64,000 nucleotides of DNA, from assembly GCF_001886735.1 (NCBI RefSeq), contig NZ_CP018076.1:434001-498000 (forward strand). Direction: 5' to 3'. Positions within the stretch are counted from its first letter, which is position 1. Each line of letters begins with the position of its first letter. This DNA comes from Sulfitobacter alexandrii (GTDB lineage: Bacteria > Pseudomonadota > Alphaproteobacteria > Rhodobacterales > Rhodobacteraceae). Under the pieces are notes generated by a model, which was given only the letters and a program-made list of their open reading frames with translations, made no database searches and was not told the origin of the DNA. Shown here piece after piece: positions 1 to 64,000 of this stretch. Position numbers and translations under genes: made by a program.

Positions 1-752
1 CAACCGTCGAGGATCTGCTTGACCTGCTGGCGCTGAAGCCCGTCCTGCGACCCGCAGAGATCGCATGGGATGATCGGATAGTTCATTGCGGCACTGAATT
101 TCTCGCAGTCCGCTTCCGCCACGTGCGCAAGGGGGCGGTACACGAAAAGGTCGCCTTCCTCGTTCACCAGCTTGGGCGGCATGGTCGCCAGCCGTCCGCC
201 GTGGAACAGGTTCATGAAGAAGGTTTCGAGGATGTCGTCACGGTGGTGCCCCAGGACGACGGCGGAACATCCTTCCTCCCGGGCGATCCGGTAAAGGTGC
301 CCGCGCCGAAGCCGCGAACACAAGGCGCAGAAGGTGCGGTTTGCCGGCACCTTGTCCATCACGATGGAGTAGGTGTCCTGGTACTCGATCCGGTGGGGCA
401 CGCCCATCTTTTCAAGGAAAGCGGGCAGGACCGTCGCCGGAAAGCCGGGCTGCCCCTGATCGAGGTTGCAGGCCAGGATGTCGACGGGAAGCAGCCCGCG
501 CCACTGCAATTCGTGCAGGACCGCAAGCAGGGTGTAGCTGTCCTTGCCGCCCGACAGGCACACCAGCCAGCGCGCGCGGGGGGCGTCCGGGTCATGCGCA
601 TCGGGGGCGATCATGCCGTACTGCTCGATGGCCTCCCTTGTCGCGCGCACGATCCGCTTGCGGAGCTTCTTGAACTCCGTCGTCTGCGGTGCGCCCTGGA
701 ACAGCGCGTGGATTTTTTCGGGTTGGTCGAGCATGCCGTCGCAGTAGTCCAT
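1..752 (-). CDS. ttcA: tRNA 2-thiocytidine(32) synthetase TtcA (C-terminus outside window)
   Basis: TtcA thiolates cytidine 32 of certain tRNAs using ATP and an iron-sulfur cluster. The translated frame starts at the ATG at 752, preceded by a purine-rich GGGGCGGGGC, and shows the PP-loop SGGKDS at about residues 67-72, then two CxxC pairs (C142/C145 in FCALC and C230/C233 in PCDLC), which is the TtcA pattern. About 250 residues are present; the family is usually near 290, so the last few dozen residues lie before position 1. It is transcribed away from the hydrolase gene at 868. Identity is firm; the start could be slightly different. Confidence 0.93.
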
Positions 753-867
753 TGCCCCGCCCCGATCAAGGACGCGATGCAGGGCGCCCGATAGCTTTCG
801 CGCGAAACGCGCATGCGTGCTATCCTGCCGGGATATTACCGACCCCATTTGAAAAGGAATTTGACCC

Positions 868-1770
868 ATGAGGCTCTTTGCGACGCGGCGCACCTACAAT
901 GCGCAAACCCACCGTTTCACCAACAACGCGGCCGCGCTCACGCGGTATGTCATGATGAACGAGACCGCCGGGCCGGTCGGCAGGGGCGGCATCATCTCTC
1001 GCGAGGACTGGCACCGCGAAGTGCTGCGCGCCGCGGACAGCCGGGAGATCCTGTTCTACGTGCACGGGTTCAATACCTCGCAGACGACGATGCTGGATCG
1101 GCAGGCCGCACTGGAGCGGGGGGTGCGCCGCCACGGATTCCGGGGTGCGGTGGTGGGGTTCGACTGGCCGAGCGATGGCAATGTGCTGGCCTACGATTCG
1201 GACCGTACCGATGCAAAGAAGGTCGCCCCCTACCTGGTCACTGAGGTGATCGGGCTGTTTCTCAACGAGACGCCCCGGTTCAAGATGCATGTCCTGGCCC
1301 ATTCGATGGGGGCCTACCTCGCCCTGCGCGGGTTCTCGGGTGTCGGCGACGCGCCCGGCGCGCGTAAATGGGGCGTGGATCAGGTGGTGTTCGCCGCGGC
1401 TGACATCGACACGGAGTGGATGCGGCAGGGGGCGTGGGGGAGCCTCGTGATGGCGCGTCGGGCCAGCAGGCTCACCAACTATTACAACAACAATGACGCG
1501 GTGCTGCAGCTTTCCGGCGATTTCATCAACGGCGGGCGCCGGCGCGCGGGCCGAAAAGGGCTGCCCGATCTCGTCGCAACTGACCAGGTCGACGTGGATG
1601 CGACGCGACGGTATGCGGCCTTTCCGCAGAAAGGGGCGCAGATCTCGCACCGGTTCTATTTCGATGACGATACCTTCTTTCGCGATGTTGCCCTGACTGT
1701 GGCCGGGACGGCGGCGCAGGCGATGCCGACACGACAGATCACCGACGGTGACGCCGTGCTCATGTCGTGA
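868..1770 (+). CDS. alpha/beta hydrolase of the DUF900 type
   Basis: A 300-residue cytosolic-looking protein with no signal peptide. The oxyanion strand reads FYVHGFN near residues 63-69 and the nucleophile elbow AHSMG places the catalytic serine near residue 146, the layout of the DUF900 esterase/lipase-like family. The start ATG follows AAAAGGAATTTGACCC, an acceptable ribosome binding site. It sits between divergent ttcA and convergent yidD and has no operon partner. The substrate cannot be told from sequence; members are annotated only as putative esterases. Confidence 0.82.
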
Positions 1771-1798
1771 CCGGGTGTCTGCCGTGGGGCCGGCGGCC

Positions 1799-2023
1799 TC
1801 ACTTCGGCGGCACGGGATCGTAGCCGCTGCCGCCCAACGGATGACATCGGCCGATCCGGCGCATCGCCAGCCAACCGCCCCTGAGACCGCCGTGAGTCCT
1901 GAGCGCTTCGAGCGCGTAGGCGCTGCAGGTCGGCTGGTAGCGGCAGTTGAAGCCGACCCAGGGGCTGAAGACCAGCCGGTAGCCCCTGACCGGCAGGGAC
2001 AGCAGGCGGGCAAGGGGGGTCAT
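1799..2023 (-). CDS. yidD: membrane protein insertion efficiency factor YidD
   Basis: A 74-residue protein with the YidD hallmark: a hydrophobic N-terminus followed by [14 protein letters not shown] and a [24 protein letters not shown] tail (shown only in part here). YidD assists YidC-dependent insertion of inner-membrane proteins. Its start overlaps the rnpA stop by four bases, so the two are translationally coupled. The rpmH-rnpA-yidD order is a classic bacterial arrangement. Confidence 0.95.
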
Positions 2024-2454
2024 GCCGAAGGTCCGTGGAGCCGGGAGAGCGCGCGATCCAGATCGGTCCGCAACCGGGAGAACGGAAGGTTGGCCGTGGC
2101 GTCGCGCCGTCCGATCAGCACGTAGTCGTGCCCGGCCCGGCCCTTTTCCGGCAGGTCGAGCCTCGCAATCTCCCTCAGGCGCCGCTTGGCGCGGTTGCGG
2201 GCCACCGCATTGCCGACCTTCTTGGAGCAGGTGAACCCGACGCGCACCGCCTCGGGGTCCGTCGTCTCGTCCGGCCTGCGCCTGCGCATCTGCAGGACGA
2301 AACCGGGCATCGCCACGTGGCTGCCGCGCGAGGCGCGCAGGAAGTCGGCGCGCTGTGTGAGGGTCTGCAAGCGCAAAGAAACCGCCGGAGGATGGTTCCC
2401 CGGACTGGCGATGCTGCCGTCCACGGGGGCCTCCGGCGGTGTCATGCAGTGCAA
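2020..2454 (-). CDS. rnpA: ribonuclease P protein component
   Basis: Protein subunit of RNase P, which matures tRNA 5' ends together with the M1 RNA. The RNP signature is clear: [18 protein letters not shown] at about residues 78-95, preceded by RVGFTCS. The open frame begins at 2454, giving 144 residues. The family averages about 120, so the first 20 or so residues are uncertain; a start at the second methionine (MTPPEAP, three codons in) is equally possible. It lies 12 bases downstream of rpmH and overlaps yidD by four bases, forming one operon. Confidence 0.95.
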
Positions 2455-2466
2455 GACGCGGCGCGT

Positions 2467-2601
2467 TTAGGCGCTCAGCGACTTCCGGCCCTGGGCGCGG
2501 CGTGCGTTGATGATCTTGCGGCCGGCCTTGGTGGCCATGCGCGCACGAAAACCGTGACGACGCTTGCGGACAAGGTTCGAAGGTTGGTAGGTGCGTTTCA
2601 T
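2467..2601 (-). CDS. rpmH: 50S ribosomal protein L34
   Basis: A 44-residue basic protein beginning [18 protein letters not shown] and ending GRKSLSA, the near-invariant L34 sequence. The open frame extends 16 codons further upstream, but the MKRTYQP start at 2601 is universal in the family and is preceded by GGAGATCGACGCG. It heads the rpmH-rnpA-yidD operon. Confidence 0.97.
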
Positions 2602-2905
2602 CGCGTCGATCTCCAATAGGTCATGAAGGCCGCAGATTCGGCCCGTCACGTCAATTCAGACCCGCTCTCTAGTCAGGAAGCGGATGCAAGTCAAACCCCG
2701 GGGGGCGGTTTTCCCGCGGCTTTGCAACAAATTTTCCGATCAGAGGGGCAAATATTTCAATTCCTTCCCTTCCGGCGCCGATGACGCCGCAAATGCCCGT
2801 TCCGGTTCAATGCCCCGTGATCGGGGTGGGCGGGGACCCGGTTCCGTATCATGTGTGGAAGGGCGGGGGCGACAGATCCGGGGCGATGGAATGGAAGTGA
2901 GCGAC
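2602..2905. other. divergent intergenic region between rpmH and the TVP38 gene
   Basis: About 300 bases without a supported gene. It must carry the rpmH promoter (minus strand) and a promoter for the TVP38-flavoprotein pair (plus strand). The stretch near 2725-2765 is unusually AT-rich for this genome and is the best promoter candidate. No repeat or RNA gene was recognised. Confidence 0.5.
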
Positions 2906-3637
2906 ATGACCGACAAGAACAAGGGGTCCGGCTGGCTGCGCTATGCCCCCCTGATCGCCATCGCCTTGGTGGCGGCCGTCGGGGCGTTCACCCTGCGCGA
3001 CTACCTGGGTTTCGACGCGCTGCGCGACAATCGCGAAGCGTTGATCGCCTTTCGCGACCAACATTACCTGGCAACCGTGATCTGTTTCCTGGCGGCCTAC
3101 ATTGCGATCGTGGCCTTTTCCCTTCCCGGCGCCACCGTCGCCACGCTGACGGGCGGCTTCCTGTTCGGCACGGTGATCGGCGCGGCGTTCAACGTGACGG
3201 CGGCGACCATCGGGGCGACGCTGATCTTTCTCGCCGCGCGCATGGGGCTGGGCGAGGCGCTGAGGGCGCGGATGGATGCCTCCGAAGGGCTGGTGGCGCG
3301 GATCCGCAAGGGTCTGGATGAAAACCAGTGGTCGATGCTGTTCCTGATCCGCCTGGTCCCCGCCGTGCCATTCTTCGTGGCAAACCTGATCCCGGCGTTT
3401 CTGGCTGTCCCGATCCACCGGTTCGTGATCTCGACCTTTATCGGGATCATGCCGGGGGCTGTCGTCTATACCTCCGTGGGCGCGGGGCTGGGCGCCGTCT
3501 TCGAACGCGGAGAGACGCCGGACCTTGGCATCATCTTCGAGCCGCATATCTTGTTGCCCATCCTCGGCCTTTGCGCCCTGTCGCTGCTGCCGGTCGGAAT
3601 CAGATTGGCCACAGGCCGGAAGGACGTGATGAAATGA
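2906..3637 (+). CDS. TVP38/TMEM64 family (DedA-like) membrane protein
   Basis: An integral inner-membrane protein of about 243 residues with roughly five to six hydrophobic segments. The central FSLPGATVATLTGGFLFG and the later RLVPAVPFFVANL motifs are typical of the TVP38/SNARE-associated family. The ATG at 2906 was chosen because GGAAG lies eight bases ahead; an in-frame ATG at 2891 is the alternative. Its stop overlaps the next start (ATGA), coupling it to the flavoprotein, a pairing that recurs in proteobacteria. Transport substrate unknown; lipid scrambling or small-ion movement has been proposed for the wider superfamily. Confidence 0.85.
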   Translation: MTDKNKGSGWLRYAPLIAIALVAAVGAFTLRDYLGFDALRDNREALIAFRDQHYLATVICFLAAYIAIVAFSLPGATVATLTGGFLFGTVIGAAFNVTAATIGATLIFLAARMGLGEALRARMDASEGLVARIRKGLDENQWSMLFLIRLVPAVPFFVANLIPAFLAVPIHRFVISTFIGIMPGAVVYTSVGAGLGAVFERGETPDLGIIFEPHILLPILGLCALSLLPVGIRLATGRKDVMK

Positions 3638-5052
3638 ACCGGATCAAGACGGACATACTGGTGATCGGCGCAGGCTCGGGCGGGCTGTCGGTCGCGGCAG
3701 GCGCCGTTCAGATGGGGGCGGACGTCGTCCTTCTGGAAGCGAACGAGATGGGGGGCGACTGCCTGAATTACGGTTGCGTGCCGTCGAAGGCCCTGATCGC
3801 CAGCGCCAAGGCCGCCCACGCGCAGCGGAACGCGGCGCAGTATGGCGTCGAGGAGGCGCCGGGGGCCGTGGACTATGCGGCGGCAAAGGACCATGTGGCC
3901 GACGTGATCGCCCAGATTGCACCGGTGGACAGCCAGGAGCGTTTCGAGGGCCTTGGTGTGCGCGTCATCCGCGAATACGGGCGCTTCATCTCGCGCGACG
4001 AGGTGCAGGCGGGGGACACGATCATCAAGGCCCGTCGGATCGTGATCGCCACCGGTTCGTCCCCTTTCGTGCCGCCGATCCCGGGGCTGGACGAGGTGCC
4101 GTATCACACCAATGAAACCCTGTTCGACCTGCGCGAGAAGCCGGATCACATGCTGATCATCGGCGGCGGTCCCATCGGGATGGAAATGGCGCAGGCCCAT
4201 GCCAGGCTGGGCTGCAAGGTCACGGTGATCGAGGGCGACAGGGCGCTGTCCCAGGATGATCCGGAGGCCACCGCAGTGGTGCTGCAGCGCCTGCGCGCGG
4301 AGGGCGTGACGATCGAGGAGAATACCAAGGCCGCGCGGGTCGGCGGCAGCGCAGGTTCCATCGAACTGGAGACCGAAGACGGCCGGGTGTTCAAGGGCTC
4401 TCACCTGCTGGTGGCCGCCGGCCGCCGCGCGAACACGGCAGAACTGGATCTCGAAAAGGCCGGGGTCCAGTCCGACGCGGAGGGGGTGACCGTCGACGCC
4501 GGCCTGCGCACCTCCAACCGTAAGGTACACGCCATCGGAGACGTGGCGGGCCGGCTGCAGTTTACCCATGTCGCAGGCTACCACGCCAATGTCATCATCC
4601 GTAGCATGCTGTTCGGTCTGCCGTCCAAGGTGCGCATGGTACAGATTCCATGGGTCACCTATACCGACCCGGAACTGGCGCAGGTCGGCCTGACCGAGGT
4701 GGAGGCCAAGAAGAAACACGGGCCCGGACTGGAAGTGGTGCGGGTCGATTACGAGGACAACGACCGGGCCCGTGCCGAACGGCGCACGACCGGCTTCATC
4801 AAGGTGATGGTCGTGCGGAACAAGCCCGTCGGCGCCACGATCGTCGGTTATCAGGCCGGGGAATTGATCGGCATCTGGGCGCTTGCGCTGGCCAACAACA
4901 TCAAGATGGGCCAGATTGCCGGTATGGTGGCCCCCTATCCGACGATCGGCGAACTCAACAAGCGCGCGGCTGGCGCCTACTTCGCCCCGCGTCTGTTCGA
5001 AAGCGACATGGTGAAACGTGTCGTGCGCTTCGTGCAGCGGGTCCTGCCGTGA
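3634..5052 (+). CDS. FAD/NAD(P)-dependent disulfide oxidoreductase, MerA-like
   Basis: A 472-residue class I pyridine nucleotide-disulfide reductase. It has an N-terminal FAD fold (GAGSGG, residues 12-17), a redox-active CLNYGC pair (C43, C48), a NAD(P) fold (IIGGGPIGMEMA) and a C-terminal dimerisation domain. At the place where glutathione reductase carries the catalytic histidine (HPT.SE) it reads APYPTIGE, with tyrosine, more like mercuric reductase and its relatives. It lacks the N-terminal HMA domain and the C-terminal cysteine pair of true MerA, so mercury reduction is not supported. Coupled to the TVP38 gene. Confidence 0.9.
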   Translation: MNRIKTDILVIGAGSGGLSVAAGAVQMGADVVLLEANEMGGDCLNYGCVPSKALIASAKAAHAQRNAAQYGVEEAPGAVDYAAAKDHVADVIAQIAPVDSQERFEGLGVRVIREYGRFISRDEVQAGDTIIKARRIVIATGSSPFVPPIPGLDEVPYHTNETLFDLREKPDHMLIIGGGPIGMEMAQAHARLGCKVTVIEGDRALSQDDPEATAVVLQRLRAEGVTIEENTKAARVGGSAGSIELETEDGRVFKGSHLLVAAGRRANTAELDLEKAGVQSDAEGVTVDAGLRTSNRKVHAIGDVAGRLQFTHVAGYHANVIIRSMLFGLPSKVRMVQIPWVTYTDPELAQVGLTEVEAKKKHGPGLEVVRVDYEDNDRARAERRTTGFIKVMVVRNKPVGATIVGYQAGELIGIWALALANNIKMGQIAGMVAPYPTIGELNKRAAGAYFAPRLFESDMVKRVVRFVQRVLP

Positions 5053-5115
5053 CGGAAGCGGCCTGCGCGCCGGGGCGCGACAGCCCGCCCGCCGTCCCGC
5101 CGGGGTGACGCAGAG

Positions 5116-6501
5116 ATGCTGAACTCCCTTTCCGGACGTCTGCTGGTCCTGACCACCGTCTTCGTCATGCTGGCCGAGGTGCTGATCTTCGTGCCGTCCA
5201 TCGCGCGGTTCCGCGAGGATTACATGTTGCAACGGCTGGAGCGTGCGCAGATCGCCTCGCTGGCGCTTCTGGCCGATGACATGCTCGACCCGGAGCTGGA
5301 GGCGGAACTGCTGGAGAACGCAGAAGTCTTCAACGTCGTGCTGCGCCGGGATGCCGTGCGCCAGTTGATGCTGTCATCCGAAATGCCGCAGGCGATCTCG
5401 CAGACGTTCGACCTGCGCAGGGCGACCCCGCTGACGCTGATCGGCGACGCCTTGATGCGGCTCTTCAAACCCGAGAACGAGGTGATCCGTGTCATCGGTG
5501 CCCCGGTCAGGGACGCCGGGCTGCTGATCGAGATCACCATGGAAACCGCGCCGATGCGCATGGCGATGATCGACTACGGCATACGGATTCTCATCCTCTC
5601 CGCCGTCATTTCTGCGATCACGGCGACCCTGCTGTTCCTGACCATCCGGGCGATGTTCCTCAAACCCGTCAAGCGGGTGGTGGGACATATCCAGCGCTAT
5701 GCCGAGGCCCCGGAAGACGCCCGTCGCATCATCGAACCGGAGGCCGGCGTCACCGAACTGCGCGAGGCGGAGGTGGCGCTGCGCACGCTCCAGACCGAAC
5801 TGACGCAGGCGCTGAAGCAGAAGGAGCGTTTGGCGCAGCTCGGCTCCGCCGTGAGCAAGATCAGCCACGACCTGCGCAACATCCTCAGCACCGCACAGCT
5901 TTTCACCGACCGGATCGAAACCTCGGAGGATCCGGCGGTCAAGCGGCTGGCGCCAAAGCTGGTGGGCTCGATCACCCGGGCGGTGCACCTGTGCGAAAGC
6001 ACGCTGGCCTTCGGCAAGGCCGAGGAACCGGGGCCGACCCTGACCGTCGTGCCGCTGGCCGATCTGCTGGAAGAGGTGATCGAGAATGAACGCCTTGCCG
6101 TGCAGGACCATGACATCACCCTTCGGTCCGAGATCGCGCCGGGTCTCAAGGTGCGCGCCGACCCGGAGCATCTCTACCGTATCCTCAGCAACCTGACACG
6201 CAATGCGCGGCAGGCGCTGATGGCGGTGGGGAAGGGCGGCGAGATCGTGCTGCGCGCGTCCGAGACCGACAGCAGCTGGAACATCGAGGTGATCGATACC
6301 GGCCCCGGACTTCCGCCCAAGGCCTTGACCCACCTCTACAAGCCATTCCAGGGCGGCACCCGAAAGGAAGGGTCCGGCCTGGGCCTTGCCATCGCGGCGG
6401 AACTGGTGCGCGGCCATGGAGGAGAACTGAAGCTCGTGGGGAGTGACGCTTCCGGCACCTGTTTCTCTGTCTGCCTGCCGAAAGGCGACAGCGCCCGCTG
6501 A
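5116..6501 (+). CDS. two-component sensor histidine kinase
   Basis: A 461-residue membrane kinase. Two transmembrane segments (about residues 8-30 and 155-178) enclose a periplasmic sensor region of some 120 residues, followed by a HAMP-like linker, a HisKA helix with phospho-acceptor H251 in KISHDLRN, and a HATPase domain with the N box NLTRNARQAL and G boxes DTGPGLP and GSGLGLAIA. No response regulator is adjacent, so its partner is elsewhere. It follows the flavoprotein by 63 bases and may be cotranscribed. The signal is unknown. Confidence 0.9.
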   Translation: MLNSLSGRLLVLTTVFVMLAEVLIFVPSIARFREDYMLQRLERAQIASLALLADDMLDPELEAELLENAEVFNVVLRRDAVRQLMLSSEMPQAISQTFDLRRATPLTLIGDALMRLFKPENEVIRVIGAPVRDAGLLIEITMETAPMRMAMIDYGIRILILSAVISAITATLLFLTIRAMFLKPVKRVVGHIQRYAEAPEDARRIIEPEAGVTELREAEVALRTLQTELTQALKQKERLAQLGSAVSKISHDLRNILSTAQLFTDRIETSEDPAVKRLAPKLVGSITRAVHLCESTLAFGKAEEPGPTLTVVPLADLLEEVIENERLAVQDHDITLRSEIAPGLKVRADPEHLYRILSNLTRNARQALMAVGKGGEIVLRASETDSSWNIEVIDTGPGLPPKALTHLYKPFQGGTRKEGSGLGLAIAAELVRGHGGELKLVGSDASGTCFSVCLPKGDSAR

Positions 6502-6578
6502 CGGAGAGCAGGAAATCTTCCACAGGTCGAAACAGGGGCTTGCAAACCCCCGCCGGGGCCACTAAACCGCCCGACAGT

Positions 6579-6655
6579 GGACCGATAGCTCAGCTGGATA
6601 GAGTACTTGACTACGAATCAAGGGGTCGGGGGTTCGAATCCTCCTCGGTCCGCCA
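6579..6655 (+). tRNA. tRNA-Arg, anticodon ACG
   Basis: A complete cloverleaf: acceptor GGACCGA (6579-6585) pairs with TCGGTCC (6645-6651), discriminator G and an encoded CCA (6653-6655). The anticodon arm CTTGA/TCAAG holds loop CTACGAA, with ACG at 6613-6615. The T arm is GGGGG-TTCGAAT-CCTCC. The wobble A would be edited to inosine by TadA. It is followed at once by an intrinsic terminator. Confidence 0.97.
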
Positions 6656-6681
6656 CTACCCAACTTACTTCGATATGAACG

Positions 6682-6702
6682 AGCCGCTTCGAGCGGCTTT
6701 TT
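6682..6702 (+). terminator. intrinsic terminator of tRNA-Arg
   Basis: A 7-bp stem AGCCGCT/AGCGGCT with a TCG loop (6682-6698) runs directly into five T residues, 27 bases after the tRNA CCA end. Confidence 0.9.
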
Positions 6703-7050
6703 CGTTTGGGTTAGCGGGATTCAGCGACCGCTTCCGTATCACCCGAGTGCCTTTCGATGACCTCTGCACATATTCCTTGGGTGGAGCAAAATGTGCAGGG
6801 ACTTTGATTGTGTTGCCGGGGAAAGCTCACAGGATGACACTCTGGCCTGTCGGGTATTCTGAGTGCGGGTGGAACTCGCGCCTGTCTCTTTGCCGGCCCC
6901 TGAGAGGGCAGTTGACGCCCGATCGCATCCATGTCCTCTTCATCGGCCATCCAAGACTCCAAATGTCCTGAACGACCAGTTCATGACAATGTCGGGCCAG
7001 CACGTCGCAATTCAGCAACCGCAGCGCCGAACTCATATGCATTCTTCTTC
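6703..7050. other. gene-poor segment between tRNA-Arg and the siderophore importer
   Basis: About 350 bases of lower GC with no convincing gene. Two short overlapping minus-strand frames exist (6711-6962 and 6827-7042) but neither has a clear ribosome binding site or recognisable motif. The codon use and the position next to a tRNA suggest decayed mobile or foreign DNA; I could not identify the source and saw no copy of the tRNA 3' end as a direct repeat. Confidence 0.35.
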
Positions 7051-7803
7051 TCAGACCTGGACGATTGCTTGGCCACCCTTGCGAAGCACGCCCGCATCCG
7101 TCCCGAAGACCTCGCGCAGGAGGGCCTCCGTCACGATCTCACCGGGCGCGCCGCAAGGGCCGAGCTGCCCGCCCGCCAGCGTGATCATCCGGTCGGCATA
7201 GGCGGCCGCGTAGTTGATGTCATGTAGCACGACGACGACCGTGCGTCCGTGGTCGTCGGCCAGCGCGCGCAGGGTCCGCATCAGCGACCGGCTGGCGGCG
7301 ATGTCGAGGTTGTTCAGCGGCTCGTCCAGCAGGACCACCTCGGTATCCTGCGCAAAGACCATCGCCACGAAGGCGCGCTGCCGCTGTCCGCCGGACAGGC
7401 TGTCGAGCGACCGGTGGGCCAGTTCGCCGAGATCGAAGGTCTCGATGGCGCGTGCGACCTGGGCATGGTCCCCCGGCCCCGGCCGGCCAAGATGGTGCGG
7501 ATAACGCCCGAAGCCGATGAGTTCGGTCACCGTCAGGCGCGGGGCGACCTCGGTGGTTTGAGGCAGGATCGCCAGCCGCCGGGCCAAGTCGCGGCTGGGG
7601 GTGCGGGTCACGTCGAACCCGGCGACTTCGATCCGGCCCATTTGCAACGGAACCAGGCGCGCGACGAGGCTCAGCAGGGTCGATTTCCCCGCCCCGTTCG
7701 GCCCTACCAGCGCCGTCACCCCGCCGGTTGGAACTTCCAGCGTCACGTCCGAAAGGATGGGCTGGTCGCCGTAGCTGTGTGACACGTCGCGGATCGAGAT
7801 CAT
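7051..7803 (-). CDS. iron-siderophore ABC transporter ATP-binding protein (CeuD/FecE type)
   Basis: A 250-residue cytoplasmic ATPase that powers siderophore uptake. Walker A is GPNGAGKST, the signature is LSGGQRQRAF, Walker B VVLLDEP, and the H loop is VVVLHDINYA. The start at 7803 overlaps the stop of the second permease by four bases. It is the last gene of a four-gene operon, SBP-permease-permease-ATPase. Confidence 0.94.
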   Translation of the reverse strand: MISIRDVSHSYGDQPILSDVTLEVPTGGVTALVGPNGAGKSTLLSLVARLVPLQMGRIEVAGFDVTRTPSRDLARRLAILPQTTEVAPRLTVTELIGFGRYPHHLGRPGPGDHAQVARAIETFDLGELAHRSLDSLSGGQRQRAFVAMVFAQDTEVVLLDEPLNNLDIAASRSLMRTLRALADDHGRTVVVVLHDINYAAAYADRMITLAGGQLGPCGAPGEIVTEALLREVFGTDAGVLRKGGQAIVQV

Positions 7804-8744
7804 GGGCGCAGGCTCCGGAACAGCAGCAGGATGAAGACCGCGCCCCCGGCCACGTCGACGATAACGGACAGCGGTGTGGAGAGGTGCAGCACCCGCTCGA
7901 GAATGGCCTGACCGCCGACCAGCGTGATCATCGACACCAGCGCGGCAGAAGGCAGCAGGACGGCGTGGTAGGGCACCGGCGTCAGCACATGGGCGATGGC
8001 CGCGACGATCAACCCGAGGAACACGACCGGCCCCACGAAGGCGGTGGAGACCGAGACCAGCACGGCCACCACCACCAGCACCTGCAGGTAGCCGCGACGG
8101 GGGTCCTCGCCGAGGTTGATTGCCGCGTCGCGCCCCAGCGCCAGCACGTCCAGACGGTGCCGCATCCGCCAGGCGGCGGCGAGCCCCAGCAGGGTCAGCA
8201 GGGCCGCAACGGGGAGAATCTCGGTGTCGATCACATTGAAGCGCGCGTAGCTCGCCACCTGGATCACGGAGAATTCGTTGGGGTCGATCATCCGCTGCAG
8301 GAACCCGTTCCCGGCGCGGAACAGGCCCGACAGGATCACGCCTGTCAGGATCATTCGGATCAGGTCCTGACGCGCCTCCAGCAGCAGCGTGCCGAACAGC
8401 AGCAGCGAGGCGGCGACCATGATCAGGCTGGCAATTGCGAAGAATACCAGCGGCGGCAGGTCGGCCAGGGCGAAACCGCCGATCGTGTGCACCGCGACGG
8501 TAACCAGCAGCACGTAAAGCCAGTCGAACCCCATGATCGCCGGGGTCAAAATGCGGTTCCCGGTGATGGTCTGGAACAGCACGGTCGCCGTGCTGACCGA
8601 CGCGCCGACCAACAGCAGCGCCGCCAGCTTGGGAGCACGGAAGGGCAGAATGAAGTCCCACCCCGCCCGCGCGCCAAGCGTGAGGTAGCCAAGGCAGCAG
8701 AGCACGAGCACGCCCGCAAGCAGGCCAAGGGTCCTAGCGTGCAT
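7800..8744 (-). CDS. iron-siderophore ABC transporter permease (CeuC/FatC type)
   Basis: A 314-residue FecCD-family inner-membrane permease with about nine hydrophobic segments. The run LLVGASVSTATVLFQTITGN and TPAIMGFD is characteristic of the CeuC/FatC/VctG subgroup, which pairs with a CeuB-like permease to import catecholate or related siderophores. It overlaps the upstream permease by 11 bases and the ATPase by four. Confidence 0.92.
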   Translation of the reverse strand: MHARTLGLLAGVLVLCCLGYLTLGARAGWDFILPFRAPKLAALLLVGASVSTATVLFQTITGNRILTPAIMGFDWLYVLLVTVAVHTIGGFALADLPPLVFFAIASLIMVAASLLLFGTLLLEARQDLIRMILTGVILSGLFRAGNGFLQRMIDPNEFSVIQVASYARFNVIDTEILPVAALLTLLGLAAAWRMRHRLDVLALGRDAAINLGEDPRRGYLQVLVVVAVLVSVSTAFVGPVVFLGLIVAAIAHVLTPVPYHAVLLPSAALVSMITLVGGQAILERVLHLSTPLSVIVDVAGGAVFILLLFRSLRP

Positions 8745-9699
8745 GGCGCGGCCGCGAGTAGAGCAGGAACAGGAAGACCACCGCGCCCATCACGCCGAAG
8801 ATCGTGCCCACCGGCACCTCGAAGGGATACCGCACCAGTCGCGCGAAGATGTCGGAGGCGAGCACCAGACCCGCCCCGGTGAGCGCCACCAGTGGCAGCG
8901 TCTGCCGCAGGTTGTCGCCGTAGCGGCGCGAGACGATGTTGGGCACCAGCAGCCCGACGAAGGGGATCATCCCCACAGTGACAACCGTCAACGACACGAC
9001 AACCGCGACCGCCAGCAGGGCCAGCGCCATGACCTGTCCATAGTTCAGCCCCAGGCTGACCGCCATGCTGCGACCGAGCCCGATGATGGCAAGCTGGTCA
9101 GCGATCAGGTAGAGCGCGGCACCCACCGGGACGGCGATCCATAACAGCTCGTATCGCCCAAGCAGCACACCCGAGAACTCCCCCGACGTCCAGGTGTAGA
9201 TATATTGCAGCATGTCGTATTGGTAGGCGATGAAGGTCATCCCGGCCTCCAGCAAACCGCCGTAGACCAGCCCGATCAGCGGCACCAGCAGCGGCTGGGT
9301 CGGCGGCAGGCGCCGCACGATGAGGAGGAACAGAAAGGTCGCCGCCAGCGCGGTGACGGTGGCGAAGACCATGCGCACCACCAGCGGCGCGCCGGGGATC
9401 AGGAAGCTCGCGAAGAGGATACCCAACGCCGCGCCCTGTCCGGTGCCGATGGTCATCGGCTCGACGAAGCGGTTGCGCAGGATCACCTGCATCACCGCGC
9501 CCGCGACGGCCAGCATCGCCCCGGTGATCAGCACCGCCAGCGTCCGCGGCGCGCGACTGATGCCGATGAGGGCGATGCCGCCGGGGTCAGTGACCGCCTG
9601 AGCGGGAGTCAGGTCAATGACACCGGTGAAGATCGACCAGACCGAGAGCGCCGCGACCAGGACAAGCCCGATCCGGAAGGCTATTTTGCGGGACGCCAA
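8734..9699 (-). CDS. iron-siderophore ABC transporter permease (CeuB/FatD type)
   Basis: A 321-residue FecCD-family permease. The N-terminus SIFTGVIDLTP and the VAGAVMQVILRNRFVEP segment match the CeuB/FatD subgroup, and GLLVPNIVSRRYG is the usual FecCD ATPase-contact loop. It begins three bases after the binding-protein stop, in one operon. Together with the next permease it would form the heterodimeric channel. Confidence 0.92.
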   Translation of the reverse strand: MASRKIAFRIGLVLVAALSVWSIFTGVIDLTPAQAVTDPGGIALIGISRAPRTLAVLITGAMLAVAGAVMQVILRNRFVEPMTIGTGQGAALGILFASFLIPGAPLVVRMVFATVTALAATFLFLLIVRRLPPTQPLLVPLIGLVYGGLLEAGMTFIAYQYDMLQYIYTWTSGEFSGVLLGRYELLWIAVPVGAALYLIADQLAIIGLGRSMAVSLGLNYGQVMALALLAVAVVVSLTVVTVGMIPFVGLLVPNIVSRRYGDNLRQTLPLVALTGAGLVLASDIFARLVRYPFEVPVGTIFGVMGAVVFLFLLYSRPRHAR

Positions 9700-9702
9700 G
9701 CC

Positions 9703-10593
9703 TCAGCTGCCGGTCATGCCCGCGGCGATCTGGTCGAGGGTGATCGACATCGACTGGATCCCGCCCCCCGCGACATACAGCGGCGCGCTGTCGAGGTACA
9801 TGACCGGGCCGTTCTTCCAAGCCCGTGTCTTGCGCACCAGCGCATTGTCCAACGTCGCCTTCGCGGCTTCGCCGCCCTGTCCGATGGCGGCCTGACGGTC
9901 GACGACGATCAGGATCTCGGGGTCGGCGTCGCGGATGAATTCGAAACTGATGGCTTTTCCGTGGGTCGCGTCCTCGACCGATTGCACCGCCTCGGGCAGG
10001 TCGAGCGCGTCGTGCAGCCAACCGAACCGCCCGCCCGATCCATAGGCCGAGACCTTGGGCCCGACCGTCATCACGATCAGCGCGCTGCCTTTGCCGGCCA
10101 CCGCTGCACGGGTCGCCGCCAGCTTCTCCTCGAAACCTGCCGCCAGCGCCGCCGCCTCGTCCTGCTTGCCGAAGATTTCGCCGTAGGCCGCCAGCCGGTC
10201 CAGCCCCTGCGCCACCACGTCTTCCCAGATGGTCATGTCGATGGTCGGCGCGATCCGGGCGAGGTCCGGCACGGCTTCGTAGGATCGCCCGCCTGCCACG
10301 ATCAGGTCGGGAGCGAGTGCCGCCACGGCCTCGAAATCGGGTTCGAACAGAGTGCCGACCTTCTCCGCACCCTTTGTCGCACCACCGAGATAGGTGACGT
10401 AAATGGGGTCTATCACCCCCGCCGGGGTCACCCCCAGCGCGGCAAGCGTGTCCAGCGCCGCGACGTCCAGGACCGCGATCCGTTTCGGCATTGTCTCGAC
10501 CTCAACCGGGCCGCGATAGGTATCGACGGTCACGGTCTCGGCAGCCAGCGGGCCGCAGGACAAGGACAGGCAAAGCGCAAGTTTTCTCAGCAT
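9703..10593 (-). CDS. siderophore-binding periplasmic protein (FatB/CeuE-like)
   Basis: A secreted solute-binding protein of 296 residues. The start MLRKLALCLSLSCGPLAAE at 10593 gives a typical Sec signal peptide and follows GAGGTGCCCG; an upstream in-frame start at 10626 is less likely. The mature protein has the class III fold pattern of FatB/CeuE (PKRIAVLDVAALDTLAALGV, LAPDLIVAGGRS, IWEDVVAQGLDRLA). It heads the importer operon. The exact siderophore is not determined; the subgroup includes petrobactin, enterobactin-fragment and vibriobactin binders. Confidence 0.92.
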   Translation of the reverse strand: MLRKLALCLSLSCGPLAAETVTVDTYRGPVEVETMPKRIAVLDVAALDTLAALGVTPAGVIDPIYVTYLGGATKGAEKVGTLFEPDFEAVAALAPDLIVAGGRSYEAVPDLARIAPTIDMTIWEDVVAQGLDRLAAYGEIFGKQDEAAALAAGFEEKLAATRAAVAGKGSALIVMTVGPKVSAYGSGGRFGWLHDALDLPEAVQSVEDATHGKAISFEFIRDADPEILIVVDRQAAIGQGGEAAKATLDNALVRKTRAWKNGPVMYLDSAPLYVAGGGIQSMSITLDQIAAGMTGS

Positions 10594-10717
10594 CGGGCAC
10601 CTCGGAACTGGTCGCCTGGCTGTCACGGGTGGGTGGCTGAGCGGATTGACTTCGGCCGGAAACTACGGACTACATCCGCGACAGTCCAGAGGCAAAACCG
10701 AGAGAAAAGGACCAATC

Positions 10718-10999
10718 ATGACCATATTGACCGGCACCTTCGAGACGCCAAATGCGTCGAAATACCTGCAACAACTCTGCAAGCACTTTGGCCACAAGAT
10801 CGAGACGGAGTTCACCAAGACCGAGGGCACCTGCCACTTTGACATGGGCCCGGCCTACATGAAAGCGGATGACCGAGAGCTGAGAGTGAGCTTCGAACTT
10901 GACGGACCCCAGAGCGAAGATGCCGCGCGGGATGTCATTGATCGGCACCTCGAAAAGTTCGCTTTCCGCGAAGAGTTCAACGGCATGCAGTGGCGGTGA
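10718..10999 (+). CDS. DUF2218 domain protein
   Basis: A 93-residue soluble protein. The sequence FETPNASKYLQQLCKHFGHKIE and the closing EEFNGMQWR fit DUF2218, a small family of unknown biochemical role that often lies beside iron or siderophore uptake genes in proteobacteria. The ATG at 10718 follows AGAGAAAAGGACCAATC. It is divergent from the binding protein and 130 bases ahead of the TonB receptor, so it may share iron control with both. Function not known. Confidence 0.8.
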   Translation: MTILTGTFETPNASKYLQQLCKHFGHKIETEFTKTEGTCHFDMGPAYMKADDRELRVSFELDGPQSEDAARDVIDRHLEKFAFREEFNGMQWR

Positions 11000-11129
11000 C
11001 GACCGGGCTTCCGCACGTCGGCGCCAATCCGCTTGTCTAATCCAACCAATTCTGTCAGATACACCACCGAGGCAGCCGCGGACCCGTCCCAGCAACCCAG
11101 GAAGATCAATCTATCCGGGGAATCACGGG

Positions 11130-13115
11130 ATGAATACTGCGACCAGGTTTGTTTTTTTCGCTGCCGGCCTGATACCTGCTGCGGCAACAGCTCAGGCAAT
11201 TGACGAGGGTGCGTTTCTTGGGACGATCGTGCTGTCCTACCCCACGGTGCCCGGCCTCGGTGAAGACGAGATCAACGTCACCAGCGAAGGCCTCGCATTA
11301 AGCAATCCCGCCGACCTGTCCGAACTCTTCGTGGCCGAGCCGACGATCTCTGTCGGCAGTTCGATCCCGATGTCACAGAAAGTCTACGTTCAGGGAATCG
11401 AGGAAAACAACCTCGCCATCACCATCGACGGGGCAAGGCAGAACAACAAGGTCTTCCATCACAATACCACCACGCTGATCGACCCCGCGCTGCTCAAGGC
11501 CGTGCGGATCGAGCCCGGTGTCGCATCCGCCGATGCAGGCCCCGGTGCGCTCGGCGGTGCGCTGGCCTACGAGACCAAGGACGTGGCCGACCTGCTGCCC
11601 GTGGGCGAGACCTTCGGCGGACGCTACAAGTTCGAATACGATTCCAACGGCGACATCTTCTCCAACAGCGTCACGCTCTACGGGATGCGGGGCGGGTTCG
11701 AATACCTCGGGTTCCTGAAATTTGCCGAAGGCAACCTGCGCGAGGACGGCAGTGGCACCGACATCATCGGCTCCGGCACCAACGTGCTGAGCGGGTTGGG
11801 CAAGGTCGCCTACGAGACGCAGTCCGGCAGCCGTTTCGAACTCTCTTACGAACAGGTGGCCGACGACGAGGCGCGGCCTTACCGCGCCAACATCGGCCAG
11901 ATCATCGGCGGCCGTCCGTTGCCATTGACCCGGCCCTACGAGCTTGAGCGGCGCAACGTGGTCTTTTCCTATTCCGAGACGAACCCCACCGGTGTGTGGG
12001 ATCCGACCGTGCGACTGGCCTACAGCGGAACGGAACTGTTCAACGATGAAAGCACCCTGTCCACGGTGCAGACCACGTTTGGCGAGACCACCAGCTTCAG
12101 CGCCACCCTGTCGAACCGCTTCACGCTGGCGTGGGGCGAAGTGAACGCAGGGCTGGACTTCTACGATGACGAGGCGGGGATCGACTACGACAGTCTGTCC
12201 ACGCCTGCCGACAGCTACGTGGCCCGCGAGAAGCTGCGCAATATCGGCGTCTTTGCCCAGGTCCGGATGGAGCCCACGGCAACCAGCCGCCTGTCCTTCG
12301 GCGCACGCGCCGATTTCCAGGAATTCACCGGCGTCGACGGGTCGGAGCAGAGCGACTCCGGTTTGTCAGCCAATGTCTCCGGAGAAGTCGACGTGACCGA
12401 ACAGCTCACGCTGAGCGCGGGCTATGCCCATGTCTGGGGCGGACTCGAACTGGCGGAGAACTACATCATGAACCCGGCCTGGACGTATCCGGCGGGCGGG
12501 TTGCAGACGGCTTCTTCCGATAGCCTCTATGTTGCGGCAAGCTACGCGGTCGGCGACTGGGTCGTGGATGGCAAGGTCTTCGGCACGCAGATCGACGATG
12601 CCCGCGCGGCCAGCTACCGCGGCGGGCCGGGCCTGACCACGGATGTCGAAACCCGAGGCTTCGAGATCGGCGTCGGCACCGCCTGGGAGAACGGTTTCTT
12701 CCGAGCCGGCTTTGCCAGCATCGACACGGAGCTTAACGGCCGGAACGCAGACAGCTACGACGGCAATTACCTGACCATGCCGATGGGCGACTTCCTGACT
12801 TTCCAGGTGGCGCACCGCCTGAACAACGGTGTGCTGATCGGCGGCGACGCGCAGATCGCCTTCGACTACGAGGACACCTACGACAGCACGACCGGGGGCC
12901 GCGGGCCGGAGCTGCCCGGTTACACCGTGGTCAATGCCTTCGCCGAGTATTCGCCGAAGCGGATGAACAACCTGACCCTGCGGGCAGAGGTGAACAACCT
13001 CTTCGACGAGGACTATTCCAGCCGTGCCACCTATGGCCAGGAATTCATCGGAGAAGTGGCGCCGCTGAAGGAACCGGGTCGCTCGCTGCGGCTGAGTGCG
13101 GAGATCGTTTTCTAA
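11130..13115 (+). CDS. TonB-dependent outer-membrane receptor
   Basis: A 661-residue outer-membrane receptor for a ferric siderophore or haem. It starts with a signal peptide (MNTATRFVFFAAGLIPAAAT, cut after AQA), a TonB-box-like segment near EINVTSEGL, a plug domain (VYVQGIEENNLAITIDGARQ, then RIEPGVASADAGPGALGGAL) and a 22-strand-type barrel ending in the diagnostic C-terminal phenylalanine of SAEIVF. The plug resembles the haemoglobin/transferrin/siderophore class. Its neighbours make it the outer-membrane gate of the importer. The open frame extends upstream, but only the 11130 start yields a signal peptide. Confidence 0.93.
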   Translation: MNTATRFVFFAAGLIPAAATAQAIDEGAFLGTIVLSYPTVPGLGEDEINVTSEGLALSNPADLSELFVAEPTISVGSSIPMSQKVYVQGIEENNLAITIDGARQNNKVFHHNTTTLIDPALLKAVRIEPGVASADAGPGALGGALAYETKDVADLLPVGETFGGRYKFEYDSNGDIFSNSVTLYGMRGGFEYLGFLKFAEGNLREDGSGTDIIGSGTNVLSGLGKVAYETQSGSRFELSYEQVADDEARPYRANIGQIIGGRPLPLTRPYELERRNVVFSYSETNPTGVWDPTVRLAYSGTELFNDESTLSTVQTTFGETTSFSATLSNRFTLAWGEVNAGLDFYDDEAGIDYDSLSTPADSYVAREKLRNIGVFAQVRMEPTATSRLSFGARADFQEFTGVDGSEQSDSGLSANVSGEVDVTEQLTLSAGYAHVWGGLELAENYIMNPAWTYPAGGLQTASSDSLYVAASYAVGDWVVDGKVFGTQIDDARAASYRGGPGLTTDVETRGFEIGVGTAWENGFFRAGFASIDTELNGRNADSYDGNYLTMPMGDFLTFQVAHRLNNGVLIGGDAQIAFDYEDTYDSTTGGRGPELPGYTVVNAFAEYSPKRMNNLTLRAEVNNLFDEDYSSRATYGQEFIGEVAPLKEPGRSLRLSAEIVF

Positions 13116-13299
13116 GGTTTCCCGTCCACGGTTTTCTGCCGGGGCCAGTGTGAACGGCTCTCTGTTCGACTGGACCCAGCGGCGGGTTCAGTAGACGATT
13201 GGAAGCAGATCCTGCTTGATTGCAAGCTCGGCCGGACAACTGAGCCTGACGGCAACTAAATTCTGGATGATGATGGAAAGGCTGGTTTTCCCGCAAAGC
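13116..13299. other. intergenic, convergent to a possible small gene
   Basis: Downstream of the TonB receptor; no terminator with a T tract and no gene was recognised. Confidence 0.3.
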
Positions 13300-13653
13300 C
13301 TAGTAAATATTCTTTCCGAGCATAGGCTCTTCGAAAAGCTGCGAGGCCCGGCTTTTGGTAGTTCCACCTACGCGCAGCAGGCGAGCCTGTTTCTCTACCG
13401 TTGGCATACATGCATCGTGAATTTTCCTTTCACGATCGAGATCTCTTTGCGCGGGTTCGTGCGCCCCGGGAAGGATCAGGACATGGCCGGTCACACTTGG
13501 CTCGATCGCTGGCGCTTGTTGCGACGGCGGGGCCGCATCGATGTTGTCAGGCTCGACCAGCCCTGCGAAATGCGCGACGAGATCCAGCACCACCGGATCG
13601 TTGCCGCCGGCGATTTGCACGGGGGGCTCCTCACAAAAGACGAATACTTGCAT
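13300..13653 (-). CDS. hypothetical 117-residue protein, doubtful
   Basis: An open frame that begins MQVFVFCEEPPVQIAGGNDP after GGAGACGTG, a good ribosome binding site. Over its first 60 codons the third positions are mostly G or C, as in real genes of this genome; the last third is less biased, so the C-terminus may be degenerate. It has no transmembrane segment, signal peptide or recognised domain. It is divergent from the methyltransferase/acyltransferase cluster. An overlapping plus-strand frame (13216-13731) looks less gene-like. Confidence 0.42.
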   Translation of the reverse strand: MQVFVFCEEPPVQIAGGNDPVVLDLVAHFAGLVEPDNIDAAPPSQQAPAIEPSVTGHVLILPGAHEPAQRDLDRERKIHDACMPTVEKQARLLRVGGTTKSRASQLFEEPMLGKNIY

Positions 13654-14131
13654 CACGTCTCCAGACCTGTCGAGGCGTTACGATTCGTCTTGTTGTCGCC
13701 AAAAATTGGGTTCGCACTTTGGCGGACATGAGGAATTCGTCGGTCAAATCAGGCGCTTTTGCCCTTGTGATGTCACATTTTGGATACACCCCGATCAGGG
13801 CCGGTAAACGTTTCCGGGGCAACCATTGCGACAATCAACCCGGGGTTGATCCGAAGTCGATCTTCATCCCGACACTACAACTTGCGGTTATGCGCACTTC
13901 CGGCCTCACATCGTGTGGCAGAATTAAGGCATCTGCGGAAACGAGTCGTAACAACCTGTCAGGACTCCAGGCGGAAAACGTCCTGAAGATTGCTGCGCGT
14001 CTGGAAAAGTGACGAGCCAATCGTGCACGATTCTGAAAAAATTCCTCGTACTATCAACTTCGTACCGTAGACTCTTGCTACCATGGACCCACAGGGCCGT
14101 CTTGGCCGCTTGAATACGGAGGCGTCCCAAT
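13654..14131. promoter_or_regulatory. regulatory region upstream of the methyltransferase-FeeM-kinase cluster
   Basis: About 480 bases without a supported gene, lower in GC than its surroundings. It holds a 7-bp inverted repeat ATCAACC-CGG-GGTTGAT (13834-13850), a palindromic GTGATGTCAC near 13767 and an AAACGTTT palindrome near 13806. Any of these could bind a regulator of the cluster; none matches an operator I can name. GGAGG lies nine bases before the methyltransferase ATG. Confidence 0.4.
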
Positions 14132-14896
14132 ATGCCGTCAAATGCCAACCTCGAGAACGCCTTGGGTCCTGAATTTCATGGGTCAAAGCCGTCGAACCAA
14201 TCGGCCGAAACCGATTGGAGCGCATATGCGACAGCTTATGACCTCTTGTCCCTGCACAACCCTGAGTATCGGGCCCTTCTGCAGGAATTTGAAAGCTTCC
14301 TCTCAACCATCGAGACGCCGCAAGTCATCTACGACATCGGCGGCGGCACAGGCAGCTACACCGAGATCGCCGCAGGTGCCTTCCCCGGAAGCGAGATACA
14401 CCTTGTCGAGCCCGACGCAACGATGTTGCGAACCGCGAGAGCCAAACTATCGAGATACAGCAAGGTCCACTTTCATGCCGCCGCACTGCAGGAGTTCAAG
14501 GCTCCCGGCAAAGCTGACCTGATCGTTTGCGTGCACGCGCTCTACACGATGCCAAACCAGCGGGAGCGGCTCGATGATCTGCGGCGAATGGTTCGCCCGG
14601 GCGGACATCTCTTTCTCATCGATCTTGGACGCTACATGGATGTGTCGGATTGGCGCCGCTATCTCTTCGCAGAGCTGAAACGAGAGCACGGTCTGATAGG
14701 TGCGCTCAAGGTTTTCTGGCAAGGCCGCCAGGTGGCAAAGCAGAACAAGGCCATTCTGAAATCTCAGCAATCCGGGGCGTACTGGACCTTTACTGGCCCT
14801 GAGCTGGCGGCTGCGGTGACCGATGCCGGCTTCGAGATCCTCAAGCAGCAACCCGTTTACCGTGGATACAGCGATCTTCTCGTGTGTCGCGCATGA
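14132..14896 (+). CDS. class I SAM-dependent methyltransferase
   Basis: A 254-residue Rossmann-fold methyltransferase. Motif I is VIYDIGGGTGSYTEIA (about residues 65-80), followed by the acidic ribose-binding LVEPDATML and the post-motif strand DLIVCVHALY; RRMVRPGGHLFLIDLG is the usual motif III region. The start follows CGGAGGCGTCCCAAT. It lies 74 bases ahead of a FeeM/LuxI-like acyltransferase. That context suggests methylation of an acylated amino acid or other small product, but the substrate is inference. Confidence 0.88.
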   Translation: MPSNANLENALGPEFHGSKPSNQSAETDWSAYATAYDLLSLHNPEYRALLQEFESFLSTIETPQVIYDIGGGTGSYTEIAAGAFPGSEIHLVEPDATMLRTARAKLSRYSKVHFHAAALQEFKAPGKADLIVCVHALYTMPNQRERLDDLRRMVRPGGHLFLIDLGRYMDVSDWRRYLFAELKREHGLIGALKVFWQGRQVAKQNKAILKSQQSGAYWTFTGPELAAAVTDAGFEILKQQPVYRGYSDLLVCRA

Positions 14897-14970
14897 CCAG
14901 AGCCGCACCAAGATAACTCCAAGGCCGCATCCGCCCGTCAAGAGGCAGCGGCACAGACAGAGGACCGAGC

Positions 14971-15660
14971 ATGGATCAGAGAGTCACCGATGCGCTGACG
15001 AGCGTTCGCTACAGAGTTGCGACTGAAAGCGACGACCTGGAGAATATCTACCGTCTGCGATATGCGTGCTACCGAGCCGAGCAATCGATATCCGAAAACG
15101 AACGCGGTCTGATGACCGATCCATTCGATGATACCGCGAACTGCGTCCATGTCGCGGTGGAGATGGAAGACAAGATCATCGCGGCACTCCGGCTGCATCT
15201 TGTCTCCAGACTTTCTCTCGCCTCCCCGACTTTGCAAGTATTCCCGGAACTTCAGGGCTACGTTGACAAGGGCCAGACCATTCTCGACCCGACGCGCTTC
15301 GTGATTGCCCCCTCTGCGCGAAAGAAGCGTGTGCCATTGCACTTCCTGGCGCTGAGAATCCCGTTTCTTGCCGCGATGTTCTATCATATCGACGTGGCTC
15401 TCGCCCCTGTCCGTGCAGAGCACACCGCCTTCTACCAGCGCTACCTTGGCTACGAGAAGGCGTTTGAGCCCCGTGATTATCCGCGCCTGAACAAGCCGAT
15501 ACAGTTGCTGACCGTCAACTTCCGTGAGCAGAGCGCAGCCGTACTGAAGCGCACGCCGGTATTCGGACCGATGGAGGACTTTCCCGAGGCGAACATCAGC
15601 TTCCCGCCGCTAACCGGGATTTATGCTCCCTCCAAGAAGGCGCGCACAGAGGCTGCCTGA
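14971..15660 (+). CDS. N-acyl amino acid synthase FeeM / autoinducer-synthase-like GNAT protein
   Basis: A 229-residue protein of the GNAT fold shared by FeeM-type N-acyl amino acid synthases and LuxI. Recognisable elements are IYRLRYACYRAEQSI near residues 26-40 (the LuxI-like arginine/aromatic N-terminus), DPFDD, AALRLHLVSRL and LDPTRFVI, which aligns with the conserved E/D-x-x-R-F strand. These enzymes join an acyl chain from acyl-ACP to an amino acid (FeeM) or SAM (LuxI). It lies between a methyltransferase and a sensor kinase. FeeM-type is preferred because the LuxI signature is incomplete; the product is unknown. Confidence 0.75.
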   Translation: MDQRVTDALTSVRYRVATESDDLENIYRLRYACYRAEQSISENERGLMTDPFDDTANCVHVAVEMEDKIIAALRLHLVSRLSLASPTLQVFPELQGYVDKGQTILDPTRFVIAPSARKKRVPLHFLALRIPFLAAMFYHIDVALAPVRAEHTAFYQRYLGYEKAFEPRDYPRLNKPIQLLTVNFREQSAAVLKRTPVFGPMEDFPEANISFPPLTGIYAPSKKARTEAA

Positions 15661-15841
15661 ACCAGGCCAAGGCCACATCTACCTGTCAGAATTTGTGACG
15701 GGAGAAGCCGCTGACAGCTCGCGTCTCCATCACAGACGTCGCATCCAGCGGGACGAAAAGACACATCTCGACCGGCCAGTGCCGAAGATTCACCATATTT
15801 GTATATTATTCTTCACCTCTAACAATGCCGTAGAGGTAAGA

Positions 15842-17251
15842 ATGAACGCTCTTGAAATGTTCCAAGAAGGTCGGCCTGACTGGTTCACTTCAGAAGGTCG
15901 CGAGCAGAAGATCAAGGAATACATCAGGCTTGCCGACAAACTCGTCTGGAAACGCCAAGGCAGCTTCCTGGCCGCATCTGTGCTGACCGCATTCTACTTC
16001 GATGCAGTGTCGATCTTTACTTTCTATGGCATTGTCGTGCTCACCGAGGTTCTCGACCTGCACCTTGGCCGGGCAGCCCGGAACTGGGATGGTTCGGACG
16101 CAATTGTCGGCCGAAAAATCCTCAAGCGCATTGCCGTGAACACCGTGCTGAGCGCTGTCGCCATCGCAGCCTTCATCATCAACATCGCGCTACAGCAAGA
16201 AGCCACCGGACATTTCACGCCGCTGTTCTTCCTGATCTCGGCTTCGGTATTCGCCGCGATGTACAACAGTCAGATGTCTGGCATCCTGCTGTTGCGGCTC
16301 TCCATCTATGGTGCTGCTTTCCTCTACATCGCTCTGATCGACATCTTTAAATTCTTTCCGCCACTCAGTTCCACCATCTGGCTGGAATTCTGGACGATTG
16401 TCTTCGTTCTCTACTTCATCGCCGACATATCCATCAAATTCTACACCGGCTACGAGCAGCAGATGAAGTATGTGGCGCTGTTGAAAGAGGAGAATGAGCG
16501 CACGAAGACTGCCCTGGAGGTCAAGTCGAGGTTCCTGAGCATCGTCAGCCACGAGCTGCGCACGCCGCTGACATCGATCATTGGGTCGCTGGAGCTCATC
16601 AGGCGCGGTCATGGGGGTACGCTCCCAGACAACGTCAAGCCGGTGCTCGATATCGCTGCGAGAAACAGTCAGCGGCTTGCTTCCCTGGTCGAGGATCTTC
16701 TTGACCTGCAGAAGCTCGAAGCCGGCGAAATGGAGTTCATCTTCAAGCCGATCGATGCGAACGATCTCGTTCAGGAGGCAGTCGAGTCCGCCGAAGGCTA
16801 TGCCAGCAAACTGGGTATCACTGTCGAGACCGAGTTCTGCACAGAGCCCTGCCAGATTTCAGGCGAGAACAAGCGGCTTGTTCAGGTAATGAACAATCTG
16901 CTGTCGAATGCGATAAAATTTTCGGACGAAGGATCGACTGTGACCGTGAGGGTCGAGGTCATTGGTGCGCATGTCCGCATCTCTGTTGAGGATCAGGGTG
17001 TCGGCATCCCCGAGGGTTCAAGAGAGGTTGTATTCGGCAAGTTCACCCAGGTGGACGCTTCTGACATTCGCAAGGTAGGCGGCACCGGTCTTGGTCTGAA
17101 TATCACCGAGCAAATCCTTGATCGCCACAATGCGGTGATTGACTACGTCAGCGAAGTTGGTGTCGGATCCACCTTCTTCATCGAATTTGATCGTATCAAA
17201 AACGTGAAAGCTTTGCCTGGCGACAGGAAAGAGATCACGCAAGCGGCGTGA
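15842..17251 (+). CDS. multi-pass membrane sensor histidine kinase
   Basis: A 469-residue kinase. The N-terminal 200 residues hold about six hydrophobic segments (near 41-73, 99-117, 124-142, 147-167 and 178-199) and no large periplasmic domain, so it probably senses a lipophilic ligand or membrane state. Then come a short coiled linker, a HisKA helix with H237 in IVSHELRTPLT, and a HATPase domain (NNLLSNAIKFS, DQGVGIP, GGTGLGLNI). The start follows GAGGTAAGA; an AT-rich stretch near 15790-15815 is a likely promoter. No response regulator is adjacent. Confidence 0.9.
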   Translation: MNALEMFQEGRPDWFTSEGREQKIKEYIRLADKLVWKRQGSFLAASVLTAFYFDAVSIFTFYGIVVLTEVLDLHLGRAARNWDGSDAIVGRKILKRIAVNTVLSAVAIAAFIINIALQQEATGHFTPLFFLISASVFAAMYNSQMSGILLLRLSIYGAAFLYIALIDIFKFFPPLSSTIWLEFWTIVFVLYFIADISIKFYTGYEQQMKYVALLKEENERTKTALEVKSRFLSIVSHELRTPLTSIIGSLELIRRGHGGTLPDNVKPVLDIAARNSQRLASLVEDLLDLQKLEAGEMEFIFKPIDANDLVQEAVESAEGYASKLGITVETEFCTEPCQISGENKRLVQVMNNLLSNAIKFSDEGSTVTVRVEVIGAHVRISVEDQGVGIPEGSREVVFGKFTQVDASDIRKVGGTGLGLNITEQILDRHNAVIDYVSEVGVGSTFFIEFDRIKNVKALPGDRKEITQAA

Positions 17252-17471
17252 TGCCAGGTTATCAGTTTCTGCGCTGAATCCGGGTGGAGGTTCGCCTTCT
17301 TTCGTCACCTGCCGGATTTATCAGGTTCGGAAAAGGCGATCACACTTCGGAGCAATTCAACCACGTTGGGCAAGCATCATGGCCCCGTCCTCCGGTCCTG
17401 GCGATGGGCTGGCAGCCGGAACGGTGATGCATCGACCGTCGTTACAAAATCTTCACTTGCGCTCCGCTCTT

Positions 17472-17493
17472 TATTTCATCATTCCATGAAATA
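17472..17493 (+). promoter_or_regulatory. inverted-repeat operator overlapping the arsR-arsC start codon
   Basis: A perfect 8-bp inverted repeat, TATTTCAT (17472-17479) and ATGAAATA (17486-17493), separated by CATTCC. Its right arm ends on the A of the ATG at 17493. ArsR-family repressors bind such AT-rich dyads at their own promoters, so this is probably the autoregulatory site of the arsenic operon. Confidence 0.7.
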
Positions 17494-18326
17494 TGGAAAA
17501 AGATGTTCCCGATCAGCTCTCCGTTCTGGGTCACCCGCAGCGACTGGCCGTGTTCCGTTTGCTCATGCGCCGCTATCCGGACCGCGTGCCGGCGGGTGAA
17601 TTGGCGGCGACGCTCGGCATCAAGGCCAGCACGATGTCCACCTACCTGTCCGCCCTGACGCGGGAACGTCTCGTGGAACAGCAGCGATCGGGCACATCGC
17701 TTCTCTACGCCATCGACATGAGCGCGGTGCAACGGCTGTTCGGATACCTTTTCAGCGACTGCTGCCGCGGGCGCCCGGACGTCTGCCTGCCTTTCAGCAC
17801 GGGAACCCCTGCCATGCCTGACCGCAAATACAACGTTCTCTTCATCTGCGTCGGGAACTCCGCCCGTTCCATCTTTGCCGAGTCGATCCTGCGCGAATAC
17901 GCGGGCGACCGGTTCAACGCGTTCTCCGCCGGTACGCGTCCGGGCACACAGCTCAATCCGTTCGCGGTTCAGGTCCTGAAAGACAAGGGCCACGATATTT
18001 CGGTGTTGCGGTCAAAGGATCTGACGGAGTTCTCGGGCCCCGACGCCCCACATTTCGATTTCGTTTTCACGGTCTGCGATCAGGCTGCGAACGAAGAGTG
18101 CCCCGCGTGGGAAGGGCAGCCCGTGACCGGCCATTGGGGCATGCCCGATCCGGTCAAGGCCGAGGGGAGGGACGCGCAGAAGGCGCTGGCCTTCCAGCAC
18201 GCCTACGGCGCGCTGAAGCGCCGGATCGAATTGTTCACTGCACTCCATCCGGACTCTCTGAGCCGTGCAGCCATACAGCAGGCCGTCGATGATATCGGCC
18301 GCGCCAAACCCGAGGTGACCGCATGA
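17493..18326 (+). CDS. ArsR-type repressor fused to low-molecular-weight arsenate reductase
   Basis: A 277-residue fusion. Residues 1-100 form a winged-helix ArsR domain ([14 protein letters not shown], helix [16 protein letters not shown]) ending in cysteines C90, C91 and C98 in [10 protein letters not shown], suited to bind As(III). Residues 110-270 are an LMW-phosphatase-type arsenate reductase with catalytic C119 and R125 in CVGNSAR. So one chain senses arsenite and reduces arsenate. No Shine-Dalgarno sequence precedes the ATG, which abuts the operator. It couples to the GAPDH gene by a four-base overlap. Confidence 0.93.
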
Positions 18327-19321
18327 CGACCTACGCAATCAACGGCCTTGGCCGCATCGGCAAGCTTGCCCTTCGCCCCCTGCTGGAAACCGGCGCGAAG
18401 ATCGCCTGGATCAACGATGCCGTCGGCGATCCCGGGATGCACGCGCATCTGCTGGAATTCGACACCGTCCACGGGCGCTGGAGGGCGGACTTTGCCCATG
18501 ACGCTGACAGCGTGACAATCGACGGTACCCGCATCCCCTTCATCGGCACGAAGTCCCTGTCAGACTTGCCGCTCGACGGCGTAGACGTGGTGATCGACTG
18601 CACCGGCGTCTTCAAGTCCGAGGCAAAGCTGGCCCCGTATTTCGAGGCCGGTGTGAAGAAGGTCGTCGTGTCGGCGCCCGTCAAGGACGGCCCTACCGCG
18701 AACATTGTCATGGGTGTTAACCACGACACCTATGATCCGGCGCAGCACCGCATCGTGACCGCCGCCTCCTGCACCACCAATTGCCTCGCGCCGGTGGTGA
18801 AGGTCGTGCACGAGACCTTCGGGATCAAGCATGGCTCCATGACGACGATCCATGACGTGACGAACACGCAGACGATCGTCGACCGTCCGGCCAAGGACCT
18901 GCGCCGGGCCCGATCCGCCCTGAACTCTCTGATCCCTACGACCACCGGGTCGGCGACCGCGATCACGCTGATCTACCCGGAACTGAAAGGCCGCCTGAAT
19001 GGCCACGCCGTGCGGGTGCCTCTGCTGAACGCCTCGCTCACCGACTGTGTGTTCGAACTGGAACGGGCCACCACCGTGGAAGAGGTCAACGCCGCCTTCA
19101 AGGCGGCGGCGGACGGCCCGCTCAGGGGCATCCTCGGCTACGAGACCCGCCCGCTGGTGTCGACCGATTACACCAACGACCCGCGGTCCTCGATCATCGA
19201 CGCCCCCTCGACCATGGTCGTCAATGGCACCCAGCTGAAGGTCTACGCCTGGTATGACAACGAATGGGGATATGCCTGCCGTCTGGCGGACGTGGCGCTG
19301 ATGGTCGGGGCGTCTTTGTGA
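18323..19321 (+). CDS. ArsJ-associated glyceraldehyde-3-phosphate dehydrogenase
   Basis: A 332-residue GAPDH with NAD-binding [14 protein letters not shown], catalytic C150 in ASCTTNC and the [11 protein letters not shown]-terminal motif. In this type of cassette the enzyme uses arsenate in place of phosphate to make 1-arseno-3-phosphoglycerate, which ArsJ then expels. It overlaps the ArsR-ArsC gene by four bases and ArsJ by four, so the three are one translationally coupled operon. A purely glycolytic role is less likely given this context. Confidence 0.93.
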
Positions 19322-20577
19322 ACGACCGGCCGGAAGGCCTGTCGGCCTACATCGCCGTCACGGCGGCGTATTGGGCGTTCATGCTGACGGACGGGGCACT
19401 GCGGATGCTGGTGCTTCTCCACTTCCATACACTCGGCTTCAGCCCGGTGCAGCTGGCCTACCTCTTCGTCCTCTACGAGGTTGCGGGGATGATCACCAAC
19501 CTCGCCGCCGGCTGGATCGCACGTCGGTTCGGGCTGACCTCCACGCTATATGTCGGGATCGGGTTGCAGGTGATCGCCCTGCTGGCTCTGGCGCAGCTTG
19601 ATCCGGAATGGAGCATTGCCGTCTCGGTGGCTTTCGTGATGTGCGTGCAGGGGCTGTCGGGGGTCGCCAAGGATCTGGCAAAGATGTCGTCGAAATCGGC
19701 GGTGAAACTGCTCGCTCCGACCGCGAACGGAGGACTCTTTCGATGGGTCGCCGTGCTGACAGGATCAAAAAACGCCGTGAAGGGCGTCGGCTTCCTGCTG
19801 GGCGCTGCGCTGCTGGCCGGGATTGGCTTCGACTGGGCCGTGCTGGCGATGGCGATGGGGCTGGGGGTGGTCCTTCTGGCGGTGGTGGTCTTCATGCCCT
19901 CGGGCCTGCCCAAGGGGAAGAAGGGCACGAAGTTCTCCGAAGTGTTCTCGAAATCCGCCAATGTGAATTGGCTGTCGGCGGCACGCGTCTTCCTGTTCGG
20001 GGCGCGCGACGTGTGGTTCGTCGTGGGCATCCCGGTCTATTTCTACGCGGTCCTGTCCGATGGGACTGAGGCGGGCAACCGTGCCGCGTTCTTCCTGATC
20101 GGGACGTTCATGGCGGTCTGGATCATCCTCTACGGGATGGTGCAGGCCGCTGCGCCCGGGATCCTGCGTGCGGCGAGCAGACCGGAGGGCGAACTGATCC
20201 GCGCGGCCCGGGGCTGGGCCCTTGCGCTCTTTGTCGTGCCCGCCGCGCTCACGGTGGCCGTTGCCCTCTCGCCCGCGCCGCAGACGTGGCTGACGGTGAC
20301 GCTCGTGGCAGGCCTGCTGGCATTCGGGGCGGTTTTCGCCGTCAATTCTTCGCTCCATTCCTACCTGATCCTTGCCTTCTCGAAATCCGACCGGGTGACG
20401 ATGGATGTGGGCTTCTACTACATGGCCAATGCGGGCGGTCGTCTGATCGGCACGCTTCTGTCCGGCCTGACCTACCAGATCGGCGGGTTGACCCTCGTCA
20501 TGGGCACGGCGGCCGCATTTGTCTTGCTGTCAGCGATGACCTCGGGGCGCCTGACCGATCAGTCAGCGGCAGGGTGA
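19318..20577 (+). CDS. arsJ: organoarsenical efflux MFS transporter ArsJ
   Basis: A 419-residue major-facilitator protein with about 11-12 membrane segments, including [20 protein letters not shown] at the start and [17 protein letters not shown] between helices, both typical of ArsJ. It exports 1-arseno-3-phosphoglycerate, giving arsenate resistance together with the upstream GAPDH. A GTG start at 19318 overlapping the GAPDH stop (GTGA) is preferred over an ATG inside the upstream gene. Confidence 0.92.
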
Positions 20578-20647
20578 CGTCCCGGCGCTGACCTTCGGGT
20601 TTCTGCCCAAGGTCTCGTCTTGAGGGGCCCGCTGATTAATGCGCGCG

Positions 20648-21403
20648 CTAGCTTTCCGGTCGGTCGAACCCCAGCCCTAGCGCCGCGCGCCGCAGGATAT
20701 CGAGGATCTGGGCGCGCCGTTCCGGTTCCTGCAGCATCCCGACCGTCGCCGTCGTACCGAGCGCTGCGGGAACACCGCCAATCAGGCCGCAGGGCACCGC
20801 CAGCGCGCCTGCGCCCATCTCGAACTCGTTCTCGAGGTGGCACGCGCCTTCCTGGGCGGCTGCTTCGATCGAGGCGCGGAGGCGCGATCTGTCCACCTCT
20901 GTCGCGGAGGTGAACTGCCGGATTTCCGCATCGTTCAGGTAACCTTCGCGCTCCGCAGGGGGAAGCTGGGCCAAAAGCACCCGGCCCATGGCGGTCGGGA
21001 GCAGGGGCAGGGTGCTGCCCACCGTGAAGCCAAGGGAAATCCGCGCTGAAGGCGTGGCGGCACGGGCGACATAGATGGCCCTTTGACCGTCCAGCGTGGC
21101 AAGCGCGATCTCGCTGTCGAGTTCCGGCGCGGCCCTGTCGAGCACCGGTTGCACACGCCGGCCGAAATCGTGCCCGGCGAGATAGCCCGCACCCAAAGCA
21201 AGGGTGCGCGCCGTCAGCTCGAGTGCCCGGCCCGTCTGCCGCAGGTAGCCACAGTCCACCAGGGTCAGGCAGAGCCGCCGCGCCGTGGCCTTGTCGAAAC
21301 CGGTGCGGCGCGCGACCTCGGCCATCGTCATGCTGTGCGGCGCCGTCTGAAAACAGGCGAGCACCTGCAGTCCCTTGGCGAAGGTGCTTGCTCCGATCGT
21401 CAT
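20648..21403 (-). CDS. IclR-family transcriptional regulator
   Basis: A 251-residue regulator with an N-terminal winged helix (MTMAEVARRTGFDKATARRLCLTL, residues 25-48 approximately) and a C-terminal GAF-like effector domain (LPLLPTAMGRVLLAQLPPAE; AGALAVPCGLIGGVPAALG). The ATG at 21403 was preferred; the frame continues further upstream but crosses the probable promoter. It is divergent from the Rieske gene at 21486 and most likely controls that catabolic cluster. The effector is unknown. Confidence 0.9.
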   Translation of the reverse strand: MTIGASTFAKGLQVLACFQTAPHSMTMAEVARRTGFDKATARRLCLTLVDCGYLRQTGRALELTARTLALGAGYLAGHDFGRRVQPVLDRAAPELDSEIALATLDGQRAIYVARAATPSARISLGFTVGSTLPLLPTAMGRVLLAQLPPAEREGYLNDAEIRQFTSATEVDRSRLRASIEAAAQEGACHLENEFEMGAGALAVPCGLIGGVPAALGTTATVGMLQEPERRAQILDILRRAALGLGFDRPES

Positions 21404-21485
21404 GTTGACAAAACTCCCGGCCGCGATAAGATCAATTATCGACTTAAAGTTCAAATAACGCACTATTGATGGGCCGTCAACGCGT
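21404..21485. promoter_or_regulatory. divergent promoter region iclR / Rieske operon
   Basis: Eighty-two bases between divergent genes with an AT-rich core (AAGATCAATTATCGACTT near 21427-21445) where the IclR protein would be expected to bind. Confidence 0.45.
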
Positions 21486-21914
21486 ATGACCGACAGCAGC
21501 AAGATCGATACGGACGCCGACAATGCAGAGGGCGACTGGGTCCAGATCGCGGAAGTCGGACAGCTCGACCCGGAGCGTCCGCTGATCCCGGTCACACTTG
21601 GCGGCAGACCGTTCGTTCTGTTCCGGGATGACGACGGCCATCTGGGGCTTATCGGCCGGCACTGCCCCCACCGCGGGGCGGATCTGTGCTACGGTCGGCT
21701 GGAAGACAGCGGGCTGCGGTGCCCCTTTCACGGCTGGCATTTCGACAGGACCGGCCAATGCGTGGAGCAGCCCGCCGAACCGGAAGGGTCGCAGATGTAC
21801 AAGGCCATCAAGGTGCCGATGGTGCCCGTCAGGGAAGAAGAGGGCCGAATTTTGGCCCGGCGCGTTCTCCCTCGGGAGGACGCCCGCGCAACCGCAGGAA
21901 AGGATCGACCATGA
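21486..21914 (+). CDS. stand-alone Rieske [2Fe-2S] protein, probable oxygenase subunit
   Basis: A 142-residue Rieske protein. All four cluster ligands are visible as C60-x-H62 in CPH and C79-x-x-H82 in CPFH, followed by GWHFD. The surroundings (RHCPHRGADLCYGRLEDSGL) look like the Rieske domain of phthalate-dioxygenase-type oxygenases rather than a BphA3-type ferredoxin. Its stop overlaps the start of the oxygenase gene (ATGA), whose product lacks these ligands. I infer that this protein supplies the cluster to that subunit, either as a partner chain or as the electron donor. Confidence 0.85.
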   Translation: MTDSSKIDTDADNAEGDWVQIAEVGQLDPERPLIPVTLGGRPFVLFRDDDGHLGLIGRHCPHRGADLCYGRLEDSGLRCPFHGWHFDRTGQCVEQPAEPEGSQMYKAIKVPMVPVREEEGRILARRVLPREDARATAGKDRP

Positions 21915-23137
21915 TCAGTCAGGAACTCAACGACCGCATCACCCGGGTCGGCCCGGGAACGCCGGCGGGTGCCGTTTTGCGGCGCTACTGGCAGCCTGCG
22001 GCGCTGAGCGACGAGATGGCGCGCGGACTGCCGCTGGCGGTGAACCTGTTGGGCGAACGGCTTGCGCTGGTGGCCGATGATCGCGGCGGCCTGCAGCTTG
22101 TGCCGCGCGAAGCCGCCGCCGACGAGGCGCCGAGCCATTCACCCGACCCGTCCGAGATCGTGCTGGTCAAGGGGGGGCCGGTGTACCCGGCGCAGGAAAG
22201 AAACGGCGTGGTGTTCGCCTACCTCGGTCCCGACACGCCGCCCTCCTTTCCCGAGTTCGACTGCTTCCGCGCGCCGGAAAGCCATGTCTTCGCCTTCAAG
22301 GGCCTGTGGGAATGCAACTGGCTGCAGGCCCTGGAAATCGGGATCGACCCGGCACATGCGTCGTTCCTGCATCGGTTTCTCGAGGACGAGGATCCCGGCG
22401 ACGGCTACGGAAAACAGTTCCGCGACCGGGCGGCCCACACGAACATGCCGATGACACAGGTGTTGCGCGAATATCCGCGCCCCGACATCCAAGTGGAAGA
22501 GACCGACTTCGGCCTCAAGATCGTGGCCCTGCGCCACATGGAAAACGAACTGACCCACGTGCGCGTGACGAACCAGATCTTTCCCGACGCGATCTGCATT
22601 CCGATGTCGCGCGAGATGACGATCACGCAATGGCATGTGCCGATCGACGATGAGAATTGCTATTGGGTGTCGATGTTCACCAGTTTCGGTGCGCCCGTGA
22701 ACAAGGACGTGATGCGGGCGCAGCGTCTGGAAGAGCACGAACTGCCGACATACGCGCCGAAGAAGAACCGCGATAATCGCTATGGATACAACCCGGCCGA
22801 GCAGCAGAGCACGACCTACACGGGCATGGGGCTGGACATCAACGTCCACGACCAGTGGGCGGTCGAGGGCATGGGCGCCATTCAGGACCGCACCCAGGAG
22901 CATCTGGGGCGCAGCGACGTTGCCATCGTCCGGTACCGTCGGCTCTTGCGGAAGTGCATCGCGGCGGTGGAGGAGGCCGACGAGGCCGTGCTGCCGATGC
23001 GCGGGCAGGCGGACCTGTGCGCCCTGAAGGGGCCGCTATCGAACGATGCGATCGCGGAGACGCGTGATTGGTCCGGGGCAAACCACGCCGCCGACATGGC
23101 GCGGCGGGCGGCCTGCCCGTGGGACGCGACCGTCTGA
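21911..23137 (+). CDS. phthalate-dioxygenase-like oxygenase subunit lacking Rieske ligands
   Basis: A 408-residue ring-hydroxylating oxygenase alpha-type protein. The N-terminus (RVGPGTPAGAVLRRYWQPA) and the catalytic segment NWLQALEIGIDPAHASFLH, with iron ligands H149 and H154, match the phthalate 4,5-dioxygenase/O-demethylase family. Between residues 64 and 100, where the CxH...CxxH Rieske loops should be, there is a short Cys-free segment, after which the normal QERNGVVFAYLGP resumes. The mononuclear iron site is thus kept and the [2Fe-2S] site lost. Substrate unknown. Confidence 0.85.
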   Translation: MISQELNDRITRVGPGTPAGAVLRRYWQPAALSDEMARGLPLAVNLLGERLALVADDRGGLQLVPREAAADEAPSHSPDPSEIVLVKGGPVYPAQERNGVVFAYLGPDTPPSFPEFDCFRAPESHVFAFKGLWECNWLQALEIGIDPAHASFLHRFLEDEDPGDGYGKQFRDRAAHTNMPMTQVLREYPRPDIQVEETDFGLKIVALRHMENELTHVRVTNQIFPDAICIPMSREMTITQWHVPIDDENCYWVSMFTSFGAPVNKDVMRAQRLEEHELPTYAPKKNRDNRYGYNPAEQQSTTYTGMGLDINVHDQWAVEGMGAIQDRTQEHLGRSDVAIVRYRRLLRKCIAAVEEADEAVLPMRGQADLCALKGPLSNDAIAETRDWSGANHAADMARRAACPWDATV

Positions 23138-23144
23138 TCCGGGG

Positions 23145-24605
23145 ATGAAAACGCAAAGACATTCCCGCATCGGCGCAGGAAAACTGGCGCAGATGGGCCT
23201 GCTGGACGATGACGCGCAGCGTCAGGCGGCAGAGTTGCTGGACCGGGTCGAGGCCGACGGACTGGAAACCGTGCGGCTCGCCTTTTCGGACCAGCATGGC
23301 ATCCTGCGGGGCAAGACGCTGGTGGCATCTGCCCTTGAATCCGCATTCGTCTCGGGGTTGGGGCTGCCCTCGACCCTGCTGCTGAAGGACACGGCGCACC
23401 GGACGGTTTTCGATGTCTGGTCCGGTCGGGACGACCTCGACGGGTTGACGCTGAGGGGCGCCAGCGACGTTCTTCTGGTGCCGGATCCGGCGGCGTTCCA
23501 CAAACTCGACTGGGCGCCGAAGAGCGGGCTGCTTCTGGGTGACGTCGTGCTGCGCGACGGCGCGCCCATCCCCTTTGCCCCGCGGCATGTGCTGCGCACG
23601 GCGGTGGAACGGCTTGCGGGAACGGGCCATGTCGCGATGATGGGGCTGGAAGTGGAGTTTCAGGTGTTCGAGCGCATCGACGCGCGGCTCGACCATGGGC
23701 AGGCGACGATGCCGGGCGCGCCGGTCGCCACCCGCAACACGACGCAGGGCTATCAATACCTGACAGAGACGCGCTACGGCGAGGCGGAGGCGCTTCTCGA
23801 CGCGCTGCGCCGTGCGGCCGAGGTGATGGGCCTTGCGCCGCGCTCGGTCGAGATCGAGATGGGGCCGAGCCAGTACGAATTCACCTTCGACGCGTCCGAC
23901 CCGATGGAGCAGGCCGACCGGTTCGTGCTGTTCCGTACCATGGTCAAGGAAGTCTGCCACGCCCGTGGGCTGCACGGCAGTTTCATGGCCAAGCCCGGAC
24001 TGCCCAACGCTGCGGCCAACGGCTGGCACATCCATCAGTCCCTCGTCTCGGCCAAGGATGGTGTTCCGGCATTCATGCCCGAGCAGGACGGGATCCCCAC
24101 GCCGGCGGCCGAGGGGTGGATCGCGGGGCTGCTGGAACATGCCGCGGCGAGTTGCCTGCTCACGACGCCGACGGTCAACGGCTACAAGCGCTACACGCCG
24201 TTCCAGCTTGCGCCGAACCGCATCCAGTGGGGCACGGACAACCGCGGTGCGATGATCCGGGCGCTGATGTTCAGGGGCGACAGGGCGAGCCGGATCGAGA
24301 ACCGTGCTCCGGATTCCACCGCCAACCCTCATTACGCGCTGGCCGCGCAGATCCTGTCGGGGCTGGACGGGCTGCAACGCAAGGCCAGACCGCCTGCACC
24401 GACGTCAAATCCCTATGAGGGCGCCGCGCTCTTGCCGACAAGCCTCGGCGCCGCCATCGACGCGTTCGAGGCAAGTCCCCTGTTCCGCCAGACGCTTGGC
24501 GAGGGGTTCGTTTCCTATCTCGGCCATCTCAAACGGGCGGAATGGGACCGTTACCTCATGACCGTTTCGGACTGGGAGCAGGCCGAATACTTCAACCTGT
24601 TCTGA
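23145..24605 (+). CDS. glutamine-synthetase-family ligase
   Basis: A 486-residue protein of the glutamine synthetase superfamily. It has the beta-Grasp N-terminal half and the catalytic half with MGLEVEFQVFE, EIEMGPSQYEFTF, NGWHIHQSL and RIENRAPDSTANPHY. Such relatives ligate glutamate to amines other than ammonia, for example gamma-glutamylanilide or gamma-glutamylpolyamine synthases. Its position directly after a Rieske oxygenase recalls the aniline system, where glutamylation precedes dioxygenation. The amine substrate is not known. It starts seven bases after the oxygenase stop, with GGGG just upstream. Confidence 0.85.
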   Translation: MKTQRHSRIGAGKLAQMGLLDDDAQRQAAELLDRVEADGLETVRLAFSDQHGILRGKTLVASALESAFVSGLGLPSTLLLKDTAHRTVFDVWSGRDDLDGLTLRGASDVLLVPDPAAFHKLDWAPKSGLLLGDVVLRDGAPIPFAPRHVLRTAVERLAGTGHVAMMGLEVEFQVFERIDARLDHGQATMPGAPVATRNTTQGYQYLTETRYGEAEALLDALRRAAEVMGLAPRSVEIEMGPSQYEFTFDASDPMEQADRFVLFRTMVKEVCHARGLHGSFMAKPGLPNAAANGWHIHQSLVSAKDGVPAFMPEQDGIPTPAAEGWIAGLLEHAAASCLLTTPTVNGYKRYTPFQLAPNRIQWGTDNRGAMIRALMFRGDRASRIENRAPDSTANPHYALAAQILSGLDGLQRKARPPAPTSNPYEGAALLPTSLGAAIDAFEASPLFRQTLGEGFVSYLGHLKRAEWDRYLMTVSDWEQAEYFNLF

Positions 24606-24607
24606 CA

Positions 24608-25261
24608 ATGGCCGATCCGCAACCCGTCGTTGGCCGCTTCTTCGAGGACACGGCGGATGGCTATTTCCAGTTGCACGACACGCTCGCGCAGGTGCTGGCG
24701 CGCCACGGGTTCGCCAGCGCTTGGATCGTGCTGACACATGCCCCGATCATGGCCCTGCCTGATGTGCCGCGCCATGCACCCGTGCCCCTGCGCCTGCCGC
24801 GGGGCGCTGCCGGCACGCTGCGCCATGCCGCGTTGATCGCGGAGACCCGGGGCGACAGCGCGCGGTTGCGGGGCCGGGCGACGTGGTCCTGGCTCGACCG
24901 GCGGCCCGCCGAAGCGGTGTTCGACCCGAACTGGCGCCTCGCGGAGCCCGCGTTTCTCTGCGGTATCGGTTTTCAGGCGGGCACGCTGGAAGTCCCCGGT
25001 TTCGGCCGCCTGACCGCGGCCGGGCCGACCGGCGCCTTCGCCATCGGCGACCCGGGAATTGCCGCCCCGGACCGGGGCAGGTCGGGCAGGGTTCGCGCCT
25101 GGGCGATGGACGGCCTTGAGATACTGAACGCGGCAGCACACCCCGGCGGCGTCTGCTACGGCGAAACGCCGGGGCCGGATTGTTCGTCGCCCGCCATCCT
25201 CGTGGATACCGCCGACAGCGACACCGCGGCGGCAGCGGCGCGCCTCGCGGCGGAGCGGTAG
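24608..25261 (+). CDS. protein of unknown function in the Rieske/ligase operon
   Basis: A 217-residue soluble protein that begins two bases after the ligase stop, so it is certainly in that operon. I do not recognise a family. Visible features are an N-terminal GRFFEDTADGYFQLHDTLAQ helix region, a hydrophobic HAPIMALPDVPRHAP stretch, a glycine-rich centre and an alanine-rich C-terminus; few cysteines (three) and no membrane segment. A role as amidohydrolase, regulator or oxygenase accessory cannot be decided from sequence. Confidence 0.75.
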   Translation: MADPQPVVGRFFEDTADGYFQLHDTLAQVLARHGFASAWIVLTHAPIMALPDVPRHAPVPLRLPRGAAGTLRHAALIAETRGDSARLRGRATWSWLDRRPAEAVFDPNWRLAEPAFLCGIGFQAGTLEVPGFGRLTAAGPTGAFAIGDPGIAAPDRGRSGRVRAWAMDGLEILNAAAHPGGVCYGETPGPDCSSPAILVDTADSDTAAAAARLAAER

Positions 25262-25329
25262 GCGGCACGGCTGATAAGAACCGATGCCGCCGGCAGGGTC
25301 ATCGCGATCTGGCTCTTTCCCTAACAATC

Positions 25330-25340
25330 GTTTGGCAAAC
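25330..25340. promoter_or_regulatory. palindrome GTTTGGCAAAC upstream of the reductase gene
   Basis: An 11-base palindrome, with the overlapping CAATCGTTTGG beginning at 25325. Ten of its bases (GTTTGGCAAA) recur at 27358-27367 upstream of the first TRAP binding protein, and CAAACGTTTGG occurs at 44754 upstream of the second. Possible operator. Confidence 0.4.
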
Positions 25341-25410
25341 TGACCGGAATGGTGTTTCCTGCCGCAGGTACGGCCCGCCCGGGCCGATACCGAATTTCAC
25401 GGGGGCAGAC

Positions 25411-25461
25411 ATGCACAACAGATTCTCAGACACGTCCTGCACGCGGGATGCAGCGTTGTGA
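25411..25461 (+). CDS. possible 16-codon leader ORF coupled to the reductase
   Basis: An ATG at 25411 follows CACGGGGGCAGAC and opens a 16-codon frame (MHNRFSDTSCTRDAAL). Its TGA overlaps the GTG start of the next gene. The next gene has a weak binding site of its own, so ribosomes may reach it by termination-reinitiation from this mini-ORF. No attenuator hairpin was seen. Confidence 0.4.
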   Translation: MHNRFSDTSCTRDAAL

Positions 25462-26408
25462 CCTTGCGGATCGGGATCGTCGGCGCGGGCGCCATCGGCG
25501 GGTTCTTTGCTGCCCACCTTGGCCAGGCCGGTGCGGAAATCCGGCTGCTGGCGCGGGGGGCGACACTGGCCGCGCTGCGCGAGAAGGGCGTGCAGCTCGA
25601 GCACGACGGAGGCCGCATTCACATGGAGCCGACCGTCGTTTCCGACGATCCGGCGCAACTGGGTCCGGTGGATATCCTGATGATAACGGTCAAGGGGCAG
25701 GACACCGCGGCGGCGATTGCCAACCTCGATCCGATGATCGGGCCGGAGACCCGTCTTCTCAGCCTGCAGAACGGATTGGCGGGTCTCGAGGTCATGGCGG
25801 ACACCTATGGCGCAGACCGCGTGTTCAGCGGCATCACCTATGTGCCCGCCGGCGTGACCGAGCCGGGGCAGGTGCGCCACACCGGGGCCGTCACCCGAAC
25901 CCTGTTCGGTCCCTACGTGGCCGGCGCGGCGCATCCGAACGGGCCGCGGCTTGCCGAACTGGGTGCGGCCGCAGGTCTCGACATGTCCTACCTCGAAGAG
26001 CCGCTGCCGGAAATCTGGGCAAAGTTCGTCATGCTGGCCCCGTTCCACATCGTATGCGCGCTCACCCGCGCGCCGCTGGGCGCATGGATCGACTGCTCCG
26101 AGACCCGCGAGGTCTACCGCGCAGCGATGGCGGAAGTGGCGGCGCTGGCACGAGCGCGCGGTGTCGATCTGCCTGCCGACATCGTCGATCGCCACCTCGC
26201 GTTTTCCGTCTCGCAAGCCGACCGGCGGACGCGCGCGTCGATGCTCGACGACCTTGAACGTGGCCGCGCGACCGAGCTCGAGGCGACCGTGGGCTGGCTG
26301 GTGCGCGAGGCCAGGCGCCTTTCGGTGCCGGTGCCCGTCCACGACATGGGCTACGCGCTGCTCAAGCCTCTGTCGGCGGGACGCCCCCCGGCGGGGAGCG
26401 CCGCGTGA
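25458..26408 (+). CDS. 2-dehydropantoate 2-reductase family (ApbA/PanE-like) protein
   Basis: A 316-residue NADP-binding oxidoreductase. The N-terminal Rossmann motif is GIVGAGAIGGFFAAHL, followed by TVKGQDTAAAI and the C-terminal helical domain with the catalytic-lysine segment EIWAKFVMLAPFH. Family members reduce ketopantoate or other 2-oxo acids. In this catabolic setting, between the Rieske operon and an aldolase, a degradative 2-oxo-acid or hydroxy-acid step is as likely as pantothenate synthesis. A GTG start is used. Confidence 0.85.
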   Translation: MTLRIGIVGAGAIGGFFAAHLGQAGAEIRLLARGATLAALREKGVQLEHDGGRIHMEPTVVSDDPAQLGPVDILMITVKGQDTAAAIANLDPMIGPETRLLSLQNGLAGLEVMADTYGADRVFSGITYVPAGVTEPGQVRHTGAVTRTLFGPYVAGAAHPNGPRLAELGAAAGLDMSYLEEPLPEIWAKFVMLAPFHIVCALTRAPLGAWIDCSETREVYRAAMAEVAALARARGVDLPADIVDRHLAFSVSQADRRTRASMLDDLERGRATELEATVGWLVREARRLSVPVPVHDMGYALLKPLSAGRPPAGSAA

Positions 26409-26444
26409 CGTGGCAGCGCACCGCGTCGCGCCGAGGCATACAGA

Positions 26445-27218
26445 TCAAACGGCGTATTCTGCTCCCAGCCGATCCAGCCGCCGCTTAAGCGCGGCGAACT
26501 CCCGCGTGCCAAGATCAGCACCCAGTCCGGTCATGGCCTGCTTGTGCGCCAGCTGCTGCACCTCTTTCGGCGGAATATGAAGCGACCCTGCGGCCTGGGC
26601 CGCGATCTGGATGCGGCAGGCCTGCTCCAGGTAGAACATCATGATGAACGCCTCGGGGATCGACCGGCCACACGCCAGCAGACCGTGGTTGCGCAGGATC
26701 AGCATGTGCCGTTCCGGACCAAGGTCGGCCAGCAGCCTCTGCTGCTCTTCCATGTTCAGGGCCAGACCCTCGAATTCATGGTAACCGATCAGATCCCAGT
26801 AGAGCAGGCTGGTCTGGCTCAGGGGTAACAACCCCTCCGCCTGCGCTGATACGCCGACGCCGGCAGTGGTGTGGGTGTGGATGATGCAGGTGAGATCCGG
26901 CCGTTCGCGGTGCACGCAGGAGTGGATCACGTAGCCCGCCGGATTGATGTTCTCCTCGGTCTTGTCGATCTTGTTGCCGTCAAGATCGACCTTGATCAGA
27001 GAAGATGCCGTGACCTCCTCGTAGAGCACGCCGAAAGGGTTCAGCAGGAAGTGTTCCTCGGGCCCCGGCACACGCGCCGAGATGTGGTTGTAGATCAGGT
27101 CATCCATCCCGAAATGCGCGATCAGGCGGTAGGCCGCGGCGAGGTCGACTCGGACCTCCCATTCCGCATCCGACATGCCGGCGGGCTTGGTACCTTGTGT
27201 ACCCATAGTCTGTTCCAT
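26445..27218 (-). CDS. class II aldolase/adducin family protein
   Basis: A 257-residue aldolase-type protein. Zinc ligands are visible in IIHTHTTAG (two histidines) and in ILRNHGLLACG (third), with the N-terminal YNHISARVPG substrate loop. Related enzymes cleave sugar phosphates or decarboxylate, and the adducin-like group includes many catabolic enzymes of unknown substrate. The ATG at 27218 follows AAAGGGATACGCAC. It is convergent with the reductase (36-base gap) and divergent from the TRAP operon. Confidence 0.87.
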   Translation of the reverse strand: MEQTMGTQGTKPAGMSDAEWEVRVDLAAAYRLIAHFGMDDLIYNHISARVPGPEEHFLLNPFGVLYEEVTASSLIKVDLDGNKIDKTEENINPAGYVIHSCVHRERPDLTCIIHTHTTAGVGVSAQAEGLLPLSQTSLLYWDLIGYHEFEGLALNMEEQQRLLADLGPERHMLILRNHGLLACGRSIPEAFIMMFYLEQACRIQIAAQAAGSLHIPPKEVQQLAHKQAMTGLGADLGTREFAALKRRLDRLGAEYAV

Positions 27219-27455
27219 GTGCGTATCCCTTTGATGTTTAAAGGTTATTGCATTCCGCGGGGCGGCTCCTCCCGGTTCCCGCTGGCGGTGAATCTGCATG
27301 GTTGCGCAAATTTTCTGTTGCGAGATTACACATTCGGCGTAACATGAACAGGCGTTTGTTTGGCAAAAGGAAGGACGGCCTTCGCCGGGCGACGCAACGA
27401 CGGGCCGCAAGACGGCCTCGAAACAGCGGTCGGACGCCGCTCAGGGAGGAAACAG
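27219..27455. promoter_or_regulatory. divergent promoter region aldolase / TRAP operon 1
   Basis: Contains a direct repeat GTTGCG (27301-27306 and 27317-27322, 16-base period) in an AT-rich setting and GTTTGGCAAA at 27358-27367, which is shared with the reductase upstream region. Confidence 0.4.
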
Positions 27456-28553
27456 ATGAAACTCAATCGACGCACGTTCTTCAAATCGGGCGCTCTCGGG
27501 GCGGGGGCCATGACCCTGGCCGCGCCCGCAATCGCACAGAATCGGCGGGAACTGACGATGGTCATGGCTTGGCCGCACAATTTCCCGGGGCTGGCTTCCA
27601 TCGCGTATAATTTTGCCAAGTACGTCGAGGAACTGTCGGACGGTTCGATCACCATCAACGTCAACGCGGCGGGTGAACTTGTCGGCGCCTTCGAGGTGTT
27701 CGATGCCGTGGGCCAGGGGACGGCGGATTTCTACCATGCCTCGCCGATGTTCCTGGCGGGCAAGTGGCAGCCGGTCACGTTTTTCGGGCTGGTGCCCTTC
27801 GGGCTGAACGCGAACGAACACTGCGCCTGGATGTATTTCGGCGGCGGCGAGGAGCTGCAGGACAAGCCCTACCGCGAGATGTTCAATCTCAAGGGGTTCA
27901 CCTGCGGTCACACGGGTACGCAGATGGCCGGCTGGTTCAACGAGGAAATCAATTCCCTCGACGACTTCAAGGGCGTCAAGATGCGCAGCTCCGGCATCGC
28001 GGGCGAAGTGATGCGCCGTGTCGGCGCCAGCGCGGTGATGATTCCCCCGCAGGAGATCTTCACCTCCCTGCAGTCGGGGGCCATCGACGCGACCGAGCTC
28101 TGCTGTGCATGGCTGGACAGCGCCAACGGCTTCCATCAATACGCCAAGTACTACTATGCGCCCGGCTGGCAGGAAGTGAACAGCGCCGGCGAGATCGGCA
28201 TGAACGCGGACCTCTGGGACGATTTCAGCGCGCACGAAAAGGTCATCGTCCGTCACGCGGTGCAGTCCGCGAACTCCATCAACATCGGCGAATGGCCCTA
28301 CTACAACGCCCGCGCGATGGACACACTGCGCAACGACCACGGCGTCGATGTACGGCTCTATCCCGATGACGTGCTCGAAGCTCTGGCGATCACCTCGGCC
28401 GAAGTCGTGGCTGAACTGGGCGAAACGGACGACTACGCGCGCGATATCTACGCCAGCTGGAAGGAATACCGCGACACCGCGCTGCGCTATTCCGCGCTGG
28501 TGGATTACCCGCTCTATCGCGCGCGCAAGATCGCTTTCGAAGCCGGGGCCTGA
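27456..28553 (+). CDS. TRAP transporter solute-binding protein (DctP), Tat-exported
   Basis: A 365-residue periplasmic binding protein. The signal RRTFFKSGALGAGAMTLAAPA has the twin-arginine motif, unlike most DctP proteins, which use Sec. The mature part follows the DctP/TAXI-like mannitol-chloroaromatic group (MVMAWPHNFPGL, ADFYHASPMFL, LKGFTCGHTGTQMAGWFNEE shown in part, VMIPPQEIFTSLQSGAIDATE). It delivers an organic acid-type ligand to the DctQ/DctM pair downstream. GGGAGGAAACAG precedes the ATG. The ligand is unknown. Confidence 0.93.
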   Translation: MKLNRRTFFKSGALGAGAMTLAAPAIAQNRRELTMVMAWPHNFPGLASIAYNFAKYVEELSDGSITINVNAAGELVGAFEVFDAVGQGTADFYHASPMFLAGKWQPVTFFGLVPFGLNANEHCAWMYFGGGEELQDKPYREMFNLKGFTCGHTGTQMAGWFNEEINSLDDFKGVKMRSSGIAGEVMRRVGASAVMIPPQEIFTSLQSGAIDATELCCAWLDSANGFHQYAKYYYAPGWQEVNSAGEIGMNADLWDDFSAHEKVIVRHAVQSANSINIGEWPYYNARAMDTLRNDHGVDVRLYPDDVLEALAITSAEVVAELGETDDYARDIYASWKEYRDTALRYSALVDYPLYRARKIAFEAGA

Positions 28554-28572
28554 GGCCCACCCAAGCAATCGT

Positions 28573-28605
28573 GCGGCGCCCGAAGGGGCGTCGCCGCCAT
28601 TTTTC
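28573..28605 (+). terminator. hairpin with T run between dctP and dctQ, probable attenuator
   Basis: GCGGCG (28573-28578) pairs with CGCCGC (28592-28597), with inner CCC/GGG pairs, followed by ATTTTT. Placed between the binding protein and the permease genes, it probably lowers read-through so that the binding protein is made in excess. Confidence 0.6.
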
Positions 28606-28619
28606 CGGGGTGATCCGAC

Positions 28620-29201
28620 TTGCGCTACCTAGACCTGCCAATCGCGATCCTTGACGCGGTGACCGCCGCGATCGGGCGCGCCTTTTCATGGCTGACGCTG
28701 TTCATGGTGCTGATGACATTCGTGAACGTGCTGCTGCGATACGTTTTCGGGCTGTCGGTCGTGGCGGCCCATGAAACGGTGATCTACGCCTTCGGCATCG
28801 TCATGACAGGCGTCGGCGGCTGGGCGCTGCTGACCGACCAGCACGTCCGGATCGACGTGTTCTACGGCGGCATGAGCGCACGCGCCAAGGCCATCGTGAA
28901 CGTGGGCGGCACCCTGCTGTTCCTCGCGCCGCTGCTCTACGTGATCGCGTCGCGGTCGGTGGATTACGTGGCCCGGTCCTGGAAGGTGCGCGAAGGCTCC
29001 GCGGAGATCGCCGGGCTGGATTACCTTTACGTCCTCAAGAGCTTCATTCTCGTCTTTGTCGTTGTCCTGGGGCTGCAGGCCATTTCCTTCTTCCTGCGGA
29101 ACCTGCGCATCCTCGTGCTGGGCTACGACCCCGCGCCCCCACCGCGGGTGGAGGATGTGACCGTCGGTGACAACCCGCTGACCGGGCAGGAAAAGTCATG
29201 A
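28620..29201 (+). CDS. TRAP transporter small permease (DctQ)
   Basis: A 193-residue membrane protein with four predicted helices; NVLLRYVFGLSVVAAHE and GGWALLTDQHVRIDVFY are the usual DctQ motifs. A TTG start at 28620, preceded by GGGGTGATCCGAC, gives the normal length. It overlaps the DctM gene by four bases (ATGA). Confidence 0.9.
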   Translation: MRYLDLPIAILDAVTAAIGRAFSWLTLFMVLMTFVNVLLRYVFGLSVVAAHETVIYAFGIVMTGVGGWALLTDQHVRIDVFYGGMSARAKAIVNVGGTLLFLAPLLYVIASRSVDYVARSWKVREGSAEIAGLDYLYVLKSFILVFVVVLGLQAISFFLRNLRILVLGYDPAPPPRVEDVTVGDNPLTGQEKS

Positions 29202-30778
29202 TCGCCGAATACCTCGAACTGTTCCTTTTCCTCGCCATTTTCTTCCTGATCCTGCTGGGATTTCCGGTGGCCTTCACGCTGGCCGGGGTTGCGCTGATCT
29301 TCGCGGTGATCGGCTACTGGCTTGGCGAATTCCAGCTGCGGCAGCTCAGCTTTCTGCCGCAACGCATCTTCGGCACGATGTCCAGCGAGGTTCTGATCGC
29401 GGCGCCGATGTTCATCTTCATGGGGCTGGTGCTGGAGCGGTCCAAGGTCGCTGCCGACCTGTTGACGTCCATGGCCAAGCTGTTCCGCGGCATGCGGGGC
29501 GGGCTGGCCCTGTCGGTGGTGCTGGTCGGGATGCTGATGGCCGCGTCGACCGGGATCGTCGGCGCGACGGTCGTCACCATGGGATTGATCGCGCTTCCGG
29601 TGATGCTCAAGGCAGGCTATGACCCGCGCCTCGCCACCGGGACGATTTGCGCCAGCGGCACGCTGGGGCAGGTGATCCCGCCGTCGATCGTGCTGGTTTT
29701 CCTGGGCGACGTACTGACCTACGCGAACCAGCAGGCCAACCTCAAGGCCGGGAATTTCGCGGGCAAGTCCGTGGGCGTGGGCGATCTCTTTGCCGGATCG
29801 CTGATCCCGGGTCTCGTGCTGGTGGCGCTCTACGCGATCTACATCATCACCGTGGCCTGGCTGAAACCGGAGATCGCGCCGATCCCCGAACCCGAAGAGG
29901 GTGAAGAAGGGCTCAGCCGCGCGGAAAGCCTCAAGCTGCTTCTGAACGGGCTGCTGCCGCCCGGACTTCTGATCATCGCGGTGCTGGGGTCGATCCTGTC
30001 GGGTATCGCCACGCCGACGGAGGCCGCAGGCGTCGGCGCGGTCGGCGCGCTGATGCTGGCCGCGTCGCGCGGAAGGCCCCGGTTGGCCTGGGTCTTCCGG
30101 GCGGGCGTCGTGGCGGCCATCGGCCTCATCCTCCTGAACGTGTTCTTCGACCTCCTGATCCAGCGCAGCGACTTCAGCCCGACCGAACAGGTTGCGGTCT
30201 GGGGGGCGATGCTGCTGGTGGCGGTGGTGATCGTCGCCGTGCTGGTCGCCTGCTGGGTGCTCTTCCGGGACGGTCAACTGGCCCCGGTCGCGGAACAGAC
30301 CGGCCTGATTACCGCGATGATCTTTGCAGTCCTGGTGGGCGCGAGCCTGTTCTCGCTGGTGTTCCGGGGTCTGGGCGGCGAGGAAACGGTGCACCACCTG
30401 CTCGACGCCCTGCCGGGCGGATTGTTCGGCGCGATGGTCTTCGTGATGTTGCTGATGTTCGTCATGGGCTTCTTCCTCGACTTCCTCGAGATCATTTTCA
30501 TTCTGGTGCCCATCGTGGGACCGGTGCTGATCCTCATGGGGGCGGACCCGGTCTGGCTGGGCGTGATGATCGCGGTGAACCTGCAGACATCCTTCCTGAC
30601 GCCGCCTTTCGGCTTCGCGCTTTTCTTCCTGCGCGGCGCGGCCCCGGCGAGTGTCCAGACCTTCGACATCTATCGTGGCGTGATGCCCTTCATCGCACTG
30701 CAACTGATCGGACTTGCATTGATCGCGGTCTTCCCGGCCCTGGCCACATGGCTGCCGGATTACCTCTTCTCCAAGTGA
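29198..30778 (+). CDS. TRAP transporter large permease (DctM), extended form
   Basis: A 526-residue sodium-coupled permease. Typical motifs include ASTGIVGATVVTMGLIALP, GTLGQVIPPSIVLVFLGD and GIATPTEAAGVGAVGA. It is about 90 residues longer than the common 430-residue DctM: an insert near residues 290-400 adds roughly three hydrophobic stretches (GVVAAIGLILLNVFF, WGAMLLVAVVIVAVLVACWV, AMIFAVLVGASLFSLVF). Similar long forms accompany mannitol/chloroaromatic-type binding proteins. Part of TRAP operon 1. Confidence 0.92.
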   Translation: MIAEYLELFLFLAIFFLILLGFPVAFTLAGVALIFAVIGYWLGEFQLRQLSFLPQRIFGTMSSEVLIAAPMFIFMGLVLERSKVAADLLTSMAKLFRGMRGGLALSVVLVGMLMAASTGIVGATVVTMGLIALPVMLKAGYDPRLATGTICASGTLGQVIPPSIVLVFLGDVLTYANQQANLKAGNFAGKSVGVGDLFAGSLIPGLVLVALYAIYIITVAWLKPEIAPIPEPEEGEEGLSRAESLKLLLNGLLPPGLLIIAVLGSILSGIATPTEAAGVGAVGALMLAASRGRPRLAWVFRAGVVAAIGLILLNVFFDLLIQRSDFSPTEQVAVWGAMLLVAVVIVAVLVACWVLFRDGQLAPVAEQTGLITAMIFAVLVGASLFSLVFRGLGGEETVHHLLDALPGGLFGAMVFVMLLMFVMGFFLDFLEIIFILVPIVGPVLILMGADPVWLGVMIAVNLQTSFLTPPFGFALFFLRGAAPASVQTFDIYRGVMPFIALQLIGLALIAVFPALATWLPDYLFSK

Positions 30779-30807
30779 CCGCGACCGAGAGACAAAGGAG
30801 CGACTGA

Positions 30808-31986
30808 ATGACGGAAACAGTATTGGCCGGTGGCCTGCGTACGGCGCTGGGGGCCTTCGGTGGCAGCCTCGCGGGGCTCGAAATGACCGAAATGGCGGGC
30901 CGCACCGCGGCCGCTTGCATGGCGGACGCCGGGATCGCCCCTGAAAAGGTGGACCACATGGTCTTTACCACCACGGTTCCGTCGGACCGCGACAGCCTGT
31001 TTGCGGCGCGGGTGGTGGGCGTCAAGTCCGGGATCCCCGAATCCGCCGGTGCGCTGGGCGTGATACGGGCCTGTGCCTCGGGCCTGCAATCCCTGCTTTC
31101 CGCGGGCCAGCAGGTGGACAGCGGACATTCGAAAATCGCGCTGGCAGGCGGCGCGGAAAGCTATTCACGCGCGCCCCACGCCATCACCACCCTGCGCGGC
31201 GGTACGCCACGCGGCCCGGCGCAGATCGAGGACATGCTCGACTGGGCCTACCGTTGCCCTTTCTCGCAGGAATACATGGGCGATACCGCCGAGAACCTCG
31301 CAGATGACTACCAGTACACCCGCGACGCGATGGACACCTGGGGCGCGATGAGCCAGGAGCGCGCGCTCAAGGCCCGCGACAGCGGTTTCCTCGCGCGGCA
31401 GATCACGCCGATGACGCTCGAAAGCAGGGATGGTCCGGTCGTCTTCGACACCGACGAATGCCCCCGAGCCGATGCAACCGCCGAAAAGCTGGCCCGCTTG
31501 CGGCCCGCCTTCCGAAAGGACGGCCGCGTGACGGCGGGCAATGCCTCCACCGTGAACGATGCGGCGGCCTTCATGCTGGTCGGGGACCGGACCGCGCTGG
31601 AGAACGAGGGTGTCGCGCCCCGCGCCCGGATCACCGACTGGACCGTGGTCGGGGTTCCCGCCCGCATCATGGGGCACGGACCCGTGCCCGCGATCAACGC
31701 CTTGCTGGAGAAGACTGGCCTCGCGCTGTCCGATATCGACTACTTTGAAATCAACGAGGCCTTCGCCGCCGTCAACATCCACGCCGAGGCGCAGCTCGGC
31801 ATTCCGCGCGACCTGCACAATCTCTACGGTGGGGGCATTTCGCTTGGCCATCCGCCGGGTGTCACGGGGGTGCGCATGGCCCTGACCGCGATGCAACATC
31901 TGGAGGACACGGGCGGGCGCCGCGCGATCCTGTCGATGTGCCTTGGCGCGGGTCAGGGGATGGCACTGCTGATGGAGCGGATCTGA
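30808..31986 (+). CDS. thiolase family acyl-CoA acyltransferase
   Basis: A 392-residue degradative-type thiolase. The nucleophile is C89 in IRACASG, with NEAFA, GGGISLGHPPG (catalytic histidine) and the second cysteine in MCLGAGQG, so the active site is complete. The GHPPG form replaces the usual GHPIG/GHPVG. It would cleave 3-oxoacyl-CoA at the end of a beta-oxidation round. It starts the catabolic island, 29 bases after dctM, and overlaps the following ligase by one base. Confidence 0.92.
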   Translation: MTETVLAGGLRTALGAFGGSLAGLEMTEMAGRTAAACMADAGIAPEKVDHMVFTTTVPSDRDSLFAARVVGVKSGIPESAGALGVIRACASGLQSLLSAGQQVDSGHSKIALAGGAESYSRAPHAITTLRGGTPRGPAQIEDMLDWAYRCPFSQEYMGDTAENLADDYQYTRDAMDTWGAMSQERALKARDSGFLARQITPMTLESRDGPVVFDTDECPRADATAEKLARLRPAFRKDGRVTAGNASTVNDAAAFMLVGDRTALENEGVAPRARITDWTVVGVPARIMGHGPVPAINALLEKTGLALSDIDYFEINEAFAAVNIHAEAQLGIPRDLHNLYGGGISLGHPPGVTGVRMALTAMQHLEDTGGRRAILSMCLGAGQGMALLMERI

Positions 31987-33608
31987 TGCAGACACTCTTT
32001 GCCGGACTGGAGGCGGCGGCGGACCGCTGGCCCGATCGTCCCTTCCTCTGCACGCCGCCGCGCCCCGGGCGGGATTACCTGCCCGAGGGATCGGAATGGA
32101 CCTTCGCGGAAGTGCTGGAGAAGACCCGCGCGCTGGCCGAGACTTGGCGCGCGGCCGGCTGGGGGATGGGCCACCGCGTGGCGCTGGCGCTGGACAACCA
32201 CCCGGCGCACGTCGTGCATTTCCTCGCGCTGAACGCGCTGGGCGTTTCCCAGGTGCCGGTGAATCCCTACTACCTTCACCACGAACTGACCTACCTGCTT
32301 GAGCACTCCGAGGCACAGGCCGCCGTGGCCCTGCCGCACAACCGCGCCCGGCTGGAGGCCGCCGGCGATCTGCCGATCGTCGACTGGGATGACCGGACCG
32401 ACGTGACCGATTTCGCGCCGCCCCCGCCCCCGGTGCCCGCCGCCGACGGCGCGCCGGGCCGGAACACCGAGATCGCGGTCATCTATACATCCGGAACCAC
32501 GTCGCGACCCAAGGGCGCGATCCTCGACACGGCCTATGCGGTCGCCGCCGGCCTGTCCTATGCCGAGCACGGCGGGGCGCTGACCCTGCGCCCCGGGGTC
32601 GAGCGGATCTTCGTCCCGCTGCCGTTCTTTCACGTCAACGCGGGCATCAACACCCTGACGGCGGCGCTGCTGACGGGAATTTGCCTGATCGTGCCGGACA
32701 GATTTCATGCGGAAACATGGTGGGACGATCTACGCGCCACCCGCGCCACAGCCTTCCATTATCTCGGCATCATCCCTCCCGTGCTGATGAAGGCGCCGCC
32801 GCGACCCGATGATGCGACCCACGGCCTGCGCTTCGGTCTCGGCGCGGGGATCGATCCGGCGATCCACGCCGCCTTCGAGGCGCGGTTCGCCGTGCCCATG
32901 GTCGAGGTGTGGGGCATGACCGAAACCGGTCGTTTCCTCGCAGCCTGCCACGAACCGCGCAAGGTCGACACGCGGGCGTTCGGCCGTCCCATGCCCGGTC
33001 ACATGGAGGCCCGCGTGGTGGACGAGACCGGCGCCGAAGTGCCGCGCGGCACGGCCGGAGAACTGGTGGTCCGCGCCCCGGGGGACGATCCGCGCGCCGG
33101 CTTCTTTGCCGGATATCTCAAGAACGAGGCGGCCACGGCAGAGGTATGGCGCGACGGCTGGTTCCACACCGGGGACGTGGTGACCCAGGACGAAAGCGAC
33201 ATGCTGTGCTTTCTCGAGCGATCGAAGAACCTGATCCGGCGGTCGGGCGAGAACATTTCAGCCGCCGAAGTCGAGGACGCCCTGATCGACCATCCCGCCG
33301 TGGGTCAGGTCGCGGTGCTGTCCGTTCCCGACCGGATGCGCGACGAAGAGGTGATGGCCGTCATCGTGCCCGTCGCGGGTCACGCGCCGGATCACCAGAC
33401 CGCGACCGCGATCCTCGATTTCGCGCGGGACCGGCTGGCCTACTACAAGCTGCCCGCCTGGGTCGTGTTCCGCGACAGCCTGCCTGTCACCGGGACCCAG
33501 AAAGTCCAGAAGCACAAGCTTTTCGAACCCGGCGCTGACCCTTGCGCGCATCCCGGAGCGATCGACCTCAGGACAGAAAAATCGAACCGGCGAAAGGAAA
33601 AGGCATGA
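31986..33608 (+). CDS. acyl-CoA synthetase (AMP-forming)
   Basis: A 540-residue adenylate-forming ligase. The P-loop is IYTSGTTSRPKGA, motif A5 VWGMTETG, A7 WFHTGDVV and A8 RSKNLIRRSGENISAAEVE; the C-terminal lysine loop is TGTQKVQKHKL. It activates a carboxylic acid for the beta-oxidation genes around it. It overlaps the thiolase stop by one base and the hydratase start by four. The substrate range cannot be told. Confidence 0.92.
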   Translation: MQTLFAGLEAAADRWPDRPFLCTPPRPGRDYLPEGSEWTFAEVLEKTRALAETWRAAGWGMGHRVALALDNHPAHVVHFLALNALGVSQVPVNPYYLHHELTYLLEHSEAQAAVALPHNRARLEAAGDLPIVDWDDRTDVTDFAPPPPPVPAADGAPGRNTEIAVIYTSGTTSRPKGAILDTAYAVAAGLSYAEHGGALTLRPGVERIFVPLPFFHVNAGINTLTAALLTGICLIVPDRFHAETWWDDLRATRATAFHYLGIIPPVLMKAPPRPDDATHGLRFGLGAGIDPAIHAAFEARFAVPMVEVWGMTETGRFLAACHEPRKVDTRAFGRPMPGHMEARVVDETGAEVPRGTAGELVVRAPGDDPRAGFFAGYLKNEAATAEVWRDGWFHTGDVVTQDESDMLCFLERSKNLIRRSGENISAAEVEDALIDHPAVGQVAVLSVPDRMRDEEVMAVIVPVAGHAPDHQTATAILDFARDRLAYYKLPAWVVFRDSLPVTGTQKVQKHKLFEPGADPCAHPGAIDLRTEKSNRRKEKA

Positions 33609-34411
33609 GCGATCAGGGCGGTACCATCACGCTGGACCGGCAGGGGCCTGTCGCGATCCTGCGTTTCGGCAATCCCGACGCGGGTTACATGGATCCGGGC
33701 ACCGAATCCGCGCTGCCCGGCATGCTGGACGCGGTCGAGGACGACCCGGCGATACGCGCAGTGGTCCTGACCGGCGCGCAGGACGACGTGTTCATACGGC
33801 ACTACGACGTCAAGGTGCTTGAAAAGCGCAGCCGCAAGATGGCCGAACGAGGCCTGACCTTCGACACCGAGAGGCCGGTGCCGGAACCGGCCCTGCACCA
33901 GTGCATGCGACGGATCGAAACCAGCGCCAAACCCTATATCGCGGCGATCAACGGAACCGCCATGGGGGGCGGCTTCGAACTGGCCCTCGCCTGCGACATG
34001 CGCTTCGCGCAGGCAGGCGACTACCCGATCGGTCTCCCCGAGATCCGCATCGGTCTCCTGCCCGGCGCAGGCGGGACGCAGCGGCTCACGGCGCTGATCG
34101 GGCAGGCCCGCGCGCTGGAGTTCATGCTGCTGGGGCGCACGTTCGATCCGGGCCGCGCGGCGGAGCTGGGGATGGTCAACGCCTGCGTGGATGGGCCCGT
34201 TCTGGATCACGCCCTGCGCATCGCCGAAGAACTCGCCGCGCTGTCGCCGCGCGCGCTGGCGCAAATCAAGCGCCTGATCCGCCGGGCCACCCCCGATCCG
34301 GACGCGCTGGCAGATGAACGGACCCTGTTCTGCGACCTCATGGTTTCGCCCGAGGCGCTGGAACTGATGGGCAGGATGAACAGCAACGACAGCGACATCC
34401 GCACACCCTGA
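33605..34411 (+). CDS. enoyl-CoA hydratase/isomerase family protein
   Basis: A 268-residue crotonase. Both catalytic glutamates of hydratases appear present, in GGGFELALACD and LPEIRIGLLPGAGGTQRL, and the oxyanion-hole glycine in GTAMGGG. It would hydrate 2-enoyl-CoA in the same pathway as the thiolase and ligase upstream, with which it forms a coupled operon. The start at 33605 overlaps the ligase stop (ATGA). Confidence 0.92.
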   Translation: MSDQGGTITLDRQGPVAILRFGNPDAGYMDPGTESALPGMLDAVEDDPAIRAVVLTGAQDDVFIRHYDVKVLEKRSRKMAERGLTFDTERPVPEPALHQCMRRIETSAKPYIAAINGTAMGGGFELALACDMRFAQAGDYPIGLPEIRIGLLPGAGGTQRLTALIGQARALEFMLLGRTFDPGRAAELGMVNACVDGPVLDHALRIAEELAALSPRALAQIKRLIRRATPDPDALADERTLFCDLMVSPEALELMGRMNSNDSDIRTP

Positions 34412-34523
34412 ACCCCTGTTCGTCGCGACGGAACCGTGCGAAACAGTTGCCAACCCGCCCTTCCATCGCGAAAATGGCCCCGCCCGTCGACGACCGGACG
34501 CCCCAAGCAAAGAGATCAGCCCC

Positions 34524-35153
34524 TTGAGACCAAGACCCAAGCAGGAAACGACCGAAAAGCCCGCAACGTCGCCCCGGCCCGCACGCGGCAAGGGCGGCAA
34601 GAACCGGCGCGAGGACATCCTGCGCGCCGCCGGTACGCTGATGGCGGCCAAGGGCTACGATGCCACCTCGATGCGCGACATCTCGGCCGCGGTGGGGATG
34701 CTGCCCGGTTCGGTCTACTACCATTTCCCCTCCAAGGAGGCGCTCTTCGTCGAACTGCACAATGACGTGGTGCAGACCATGACGGCGCGCGTCCTCGCCG
34801 CTCTCGAAGGGGTCGACGACCCCTGGGAGCGCCTGCGCCTTTCCGCACGCGCCCACCTCGAGGGACTGATCCAGAACGACAACCTCGTGGCCATCGTTTC
34901 GCCCCAGTTCATCGGTGGCGAAAAGGAGGTGGCGCAGGTCGTCACCGATCACCGCCGCACCTACGAGCAGATCTTCCGCGACATTTTCGAGGCGCTGAAC
35001 CTGCCGGAAGGGGCCGACCCTACCATCCTTCGGCTCGGCCTGTTCGGATCGCTGAACTGGGTGCCGGTCTGGTACGAAGGCGACGGGCGGCGCAGCCCCG
35101 CAGAGATTTCCGACCAGTTCGTGGCCACGCTCAAGAGCGCCTACGCCGCGTGA
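34524..35153 (+). CDS. TetR/AcrR-family transcriptional regulator
   Basis: A 209-residue regulator. The N-terminal helix-turn-helix reads REDILRAAGTLMAAKGYDAT, then MRDISAAVGMLPGSVYYHF; the C-terminal ligand domain is of the FadR/PsrA-like sort with QFIGGEKEVAQVVTDHRRTYEQIF. The only reasonable start is a TTG at 34524. It sits inside the acyl-CoA island, so an acyl-CoA ligand is likely. The inverted repeats at 35258 and 42575 are candidate operators. Confidence 0.88.
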   Translation: MRPRPKQETTEKPATSPRPARGKGGKNRREDILRAAGTLMAAKGYDATSMRDISAAVGMLPGSVYYHFPSKEALFVELHNDVVQTMTARVLAALEGVDDPWERLRLSARAHLEGLIQNDNLVAIVSPQFIGGEKEVAQVVTDHRRTYEQIFRDIFEALNLPEGADPTILRLGLFGSLNWVPVWYEGDGRRSPAEISDQFVATLKSAYAA

Positions 35154-35246
35154 ATCGCGCGGGCCGGCCCGCCCGTGCGCCCCGGTAACGCCGGGGCGAT
35201 CCTGATACCTTCAGAAGCCCGGTCGCATTGACAGCGAATCCGTGCA

Positions 35247-35276
35247 TTGTTAAAAAACAATCGTTCGTTTGATATT
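35247..35276 (+). promoter_or_regulatory. promoter with operator-like repeat upstream of the SDR gene at 35289
   Basis: TTGTTA (35247-35252), 17-base spacer, TGATAT (35270-35275). The spacer contains CAATCG-TT-CGTTTG (35258-35271). The arrangement and sequence copy the promoter at 42564, with 15 identical bases in a row. If this -10 is right, the SDR transcript would have a leader of only a few bases. Confidence 0.6.
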
Positions 35277-35288
35277 TGGGGAGCCGTG

Positions 35289-36059
35289 ATGAACAAGGTC
35301 GAACAGACAGCGAATTGGCCCGGCCTCTCGGGCAGCGCCGCCCTCGTCACCGGTGCGTCCTCGGGCCTCGGGGTCCACTTTGCGCACCTGCTGGCGGGGC
35401 AGGGGGTCCGGGTCACCTTGGCGGCGCGCCGCGCCGACCGGCTGGAAACCGTCTGCCGCGAGATCCGCGATGCGGGTGGGCAGGCCGACGCGGTGGAAAT
35501 GGACGTGTCGGCGCCCCAGTCTGTCGAACAGGCACTTCAGGGCCGCGTCTTCGACATCGTCGTCAACAACGCGGGGACAACGGCTTCGGCATCGGCCCTC
35601 GACCTCGATACCGCGACCATCGACCAGATCATCGACATCAACCTCAAGGGGGCGTTCCACGTCGCCCGCACCACGGCGCGCGCGATGAAGGATGCCGGGC
35701 GGCCGGGAACCATCGTCAACGTCGCCTCGATCCTCGGGATGCGCGTTGCCGGTCATGTATCCGCCTATGCCGCCTCCAAGGGGGGGCTTTTGCAACTGAC
35801 GAAATCGCTGGCGCTGGAATGGGCGCGTCACGGCATTCGCGTGAATGCGCTCTGCCCCGGCTATGTGGAGACGGACCTGAACCGCGCCTTCTTCGAGACC
35901 GAGGCGGGCGAGGCGCTGATCCGGCGTGTGCCGATGCGGCGGCTGGGTCAGGCCGAGGATCTGGACGGGCCGCTGCTGCTGCTGGCATCCGACCTGGGCC
36001 GGTTCATGACCGGCACCGAGATCGCGGTGGACGGCGGCCACCTTGTGTCCTCGCTCTGA
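35289..36059 (+). CDS. SDR family oxidoreductase
   Basis: A 256-residue short-chain dehydrogenase. The cofactor motif is TGASSGLG (residues 21-28 approximately), NNAG follows, and the catalytic tetrad is seen in the S of VASILG and YAASK. It is a classical SDR likely to use NAD(P) on a hydroxyacyl-CoA or alcohol in the catabolic island. The ATG at 35289 follows GGGGAG; the open frame begins at an upstream TTG that lies within the probable promoter. Confidence 0.9.
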   Translation: MNKVEQTANWPGLSGSAALVTGASSGLGVHFAHLLAGQGVRVTLAARRADRLETVCREIRDAGGQADAVEMDVSAPQSVEQALQGRVFDIVVNNAGTTASASALDLDTATIDQIIDINLKGAFHVARTTARAMKDAGRPGTIVNVASILGMRVAGHVSAYAASKGGLLQLTKSLALEWARHGIRVNALCPGYVETDLNRAFFETEAGEALIRRVPMRRLGQAEDLDGPLLLLASDLGRFMTGTEIAVDGGHLVSSL

Positions 36060-36117
36060 GGCAACCTCCGCGTGACGTCATCGCGGAAACATCCATCGCC
36101 CGGGAGGGGGCCGAACC

Positions 36118-37125
36118 ATGCAGGATCTGGACGAGAGCGCGCTGGCCGATTGGCTGAAAGACGCCATGCCCGAAGGGGAGGGGCTGTCGACCCGGCGCAT
36201 CAGCGGCGGACAGTCCAACCCGACGTGGTTCGTGACATGGGGTGACCGGGAACTGGTGCTGCGCAGCAAGCCGACCGGCCCGATCCTGCCGGGGGCGCAC
36301 GCGATCGAACGGGAATTCCGCGTCATGACCGCACTGCGCGACACGCCGGTGCCCGTGCCGCGCGCGCTCCGTCTGGAAGAAGACCCGGAGGTGCTCGGCG
36401 CACCGTTCTACCTGATGGAACGGCTGGAAGGCCGCGTCCTCAGCGATTGCACGCTGCCGGGCATGACACCGCAGATGCGCCGCGACACCTACCTCGAAAT
36501 GGCCCGCACCCTGGCCCGCCTGCATGCGGTCCGTCCGGAGAAAGTGGGCCTCGAAGACTTCGGTCGCCCCGGCAACTACTTCGAGCGGCAAATTCGCCGC
36601 TGGACCCGCCAATACGAGGAGTCCGAGACCGAACGTCTGCCCCGCCTCGACCGCCTGGCCCGCTGGCTGTCCGAAAACACGCCGCCGGACGACGGGGTCG
36701 TGGCCATTGCCCACGGTGACTTCCGGCTGGGCAACCTGATGTATCATCCCGACCGTCCCGAGGTGGTCGGCGTCCTGGACTGGGAACTTTCCACCCTGGG
36801 ACATCCCCTGGCCGACCTCGGCTTCTGCGTCATCCCCTGGCATTCCTCACCCGAAGAGTACGGCGGCATCCTCGGCACCGGATGGGAAGACAGCGGAATC
36901 CCCACGCGCGCGGAATTCGTGGAGGAATATTTCCGTTACAGCGACCTCGATGCGCCGCTCCTGCCGTTCCATGTGGCCTTCGCCCTGTTCCGGTTCGCGG
37001 TGATCTTCATCGGCATCGCCGACCGCGCCCGTCGCGGGAACGCGGCCTCGGACGAAGCCGAAGCGCTCGGCCCGCTTGCGGACAGGTTCGCCGCACGGGC
37101 GCTGGACATTCCGGGAGTAGGCTGA
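36118..37125 (+). CDS. phosphotransferase family protein (acyl-CoA dehydrogenase-associated)
   Basis: A 335-residue aminoglycoside-phosphotransferase-fold protein. The nucleotide-binding lysine lies in ELVLRSKP, the Brenner motif is HGDFRLGNLM and the metal-binding aspartate is in VLDWELSTLGHPLADLG. This subgroup resembles the N-terminal half of ACAD10/11 and usually lies among acyl-CoA genes; in ACAD10/11 the kinase half acts on 4-hydroxyacyl-CoA. A similar role is plausible here but not shown. Confidence 0.87.
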   Translation: MQDLDESALADWLKDAMPEGEGLSTRRISGGQSNPTWFVTWGDRELVLRSKPTGPILPGAHAIEREFRVMTALRDTPVPVPRALRLEEDPEVLGAPFYLMERLEGRVLSDCTLPGMTPQMRRDTYLEMARTLARLHAVRPEKVGLEDFGRPGNYFERQIRRWTRQYEESETERLPRLDRLARWLSENTPPDDGVVAIAHGDFRLGNLMYHPDRPEVVGVLDWELSTLGHPLADLGFCVIPWHSSPEEYGGILGTGWEDSGIPTRAEFVEEYFRYSDLDAPLLPFHVAFALFRFAVIFIGIADRARRGNAASDEAEALGPLADRFAARALDIPGVG

Positions 37126-37307
37126 ATGACGGCGCTCCCGGTCCGCAATTCACCCCTGCGTCAAAAACTCCATCGGGCGCGCCCTGAACAGGCGGCGCCG
37201 GAAAGCCTGCCACGCAACGGACGTGTGCATCCGCGAAACGCACTGGCGTGCGCAAGCCGGGCAAACGGGCCCGGACGCGGATCGCACCATCATGAAAGGA
37301 CACAGCC

Positions 37308-38864
37308 ATGACGGATATGCTCGACGACCCGCAGGTCTATCTTCCAGACCTTTTCGCGACCCACGCACGGCACTACCCCCGCAAGACCGCCATCGTCTGC
37401 GGGGACGATACCCGGACCTGGGGGGATTTCTCGGCAAACGTGAACCGGGTGGCGCATCACCTCATCGACCAGGGCGTCGGCAAGGGCGACATGGTCGCCG
37501 TGATGATGGGTAACGCCATCGAGACGCTCGAGGCGATCTTCGGTGTCGTCCGGGCAGGGGCCTGCGTCGTGCCTCTCTCGGGGTTGTTGACCAGCGACCA
37601 GCTGGGCGGGCTTCTGTCCGACAGCGGCGCGGTGGTGGCGATCGTCTCCGATGCCTTCCGCGACCGCGTCGAACCGTTGCGCGCGGGGTCCGGCGCCGTC
37701 CGGCACTGGATTTCCCACGGTTTCTCCGGCGACGGCTGGTATCCGCTTGCGGACGTCCTGCAAGGCGACCGCACCGGTGCGCCCGACGTCCGCCACGCGC
37801 TGACCGATCCGTTCAACCTGATCTATTCTTCCGGCACCACGGGCTTGCCCAAGGGGATCCTGCAAACGCACCGCGCGCGGCTGCACTGGGCGTTTTCCAA
37901 TGCGGTCGAAATGGGCTTTGGCGCATCCAGCCGCGCGCTGGTGACGACACCGCTCTATTCCAACGGAACATGGCTGATGATGCTGCCGATCCTGTTCGCG
38001 GGGGGCACATTGCACGTGATGCCGGGCTTCGACGCGGCCGGCTTCCTCGACATCGTCGAACGCGAGCGCATCACCCATACATTCATGGTGCCGGCGCAAT
38101 ACATCATGGTGCTGGATCAGCCCGCGCTGGACAAGGCCGACCTGTCCAGCCTGCAGACCGTCCTTTCTGCGGGATCGCCGCTGCGGCGGAACACCAAGCG
38201 CGAGGTGATGGACCGCATATCGCCCGGACTTTACGAACTCTACGGCTACTCCGAAGGGTTCGCGTCGATCCTGCGGCCTCACCAGCATGACGAGAAGTTC
38301 GACACCGTCGGCACCCCGGTGATCGGGTTCGAGGTCTGCATTCTCGATGACGAAGGCAACGAGATGCCGACCGGCGAAGCGGGCGAGATCGCGGGATACG
38401 GCGCCGGGATCATGTCCCGGTATCATGGCCGCGCGGAACAGACGGCCGAACTGATCTGGCGCGATGCGCGCGGGCGTACCTTCATCCGGTCGGGAGATAT
38501 CGGGATGCTGGACGAGGACGGTTTCCTCAAGATCCTCGATCGCAAGAAGGACATGATCATCTCGGGCGGCTTCAACGTGTTCCCGAGCGACGTGGAAGCC
38601 ATCGTGGGCCAGCATCCCGAGGTCAAGGACGTCACGGTGATCGGAGTGCCCCACGACAAGTGGGGGGAAAGCTGCCTCGCCCTCGTCATTCCCCACGATG
38701 CAAACGCCGATTCCGACGCGATACTGGCATGGTGCAACGAGCGGCTGGCCAAGACCCAACGGCTGGTGGGCGTCGAACTGCGCGAGGACTTTCCGCGCAA
38801 CGCGCTCGGCAAGGTCATCAAGAAGGAACTGCGGGCGCCCTACTGGGAAGGCGTTGACGCCTGA
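37308..38864 (+). CDS. AMP-dependent acyl-CoA synthetase/ligase
   Basis: A 518-residue ligase, the second of the island. Motifs are IYSSGTTGLPKGI, LYGYSEGFAS (a variant of the usual YGxTE), FIRSGDIGMLDEDGFLKILDRKKDMI, SGGFNVFPSDVE and the C-terminal LPRNALGKVIKK-type lysine segment (FPRNALGKV). It is preceded by 182 bases with no gene and by GAAAGGACACAGCC. The short AMP-ligase type often activates branched or aromatic acids; substrate unknown. Confidence 0.91.
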   Translation: MTDMLDDPQVYLPDLFATHARHYPRKTAIVCGDDTRTWGDFSANVNRVAHHLIDQGVGKGDMVAVMMGNAIETLEAIFGVVRAGACVVPLSGLLTSDQLGGLLSDSGAVVAIVSDAFRDRVEPLRAGSGAVRHWISHGFSGDGWYPLADVLQGDRTGAPDVRHALTDPFNLIYSSGTTGLPKGILQTHRARLHWAFSNAVEMGFGASSRALVTTPLYSNGTWLMMLPILFAGGTLHVMPGFDAAGFLDIVERERITHTFMVPAQYIMVLDQPALDKADLSSLQTVLSAGSPLRRNTKREVMDRISPGLYELYGYSEGFASILRPHQHDEKFDTVGTPVIGFEVCILDDEGNEMPTGEAGEIAGYGAGIMSRYHGRAEQTAELIWRDARGRTFIRSGDIGMLDEDGFLKILDRKKDMIISGGFNVFPSDVEAIVGQHPEVKDVTVIGVPHDKWGESCLALVIPHDANADSDAILAWCNERLAKTQRLVGVELREDFPRNALGKVIKKELRAPYWEGVDA

Positions 38865-38895
38865 AACCTGCGGGCAGGATATCCTGAAAGAAGAA

Positions 38896-38925
38896 GGCCC
38901 CGGCGACGATCGCCGGGGCCTTTCT
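38896..38925. terminator. bidirectional intrinsic terminator
   Basis: A 10-bp stem GGCCCCGGCG/CGCCGGGGCC (38896-38920) with loop ACGAT, followed by TTTCT on the plus strand and preceded by AAAGAAGAA, which gives a U-rich tail on the minus strand. It separates the convergent ligase and thiolase genes. Confidence 0.9.
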
Positions 38926-38963
38926 CGTAACTGTAGGGCTGCCAGGTCCGGTACGCGAGGCCG

Positions 38964-40223
38964 TCAGGCTTCCGGCGCTTCGAGCAGGATCACCGAGCAG
39001 GCGGCCTCGTCAAAGCCGATCACGCCGCCGCCGTTCTCGGCCATGGCGATCCTCGGGCTGTCGGTCTGACGCTCTCCGGCTTCTCCTCGCAGCTGCAGGC
39101 CCAGTTCGTGGATCATCGACAGGCCGGTCGCGCCGACGGGATGCCCCTTGGACACCAGCCCCCCGGACAGGTTCACCGGCAGGCGGCCGCCCAGTCGGGT
39201 CGCGCCGCTTTCGACGAGGTCGCCCCCCTTGCCGTCCTCTGCGAACCCCAGCATCTCGAGCTGGAAGATCTCGCAGAACGAAGTCGCGTCATGCAATTCG
39301 ACAAGGTTCACGTCGGACGGGGACAGGCCGGACTTCGCATAGGCCTTCTGCGCGGCGACGCGGCTCAGGCCGGGTTCGGCGGGATCGCGGTACTTGCCAC
39401 CCGTCAGCACCGATGCCCGGACCTTCAGGGCGCGGGCGCGGACCTCTGCCGGCTGCCGCGCCAGAAAGTCGCCTGACACGAGTATCGCCGCGGCGGCACC
39501 GTCGCCTACCGGCGCGGCCATGGATCGGGTGATCGGCCAGGATACCTCGCGGTCGTTCAGCGCTTCCTCGACCGACACCTCGAAGCGATACTGTGCCTTG
39601 GGGTTCATGGACCCGTGCCAGTGGTTCTTGGACGCCGCGATCGCGATCTGCTCCTGCGTGGTGCCATAGGTCTTGATATGCCACGCGGCCTGCATGGCGT
39701 AGGTGTCCATGAAGACGGTCCCGCCCGCGCCGTTCGGATCGAAGGGCTTGCCTGCTTCGGCGCCGCGCGCCTTGTAGTAGGCGTGCCATTCCTCCGGATC
39801 GAGCTGGTCGATACCGCCCTCGAAGATTTCCAGCGTGCGGCCCGGATCGCCCTGCACAAAGGTCTTTTCGACACCGATGGCCAGAGAGGCCTCCATGTCG
39901 CCGGAGGCGACGTCCTTCCATGCCCCGTGAAACGCCATCGAAGCGGTGGCGCAGCCGCCTTCGACATTGATCATCGGCACGCGCTCGGGAAAGAGGCCCT
40001 CGCGCACCAGCGGCGTGAAACAGACCTGTCCCCGGATGTTGCGCTGGCCGAAAGTGCCCATGCCGCAGTTGCCGAACCACGCCTGTTCGATGACATCGCC
40101 GTTTTCCAACCCCGCATCCGCAAGCACGGCGGTATAGGCTTCGCGGGTCAGGTCCTTGAAGCTGTCACCGGGGCGCTTGCCGAAGGCGGTGCAGGAGGTT
40201 GCCAGTACATAAACGTCACGCAT
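38964..40223 (-). CDS. SCP2-type thiolase (lipid-transfer-protein-like)
   Basis: A 419-residue thiolase of the SCP2/SCPx type. The nucleophilic cysteine is in VEGGCATASMAFHG; ELHDATSFCE replaces the HDCF motif and GGLVSKGHPVGATG carries the catalytic histidine. Unlike biosynthetic thiolases, the second cysteine motif at the C-terminus is absent (ENGGGVIGFDEAACSVI). Such proteins cleave branched or sterol-like 3-oxoacyl-CoAs. It overlaps the MECR-like gene by eight bases on the same strand. Confidence 0.9.
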   Translation of the reverse strand: MRDVYVLATSCTAFGKRPGDSFKDLTREAYTAVLADAGLENGDVIEQAWFGNCGMGTFGQRNIRGQVCFTPLVREGLFPERVPMINVEGGCATASMAFHGAWKDVASGDMEASLAIGVEKTFVQGDPGRTLEIFEGGIDQLDPEEWHAYYKARGAEAGKPFDPNGAGGTVFMDTYAMQAAWHIKTYGTTQEQIAIAASKNHWHGSMNPKAQYRFEVSVEEALNDREVSWPITRSMAAPVGDGAAAAILVSGDFLARQPAEVRARALKVRASVLTGGKYRDPAEPGLSRVAAQKAYAKSGLSPSDVNLVELHDATSFCEIFQLEMLGFAEDGKGGDLVESGATRLGGRLPVNLSGGLVSKGHPVGATGLSMIHELGLQLRGEAGERQTDSPRIAMAENGGGVIGFDEAACSVILLEAPEA

Positions 40224-41208
40224 CTTTGTCTCCCGTCAACATGATCTTGCCGTTGCGTCCGCCCCGTGCCGCGTGGGACAGCGCGTCGTGAATGCGGTCC
40301 AGCGGATAGGCCGCATCGATTTCGGTGTGCAGCACGCCTGCCGCCAGCTTGTCCTCGAGGAACGTGTGCAGGTCGCGCATCTTCTCGGGCGTGGCGGTGC
40401 GATACCAGTCGAACAACCAGAAGCCCCGCAGCCGGACGTCGCGAAAGACCATGTCCCGCGCGGCGACACGGTGGTCCTCGCCCGAGAGCAGACCGTAGGT
40501 GACGACCGTGCCCCGGTCCGCCACGGCGGCGGCAAGCGCGCCTGTGGACGCGCCGCCGATCGCGTCGAGCGCCAGTTTCGGCGGGGCACCTGCGGCCTCG
40601 CGGACCGATTGAGCCAGTTCGTCTCCCCCGTCCGAGACGATCACCGCGTCCGCGCCGTCGTCCTTCAGCGCCCCTACGACGTCATCGCGCCGAACGACGT
40701 TCACCGTGCGGATGCCCCTTTCGCGGGCAAAGCGGATCACCATCCGGCCCACGTTGGAATTGGCGGCGTTCTGCACGATCCAGTCCCCTTCGGACAACGC
40801 CACCATGTCGGTCAGCAGCAACCATGCCGTGCCCGGATTGGCGCGCATCAGCGCGGCCTGCTGCGGGTCGGCGCCGACGGGCGCCTTGGGGGCCATCCGT
40901 TCGTGCAAAATCAGCGTATCGGCCCAGAAACCGCCGCCCACGGGCAGCACCGCGTCGCCAACCGCCAGCCGTGTGACCTCCGGCCCCACCGCATCGACGA
41001 TCCCGTAGGCGCCGACGCCGGGGGTGGCGGGAAGGTCCATCGGTTCCGCACCGTAGCGGCCTTCGATGGACAGCAGATCGGCGGGATTGATGGTCATGAA
41101 CCGGGTGCGGACGCGAACCTCTTTCGGCCCCGGCTGCGGGTCCGGTTCATCGACGAGTTCGATAACCTCGGTCGGGGCGCCGTGCCGGCGGAAGATCGCC
41201 TTTTTCAT
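40216..41208 (-). CDS. MECR-like zinc-free enoyl reductase / quinone oxidoreductase family
   Basis: A 330-residue medium-chain dehydrogenase/reductase. NAANSNVGRMVIRFARERG followed by TVNVVRRDD is the hallmark of the MECR (2-enoyl thioester reductase) group, and no structural or catalytic zinc cysteines are present. It would reduce an enoyl-thioester with NADPH. ATG 41208 was chosen because the family starts near MKKAIFRRHG; the frame extends upstream without motifs. Second gene of a P450-MECR-thiolase operon. Confidence 0.88.
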   Translation of the reverse strand: MKKAIFRRHGAPTEVIELVDEPDPQPGPKEVRVRTRFMTINPADLLSIEGRYGAEPMDLPATPGVGAYGIVDAVGPEVTRLAVGDAVLPVGGGFWADTLILHERMAPKAPVGADPQQAALMRANPGTAWLLLTDMVALSEGDWIVQNAANSNVGRMVIRFARERGIRTVNVVRRDDVVGALKDDGADAVIVSDGGDELAQSVREAAGAPPKLALDAIGGASTGALAAAVADRGTVVTYGLLSGEDHRVAARDMVFRDVRLRGFWLFDWYRTATPEKMRDLHTFLEDKLAAGVLHTEIDAAYPLDRIHDALSHAARGGRNGKIMLTGDKDA

Positions 41209-41300
41209 CTGTCCGTTTCCTCCCTTGCGCGCGACGATGCCGCGCCGAATGTCGTGGGCCGGCGCTGCGTCCGCCCGCCCTTTGCCGCCCGGCCCTGGCG

Positions 41301-42542
41301 TCAGCCGTTCAGCCTGACCGGCAGGCGGCGGGTGCCGCGGGGCACCATGGCGTCCAGCCACTCGGGGGGCTCGGCCGGGTTCAGCGTCAGATCGGGGAAT
41401 CTCTCGAACAGCTTGCGCACGGCGATGCGTCCCTCCTCCCGCGCCAGCTTGGCCCCGAGACACAGGTGAATCCCTTGCCCGAACGTCAGATGCCGGTTCT
41501 GATCGCGGGTGATGTCAAACCGGTCCGCGTCGTCGAACATCCGCGGATCACGATTGGCCGAGTTGACCATGACAAAGACGCGCTCGCCCTCGCGCAGGGT
41601 GCGCCCGTGCAGGTCGTGGTCCCGCGCCACGACCCGGACCAGTGCATTGGTCGGTCCGTCGAAACGCAGCACTTCCTCGATCATCGGGTCCACCAGTTCG
41701 GGGTCCGCGCGCAGGCGGTCCAACTGCTCGGGATGGCGCAGCAGTAGCAGCGTGGCGTTGCCGATCAGGTTGGTGGTGGTCTCATGCCCGGCAAAAAGCA
41801 CCAAGATGCAGGTCGCCACGAGTTCGTCGTCGCTCAGCTTGTCGCCTTCGTCACGGGCGTTGATCAGGTCCATCAGGAAGCCGGGCTTGGGATTCGCGGT
41901 GCGCTCCTCAATCAGCTTGCGGAAGTAGTCCGACATGTGGCGGCAGCCCCGTGCCGCGCGTTCGTACTTGTCGTCCGAATTGCGTGCCCCGCCAATGAAG
42001 ACGGCCATGTCGTCTGACCATTCCTTGAATTCGTCCAGCATGTCGCGCGGCACGTCCAGAAGGTCCATGATCACGAAAGCGGGCAACTGCAGTGCGTATT
42101 CCCGGATCAGGTCGACGTCGTCGGTCCCCGCAGCGGCCAGACGGTCCAGCAGCAGGTCGCTGATCTCGTGGATCTGCGGGCGCATCGTGGCGATGGCATC
42201 GGCGGTGAAGGCATGGCGCATGATCCGGCGCACGCGCGTGTGGTCCGGCGGATCGCGGAAGGCCAGCCACAGGTTCAGGTAGTGGACGATGTCGCGCAGC
42301 AGCATCGCATCCGCCGGGGGCAGCGATTCATAGAATTGGAGCAACCGGTTGACGGACATCGTGTCGGAAAGAAGCAGATCGCGCACGTCCGTGTAGCGGG
42401 TGATGATCCACGACCGGAGCGACGGGCTCCAGTGGACGGGATCCTCCTCGCGCAGGCGGGCGTATACGGGAAAGGGGTCGGCCATCACCGCAGGATCGGT
42501 TGGGTCGTAGACAAGCTCCTCGGGGCGCGATGTATCTGGCAT
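41301..42542 (-). CDS. cytochrome P450
   Basis: A 413-residue bacterial P450. The I-helix is LFAGHETTTNL, the ExxR motif EEVLR, and the haem loop FGQGIHLCLGAKLA with the thiolate cysteine. The length and sequence are those of class I soluble P450s, which need a ferredoxin and reductase; neither is adjacent. It would hydroxylate the substrate feeding the acyl-CoA genes. The start lies 33 bases from the operator-like repeat at 42575, so the divergent SDR operon and the P450 operon probably share control. Confidence 0.93.
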   Translation of the reverse strand: MPDTSRPEELVYDPTDPAVMADPFPVYARLREEDPVHWSPSLRSWIITRYTDVRDLLLSDTMSVNRLLQFYESLPPADAMLLRDIVHYLNLWLAFRDPPDHTRVRRIMRHAFTADAIATMRPQIHEISDLLLDRLAAAGTDDVDLIREYALQLPAFVIMDLLDVPRDMLDEFKEWSDDMAVFIGGARNSDDKYERAARGCRHMSDYFRKLIEERTANPKPGFLMDLINARDEGDKLSDDELVATCILVLFAGHETTTNLIGNATLLLLRHPEQLDRLRADPELVDPMIEEVLRFDGPTNALVRVVARDHDLHGRTLREGERVFVMVNSANRDPRMFDDADRFDITRDQNRHLTFGQGIHLCLGAKLAREEGRIAVRKLFERFPDLTLNPAEPPEWLDAMVPRGTRRLPVRLNG

Positions 42543-42563
42543 GGGCTAACCTCTCGATCGACA

Positions 42564-42593
42564 TTGACAACTACCAAACGTTCGTTTGATATT
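42564..42593 (+). promoter_or_regulatory. promoter with inverted-repeat operator between P450 and SDR genes
   Basis: A near-consensus sigma-70 promoter, TTGACA (42564-42569), 17 bases, TGATAT (42587-42592), reading toward the SDR gene. The spacer is occupied by CAAACG-TT-CGTTTG (42575-42588), so a bound repressor would cover the promoter. It matches the promoter at 35247 in position and sequence. TetR-type control is inferred. Confidence 0.7.
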
Positions 42594-42757
42594 GTGCATG
42601 TTTACGCTGGCTTGTACGTCAGATCAAGCCGGTTCGCGGCGTCGTGGTGAAATTGCATGTCGGCCGGCGGTGCCCGGCAAGGTCCGGTGCCCGGGATGAA
42701 CGACGGGCGTGGCCGACCGGGCCGGAAATGATACAGGTCTCGAAAAAGGAGCTGAGA

Positions 42758-43519
42758 ATGAAGATTGAAGGACAGGCGGCTGTCGTCACCGGTGGCGCGT
42801 CGGGCCTTGGCGGGGCGACTGCCGACCGGCTGGCGCGCGACGGGGCCAAGGTCGCGATATTCGACATGGACGAAGACCGTGGCCAGGCCCGTGCGGAGGC
42901 CGTGAAGGGCGCTTTCTTCCGGGTCGATGTCACGGATCCCCAGAGTGTCGAGGCCGGGCTTGCCGAAGCCGAGGCGCGTCACGGCAAGGCGCGCATCCTG
43001 GTGAACTGTGCCGGGATCGGACCGGCGGCCAAGGTTATCGGCCGCGACGGTGCCGCCGCCCCGCTCGAGGCATTCAACCGGGTTCTCGGCGTCAACCTGT
43101 CGGGCACCTTCAACGTGCTGTCCAAGTTCGCAGCCGCCCTGCAGCAGGCCGATACGGTGGGCGAGGAGCGGGGCATCATCGTCAACACCGCCTCCGTGGC
43201 GGCCTTCGATGGGCAGATCGGGCAGGCGGCTTACTCCGCCTCCAAGGGCGGCGTGGTGGGCATGACCCTGCCCATCGCCCGGGAACTGGCGCGCTATGGC
43301 ATCCGCGTGATGACGATCGCGCCGGGCCTGTTCATGACCCCGATGCTCGAAACCCTGTCGGAGGAAATCCGCGCGTCCCTCGGGGCGCAGGTGCCGTTCC
43401 CGCCGCGGCTGGGCGATCCATCCGAATTCGCCGATCTCGTGGCGTCCATCGTTTCCAACCCCATGCTAAACGGCGAAACCATTCGCCTCGACGGCGCAAT
43501 CAGGATGGCCCCCAAATGA
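42758..43519 (+). CDS. SDR family dehydrogenase, 3-hydroxyacyl-CoA dehydrogenase type II-like
   Basis: A 253-residue SDR. TGGASGLGGATADRLA is the cofactor motif, VDVTD and NCAGIGPA follow, and the active site is YSASKGG with the upstream serine in NTASVAAFDGQIGQ. The overall pattern, including the DTVGEERGIIVNTASVAAF segment (about residues 133-151), is that of HSD17B10-type 3-hydroxy-2-methylbutyryl-CoA dehydrogenases. AGGAG lies just ahead of the ATG. It overlaps the acyl-CoA dehydrogenase gene by four bases. Confidence 0.91.
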   Translation: MKIEGQAAVVTGGASGLGGATADRLARDGAKVAIFDMDEDRGQARAEAVKGAFFRVDVTDPQSVEAGLAEAEARHGKARILVNCAGIGPAAKVIGRDGAAAPLEAFNRVLGVNLSGTFNVLSKFAAALQQADTVGEERGIIVNTASVAAFDGQIGQAAYSASKGGVVGMTLPIARELARYGIRVMTIAPGLFMTPMLETLSEEIRASLGAQVPFPPRLGDPSEFADLVASIVSNPMLNGETIRLDGAIRMAPK

Positions 43520-44706
43520 CGTTTCAAATGGAAAGGCGCGGAATTTCCGACCGCGCGCTCGATATTGCCGACCGGGTCGAACGCTTCGTGCGCGATCAGG
43601 TCGTACCGCTGGAACCCCAAGCGCGGAACAGCGCCCACGGTCCGTCAGAGGCACTTTCCGACCGGCTCAAGGACATGGCCCGCGCCGAAGGCCTTATGAC
43701 GCCGCACATCCTCGACGATGGCGATCACCTGTCCCAGCGCGAGACCGCGGCGGTGCTGATCCGTTCGGGCCTTTCGCCGCTTGGTCCGCTGGCGCTGCAC
43801 GTCTGCGCCCCCGACGAGGGCAACATGTTCCTTCTGGGCAAGGTCGCCTCGCCCGAATTGAAGGACAGGTTCCTGTCGCGCATGACGCGGGGCGAGATCC
43901 GTTCGGCCTTCTTCATGACCGAACCCGCACAGGAGGGCGGCGCAGGATCCGATCCATCCATGATGCAGACCACCTGCGCGCCGGACGGGAATCACTGGGT
44001 AATCAACGGGCGCAAGACCTTCATCACCGGCGCGGAAGGCGCGGGCATGGGGATCATCATGGCCAAGGCCGAAGAGGGTGCGTGCATGTTCCTTGTGGAC
44101 CTGCCCGATCCCGCCATCCGCATCGACCGGGTGCTCGACACCATCGACAGCTCGATGCCCGGCGGCCACGCCGAGATCACGATCGACAACCTGCGATTGC
44201 CGGCCGACCAGATGTTGGGCGAGGCGGGCGAGGGCTTCAAATATGCGCAGGTGCGCCTTGCGCCCGCGCGCCTGAGCCACTGCATGCGCTGGCTGGGTGC
44301 CTGCATCCGCGCGCAGGAAATCGCGGTGGACTACGTCAACCGCCGCCACGCTTTCGGGAAACCGCTGATCGACCACGAAGGCGTGGGTTTCATGCTCGCC
44401 GAGAACGCGATGGATCTCAAGCAGGCCGAACTCATGGTCTACTGGTGCGCCGATGCGCTCGACAGCGGGTCACAGGGTTCCGTCGAAAGCTCCATGGCCA
44501 AGGTCGCCGTTTCCGAGGCGCTGATGCGGGTCGCCGATCGCTGCGTGCAATGCATGGGCGGGCAGGGCGTGACCGGCGACAGCGTGGTCGAACAGGTGTT
44601 CCGCGAAGTGCGTGCCTTCCGGATCTACGACGGGCCGACCGAAGTCCACAAATGGAGCCTCGCAAAGAAGATCAAGCGAGGCTGGAAGGATGCGAATCCG
44701 GCCTGA
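43516..44706 (+). CDS. acyl-CoA dehydrogenase
   Basis: A 396-residue flavoprotein of the ACAD family, with FFMTEPAQEGGAGSDPS and WVINGRKTFITGA (FAD/substrate loops), RRHAFGKPLIDHEGVGFMLA and the C-terminal QCMGGQGVTGDSVVEQVFRE and YDGPTEVH segments. The last is typical of ACAD10/11-like enzymes, in keeping with the ACAD-associated phosphotransferase nearby. It introduces the 2,3-double bond in the acyl-CoA. ATGA overlap with the SDR. Confidence 0.92.
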   Translation: MTFQMERRGISDRALDIADRVERFVRDQVVPLEPQARNSAHGPSEALSDRLKDMARAEGLMTPHILDDGDHLSQRETAAVLIRSGLSPLGPLALHVCAPDEGNMFLLGKVASPELKDRFLSRMTRGEIRSAFFMTEPAQEGGAGSDPSMMQTTCAPDGNHWVINGRKTFITGAEGAGMGIIMAKAEEGACMFLVDLPDPAIRIDRVLDTIDSSMPGGHAEITIDNLRLPADQMLGEAGEGFKYAQVRLAPARLSHCMRWLGACIRAQEIAVDYVNRRHAFGKPLIDHEGVGFMLAENAMDLKQAELMVYWCADALDSGSQGSVESSMAKVAVSEALMRVADRCVQCMGGQGVTGDSVVEQVFREVRAFRIYDGPTEVHKWSLAKKIKRGWKDANPA

Positions 44707-44753
44707 ACCGCCCTTGCGGAACGGCATTGAAACAAAGGCTTCAGGCGGAAAAA

Positions 44754-44764
44754 CAAACGTTTGG
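44754..44764. promoter_or_regulatory. operator-like palindrome upstream of TRAP operon 2
   Basis: CAAACGTTTG is a 10-base perfect palindrome in the 176-base gap before the binding protein. It resembles the half-sites at 35258 and 42575 and the CAATCGTTTGG at 25325, but lacks the TT spacer and no promoter boxes line up with it. Confidence 0.35.
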
Positions 44765-44882
44765 TTTTTTGGTGGACATCGGCCGTCGCGTCTGTAATCC
44801 TCTGCCCGAATGCCGAGCCGGCATGAGGACGCGTCCGGCCTTCGGGACCGGTCGCGCCGCGCTTGATATACGGGAGGTACGC

Positions 44883-45923
44883 ATGCGCTCGATCACGAAA
44901 CTCGTTCTCAATGGAACTTTCATGGGGCTTCTGGCCACGACGCAGGTCGCGGCACAGGATTATCCGTCGCTTTCCCTGCGCATGGCGCACCCGCTGCCGG
45001 AAACTTGGCCCGCGGTGAGCTGGGACAAGTGGTGGGCCGAGGAAGTCGAGCGCCGCAGCGGCGGCAAGATCGACATCGAGATTTTCTGGTCGGGCCAGCT
45101 TGGCGGCCTGACCGAGATCAAGTCGCTGGTGGGTGACGGTGCCGTCGAACTCGGCGTGTTCGCACAGGCCGTCCACGCCGAGGAACTTCCGATGATGGCC
45201 GCTTCCGCCGGGTTGCTGAACCGTGTTTCCGCCGACCCGCAGACCGCCAACACCCTCGCCGGCGAAATGTACGCGCAGGAGATGGTCAAGGCCGAGACCG
45301 ACAAGGCGGGAATCGTGCCGATCAAGTGGACCGTGCCGTCGACCTACACGCTGCTGTGCAATAAGCCGGTCAACGAGATGGCCGATCTCGAAGGCTTGCG
45401 GGTGCGCGCGGTCGGCGGTGCCTATGTTCCGATCTGGATGGAGGAATATGGCATGGTGCCGACCCGCGTTCAGGCGCCCGAACTGCGCGAGGGGCTGGAA
45501 CGCGGAACGATCGACTGCAACTTCGGCCCGATCGAATGGGCCACCTTCTCCGAACTGGAAGAGGTCGCGCCCTATTGGTCAGACATCAACACCGGCGCCT
45601 TCACCACGTTCCAGCTCATCGTCTCCAAGGAGTCTTGGGACAGCTGGCCGCAGGAGGTGCGCGACCTGATGACCGAAGTGGCCCGCGAAGCCATGGAGAA
45701 GGACCAGGCCGAATTGGCCGAGGTGGAGCAGAAGGCCATCGAGGAGTTTCAGGCCGCGGGGGGCGAGATCGTCAACCTCAGCGACATGGACGCCTTCGTC
45801 GCGCGGTCGCCCGACATGATCGAAATCTGGCGTGAACGCACCCTCGCCGGCGGCGTGAGCGAAGAGGATCTCGCCCCGATCATCGAGCTGCAGCGCAAGG
45901 CGGAAAGCTCTTTCGGGAACTGA
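44883..45923 (+). CDS. TRAP transporter solute-binding protein (DctP)
   Basis: A 346-residue binding protein with a Sec signal peptide (LVLNGTFMGLLATTQVAAQ) and the DctP fold: LRMAHPLPETWPAVSWDKWW, WSGQLGGLTEIKSLVGDGA, and LEGLRVRAVGG with the conserved arginine that grips the ligand carboxylate. GGGAGGTACGC precedes the ATG. The operon DctP-DctQ-DctM is complete and lies next to the catabolic genes, so it probably imports their acidic substrate. Confidence 0.93.
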   Translation: MRSITKLVLNGTFMGLLATTQVAAQDYPSLSLRMAHPLPETWPAVSWDKWWAEEVERRSGGKIDIEIFWSGQLGGLTEIKSLVGDGAVELGVFAQAVHAEELPMMAASAGLLNRVSADPQTANTLAGEMYAQEMVKAETDKAGIVPIKWTVPSTYTLLCNKPVNEMADLEGLRVRAVGGAYVPIWMEEYGMVPTRVQAPELREGLERGTIDCNFGPIEWATFSELEEVAPYWSDINTGAFTTFQLIVSKESWDSWPQEVRDLMTEVAREAMEKDQAELAEVEQKAIEEFQAAGGEIVNLSDMDAFVARSPDMIEIWRERTLAGGVSEEDLAPIIELQRKAESSFGN

Positions 45924-45926
45924 CGC

Positions 45927-46472
45927 GTGTCCGGCCGCCCATCATCCAACGGCACCTCCGCCCCGTCCAGGCTGACGGGGCGGAGCGTGTCCGCCCTGCT
46001 GACCGTAGCCTCGGCCGGCAGTGCCATCGCGATCTTCGTCGTGATGATCGTGGGCGTGGTGGATATCGTCCTGGGCGAGACGATCGGTTTCTACCTGCCG
46101 TTCAAGGTGGACATGTCCGGAACGCTGACCGCCGCCGCGGTCTTTCTGACCTGGCCGCTGGTCCAGTGGCAGCGGGGGCACATCAGTGTCGATCTGTTCA
46201 ATCCCTTCATGCCGGACTGGCTGCTGCGGCTGCGCTGGTGGGTGGCGCAGGCCGCCGGGCTGGTGTTCGTGGCGCTGCTGACCTACGGCGTCTGGGTGCT
46301 CGCGCTTGACAGCATGTCGATCTGGGAACGCTCCGCCGCGACGCTGGGCTACCCCATCTGGCCGGCCAAGCTGGCCTGCGCCATCGGGGCGTCGCTGACC
46401 TGCCTCATCGTCCTGATACAGCTGATCCTGCACGCCCTGGGGCATGACGGGGTCGAGGGCGACGGTCCATGA
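45927..46472 (+). CDS. TRAP transporter small permease (DctQ)
   Basis: A 181-residue protein with four hydrophobic helices and the DctQ pattern WPLVQWQRGHISVDLF. A GTG start three bases after the dctP stop is used. It overlaps dctM by four bases. Confidence 0.88.
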   Translation: MSGRPSSNGTSAPSRLTGRSVSALLTVASAGSAIAIFVVMIVGVVDIVLGETIGFYLPFKVDMSGTLTAAAVFLTWPLVQWQRGHISVDLFNPFMPDWLLRLRWWVAQAAGLVFVALLTYGVWVLALDSMSIWERSAATLGYPIWPAKLACAIGASLTCLIVLIQLILHALGHDGVEGDGP

Positions 46473-47773
46473 GCGGGCTGGCGGAGGGCACCATCGGTTT
46501 CGTTGCCTTGCTTGTTATGCTCGGCATCGGGGTGCCCGTGGCCTATGCCATGGGCCTTGTCGCGGCGGTGGGCATCTACCTGTCGGTGGGCGAGCGCTTT
46601 CTGCTGACCACGTTCAAGTCGATGCCCTATGCGCTGACCAGCGACTACAACTTTGTCGTGATCCCGATGTTCGTGCTGATGGGCGCGATTGCCGGGCGCG
46701 CGGGCATCATCAAGGATCTCTATACCGCGGCGCAATATCTTCTCAGCCGGGTGCGGGGCAGCCTGCTGATGGCCACGATCTTTGCCCAGGCGGGGTTCGC
46801 CGCGGCGTCAGGCTCGACCGTGGTCGCGTCCAGCGTATTCACCCGCATGGCGCTGCCGGAAATGCTGCGGTTCGGCTACAACGGCGGCGTGGCGGGCGGC
46901 TGCATCGCCGCCGCGGGCACACTGGCGGGGCTCATCCCTCCTTCCATCGCGATGGTGCTTTTCGCCATGTTGACCTCCGAGCCGGTGGGCCAGCTTCTGG
47001 TGGCCGGGATCGTGCCCGGCGCCCTGACGGCAATCAGCTATGCCATCGGGATCCGGCTGTTCCTAATCGCGCGGCCCGAATGGGCCCCCCGCGCCACGAC
47101 CGAAATCACCTGGGTGATGCGCGGGCGTGCCCTGTCCAAGGTGTGGAGCGTTCTGCTTCTCATGACCCTCGTCATGGGCGGCATCTACCTCGGCTTCTAT
47201 CCGCCTTCCGCCGCCGGCGCGGTCGGTGCCGCAGGCGCGCTCGTCATCGCGCTGTCCATGCGGCGCATCGGTGGCGGCGACATCTGGGACTCGCTGGTCG
47301 AGGCGGTGCGCATGTCGGCGATCATCTTCGCCATCGTGATCGGGGGGCTGCTGTTCAGCCGTTTCCTGCTCATCAGCGGTTTCATCCCCGAGCTGCGGGG
47401 CGTCATCGTGGACACCGAGATCGGTCCCTTCGGCTTCATCGTCATCACCATCGCGATCTTTCTGCTGCTGGGCATGTTCGTCGACTCCGTGTCGCTGCTC
47501 GTGATCGCGGTTCCCTTCCTCTACCCGATCTCGCAGTCGCTTGGAATCGATGCGATCTGGTTCGCGGTGCTCGTGGTCAAGCTGATCGAGATCGCGGCGA
47601 TCACGCCGCCGGTGGGCCTGAACCTCTATGCCGTGCTGGCCGCCGCGGACGGCAAGTTGCAGGCCGGTGCGCTGTTCAAGGGCGTTCTGCCCTTCATCCT
47701 GATCGAGGCGATGATTCTCGCGCTCATCATCATCTTCCCCGAGGTCGTCCTTTACCTGCCCCGGCAGATGTAA
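46469..47773 (+). CDS. TRAP transporter large permease (DctM)
   Basis: A 434-residue permease of normal DctM length with about 11-12 helices. Motifs include GVPVAYAMGLVAAVGIYLSVG, ASGSTVVASSVFTRMALPEM and AGTLAGLIPPSIAMVLFAM. It completes TRAP operon 2. In contrast to the first system it has no insert. Confidence 0.92.
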   Translation: MSGLAEGTIGFVALLVMLGIGVPVAYAMGLVAAVGIYLSVGERFLLTTFKSMPYALTSDYNFVVIPMFVLMGAIAGRAGIIKDLYTAAQYLLSRVRGSLLMATIFAQAGFAAASGSTVVASSVFTRMALPEMLRFGYNGGVAGGCIAAAGTLAGLIPPSIAMVLFAMLTSEPVGQLLVAGIVPGALTAISYAIGIRLFLIARPEWAPRATTEITWVMRGRALSKVWSVLLLMTLVMGGIYLGFYPPSAAGAVGAAGALVIALSMRRIGGGDIWDSLVEAVRMSAIIFAIVIGGLLFSRFLLISGFIPELRGVIVDTEIGPFGFIVITIAIFLLLGMFVDSVSLLVIAVPFLYPISQSLGIDAIWFAVLVVKLIEIAAITPPVGLNLYAVLAAADGKLQAGALFKGVLPFILIEAMILALIIIFPEVVLYLPRQM

Positions 47774-47837
47774 GACGGGCGATCACATCCCCGTGCTGTC
47801 GATTGCGCGCCCCCGTGCTTTCGGTCAGAAGACCTGC

Positions 47838-48206
47838 ATGAGGATACTGAGACATCTCCTGATCCTGATGCTGACGGCGGGCCTGCTTCCATGGTGCGGC
47901 TTGACCTCGGCCTGGGCGGCGACCACGCCCCTCGATCCGGCGATCGTGGTATCGGCCGACAGCGTGCCGACGGCGGCTGCCGCCGTCGATCCGAGGGCGC
48001 AGCGTGTCGTCGACGGTGCCGAATCGTCCAGGGAGCCGCGCTTCCTCGCTTTCACCTCCCTGCATTGCAACGGCGCGGTGGGCCTGCTGCCTTCCGGCGT
48101 CGCACTCGATGCCGTGCTGACCGGACGGGCCCTGTTGCCGGACAGGGCGCAGGCCCGCTCCGGCGTGACCCGTGCGCCGCCCCGGATGCCGCCGCGCGTC
48201 GCCTGA
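47838..48206 (+). CDS. hypothetical secreted protein
   Basis: A 122-residue protein beginning MRILRHLLILMLTAGLLPWC, a good Sec signal peptide with cleavage after AWA. The rest is proline/alanine-rich without a recognised domain, with one further cysteine. An in-frame upstream start at 47793 is possible. Expressed ahead of the L,D-transpeptidase gene, 51 bases away. Function unknown. Confidence 0.55.
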   Translation: MRILRHLLILMLTAGLLPWCGLTSAWAATTPLDPAIVVSADSVPTAAAAVDPRAQRVVDGAESSREPRFLAFTSLHCNGAVGLLPSGVALDAVLTGRALLPDRAQARSGVTRAPPRMPPRVA

Positions 48207-48257
48207 TCTGAACCCGGCGCGATGCGCCCAGATTTGGATTACAAAAGGCAATCACGG

Positions 48258-48956
48258 ATGTTGAACAGAAGAACCCTCCTCGCCGCCGGCGGGGCGGCGG
48301 CAGTCGCCGCCTGCGCCCGCCAGCTTCCACCGGTGCCCGCCGCACCGCCCCCCGTCCAGCCCGGACCACCCCCGATGCCCGCGTTCTACGACGCGCTGCA
48401 GGGCGAGCCGTTCCCGGTCCCCGCCATCCCGAGAGGCAGCATCGAGCCGGAGCTCTGGCGGCAGGAGGTCGCGAACCCGTGGCCCGACCGGCCGCGCGGC
48501 ACGATCATCGTGGATCCTGACGCCGCGATGCTGCATTTCGTCGAATCCGCCGAGACCGCCACCCGCTACGGTGTCAGCGTCGGGGCGGAAGGCTTTTCAT
48601 GGAGCGGCACCGCGCGGCTGCAGTTCCAGCGCAAGTGGCCGCGCTGGAACGTCCCGGACTCCATGATCGCCCGCAAGCCCGAGCTCGAGCCCTATTCGGT
48701 CGCCAACGGCGGCATGGATCCGGGGCCGGGCAATCCGATGGGCGCACGGGCGCTCTACCTGTTTCAGGATGGGGTCGACACGCTCTACCGGATCCACGGC
48801 GACGCATCGCCGCGCGAACTGGGCAAGGCGGTGTCGTCGGGCTGCATCAGGATGCTGAACCAGGACGTGATCCACCTTTACGACCGGAGCATCCACGGCG
48901 CCGACGTGATCGTTCTGTCCTCGATGAGGCCACAGTCCACCGACGCCGTCTACTGA
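48258..48956 (+). CDS. L,D-transpeptidase (YkuD/ErfK family), exported
   Basis: A 232-residue periplasmic enzyme that crosslinks peptidoglycan or attaches proteins to it. The N-terminus NRRTLLAAGGAAAVAACAR has both a twin-arginine motif and a lipobox-like AAC, so it may be a Tat-exported lipoprotein. The YkuD active site is YRIHGDASPRELGKAVSSGC (catalytic histidine, then SSGCIR with the cysteine). The ATG at 48258 was chosen over an upstream one because it gives the signal peptide. Confidence 0.9.
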   Translation: MLNRRTLLAAGGAAAVAACARQLPPVPAAPPPVQPGPPPMPAFYDALQGEPFPVPAIPRGSIEPELWRQEVANPWPDRPRGTIIVDPDAAMLHFVESAETATRYGVSVGAEGFSWSGTARLQFQRKWPRWNVPDSMIARKPELEPYSVANGGMDPGPGNPMGARALYLFQDGVDTLYRIHGDASPRELGKAVSSGCIRMLNQDVIHLYDRSIHGADVIVLSSMRPQSTDAVY

Positions 48957-48966
48957 CCGGCGGGGC

Positions 48967-48990
48967 GGCGCGGGCCGGCGGGCCCGCGCC
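48967..48990. other. strong GC hairpin after the L,D-transpeptidase
   Basis: GGCGCGGGCC and GGCCCGCGCC form a 10-bp stem with loop GGCG, 10 bases after the stop codon. It has no T tract, so it is a possible mRNA 3' stabiliser or inefficient terminator. Confidence 0.5.
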
Positions 48991-48994
48991 GAAA

Positions 48995-49145
48995 GCCGCG
49001 TATAGCGGCCCCGCGGCGCGCTTCCTGGCCCGTAGGTCTTGCACGACCGCGTCAAATGGCCTATACGCGCGGCTGTCTAAGGGGCGATGACAGCACCGGG
49101 CGCAGTACCTGAGGCAGGGTCGGTATCACCGGCCCTCTTTCTTTT
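48995..49145 (+). ncRNA. candidate structured RNA ending in a terminator upstream of rpsA
   Basis: Three stems follow each other: GCGTATAG (48998-49005) pairing with CTATACGC (49061-49068) around an inner GGTC/GACC hairpin; GCTGTC (49072-49077) with GACAGC (49089-49094), loop TAAGGGGCGAT; and the terminator AGGGTCGG/CCGGCCCT (49116-49136) followed by CTTTCTTTT. No coding frame explains this. It may be a small RNA or an rpsA leader; no known family was recognised. Confidence 0.45.
49116..49145 (+). terminator. intrinsic terminator 96 bases before rpsA
   Basis: An 8-bp stem (one G-T pair) with loop TATCA and a CTTTCTTTT tail, ending at 49145. It stops transcription from the transpeptidase side or attenuates rpsA. 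Confidence 0.7.
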
Positions 49146-49240
49146 GCACCCGCCGGACCGTTCCGAAGTCCAATTCACATGCAAGACCGGCGGAGACAAC
49201 CGCGCGGCCGGATACATCTAAAAAGGAAACGTAAAGCTAC

Positions 49241-50917
49241 ATGTCAAATGCTATGGACGAATTTGAAGCCCTCCTGGAGGAGAGCTTCGAGATGGACACC
49301 CCCGAGGAGGGGTCTGTTGTCAAAGGCAAGGTCATTGCCATCGAGGCCGGTCAGGCCATCATCGACGTCGGTTACAAGATGGAAGGCCGTGTCGAGCTGA
49401 AAGAATTTGCCGATCCGGGTGAAGCACCCAAGATCGAAGTCGGCGACGAAGTCGAAGTCTTCCTGCGCCAGGTCGAGAACGCCCGCGGCGAAGCGGTCAT
49501 TTCCCGCGAGATGGCCCGCCGTGAAGAGGCGTGGGACCGTCTCGAGAAAGCCTATGCCGCGGAAGAGCGTGTCGAAGGCGCGATCTTCGGCCGCGTCAAG
49601 GGCGGCTTCACCGTCGATCTCGGCGGCGCCGTGGCCTTCCTGCCCGGCTCCCAGGTCGACGTGCGCCCCGTGCGCGACGCGGGCCCGCTCATGGGTCTCA
49701 AGCAGCCGTTCCAGATTCTCAAGATGGACCGCCGCCGTGGCAACATCGTGGTGTCGCGCCGTGCGATCCTCGAAGAGTCCCGTGCCGAGCAGCGCGCCGA
49801 AGTCATCGGCAACCTGACCGAAGGCCAGAACGTCGACGGCGTGGTCAAGAACATCACCGAATACGGTGCGTTCGTTGACCTCGGCGGTGTCGACGGCCTG
49901 CTGCACGTCACCGACATGGCATGGCGCCGCGTCAACCACCCGTCCGAGATCCTGTCGATCGGCGAGACCATCAAGGTCCAGGTCATCAAGATCAACAAGG
50001 AAACCCACCGCATCAGCCTGGGCATGAAGCAGCTGCAGGAAGATCCGTGGGATCTGGTTGCCGCCAAGTACCCGCTGGAAACGGTGCACACCGGCCGCGT
50101 GACCAACATCACCGATTACGGCGCCTTCGTGGAGCTGGAACCCGGTGTCGAAGGCCTGGTTCACGTCTCGGAAATGTCCTGGACCAAGAAGAACGTCCAC
50201 CCCGGCAAGATCGTCTCCACCTCTCAGGAAGTGGAAGTCATGGTGCTGGAAATCGACCAGGCGAAACGTCGCGTGTCGCTCGGCCTCAAGCAGACCATGC
50301 GCAACCCGTGGGAAGTGTTCGCCGAAACGCACCCCGAGGGCACCGAGGTCGAAGGCGAAGTCAAGAACATCACCGAATTCGGTCTGTTCGTTGGCCTGCC
50401 CGGCGACATCGACGGCATGGTTCACCTTTCCGACCTCAGCTGGGACCAGCGCGGCGAAGAGGCGATCCAGGACTACCGCAAAGGCGACGTGGTTCAGGCC
50501 GTTGTCTCCGAAGTGGACGTCGAGAAGGAGCGCATCTCGCTCTCCATCAAGGGTGTCGGCGGCGACAAGTTCGCCGAAGCGGTCGGCGGCGTGAAGCGCG
50601 GCTCCATCGTGACGGTGACCGTGACCTCCATCGAGGACGGTGGCATCGAGGTGGAATACGAAGGCATGAAGTCCTTCATCCGCCGCTCCGATCTGTCGCG
50701 TGACCGGGCCGAACAGCGCCCCGAGCGTTTCTCGGTCGGTGACAAGGTCGACGTCCGCATCACCAACGTCGACACCAAGGCGCACCGCCTCGGCGTGTCG
50801 ATCAAGGCGCGCGAGATCGCCGAGGAGAAGGAAGCGGTCGAGCAGTACGGCTCTTCGGACTCCGGTGCATCGCTGGGCGATATTCTCGGCGCGGCGCTGA
50901 AAGGCGACGACAAGTAA
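49241..50917 (+). CDS. rpsA: 30S ribosomal protein S1
   Basis: A 558-residue protein with six S1 RNA-binding repeats. Typical blocks are VVKNITEYGAFVDLGGVDGL, VTNITDYGAFVELEPGVEGL and VKNITEFGLFVGLPGDIDGM. It binds mRNA leaders and helps the 30S subunit load them. The usual cmk neighbour is absent upstream. ATG 49241 is used; a second ATG four codons on is the alternative. The next gene is ihfB, a conserved order. Confidence 0.97.
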   Translation: MSNAMDEFEALLEESFEMDTPEEGSVVKGKVIAIEAGQAIIDVGYKMEGRVELKEFADPGEAPKIEVGDEVEVFLRQVENARGEAVISREMARREEAWDRLEKAYAAEERVEGAIFGRVKGGFTVDLGGAVAFLPGSQVDVRPVRDAGPLMGLKQPFQILKMDRRRGNIVVSRRAILEESRAEQRAEVIGNLTEGQNVDGVVKNITEYGAFVDLGGVDGLLHVTDMAWRRVNHPSEILSIGETIKVQVIKINKETHRISLGMKQLQEDPWDLVAAKYPLETVHTGRVTNITDYGAFVELEPGVEGLVHVSEMSWTKKNVHPGKIVSTSQEVEVMVLEIDQAKRRVSLGLKQTMRNPWEVFAETHPEGTEVEGEVKNITEFGLFVGLPGDIDGMVHLSDLSWDQRGEEAIQDYRKGDVVQAVVSEVDVEKERISLSIKGVGGDKFAEAVGGVKRGSIVTVTVTSIEDGGIEVEYEGMKSFIRRSDLSRDRAEQRPERFSVGDKVDVRITNVDTKAHRLGVSIKAREIAEEKEAVEQYGSSDSGASLGDILGAALKGDDK

Positions 50918-50943
50918 ACCCGGCCTTGCCGGAAACGTCAGAG

Positions 50944-50975
50944 GGCCCCGCATGGCGACGTGCGGGGCCTTTTTT
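50944..50975 (+). terminator. intrinsic terminator of rpsA
   Basis: GGCCCCGCA/TGCGGGGCC stem (50944-50969) with an 8-base loop, then TTTTTT. Confidence 0.93.
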
Positions 50976-51247
50976 CGCGTCATGGGTGTGTCGCCGTCAT
51001 GACCCTGACCGCAGAGGTGCGTCCTGTGACGCAGCCCACGAATCGGCCCCGGATCGGACGCGGAAGTCTCGTTGCGATGGTCCGCCGCGGCGCGGCGTCG
51101 GCGATGTTATGCAAAAAAGCCCGAAAAACAGCAGGTTCCGGTCCCAAAAAGCCGAAGTCTGTCGCAGCCACGGCTTCACTGGCGCAGGGTTTCTTCCTAT
51201 AGTGCCCGGCGGAAGACATATAAAGAAGCGCCTTGGGGGGTATCGCG

Positions 51248-51532
51248 ATGATCCGGTCTGAACTGATCCAGAAGATTGCGGACGACAACCCGCACCTGTA
51301 CCAACGGGACGTGGAGCGGATCGTGAACACGATCTTCGACGAGATCACGGGCGCCATGGCCAAGGGCGACAGGGTGGAGCTGCGCGGATTCGGCGCATTC
51401 TCCGTCAAGAAGCGCGATGCCAGGGTGGGCCGCAATCCCCGAACCGGGGAGACCGTGCATGTGGAAGAGAAGCATGTACCCTTTTTCAAGACCGGAAAAC
51501 TGCTCCGGGATCGGCTGAACGGGAAAGCATGA
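51248..51532 (+). CDS. ihfB: integration host factor subunit beta
   Basis: A 94-residue DNA-bending protein of the HU/IHF family. [22 protein letters not shown] is the diagnostic DNA-binding arm, and the start [17 protein letters not shown] is the IhfB N-terminus. TTGGGGGG lies ten bases ahead. It acts as a heterodimer with IhfA in recombination and transcription. It overlaps the lapA gene by four bases. Confidence 0.96.
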
Positions 51533-51882
51533 TGCGTTATGTTCGTTACTTCTGCATCGCGGTTTTCGCGATCGCCCTGATCGCCGTCGCGCTGGCCAAC
51601 CGCGAGATGGTCCTGCTCAAGGTCCTGCCCGCGGAAGTGGCCCAGTGGTTCGCGGTAACGCCTCAGGTCAGCCTGCCGCTCTTTGTCGTGATCCTGGGCA
51701 GCATTCTTGCGGGGCTGCTAATCGGTTTCATCTGGGAATGGATCCGCGAATACGGCGAACGCGCCGAAGCGGCCAGGCAGGCGCGCGAGATGCGCCGGCT
51801 GGAGCGCGAGGTCGCGCGGCTCAAGGGCGAGAAGCACAAGGGCAAGGACGAGGTCCTGGCGCTTCTGGACGAAACCGGCTGA
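51529..51882 (+). CDS. LapA-domain (DUF1049) membrane protein
   Basis: A 117-residue inner-membrane protein with two helices ([39 protein letters not shown]) and a C-terminal cytoplasmic coiled coil ([21 protein letters not shown]). This is the LapA/YciS-type layout; such proteins help assemble lipopolysaccharide transport in some bacteria. It is coupled to ihfB, as in many alphaproteobacteria. Confidence 0.87.
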
Positions 51883-51889
51883 ACCAGCG

Positions 51890-52537
51890 GTGTCCGCTCC
51901 CGTCAACGTCAAGATCTGCGGCCTGACCGACAGCGCCGACGTGCCCGCCGCCATCCTGGCCGGGGCGCGCTATCTCGGCTTCGTGTTCTTCGAGAAATCG
52001 CCGCGCAACCTCGCGCTGCCCGATGCCGCCTTCATGGCCGGCACGGTGCCCGAGGGCATCTGCAAGGTCGCGCTTGCGGTGGATGCGACCGACGATTTTC
52101 TCGACCGGATGCTGGCCGAGGTGCCCATCGACATGCTTCAGCTTCACGGCAGGGAGACTCCGGCGCGGGTGAGCGAGATCAGGGCGCGACACGGCCTGCC
52201 GGTGATGAAGGCCGTCGGCGTGGCCGGGGCCGAGGACCTGGCGGCACTGGATGACTACGCGCAGGTCGCGGACCAGATCCTGGTGGATGCGAAGCCGCCG
52301 AAGGACGCGGCACTGCCCGGCGGCAACGGGCTGGCCTTTGACTGGCGGCTGATCGCGGGCCGCCGCTGGCCGGTGCCCTGGATGCTGGCGGGCGGCCTGA
52401 CCCCGGACAACGTGGCGGAGGCGATCGCGATGACCGGGGCGCGGCAGGTCGACGTGTCCTCGGGCGTCGAAAGCGCGCCGGGGGTCAAGGACGCGGACCG
52501 GATGGCGGCCTTCTGCGCGGCGGCACTGTCGCGATGA
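51890..52537 (+). CDS. trpF: phosphoribosylanthranilate isomerase
   Basis: A 215-residue TIM-barrel enzyme that catalyses the Amadori rearrangement in tryptophan synthesis. [11 protein letters not shown] carries the catalytic cysteine, [11 protein letters not shown] and LQLHGRET are family motifs, and ILVDAKPP holds the catalytic aspartate. A GTG start eight bases after lapA is used. The trpB/trpA genes do not follow; ileS does. Confidence 0.95.
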
Positions 52538-52572
52538 ACCGCTGACGCGGTACGCGATTTCATCTTGCTGAT

Positions 52573-52628
52573 GAGGGGGCCTTGCCCCCTCAAACTCCCC
52601 CGCGAGTATTTATGGGCAAAAAGAGAGG
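52573..52628 (+). repeat. probable intergenic repeat: hairpin plus GAGTATTTATGGGCAAAAAG
   Basis: GAGGGGGC-CTT-GCCCCCTC (52573-52591) is a perfect 8-bp hairpin, followed by CAAACTCCCCCGCGAGTATT and an A-rich tail. Similar hairpin-plus-GTATTT tails are, from memory, common in Rhodobacterales intergenic regions; a weaker version of the tail (GGGATATTTGCCAAA) is seen near 58889. It may also end trpF transcription. Confidence 0.45.
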
Positions 52629-52808
52629 GGGGTCGGGCCTTGTCCGTCGGGCAGTGCCTGATTATAAGCCCCGCATGGCATGGCATTTCGCGATCCTCAT
52701 TCGAATTATTTCCCCGGCGCTCTGACCGATTGGAGACGCCGGGCTTGAGGTGTTCGAGACCATCGCACCGATCAGACCATTTTTCCCGAGATTCGAAGGA
52801 CGCAAGAC

Positions 52809-55800
52809 ATGTGTGCCGACACGCCAGAAACACCTGACTACAAATCCACCCTGAACCTGCCCAAGACGGATTTCCCGATGCGCGCGGGCCTGCCCAAGCG
52901 CGAGCCCGAGTGGCTGGCGCGCTGGGAGCGGATCGGGGTCTACGACCGCCTGCGCGAGAAGGAGGGCAGGGCGCCCTTCACGCTCCACGACGGGCCACCC
53001 TACGCCAACGGCAACCTGCACATCGGCCACGCGCTGAACAAGACCATCAAGGACATGATCGTGCGGTCGCACCAGATGATGGGCTACGACGCGCGCTACA
53101 TCCCCGGCTGGGACTGTCACGGTCTGCCGATCGAGTGGAAGATCGAGGAGCAGTATCGCAAGAAGGGCCGCGACAAGGACCAGGTCCCGATCAACGAGTT
53201 CCGCGCCGAGTGCCGCCAGTTCGCGGCCGGCTGGGTCGATGTCCAGCGCGAGGAATTCAAGCGGCTGGGGGTCACCGGGAACTGGGCCGACCCCTACCTG
53301 ACGATGGATTTCCACGCCGAGCGCGTGATCGCGGAGGAATTCATGAAGTTCCTGATGAATGGCACGCTGTACCAGGGGTCCAAGCCGGTGATGTGGTCGC
53401 CGGTGGAGCAGACGGCGCTCGCAGAGGCGGAAGTCGAGTACCACGACAAGGAAAGCTTCACCGTCTGGGTCAAGTTTCGCGTCGCGGACTTCGACCTGCC
53501 GGAGCTTGTGACCATGGGCGAGGAAGAGACCCCGGATGCGCGCCAGCGGATCGAGGCCGCGCGCGCCGAGGTGGCCGAGGATCTTCTGGGGGCCTACGTG
53601 GTCATCTGGACGACCACGCCCTGGACCATGCCCAGCAACAAGGCGGTGGTTTACGGCGATGACATTTCATACGGTCTCTACGAGGTCACCGGCACGCCGG
53701 AGGAATGCTGGGCAAAGGTGGGCGACAGGTACCTCCTGGCCGACAACCTTGCTGCCGATGTCCTGGGTCGCGCCCGGCTGGAGGACGGCATGTGGACACG
53801 CCTGCGCGACGTCACCCCGGCGCAGCTTGCGGGCATCAGGCTGACGCATCCGCTGGCGGCTGCCGAAGGGTCGGAAGGCGAATGGGACGACCTGCGGGAT
53901 TTCCGCGCGGCGGATTTCGTGACCGATACCGAAGGCACCGGGTTCGTCCATTGTGCCCCGTCGCACGGGCTGGAGGAATACGAGCTTTACCGCGGTCTGG
54001 GCATGCTGGGCCAGGTCATCACCTACAACGTGAACCCCGACGGCCGCTACCGCGACGACCTGCCTTTCTTTGGCGGCAAGGCGATCCTCAAGCCGAATGG
54101 CAAGGAGGGCAATGCCAACGCCGCGGTGATCGACAAGCTGGCGGAGGTCGGCGGCCTGCTGGCGCGCGGCAAGATCAAGCACAGCTATCCGCATTCGTGG
54201 CGCTCCAAGGCGCCGGTGATCTACCGCAACACGGCGCAGTGGTTCGCGGCCATCGACAAGCCGGTGGGCGACGGGCTGGACATGCACGGCAAGACCATCC
54301 GCGAGCGCGCGCTGACCGAGATCGACAACGTGCACTGGACACCGAAATCGGGGCGCAACAGGCTCTATTCCATGATGCAGGCGCGGCCCGACTGGGTGCT
54401 GTCGCGCCAGCGCGCCTGGGGCGTGCCGCTGACCTGCTTTACCAGGAAGGGCGCGCTGCCCACGGACGATGACTTCCTGCTGCGCAACGCGGAGGTGAAC
54501 GCGCGCATCGTCGAGGCTTTCGAGGCCGAGGGCGCCGATGCCTGGTACGAGGAAGGCGCCAAGGTGCGCTTCCTCGAGGGGATCGTGAACCCGGACGACT
54601 ACGAACAGGTGCGGGACATTCTCGACGTCTGGTTCGACAGCGGCTCCACCCACGCCTTCACCCTGCGGGACCGCCCCGACGGGACCAAGGACGGCATCGC
54701 CGACGTCTACATGGAAGGCACCGACCAGCATCGCGGCTGGTTCCATTCCTCGCTGCTGCAGGCGTGCGGGACCATGGGCCGCGCCCCGTACCGGAACGTG
54801 GTCACGCACGGTTTCACGCTGGATGCCAAGGGCATGAAGATGTCCAAGTCCATCGGCAACACCATCGTGCCCCAGCAGATCGTCGACCAGTACGGCGCCG
54901 ACATCCTGCGGCTCTGGGTGGCGCAGACCGACTACACCGCCGACCAGCGGATCGGGGACGAGATCCTGAAAGGGGTCGCGGACAGCTACCGGCGGCTGCG
55001 CAACACGATGCGCTACATGCTGGGCGCGCTGAACGATTTCGAGGAAAGCGACCGCGTCGAACCGGCAGAGATGCCGGAGCTGGAACGCTGGGTGCTGCAC
55101 CGGCTGGCGGAACTGGACAAGGTGGTGCGCGACGGCTACGCGCGCTTCGACTTCCAGGGCGTGTTCCAGGCGGTCTTCACCTTTGCCACGGTGGACCTTT
55201 CGGCCTTCTACTTCGACATCCGCAAGGATGCGCTCTATTGCGACGGCGACACGCTGCGGCGGCGCTCGGCGCGCACCGTGCTGGACCTGCTGTTCCACCG
55301 TCTGACCACATGGCTCGCCCCGGTGCTGGTCTTCACGATGGAGGAAGTCTGGCTGGAGCGGTTCGGGGGCGACGAGTCCTCGGTGCATCTGGTGGACATG
55401 CCGCGCACGCCGGACACATGGCTGGACCCGACGCTGGCGGCGAAATGGGCCAAGGTCCGGGCGGCCCGCCGGGTGGTGACCGCCGCGCTCGAGGTGCAGC
55501 GCACGGACAAGGTCATCGGTGCGTCGCTCGAGGCGGCGCCGGTGGTGCACGTGGCGGATCCTGACCAGCGCGCGGCGCTGGAAAGCGTGTCGTTCGAGGA
55601 TGTGGCGATCACTTCCGACATCTCGGTCAGCGGCGATCCGGCCCCGGCGGAGGCGTTCCGTATGCCCGAGGTTGACGGCGTTGCGGTGGTCTTCGAAAAG
55701 GCATCCGGCGAGAAATGCCAACGCTGCTGGAAGGTGCTTCCCGATGTGGGCACGCACGACCATCCCGGAATCTGCGGCCGCTGCGACGAGGCGGTGCGCG

Positions 55801-55820
55801 AGGTCGAAGAACGCGGGTGA
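52809..55820 (+). CDS. ileS: isoleucyl-tRNA synthetase
   Basis: A 1003-residue class I synthetase. GNLHIGHALNK is the HIGH motif, KGMKMSKSIGNT the KMSKS loop, and the editing (CP1) domain lies between (WTTTPWTMPSNKAV). The C-terminal zinc finger reads CQRCWKVLPD and CGRCDEAV. Start at the ATG of MCADTPETPDYKSTLNLPKT, which matches the alphaproteobacterial N-terminus. Confidence 0.98.
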   Translation: MCADTPETPDYKSTLNLPKTDFPMRAGLPKREPEWLARWERIGVYDRLREKEGRAPFTLHDGPPYANGNLHIGHALNKTIKDMIVRSHQMMGYDARYIPGWDCHGLPIEWKIEEQYRKKGRDKDQVPINEFRAECRQFAAGWVDVQREEFKRLGVTGNWADPYLTMDFHAERVIAEEFMKFLMNGTLYQGSKPVMWSPVEQTALAEAEVEYHDKESFTVWVKFRVADFDLPELVTMGEEETPDARQRIEAARAEVAEDLLGAYVVIWTTTPWTMPSNKAVVYGDDISYGLYEVTGTPEECWAKVGDRYLLADNLAADVLGRARLEDGMWTRLRDVTPAQLAGIRLTHPLAAAEGSEGEWDDLRDFRAADFVTDTEGTGFVHCAPSHGLEEYELYRGLGMLGQVITYNVNPDGRYRDDLPFFGGKAILKPNGKEGNANAAVIDKLAEVGGLLARGKIKHSYPHSWRSKAPVIYRNTAQWFAAIDKPVGDGLDMHGKTIRERALTEIDNVHWTPKSGRNRLYSMMQARPDWVLSRQRAWGVPLTCFTRKGALPTDDDFLLRNAEVNARIVEAFEAEGADAWYEEGAKVRFLEGIVNPDDYEQVRDILDVWFDSGSTHAFTLRDRPDGTKDGIADVYMEGTDQHRGWFHSSLLQACGTMGRAPYRNVVTHGFTLDAKGMKMSKSIGNTIVPQQIVDQYGADILRLWVAQTDYTADQRIGDEILKGVADSYRRLRNTMRYMLGALNDFEESDRVEPAEMPELERWVLHRLAELDKVVRDGYARFDFQGVFQAVFTFATVDLSAFYFDIRKDALYCDGDTLRRRSARTVLDLLFHRLTTWLAPVLVFTMEEVWLERFGGDESSVHLVDMPRTPDTWLDPTLAAKWAKVRAARRVVTAALEVQRTDKVIGASLEAAPVVHVADPDQRAALESVSFEDVAITSDISVSGDPAPAEAFRMPEVDGVAVVFEKASGEKCQRCWKVLPDVGTHDHPGICGRCDEAVREVEERG

Positions 55821-56206
55821 ACCCGGCGGGTGGCGCGGCTGTTGCGCCGCGCCCCCGCTGCCCGCACTGGCGTGACACGCGGGTTTAACCGGCGACGCCT
55901 AGAACCCGATCCGATCGCGATCGACCGCCGGAAGACTTTCCACCTTACGGCACCACAGGAGCAGAGGCGCGCAAAAGGCGCGCCACACTGAACCGTTCAG
56001 GGTGCAGGGCCATGCCCTGTCTCGTTTTCCGAATCTGGCGGCGCCGCCATCCTTACCGGCTCCTTTCCATGTTCAGGCAGACTGCAGCGACACCGCCGGG
56101 GCCGAGGGCCTCGTGCGGGTATCGTTGCGTGCCCCACGAAACTCCGCCCGGCGGTTGTCGCAGGTTCCGGATTGAGCGGGCAGGCGTTCCGCGCCATTCT
56201 GCGCCG
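55821..56206. other. intergenic region between ileS and ogt
   Basis: About 390 bases with no supported gene. A GGCGCGGCT/GTTGCGCCGC-type inverted repeat lies near 55831-55855, just after ileS, but without a T run. The remainder shows no RNA gene or ribosome binding site that leads to a plausible protein. Confidence 0.35.
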
Positions 56207-56662
56207 ATGAAACGCACCCATGTCCCCACCCGTTTTGGCGATCTGACCCTGACAGAACAGGATGGCGCGATCACCGCTTCCGGCTGGGGGGCCGTGTCCC
56301 AGCCCGACCACAGCGATCTGCTGGCAGAGGCCGCCCGGCAACTGGCGGCCTACAATGCCGGGAAGTTGGAGGTTTTCGACCTGCCGCTGCGGGTCGCGGG
56401 CTCGGACCTTCAGCGCCGGGTCTGCGCCGCCATCGCGGCGATCCCCTTTGGTCATACCCGCACCTACGGTGAGATCGCGCGCGATCTCGGCGTGCCCGCG
56501 CAGGCGGTGGGGCAGGCCTGCGGCGGCAATCCGATCCCCGTGATCATTCCCTGCCACCGCGTCATGGGGGCCAGGGGGCTGACCGGGTTTTCGGGCCGCG
56601 GCGGGGTGGAGACCAAGGTGGCGCTGCTGCGTCACGAGGGCGCGGCAGGGCTGCTCATCTGA
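56207..56662 (+). CDS. ogt: methylated-DNA--protein-cysteine S-methyltransferase
   Basis: A 151-residue DNA repair protein that takes a methyl group from O6-methylguanine. The acceptor cysteine is in IPCHRV, followed by GARGLTGFSG, and the helix-turn-helix is IARDLGVPAQAVGQACGGNP. It is shorter than Ada and lacks its N-terminal domain. The start MKRTHVPTRFG at 56207 gives the usual length. Its 3' end overlaps the convergent MFS gene by 31 bases. Confidence 0.93.
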   Translation: MKRTHVPTRFGDLTLTEQDGAITASGWGAVSQPDHSDLLAEAARQLAAYNAGKLEVFDLPLRVAGSDLQRRVCAAIAAIPFGHTRTYGEIARDLGVPAQAVGQACGGNPIPVIIPCHRVMGARGLTGFSGRGGVETKVALLRHEGAAGLLI

Positions 56663-58095
56663 AGGCGGTCATCGTGCGGGTGGCGGCGCAGCAGTCCCGC
56701 CATTGCCGCCAGACCGATCAGCGCAAGAGGCAGGCTCCACAGGAACAGCAGGGTCGCGACATGCGCAGCGTCGGACGGCCCCTCCATTTCCAGGAAACCG
56801 CCGGCATTCACGACGATCCCGACATAGGCTGCGCCCAGCGCGTATCCCATCCGCTGGACCGTGGGGATCGCGCCGGATACGCGGGCGGCCTCCGCGGGCG
56901 GAACCAGGGCCGTTACCCGGCGCAGGATGAAGGTCCACGCGAGGCCGAAGCCGGCGCCGTCCAGCCCGGCGAAAAGGGCGATCAGCCAAATCGGCCCGTG
57001 GGGAACGGCATGGGCCAGACCCGCGACGCTGACCGTGGTGATCCCCATGCCCAGCCCTATCCAGAGCCGGTCGCGCCGCTCGGGCGAGCCGCTGACGGCC
57101 ACCGCCGCCAATGTCCACCCGATGGAAGACGCGGCCACGATGTAGCCTGCCGTCAGCGCCGACATGCCGTGGATCAGCGTCATCAGCAGCGGCCCGTAGG
57201 CCAGCAGGCCGATGGTCGCCATCGACATGCACAGCAGCATCAGCAGGGTCGCCCCCGTGGCCCTGCGCGGGTCCAGCGGGGCGGCGGGCAAGAGCCGTGC
57301 GGCACCGGCACGGGCATCGCGCCACAGGAACCACCACAGGCAGGCGCCCCCCGCGAGGATCAGCAGCGTGCTGCGCAGCATCTCCACCCGCACGCCACCG
57401 GCCGAGATCAGCACCACGGCCCCGCACAGGACGGCCAGCCGGAACAGGGGGAAGGGGCCGGGAGGGCTTTCATCCAGCGCCGTTTTGCCCGGTTCCGTGC
57501 GCAGGGCGATCCACAGGCCCAGGCCCAGCGCCTGTGCCGCGAAAAAGGCGAAGCCCCAGCGCCATGTCGCGAATTCGACGAAGAGTCCGCCCAGCAGCGG
57601 ACCGAGAAAGGCGGACATGCCCCAGAAGGCCGAAACGACAGCCAGTGTGCGCGCGGCGAGGCGGCGGGGAAACAGGGCATTGATGGCGATGAAGGACAGC
57701 GCCACCAGCCCGCCGCCGCCCAGCCCTTGCAGGCCGCGCCCCACCAGCACCAGCCCCATCGACCCACTCAGCGCCGAAAGCGCGCAGCCCGCGGCAAAGC
57801 AAAGGGCCGCCCCCGCCATCGGCAGGCGCAACCCGTGGCGCAGGGTCAGCAGGGCGCTGGCCGCGCCCGCCACGATCGATCCGATCTCGTAGATCGAGAC
57901 GGTCCAGCTGACATAGGCCGCGCCGCCGATCTCGGCGACGATGGCGGGCAGCATGGTGGCGACCACGAGGCTGTCGGCGGCGTGCATCCAGACGCCGAGG
58001 CAGACCAGCACCAGCGGCGCGGTATAGCCGGCGGAGAGAAATTCGCGCCAGGAAACATAGTCGGGTTTGGGAGCTGTCTGCGCTTGGGTGGTCAT
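56632..58095 (-). CDS. MFS transporter, drug:H+ antiporter type
   Basis: A 487-residue protein with 12-14 membrane helices. The N-half WTVSIYEIGSIVAGAASALL and GRGLQGLGGGGLVALSFIAI (motif C-like region) resemble the DHA2 efflux group. It may export toxic compounds; the substrate is unknown. ATG 58095 follows CAGGATTGCCC; an in-frame start at 58134 lacks a binding site. It lies 64 bases after pcs on the same strand. Confidence 0.88.
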   Translation of the reverse strand: MTTQAQTAPKPDYVSWREFLSAGYTAPLVLVCLGVWMHAADSLVVATMLPAIVAEIGGAAYVSWTVSIYEIGSIVAGAASALLTLRHGLRLPMAGAALCFAAGCALSALSGSMGLVLVGRGLQGLGGGGLVALSFIAINALFPRRLAARTLAVVSAFWGMSAFLGPLLGGLFVEFATWRWGFAFFAAQALGLGLWIALRTEPGKTALDESPPGPFPLFRLAVLCGAVVLISAGGVRVEMLRSTLLILAGGACLWWFLWRDARAGAARLLPAAPLDPRRATGATLLMLLCMSMATIGLLAYGPLLMTLIHGMSALTAGYIVAASSIGWTLAAVAVSGSPERRDRLWIGLGMGITTVSVAGLAHAVPHGPIWLIALFAGLDGAGFGLAWTFILRRVTALVPPAEAARVSGAIPTVQRMGYALGAAYVGIVVNAGGFLEMEGPSDAAHVATLLFLWSLPLALIGLAAMAGLLRRHPHDDRLQMSSPAAPS

Positions 58096-58159
58096 GGGCA
58101 ATCCTGTGCGGTTCACCCCTTGATGGCGGCTCAACCAAGGTTGAGGTCAAGCGGAAAGA

Positions 58160-58855
58160 TCAGTCCTTCGGGTCGAAAAACGCCTGCTGTACCGCGCCCG
58201 CCAGCGTGAGGTAGAGCGAGGTGACCACCAGCCCCCAGTGTGACCAGCTGGACGCGTCGAAGTTGCCCCATGCGGCCCAGCCGGCAAAGACGGTCCAGGC
58301 GAGGGCCATCGGCAGCGTCACGGCGCGCCACCGCTCGGTCCGGACGGGATGCACGAACTTGATCGGCAGGAACATCGCGACGGACAGGACCGTGACGATG
58401 ATAAGGCAGATCCACCACGACGGCGTCAGCGCGAAGAGCACCAGCACCAGCATGTTGAAGCAGCCGGGAAAGCCCCAGAAGGAGTTGTCCTTCGTCTTCA
58501 TCCGGGTATCGCAGAAATACATGGCCGACGCGAAAGTGACGATGATGATCATGACCCAGCCGCTCCACCCGCTCATCAGGCCCGAGGTGAACAGGGCGAA
58601 GGCGGGGATGAACACGTAGGTCAGGTAGTCGATGATCAGATCGAGGAGAATTCCGTCGAACTCCGGCGCGTTGGTCTTGACGTCGTACTTGCGCGCGAGC
58701 GGCCCGTCGATCCCGTCGACGAAGAAGGCCACGACGAGCCATAGGAACATCATGTCCCACTTGCCATCCACGGCGGCCAGCATCGCCAGCATGGCGAAAA
58801 CGGCACCGGTCGCGGTGAACAGATGAACCAGAAGGGCACGCATGCGAATACTCAT
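58160..58855 (-). CDS. pcs: phosphatidylcholine synthase
   Basis: A 231-residue membrane CDP-alcohol phosphotransferase that makes phosphatidylcholine in one step from CDP-diacylglycerol and choline. The motif DGIDGPLARKYDVK then G-x-x-L-D-x-x-x-D is present (about residues 47-75) in the Pcs-specific spacing. About seven helices. ATG 58855 is chosen; a second ATG four codons later is possible. Confidence 0.93.
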   Translation of the reverse strand: MSIRMRALLVHLFTATGAVFAMLAMLAAVDGKWDMMFLWLVVAFFVDGIDGPLARKYDVKTNAPEFDGILLDLIIDYLTYVFIPAFALFTSGLMSGWSGWVMIIIVTFASAMYFCDTRMKTKDNSFWGFPGCFNMLVLVLFALTPSWWICLIIVTVLSVAMFLPIKFVHPVRTERWRAVTLPMALAWTVFAGWAAWGNFDASSWSHWGLVVTSLYLTLAGAVQQAFFDPKD

Positions 58856-59125
58856 TCCCAAGGTTTGACAAATCGGGCAGCGGGATGAAAGGGATATTTG
58901 CCAAAGGCGGGCCGGGGGGGGCTGATTGGGGGCGCGCGTGTGCGGGGTCGGGCCACTTTGTTGCGGCCTTGCCCGAAACCTGCGGACTTCGGCGGCCACT
59001 GCGGCTTGACGCCAAGGGTGATTCCCACTAAAGCCAGCGGACAAGTTTTCGGGTCGCATCGCGCGGCCCCTTTTATGTGTTGCAGCGGGCCGCGTTGCCA
59101 CACCACTAAAACAAAGGATGAACCC
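58856..59125. promoter_or_regulatory. divergent region pcs / rpmB
   Basis: Holds the rpmB promoter and leader. Near 58889 lies GGGATATTTGCCAAA, similar to the tail of the repeat at 52573. No gene is supported. Confidence 0.4.
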
Positions 59126-59425
59126 ATGTCGCGTGTTTGCGAACTGACCGGAAAAGGCCCGATGACGGGCAACAACGTAAGCCACGCCAACAACAAGACG
59201 CGGCGTCGCTTCCTGCCGAACCTGAACGACACCACCCTCCAGTCCGAGGCGCTGGGCCGCTCGTTCAAGCTGCGCATCTCCGCGCACGCGCTGCGGTCCG
59301 TCGACCACCGCGGTGGTCTGGACAAGTTCCTCGCCCGCGCGAAGGACGCCGATCTGTCGCCCAACGCGCTCAAGATCAAGAAGGCGATCAAGAAATCCGG
59401 CATGGAAGCAGACGTGCTGAGCTGA
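59126..59425 (+). CDS. rpmB: 50S ribosomal protein L28
   Basis: A 99-residue L28 with the family start [20 protein letters not shown] and [11 protein letters not shown]. The ATG follows AAAGGATGAACCC. It is longer than the E. coli protein by about 20 residues, as usual in alphaproteobacteria. Confidence 0.97.
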
Positions 59426-59450
59426 TCAGCGCTTCCTGTCGCCGACACTG

Positions 59451-59483
59451 CAACCCCGGGCCCCGCCCGGGGTTGCGTCGTTT
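59451..59483 (+). terminator. intrinsic terminator of rpmB
   Basis: An 11-bp stem CAACCCCGGGC/GCCCGGGGTTG (59451-59475) with loop CCC, then CGTCGTTTT. Confidence 0.85.
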
Positions 59484-59526
59484 TCGCCCCTCGTCATCGC
59501 CGCGCGTAACGCATAGAACCGGGCCC

Positions 59527-59868
59527 ATGACGCGCACGCTTTCTTCCCTGTTGCTGGCCTTGCTGCTGGCGCTCACCAGCCAGAGCATGGCGGTGGCGCG
59601 CGGCTCTGCTGCCGCGACCGGGCAGATGGTGCTTTGCACCGGGACCGGACCACTGGCGGTCTACGTCGATGCGCAGGGCCAGCCGACGCAGGCGCCCCAC
59701 ATCTGTCCCGATTCCGCGCTGAACGTCGTGTTCGACGGCGCCGCCCCCGCCGTGGTGCTGCCCCGGCGGCTGGTGTTCTTCCAGCCCGGCGGCCTGCAGG
59801 CGGGCGAACCCGCCCGAGCCTCGCACCGCCCCACACCGCCTCCGCGTGCGCCGCCCGTCCCTGTCTGA
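59527..59868 (+). CDS. small secreted protein, possibly DUF2946-like
   Basis: A 113-residue protein with a signal peptide (SSLLLALLLALTSQSMAVAR). The mature part contains MVLCTGTGPLAVYVDAQGQP and HICPDSAL, a CxxG/HxCP pattern seen in small proteins placed before periplasmic copper chaperones. It lies 42 bases ahead of the PCu(A)C gene. A role in copper handling is inference. Confidence 0.7.
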   Translation: MTRTLSSLLLALLLALTSQSMAVARGSAAATGQMVLCTGTGPLAVYVDAQGQPTQAPHICPDSALNVVFDGAAPAVVLPRRLVFFQPGGLQAGEPARASHRPTPPPRAPPVPV

Positions 59869-59910
59869 TCTCGCACCTTTGCACTCATCGAACAGACCAA
59901 GGATACCACC

Positions 59911-60372
59911 ATGACACGTTTTCTGACCGCAGCCGTCGCTGCGACCCTTCTTGCCGCGCCCGCGCTTGCCGACATCACGGTAAAGGACGCCTACGTGCGC
60001 AGTTCCACCCCGACCTCCGTGACCGGGGCCGCCTTCATGACGCTGATGAACGACGGGCCCGAGGACGACCGTCTTCTCGCCGCGTCCTCCGACGTGGCCG
60101 AAAGGGTCGAACTGCACACCCATACCCAGGACGCGAATGGCGTGATGCGCATGTCCGAGATCGAGGGCGGCATCGCCGTGCCTGCGGGGGGCAAGCACCA
60201 GCTGGCCCGCGGCGGCGACCACGTGATGTTCATGGGGCTGACCGGTCCGCTTGAACAGGACAGCGAGATCGCCGTCATCCTGACCTTCGAGAAGGCGGGC
60301 GAGATGCAGGTGATGATCCCCGTGGACCACGACCGCAAGCCCGACCACGGCGCCATGTCGCACGGGGACTGA
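59911..60372 (+). CDS. periplasmic copper chaperone PCu(A)C
   Basis: A 153-residue protein with a Sec signal (LTAAVAATLLAAPALA). The copper ligands of the H-(M)-x10-M-x21-H-x-M motif are visible: ELHTHTQDANGVMRM and later GGDHVMFMGL. It delivers Cu(I) to the CuA site of cytochrome oxidase. The C-terminus is His/Asp-rich (DHDRKPDHGAMSHGD). Confidence 0.92.
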   Translation: MTRFLTAAVAATLLAAPALADITVKDAYVRSSTPTSVTGAAFMTLMNDGPEDDRLLAASSDVAERVELHTHTQDANGVMRMSEIEGGIAVPAGGKHQLARGGDHVMFMGLTGPLEQDSEIAVILTFEKAGEMQVMIPVDHDRKPDHGAMSHGD

Positions 60373-60379
60373 CCCCGGC

Positions 60380-60401
60380 GGGGCGGGCGCTTGCCCGCCC
60401 C
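60380..60401. other. GC hairpin between convergent genes
   Basis: GGGGCGGGC-GCTT-GCCCGCCCC, a 9-bp stem without a T run, between the copper chaperone and the glycosyltransferase. Possibly a weak bidirectional terminator. Confidence 0.5.
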
Positions 60402-60411
60402 CGTTCGCCGT

Positions 60412-61422
60412 TCATGAAATTGCGATCTCCTTGCGCCCGAGCGCGGCTTCCAGAAACAAGTCGGACCATCGCGCCGCGAAATTGTCCTCCGGTCGGACCG
60501 ATGTCGCGATGTTGTCGGGGGCATTTTCGGACGGTGCCTCAGCCATGTCGAGAATCGCATCTTTCCACGCGGAAACGGAGCCGTTGCCGACAGCCCGTGC
60601 GCCGTTTGGGATGTGATCTCTCAAGCCATCCACCGGATTGACCAGAAGACGACGCCCCGCTGCCAGTGCCTCGATCGCTACGAGGCCGTAGGCTTCCCAG
60701 ACGGATGGCATGGCGACGGCGTCCACCGTGGCCATCGCCGCGACGGGATCGTGGGTGAAACCCTTGAAGTGGATTCGGGCGTCATCTTCGGCCAGCGCCC
60801 GGAGCGATGCCTCCTCGGCGCCTTCTCCGAAGATGCAGAGGCTGATGTCCGACCGGTCCGTCATCCGGAACGCGCGGATCAGAGTGTCGAAGCCCTTCTG
60901 CTTCTCAAGTCGCCCGATCGCGCCGAACACACGTACGGGTGCCGTCGGCGGCGCGATGGCGCGGAAGGCAGAAAGATCCACGCAGGATTGTATGACTGTC
61001 AGCGCGGACTGTGGCACGGCACCGCTGCGCTGCAGCCACTCCCCTTGCGCATGGCTGACCGCGGCGACACGATCGAAGAGACGATAGGCGGCGCGCAGAA
61101 GAAGCGCGAAGCGGCGCGTGTGGATGACGTTGGTCGCCACGAACGCTTCGGTGTAGCTGTGTTCGACATGGACAAGACGGGCCGCCGGGTGGCGCGCGCG
61201 CAGGCTCAGGAGCAAGGGCAGAACCCGCCAGCTGACGGCAAGATGCGAGACGATCAAGTCCGCCTCGATGCGCCCCGAGAAGATCGCGCCGCGGTCGACG
61301 ACCTTTAGACTGTGTGTCGCGCCGCGGGACAGCGCGGGCGCGGTCATCAGATGATCGAGCACCCGCATGACACCGCCTGCGGTGGTATCGTCAACCACAT
61401 GAACGACGCGTAGCCGGGGCAT
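60412..61422 (-). CDS. glycosyltransferase family 4 (GT-B)
   Basis: A 336-residue GT-B enzyme. The C-terminal half has IGRLEKQKGFDTLIRAF, FGEGAEE and the nucleotide-sugar E-x7-E motif in SVWEAYGLVAIEAL. The N-terminal half starts PRLRVVHVVDDTTAGGVMRV. It is the last gene of the polysaccharide operon and overlaps the previous stop by one base. The frame extends 51 codons upstream, inside the neighbouring gene, without conserved sequence. Confidence 0.9.
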   Translation of the reverse strand: MPRLRVVHVVDDTTAGGVMRVLDHLMTAPALSRGATHSLKVVDRGAIFSGRIEADLIVSHLAVSWRVLPLLLSLRARHPAARLVHVEHSYTEAFVATNVIHTRRFALLLRAAYRLFDRVAAVSHAQGEWLQRSGAVPQSALTVIQSCVDLSAFRAIAPPTAPVRVFGAIGRLEKQKGFDTLIRAFRMTDRSDISLCIFGEGAEEASLRALAEDDARIHFKGFTHDPVAAMATVDAVAMPSVWEAYGLVAIEALAAGRRLLVNPVDGLRDHIPNGARAVGNGSVSAWKDAILDMAEAPSENAPDNIATSVRPEDNFAARWSDLFLEAALGRKEIAIS

Positions 61423-62417
61423 CAGGCGGCCTCCGCACGGCGCAGGCGCGTGGAAAACTGGATGATCCTGTGCAGGGTCTGCCGACCGAACACCGACAGC
61501 ACGGCGGCTGCGGTGAGGGTCACGGCGGATTTGACCGGCTCCTCGATCAACGGCATGCGCGATTGCGACACCCATGCCCGCGACAGCGCAGCGGCGCGCG
61601 GTGCGTCGAGATCGCTGATGGCGCGGCGGGCAAGATAGCGCAGCTGATAGGCCCGCGCGACCGGCGTGTTTACCTCGAAGAACGCCGGGTTCAGCGGGGT
61701 CAGCTTTTCAACCATCCGCTCCCATGCGGCAAGCTGGCGGTCGGTGGCGGCGGACAACCCGCCCGAAGCGATGCGGTAATGGGTCCAAAGACCGGGGATG
61801 CCCTCGAATTTCCACTCGGTGCCGAGAGCGATCCGCAACCAGCATTCGATATCCTCGGACTGGCGGAAGGTTTCGTCGAAATACCAGTCGCGCGACGGCT
61901 CGTGGCGCGGGCGGTAGGCGATGTCCTCCAGCACGGCGCGGCGCAGCACCGGGGCAGAGCCGTTGCCGACGGGGTTGCGCTTGAAGATCGTGGCGGCATC
62001 GACCTGCGCGAGCCGGGGGCGCTGTGCCTGCCCGGTCAGCACGCCCGCGTCATTCATCAGCGCGGAGCCGCAATAGCTGACGCCGACCTGCGGGTGCGCC
62101 TCGAGATGCGCGACGTGCAGGGCCAGCTTTTCGGGCCGCCACAGGTCATCGGAATCGCAGAACCCGATCACGTCGCCGCGCGCCGCGGCGATCCCGGTGT
62201 TGCGCGCCCCGGCGAGGCCCCGATTGGCCTGACGAATGACCCGGACACGGCGGTCCTGCGCGAATTGCGCGGCGATCCGCGGTGTGTCGTCGGTCGAGCC
62301 GTCGTCGACGATGATGACCTCGAACGCGGCATAGGTCTGCGCGAGCAGGGAGGTGAGCGTCTCGGCGAGGGTTGCGGAGACGTTGAAGGCGGGAACGACG
62401 ATGGAAGCGAAGGTCAT
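61422..62417 (-). CDS. glycosyltransferase family 2
   Basis: A 331-residue GT-A enzyme: IVVPAFNVSATLAETLTSLL, VDDGSTDDT (nucleotide binding) and the DxD motif FCDSDDLWRPEKL. The acceptor-side ED is in RQSEDIECWLRIA. It adds a sugar to a surface polysaccharide or glycolipid. Third gene of the operon. Confidence 0.92.
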   Translation of the reverse strand: MTFASIVVPAFNVSATLAETLTSLLAQTYAAFEVIIVDDGSTDDTPRIAAQFAQDRRVRVIRQANRGLAGARNTGIAAARGDVIGFCDSDDLWRPEKLALHVAHLEAHPQVGVSYCGSALMNDAGVLTGQAQRPRLAQVDAATIFKRNPVGNGSAPVLRRAVLEDIAYRPRHEPSRDWYFDETFRQSEDIECWLRIALGTEWKFEGIPGLWTHYRIASGGLSAATDRQLAAWERMVEKLTPLNPAFFEVNTPVARAYQLRYLARRAISDLDAPRAAALSRAWVSQSRMPLIEEPVKSAVTLTAAAVLSVFGRQTLHRIIQFSTRLRRAEAA

Positions 62418-62435
62418 GGAGCGAATCTTTCGGTT

Positions 62436-63356
62436 TCAGGAGAAGAGGGATTGGCGAAAGGCGCGGGGTAGCAGCAGGGCCGCCAGTGCGCCCAGGAATG
62501 TCGGTACGCCCCGGCGCGGCGGACACAGGAAACCGGCCGGGCTGCGGATCATGCCGTGAACCGTGTGACGCAGGGGCGCGGTACGGCTGTCCGCCATGCG
62601 CAGGGCGCGGCGGGCAAGGTACCGGTGGTGGATGGCGTGACTTCTGTTCGAGGGGCGCACGCCAAAGGATGCCGCCGTTTCGACCGCCCGCGCGCGCCCG
62701 GCAAGCATCGCGTCGAGGTCGGTCGAGAGGCCGCCGGGGCTGGTGCGATACCAGGTATGGAGCAGATCCACGCCGACGACGCGCGCCCCGAGGCCGACCA
62801 GCCGGATGAGCCAGTCCAGATCCTCGTTGTGCACCATCGCCGGATCGAAGCCGCCGGACCGTTCGAAGACGCCCCGCCGCACGGTGATGTTGGACATGGT
62901 GCAGACCGGGTTTTCGCCCAGAAGCATGTCTATCGTCAGGTCTCGGGCAGGGACGGTCGAAAAGACACCGCTGTCGCCCGGTACACTCTGGAAAAACCCG
63001 ATCCGTCCAAATACGGCGTCAATGCTGCGGTCGCTCAGGATATCGCGCAGATGGCTCAGCTTGCCGGGAACGAACAGGTCGTCCGCATCGCAGAACGCCA
63101 GCAGATCGCCCGACGCGCAGGCCAGGGCGCCCATGTTGCGGGCGTCGCTGGGGCCCTTGCCGGTATTGCTGACAAGCCTGATACGCGGATCGCGCCGCGC
63201 GGCCTTGCGCACGAGGAAGGCGGTCGCATCGGTCGATCCGTCGTCGACGCAGATCGCCTCCCAGTCGGCAAAGCTCTGCGCGGACAGGCTGGCGAGCGTG
63301 TCGGTGATGGTGGCTTCGGCGTTGAAGCAGGGCAGGATTATCGAGAAGAGGGGCAT
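62436..63356 (-). CDS. glycosyltransferase family 2
   Basis: A 306-residue GT-A enzyme similar to the previous one: IILPCFNAEATITDTLASLS, VDDGSTDAT, the FCDADDLFVPGKL DxD motif and VHNEDLDWLIRL. The ATG at 63356 is preferred; an upstream start at 63458 would run into the flippase gene. The resemblance of the two GT2 proteins suggests an old duplication. Confidence 0.92.
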   Translation of the reverse strand: MPLFSIILPCFNAEATITDTLASLSAQSFADWEAICVDDGSTDATAFLVRKAARRDPRIRLVSNTGKGPSDARNMGALACASGDLLAFCDADDLFVPGKLSHLRDILSDRSIDAVFGRIGFFQSVPGDSGVFSTVPARDLTIDMLLGENPVCTMSNITVRRGVFERSGGFDPAMVHNEDLDWLIRLVGLGARVVGVDLLHTWYRTSPGGLSTDLDAMLAGRARAVETAASFGVRPSNRSHAIHHRYLARRALRMADSRTAPLRHTVHGMIRSPAGFLCPPRRGVPTFLGALAALLLPRAFRQSLFS

Positions 63357-63360
63357 GGGA

Positions 63361-64000
63361 TCAGGCCTTTGCGACGGTCGGGCCAAAGGCCAGGAACAGG
63401 GCGGGAAGGGAGGCGCCAACCATGACGACCGTCGCGACGATGGCGTAGCCTGTGGCAACGGTGGCGAGGCCGAAGGGGGCCAGCAGCGCCGTGTTCAGCA
63501 TCAGCGCGACCGTCATGGCGCCGGTCACCCAGAATTCGCGGTGTGCGCGGCCGGTCGCCCGCAGCCAACCCGCCGTGGCGGACCAAAGCGTCGTCGGGAT
63601 TGCGACGAGGCAGAGGATCGACACGATCAGGTCGAGGCCCTCCCATCCCGCGCCGAACAGGATCGGAACGTAATAGGGGGCGAGCACGGCCTGGACCACC
63701 ACGGCAGGCGTAATCAGGCCCATGGCGAGAAGCATGCTCTGACGCAGGGCGAGGGATTTGTCGGTGCTGGCGCAGAGATGCGGAAAGAGCACGGTGGAGA
63801 AGGCGACGGAAAAGGAATTCGCAAGGCTGAGGCCCGCGTTGAAGGCCATGAAATAGAGACCCAGCGCTTCGGCCCCCATCAGCGTGCCGACGATCAGCTT
63901 GTCGGCCTGAAGCCGAAGCGCCTTGACCAGTTCGACACCCAGCACGGCCCAGCCGAAGCTCAGGAACGGACGAAGGGGGGCGAAGCCTTGGCGCAAATCG
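63361..64000 (-). CDS. polysaccharide flippase (oligosaccharide/lipopolysaccharide exporter), N-terminus outside window
   Basis: The C-terminal 213 or so residues of a multi-helix MOP-type exporter: DKLIVGTLMGAEALGLYFMA is the typical Wzx/polysaccharide transporter segment, followed by about five further helices. The reading frame continues past 64000, so the gene is cut. It lies directly upstream of the glycosyltransferases and would move the lipid-linked product across the inner membrane. Confidence 0.85.
   Translation of the reverse strand, partial: DLRQGFAPLRPFLSFGWAVLGVELVKALRLQADKLIVGTLMGAEALGLYFMAFNAGLSLANSFSVAFSTVLFPHLCASTDKSLALRQSMLLAMGLITPAVVVQAVLAPYYVPILFGAGWEGLDLIVSILCLVAIPTTLWSATAGWLRATGRAHREFWVTGAMTVALMLNTALLAPFGLATVATGYAIVATVVMVGASLPALFLAFGPTVAKA

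Follow-up and report, generated by a model that had tools for sequence, protein, structure and literature searches.

The locus described here is best explained as a small signal-and-receptor cassette of three genes, in which a FeeM-family N-acyl amino acid synthase and a methyltransferase (MT) would together produce an N-acyl amino acid methyl ester (NAME), while a membrane sensor histidine kinase (HK) would act as the dedicated receptor of this product. We assign this reading a rough probability of 0.64. Its elements are known one by one, from N-acyl amino acid synthases and NAMEs to lipid-ester signals read by kinase receptors (PhcB/PhcS); a cassette that combines them, and the match of such a cassette to NAME producers, were not found in the literature searched.

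Organization of the cassette

In the window, i.e., the whole stretch of 64,000 nucleotides (64 kb) of Sulfitobacter alexandrii that was analysed, the three genes follow each other on the forward strand: a class I SAM-dependent methyltransferase of 254 aa (MT, 14132..14896), recognized by generic Pfam methyltransferase domains; a FeeM-family N-acyl amino acid synthase of 229 aa with a GNAT fold (14971..15660), recognized by Pfam and fold; and the membrane sensor histidine kinase, our proposed receptor (HK, 15842..17251), recognized by Pfam (HisKA, HATPase_c) and hydropathy. The first-pass annotation had delimited the locus as 14132..15660. Its two enzymes stand, with their coordinates, common strand and the 74 bases between them, but the third gene (HK, 15842-17251) had been overlooked.

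When window positions 8001-22000 were compared by blastn to L049, the locus of Sulfitobacter DFL-14, a single block (13296..17261, no strand assigned) was found to be homologous, at 89% identity, with no other long L049 match in its flanks, so that the cassette behaves as a unit. With respect to this nearest relative, dN/dS amounts to 0.20 for MT, 0.21 for FeeM and 0.15 for HK, and all three genes therefore look maintained. The block also includes a short divergent ORF ahead of MT (13300..13656, reverse strand), the conserved core of which (about 34 codons, from 13623 down to approximately 13522) lies some 300-900 bases upstream of MT in 21 of the 23 loci examined and displays coding-like variation at third codon positions across loci. 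Its consensus is of the type M-V-DDD-A-LDLVAHFLGIA-HDNINAAPS, and it resembles the opening 34 residues of a truncated response-regulator receiver domain.

Identity of the acyltransferase

The 229-aa protein scores 135.4 bits against the Pfam FeeM profile (PF21926, cut-off 27) and 15.3 bits against Autoind_synth (PF00765), under the cut-off of 24; it is the sole FeeM match at E<=0.001 in its own genome. The structure closest to its predicted model is the FeeM crystal 2G0B, at only 13-15% sequence identity in the structural alignment. It was the structure comparison that retrieved 2G0B, as plain phmmer and profile searches of PDB sequences returned AHL (acyl-homoserine-lactone) synthases only. 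Five residues (R74, D50, D53, E150 and H151) are invariant in 28 sequences. Both the HMM score and the predicted fold bear out the earlier view of this GNAT protein as a FeeM-type synthase, and by family and predicted fold the acyltransferase is a FeeM-family N-acyl amino acid synthase. It shares the fold and the Pfam family of the FeeM/NasY N-acyl amino acid synthases (PDB 2G0B) and, unlike in those systems, it has a methyltransferase of its own and a membrane histidine kinase as partners. Among the matches listed for MT, FeeM and HK, nothing from NCBIfam exceeded its cut-off.

Distribution in related bacteria

Relatives were drawn from genome and plasmid collections. Within a family sample of 394 genomes (nearly one per genus), an MT orthologue (E<=1e-20) was present in six, and a FeeM-type gene was adjacent in all six, so the MT-FeeM pairing is not a matter of chance. 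Nine of the 394 genomes have a FeeM match above 100 bits, all others reaching 58.3 bits at most; some Pfam FeeM match exists in 264 genomes, mostly weak, and weak matches were not counted as FeeM. In G107, the sixth of the genomes with MT, FeeM is divergent (41 bits) and shares four bases with MT, and the kinase sensor domain drew no match there. Genome G010, with a FeeM match above 100 bits, was left out as a member of the pair, for it harbors another cluster, with a different methyltransferase and no such kinase. Read by eye, that cluster (L035:8009-14543) combines FeeM and the methyltransferase with a FAD-linked-oxidase-like gene and a flavin monooxygenase/halogenase-like gene, and perhaps makes another acyl amino acid product. 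In a sample at the level of the class (385 genomes, 276 genera), MT was detected at E<=1e-30 in no genome other than that of the window.

A scan of named genomes with two peptide patterns yielded 27 loci; since only these two patterns were used, absence from the scan is weak evidence. For the 21 loci with at least 52% identity, which we take to be Rhodobacterales and four of which are shared with the family survey, MT adjoins FeeM in 21 of 21 and HK is present in 20. The co-occurrence of the two enzymes in relatives is thus confirmed in both surveys. As for the six Mesorhizobium/Rhizobiaceae FeeM loci (26-31% identity to the window protein), they contain neither MT nor the kinase.

Several loci depart from the common layout. 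In Carideicomes alvinocaridis (L054), MT and FeeM form one 529-residue open frame, which may still give two products because the inner start codon remains, and a metagenome-assembled genome (MAG; L064) has the reversed order, FeeM then MT. The layout of the window recurs in three plasmid copies from Sulfitobacter, of which two lie on mobilizable plasmids and the third (L044:3815-5976, Sulfitobacter sp. OXR-159) has its MT split by an IS256 element; the same strain carries an intact cassette on another plasmid, which makes the two copies a natural comparison pair. On a plasmid of Deinococcus actinosclerus (L046:3264-6622), overlapping genes encode a fatty acid desaturase (FA_desaturase_2), FeeM (at 91 bits) and two methyltransferases, a methyltransferase of this locus being 34.5% identical to the window MT; no kinase was found at this locus.

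Distances among MT, FeeM and HK agree across loci (Mantel r: 0.85, 0.85 and 0.76; n=20, excluding L052, which has no kinase, and the fusion L054), an agreement to which shared descent as a unit would also lead.

The histidine kinase and its sensor domain

HK scores 72.8 bits for HisKA and 93.2 bits for HATPase_c, and its hydrophobic N-terminus shows approximately 5-6 candidate transmembrane segments by hydropathy. The N-terminal sensor domain recurs at 53 places in 50 of the 394 family genomes. Eight of these places are FeeM loci (five with a class I methyltransferase, three of the ICMT type described below), and at 32 of the 45 others a LuxI-type synthase lies within the fetched stretch, often with receiver-domain proteins. 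Such LuxI-type neighbors score 47-55 bits against Autoind_synth in the five members scanned. The LuxI-type profiles were built from eight kinase neighbors, which match by construction, and the count without them is 24 of 37; when the profiles were used for searching, 33 of the 35 top matches fell on the contig of the kinase, 27 of those 35 not being part of the profile. For 13 of the 45 places, no synthase was found in the fetched stretch; among the kinase places lacking a nearby synthase, one has a synthase about 4 kb off and at least three are cut by contig ends. No match to the window MT was found in the fetched stretches of the LuxI-type loci. At L076-L120, a Rhodobacterales subfamily of LuxI-type synthases adjoins response regulators and this membrane kinase. 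Wenxinia marina has in addition, right after the kinase, a LuxR-type protein that bears an autoinducer-binding domain (L069:6201-7709, L037:5431-6000).

As the sensor domain accompanies GNAT-fold acyl-amino synthases of two families, its plainest reading is that of a receptor for their products. Given its position beside FeeM at eight of the 53 places and beside a LuxI-type synthase at 32, the unit is probably a NAME synthase with its own receptor. From its genomic neighborhood, HK most likely senses the product of its own cassette, and the conservation of this kinase makes the locus look like a signal-plus-receptor cassette, not a bare biosynthetic pair. Queries for response regulators, LuxR and LuxI drew no match among the ORFs of the 64-kb window, so the response-regulator partner of the kinase would lie elsewhere.

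A wider generalization, which we advance tentatively and at slightly less than even odds, is that a whole family of Rhodobacterales membrane histidine kinases serves as receptors for the products of GNAT-fold synthases, the synthase side taking three or more forms (LuxI type accompanied by response regulators, FeeM plus class I MT, FeeM plus an ICMT/PEMT-like methyltransferase), and that the signal is a NAME in both FeeM versions. This would constitute a novel type of acyl-amino-acid signalling. Near the window cassette, there is also a fusion of ArsR and a low-molecular-weight phosphatase (17493-20577, Pfam), identified by eye at L038:3674-6758 and L095:7560-8405 as well. It stands near three versions of the kinase cassette (FeeM+MT, FeeM+ICMT and LuxI type) and is accompanied by an MFS-type gene in the window and in L038. 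It looks as if the three versions had been swapped for one another at one site.

Correspondence with known NAME producers

Roseovarius tolerans EL-164 is a known source of N-acyl alanine methyl esters; related esters of valine, 2-aminobutyrate and glycine come from Roseovarius D12_1.68 and from Loktanella F13, F14 and D3 (PMC6296433). Because no methanol was used, the methyl esters of Roseovarius and Loktanella are native (PMC6296433). In PMC6296433 and the available portions of PMC11580390, no gene is assigned to these NAMEs, and the latter, published in 2024, mentions in its introduction that candidates for NAME synthase genes had not been found. The cassette occurs in the producing species R. 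tolerans (type strain) and in the genera of the producers (Roseovarius and Loktanella). Two MT-FeeM copies are present in DSM 11457, the R. tolerans type strain, one with the kinase (L053) and one without it on its contig piece (L052), and a third FeeM match in this strain is weak (36.5 bits). Across the genus, a FeeM match at E<=1e-20 was obtained in only two of the 19 other Roseovarius genomes sampled, the Roseovarius carriers L055 and L065 lying outside that sample. The link between the cassette and NAMEs is therefore one of species (through the type strain), not of strain. We found no NAME report for the R. tolerans type strain, and L. salsilacus, a carrier described below, is not among the reported producer strains. 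To our knowledge, there is likewise no NAME report for the genera of most carriers, among them genera with the class I version such as Sulfitobacter and Shimia, nor for the genome of the window. Altogether, the idea of the first-pass annotation that the two genes form a NAME locus gains from enzyme family, linkage and presence in R. tolerans; its methyl-ester step is still inferred, and it had missed the conserved kinase.

At face value, the product could also be an antibiotic or a surfactant, with a kinase that senses another cue, such as cell-envelope stress, and only controls the cluster. This alternative, which is compatible with the biosynthetic half of our preferred explanation, is the most serious one, even if we deem it rather unlikely. 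According to PMC11580390 and PMC6296433, NAMEs are inhibitory to a diatom and to some bacteria, their production continues through growth, unlike that of AHLs, and LuxR-type reporters do not respond to them; furthermore, an HlyD/MFS exporter pair is located downstream of the Loktanella locus. However, the association of the sensor domain with LuxI-type synthases at 32 of the 45 other places argues for a shared class of ligands, and the missing LuxR activity is precisely what a kinase receptor would predict.

The methyltransferase and its replacement

MT scores 58.5 bits against Methyltransf_12 (Pfam, cut-off 30), and its predicted model has a pLDDT of 80. The closest folds are mixed, covering methyltransferases of small molecules and of RNA. 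CysG/BelI, two carboxyl O-methyltransferases, rank at the top but are tied with tRNA and N-methyltransferases, so that the substrate of MT is not readable from its structure. In PMC11408123, CysG/BelI are described as metal-dependent enzymes that methylate a carboxyl group and bear a His-His-Asp metal motif. The metal-binding His-His pair of this motif is absent from MT, in which Tyr138-Ala139 stand at the corresponding positions of the profile alignment, and MT thus does not share the CysG/BelI mechanism. We propose MT as a candidate N-acyl amino acid carboxyl O-methyltransferase.

Other loci (G371, G006, G128 and those on plasmids of two Loktanella salsilacus strains) retain FeeM together with a related kinase (363-371 bits), but the place of the class I MT is taken by an unrelated membrane protein of the PEMT/ICMT group (183-197 residues), the gene of which overlaps the FeeM frame at its end. 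The L. salsilacus plasmid methyltransferases are about 97-98% identical to that of G006. Unlike these PEMT/ICMT enzymes, the window's own MT has an unrelated class I fold. That two unrelated methyltransferases occupy the same slot suggests that methylation itself is under selection. The replacement enzyme is no proof of a carboxyl acceptor, since it exceeds the PEMT cut-off in three of the three proteins scanned and the cut-off of ICMT, a carboxyl methyltransferase, in only one of them, and scores 28.9 against the NCBIfam isoprenylcysteine methyltransferase, far under the cut-off of 160. A second methyltransferase at the L. salsilacus locus is RsmJ-like, below cut-off. ICMT-like relatives also exist on Rhizobium/Neorhizobium plasmids; in the two of 14 that were examined, none is annotated beside FeeM.

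Alternatively, the pair might methylate its N-acyl amino acid elsewhere, i.e., on the amide nitrogen, a hydroxyl or a carbon, or might methylate the amino acid before acylation. The generic family of MT would accommodate such a reaction, its sequence and fold matches including NodS (an N-methyltransferase) and CouO (a C-methyltransferase), as would the better fit of the replacement enzyme to PEMT, a phospholipid N-methyltransferase family, than to ICMT. According to PMC12479983, moreover, the producers of stieleriacines have a FeeM-type gene near methyltransferases considered for the modification of the tyrosine ring. Yet, the Roseovarius and Loktanella compounds are native methyl esters (PMC6296433) and those genera carry the cassette, which leads us to regard methylation at another position as improbable. 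Lastly, an acyltransferase making AHLs next to an unrelated methyltransferase is highly implausible: FeeM and LuxI do have a common fold, database records do label the Loktanella FeeM copy an acyl-homoserine-lactone synthase and the kinase family does adjoin LuxI-type genes elsewhere, but the window protein stays below the Autoind_synth cut-off (15.3 bits vs. 135 bits for FeeM), and MT is kept in 21 of 21 loci, whereas the LuxI-type loci lack any MT match in the fetched stretches.

Proposed mechanism and significance

Under the preferred reading, that of a NAME synthase with its own kinase receptor, FeeM would N-acylate a small amino acid (alanine or glycine, for example) with a long chain supplied by acyl-ACP, after which MT would cap the free carboxylate with a SAM-derived methyl group, yielding a NAME. 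This neutral lipid would exit the cell and be detected by HK, which would pass phosphate to a response regulator. The LuxM/LuxN and AinS/AinR systems likewise couple an acyl-amino signal synthase to a histidine kinase in the membrane, and not to LuxR; the LuxM and AinS synthases belong to another family, whereas the cassette has FeeM plus a methyltransferase. Another point of comparison is the PhcB-PhcS system of Ralstonia, in which we know of no acyl amino acid synthase. According to PMC8578825, its signal is a methyl 3-hydroxy fatty acid ester, a lipid methyl ester made by a methyltransferase and perceived by a sensor histidine kinase; the cassette resembles it in gene layout (a methyltransferase near a membrane sensor kinase).

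The cassette offers a named and testable candidate for the genes behind NAMEs, found in two copies in the type strain of a producing species. If the kinases are indeed receptors, this would account for the existence of NAMEs and for their inactivity on LuxR-type reporters. Should our reading be right, a lipid methyl ester channel would join the means by which bacteria communicate on marine algae and surfaces, and the purpose of NAMEs would become open to simple knock-outs.
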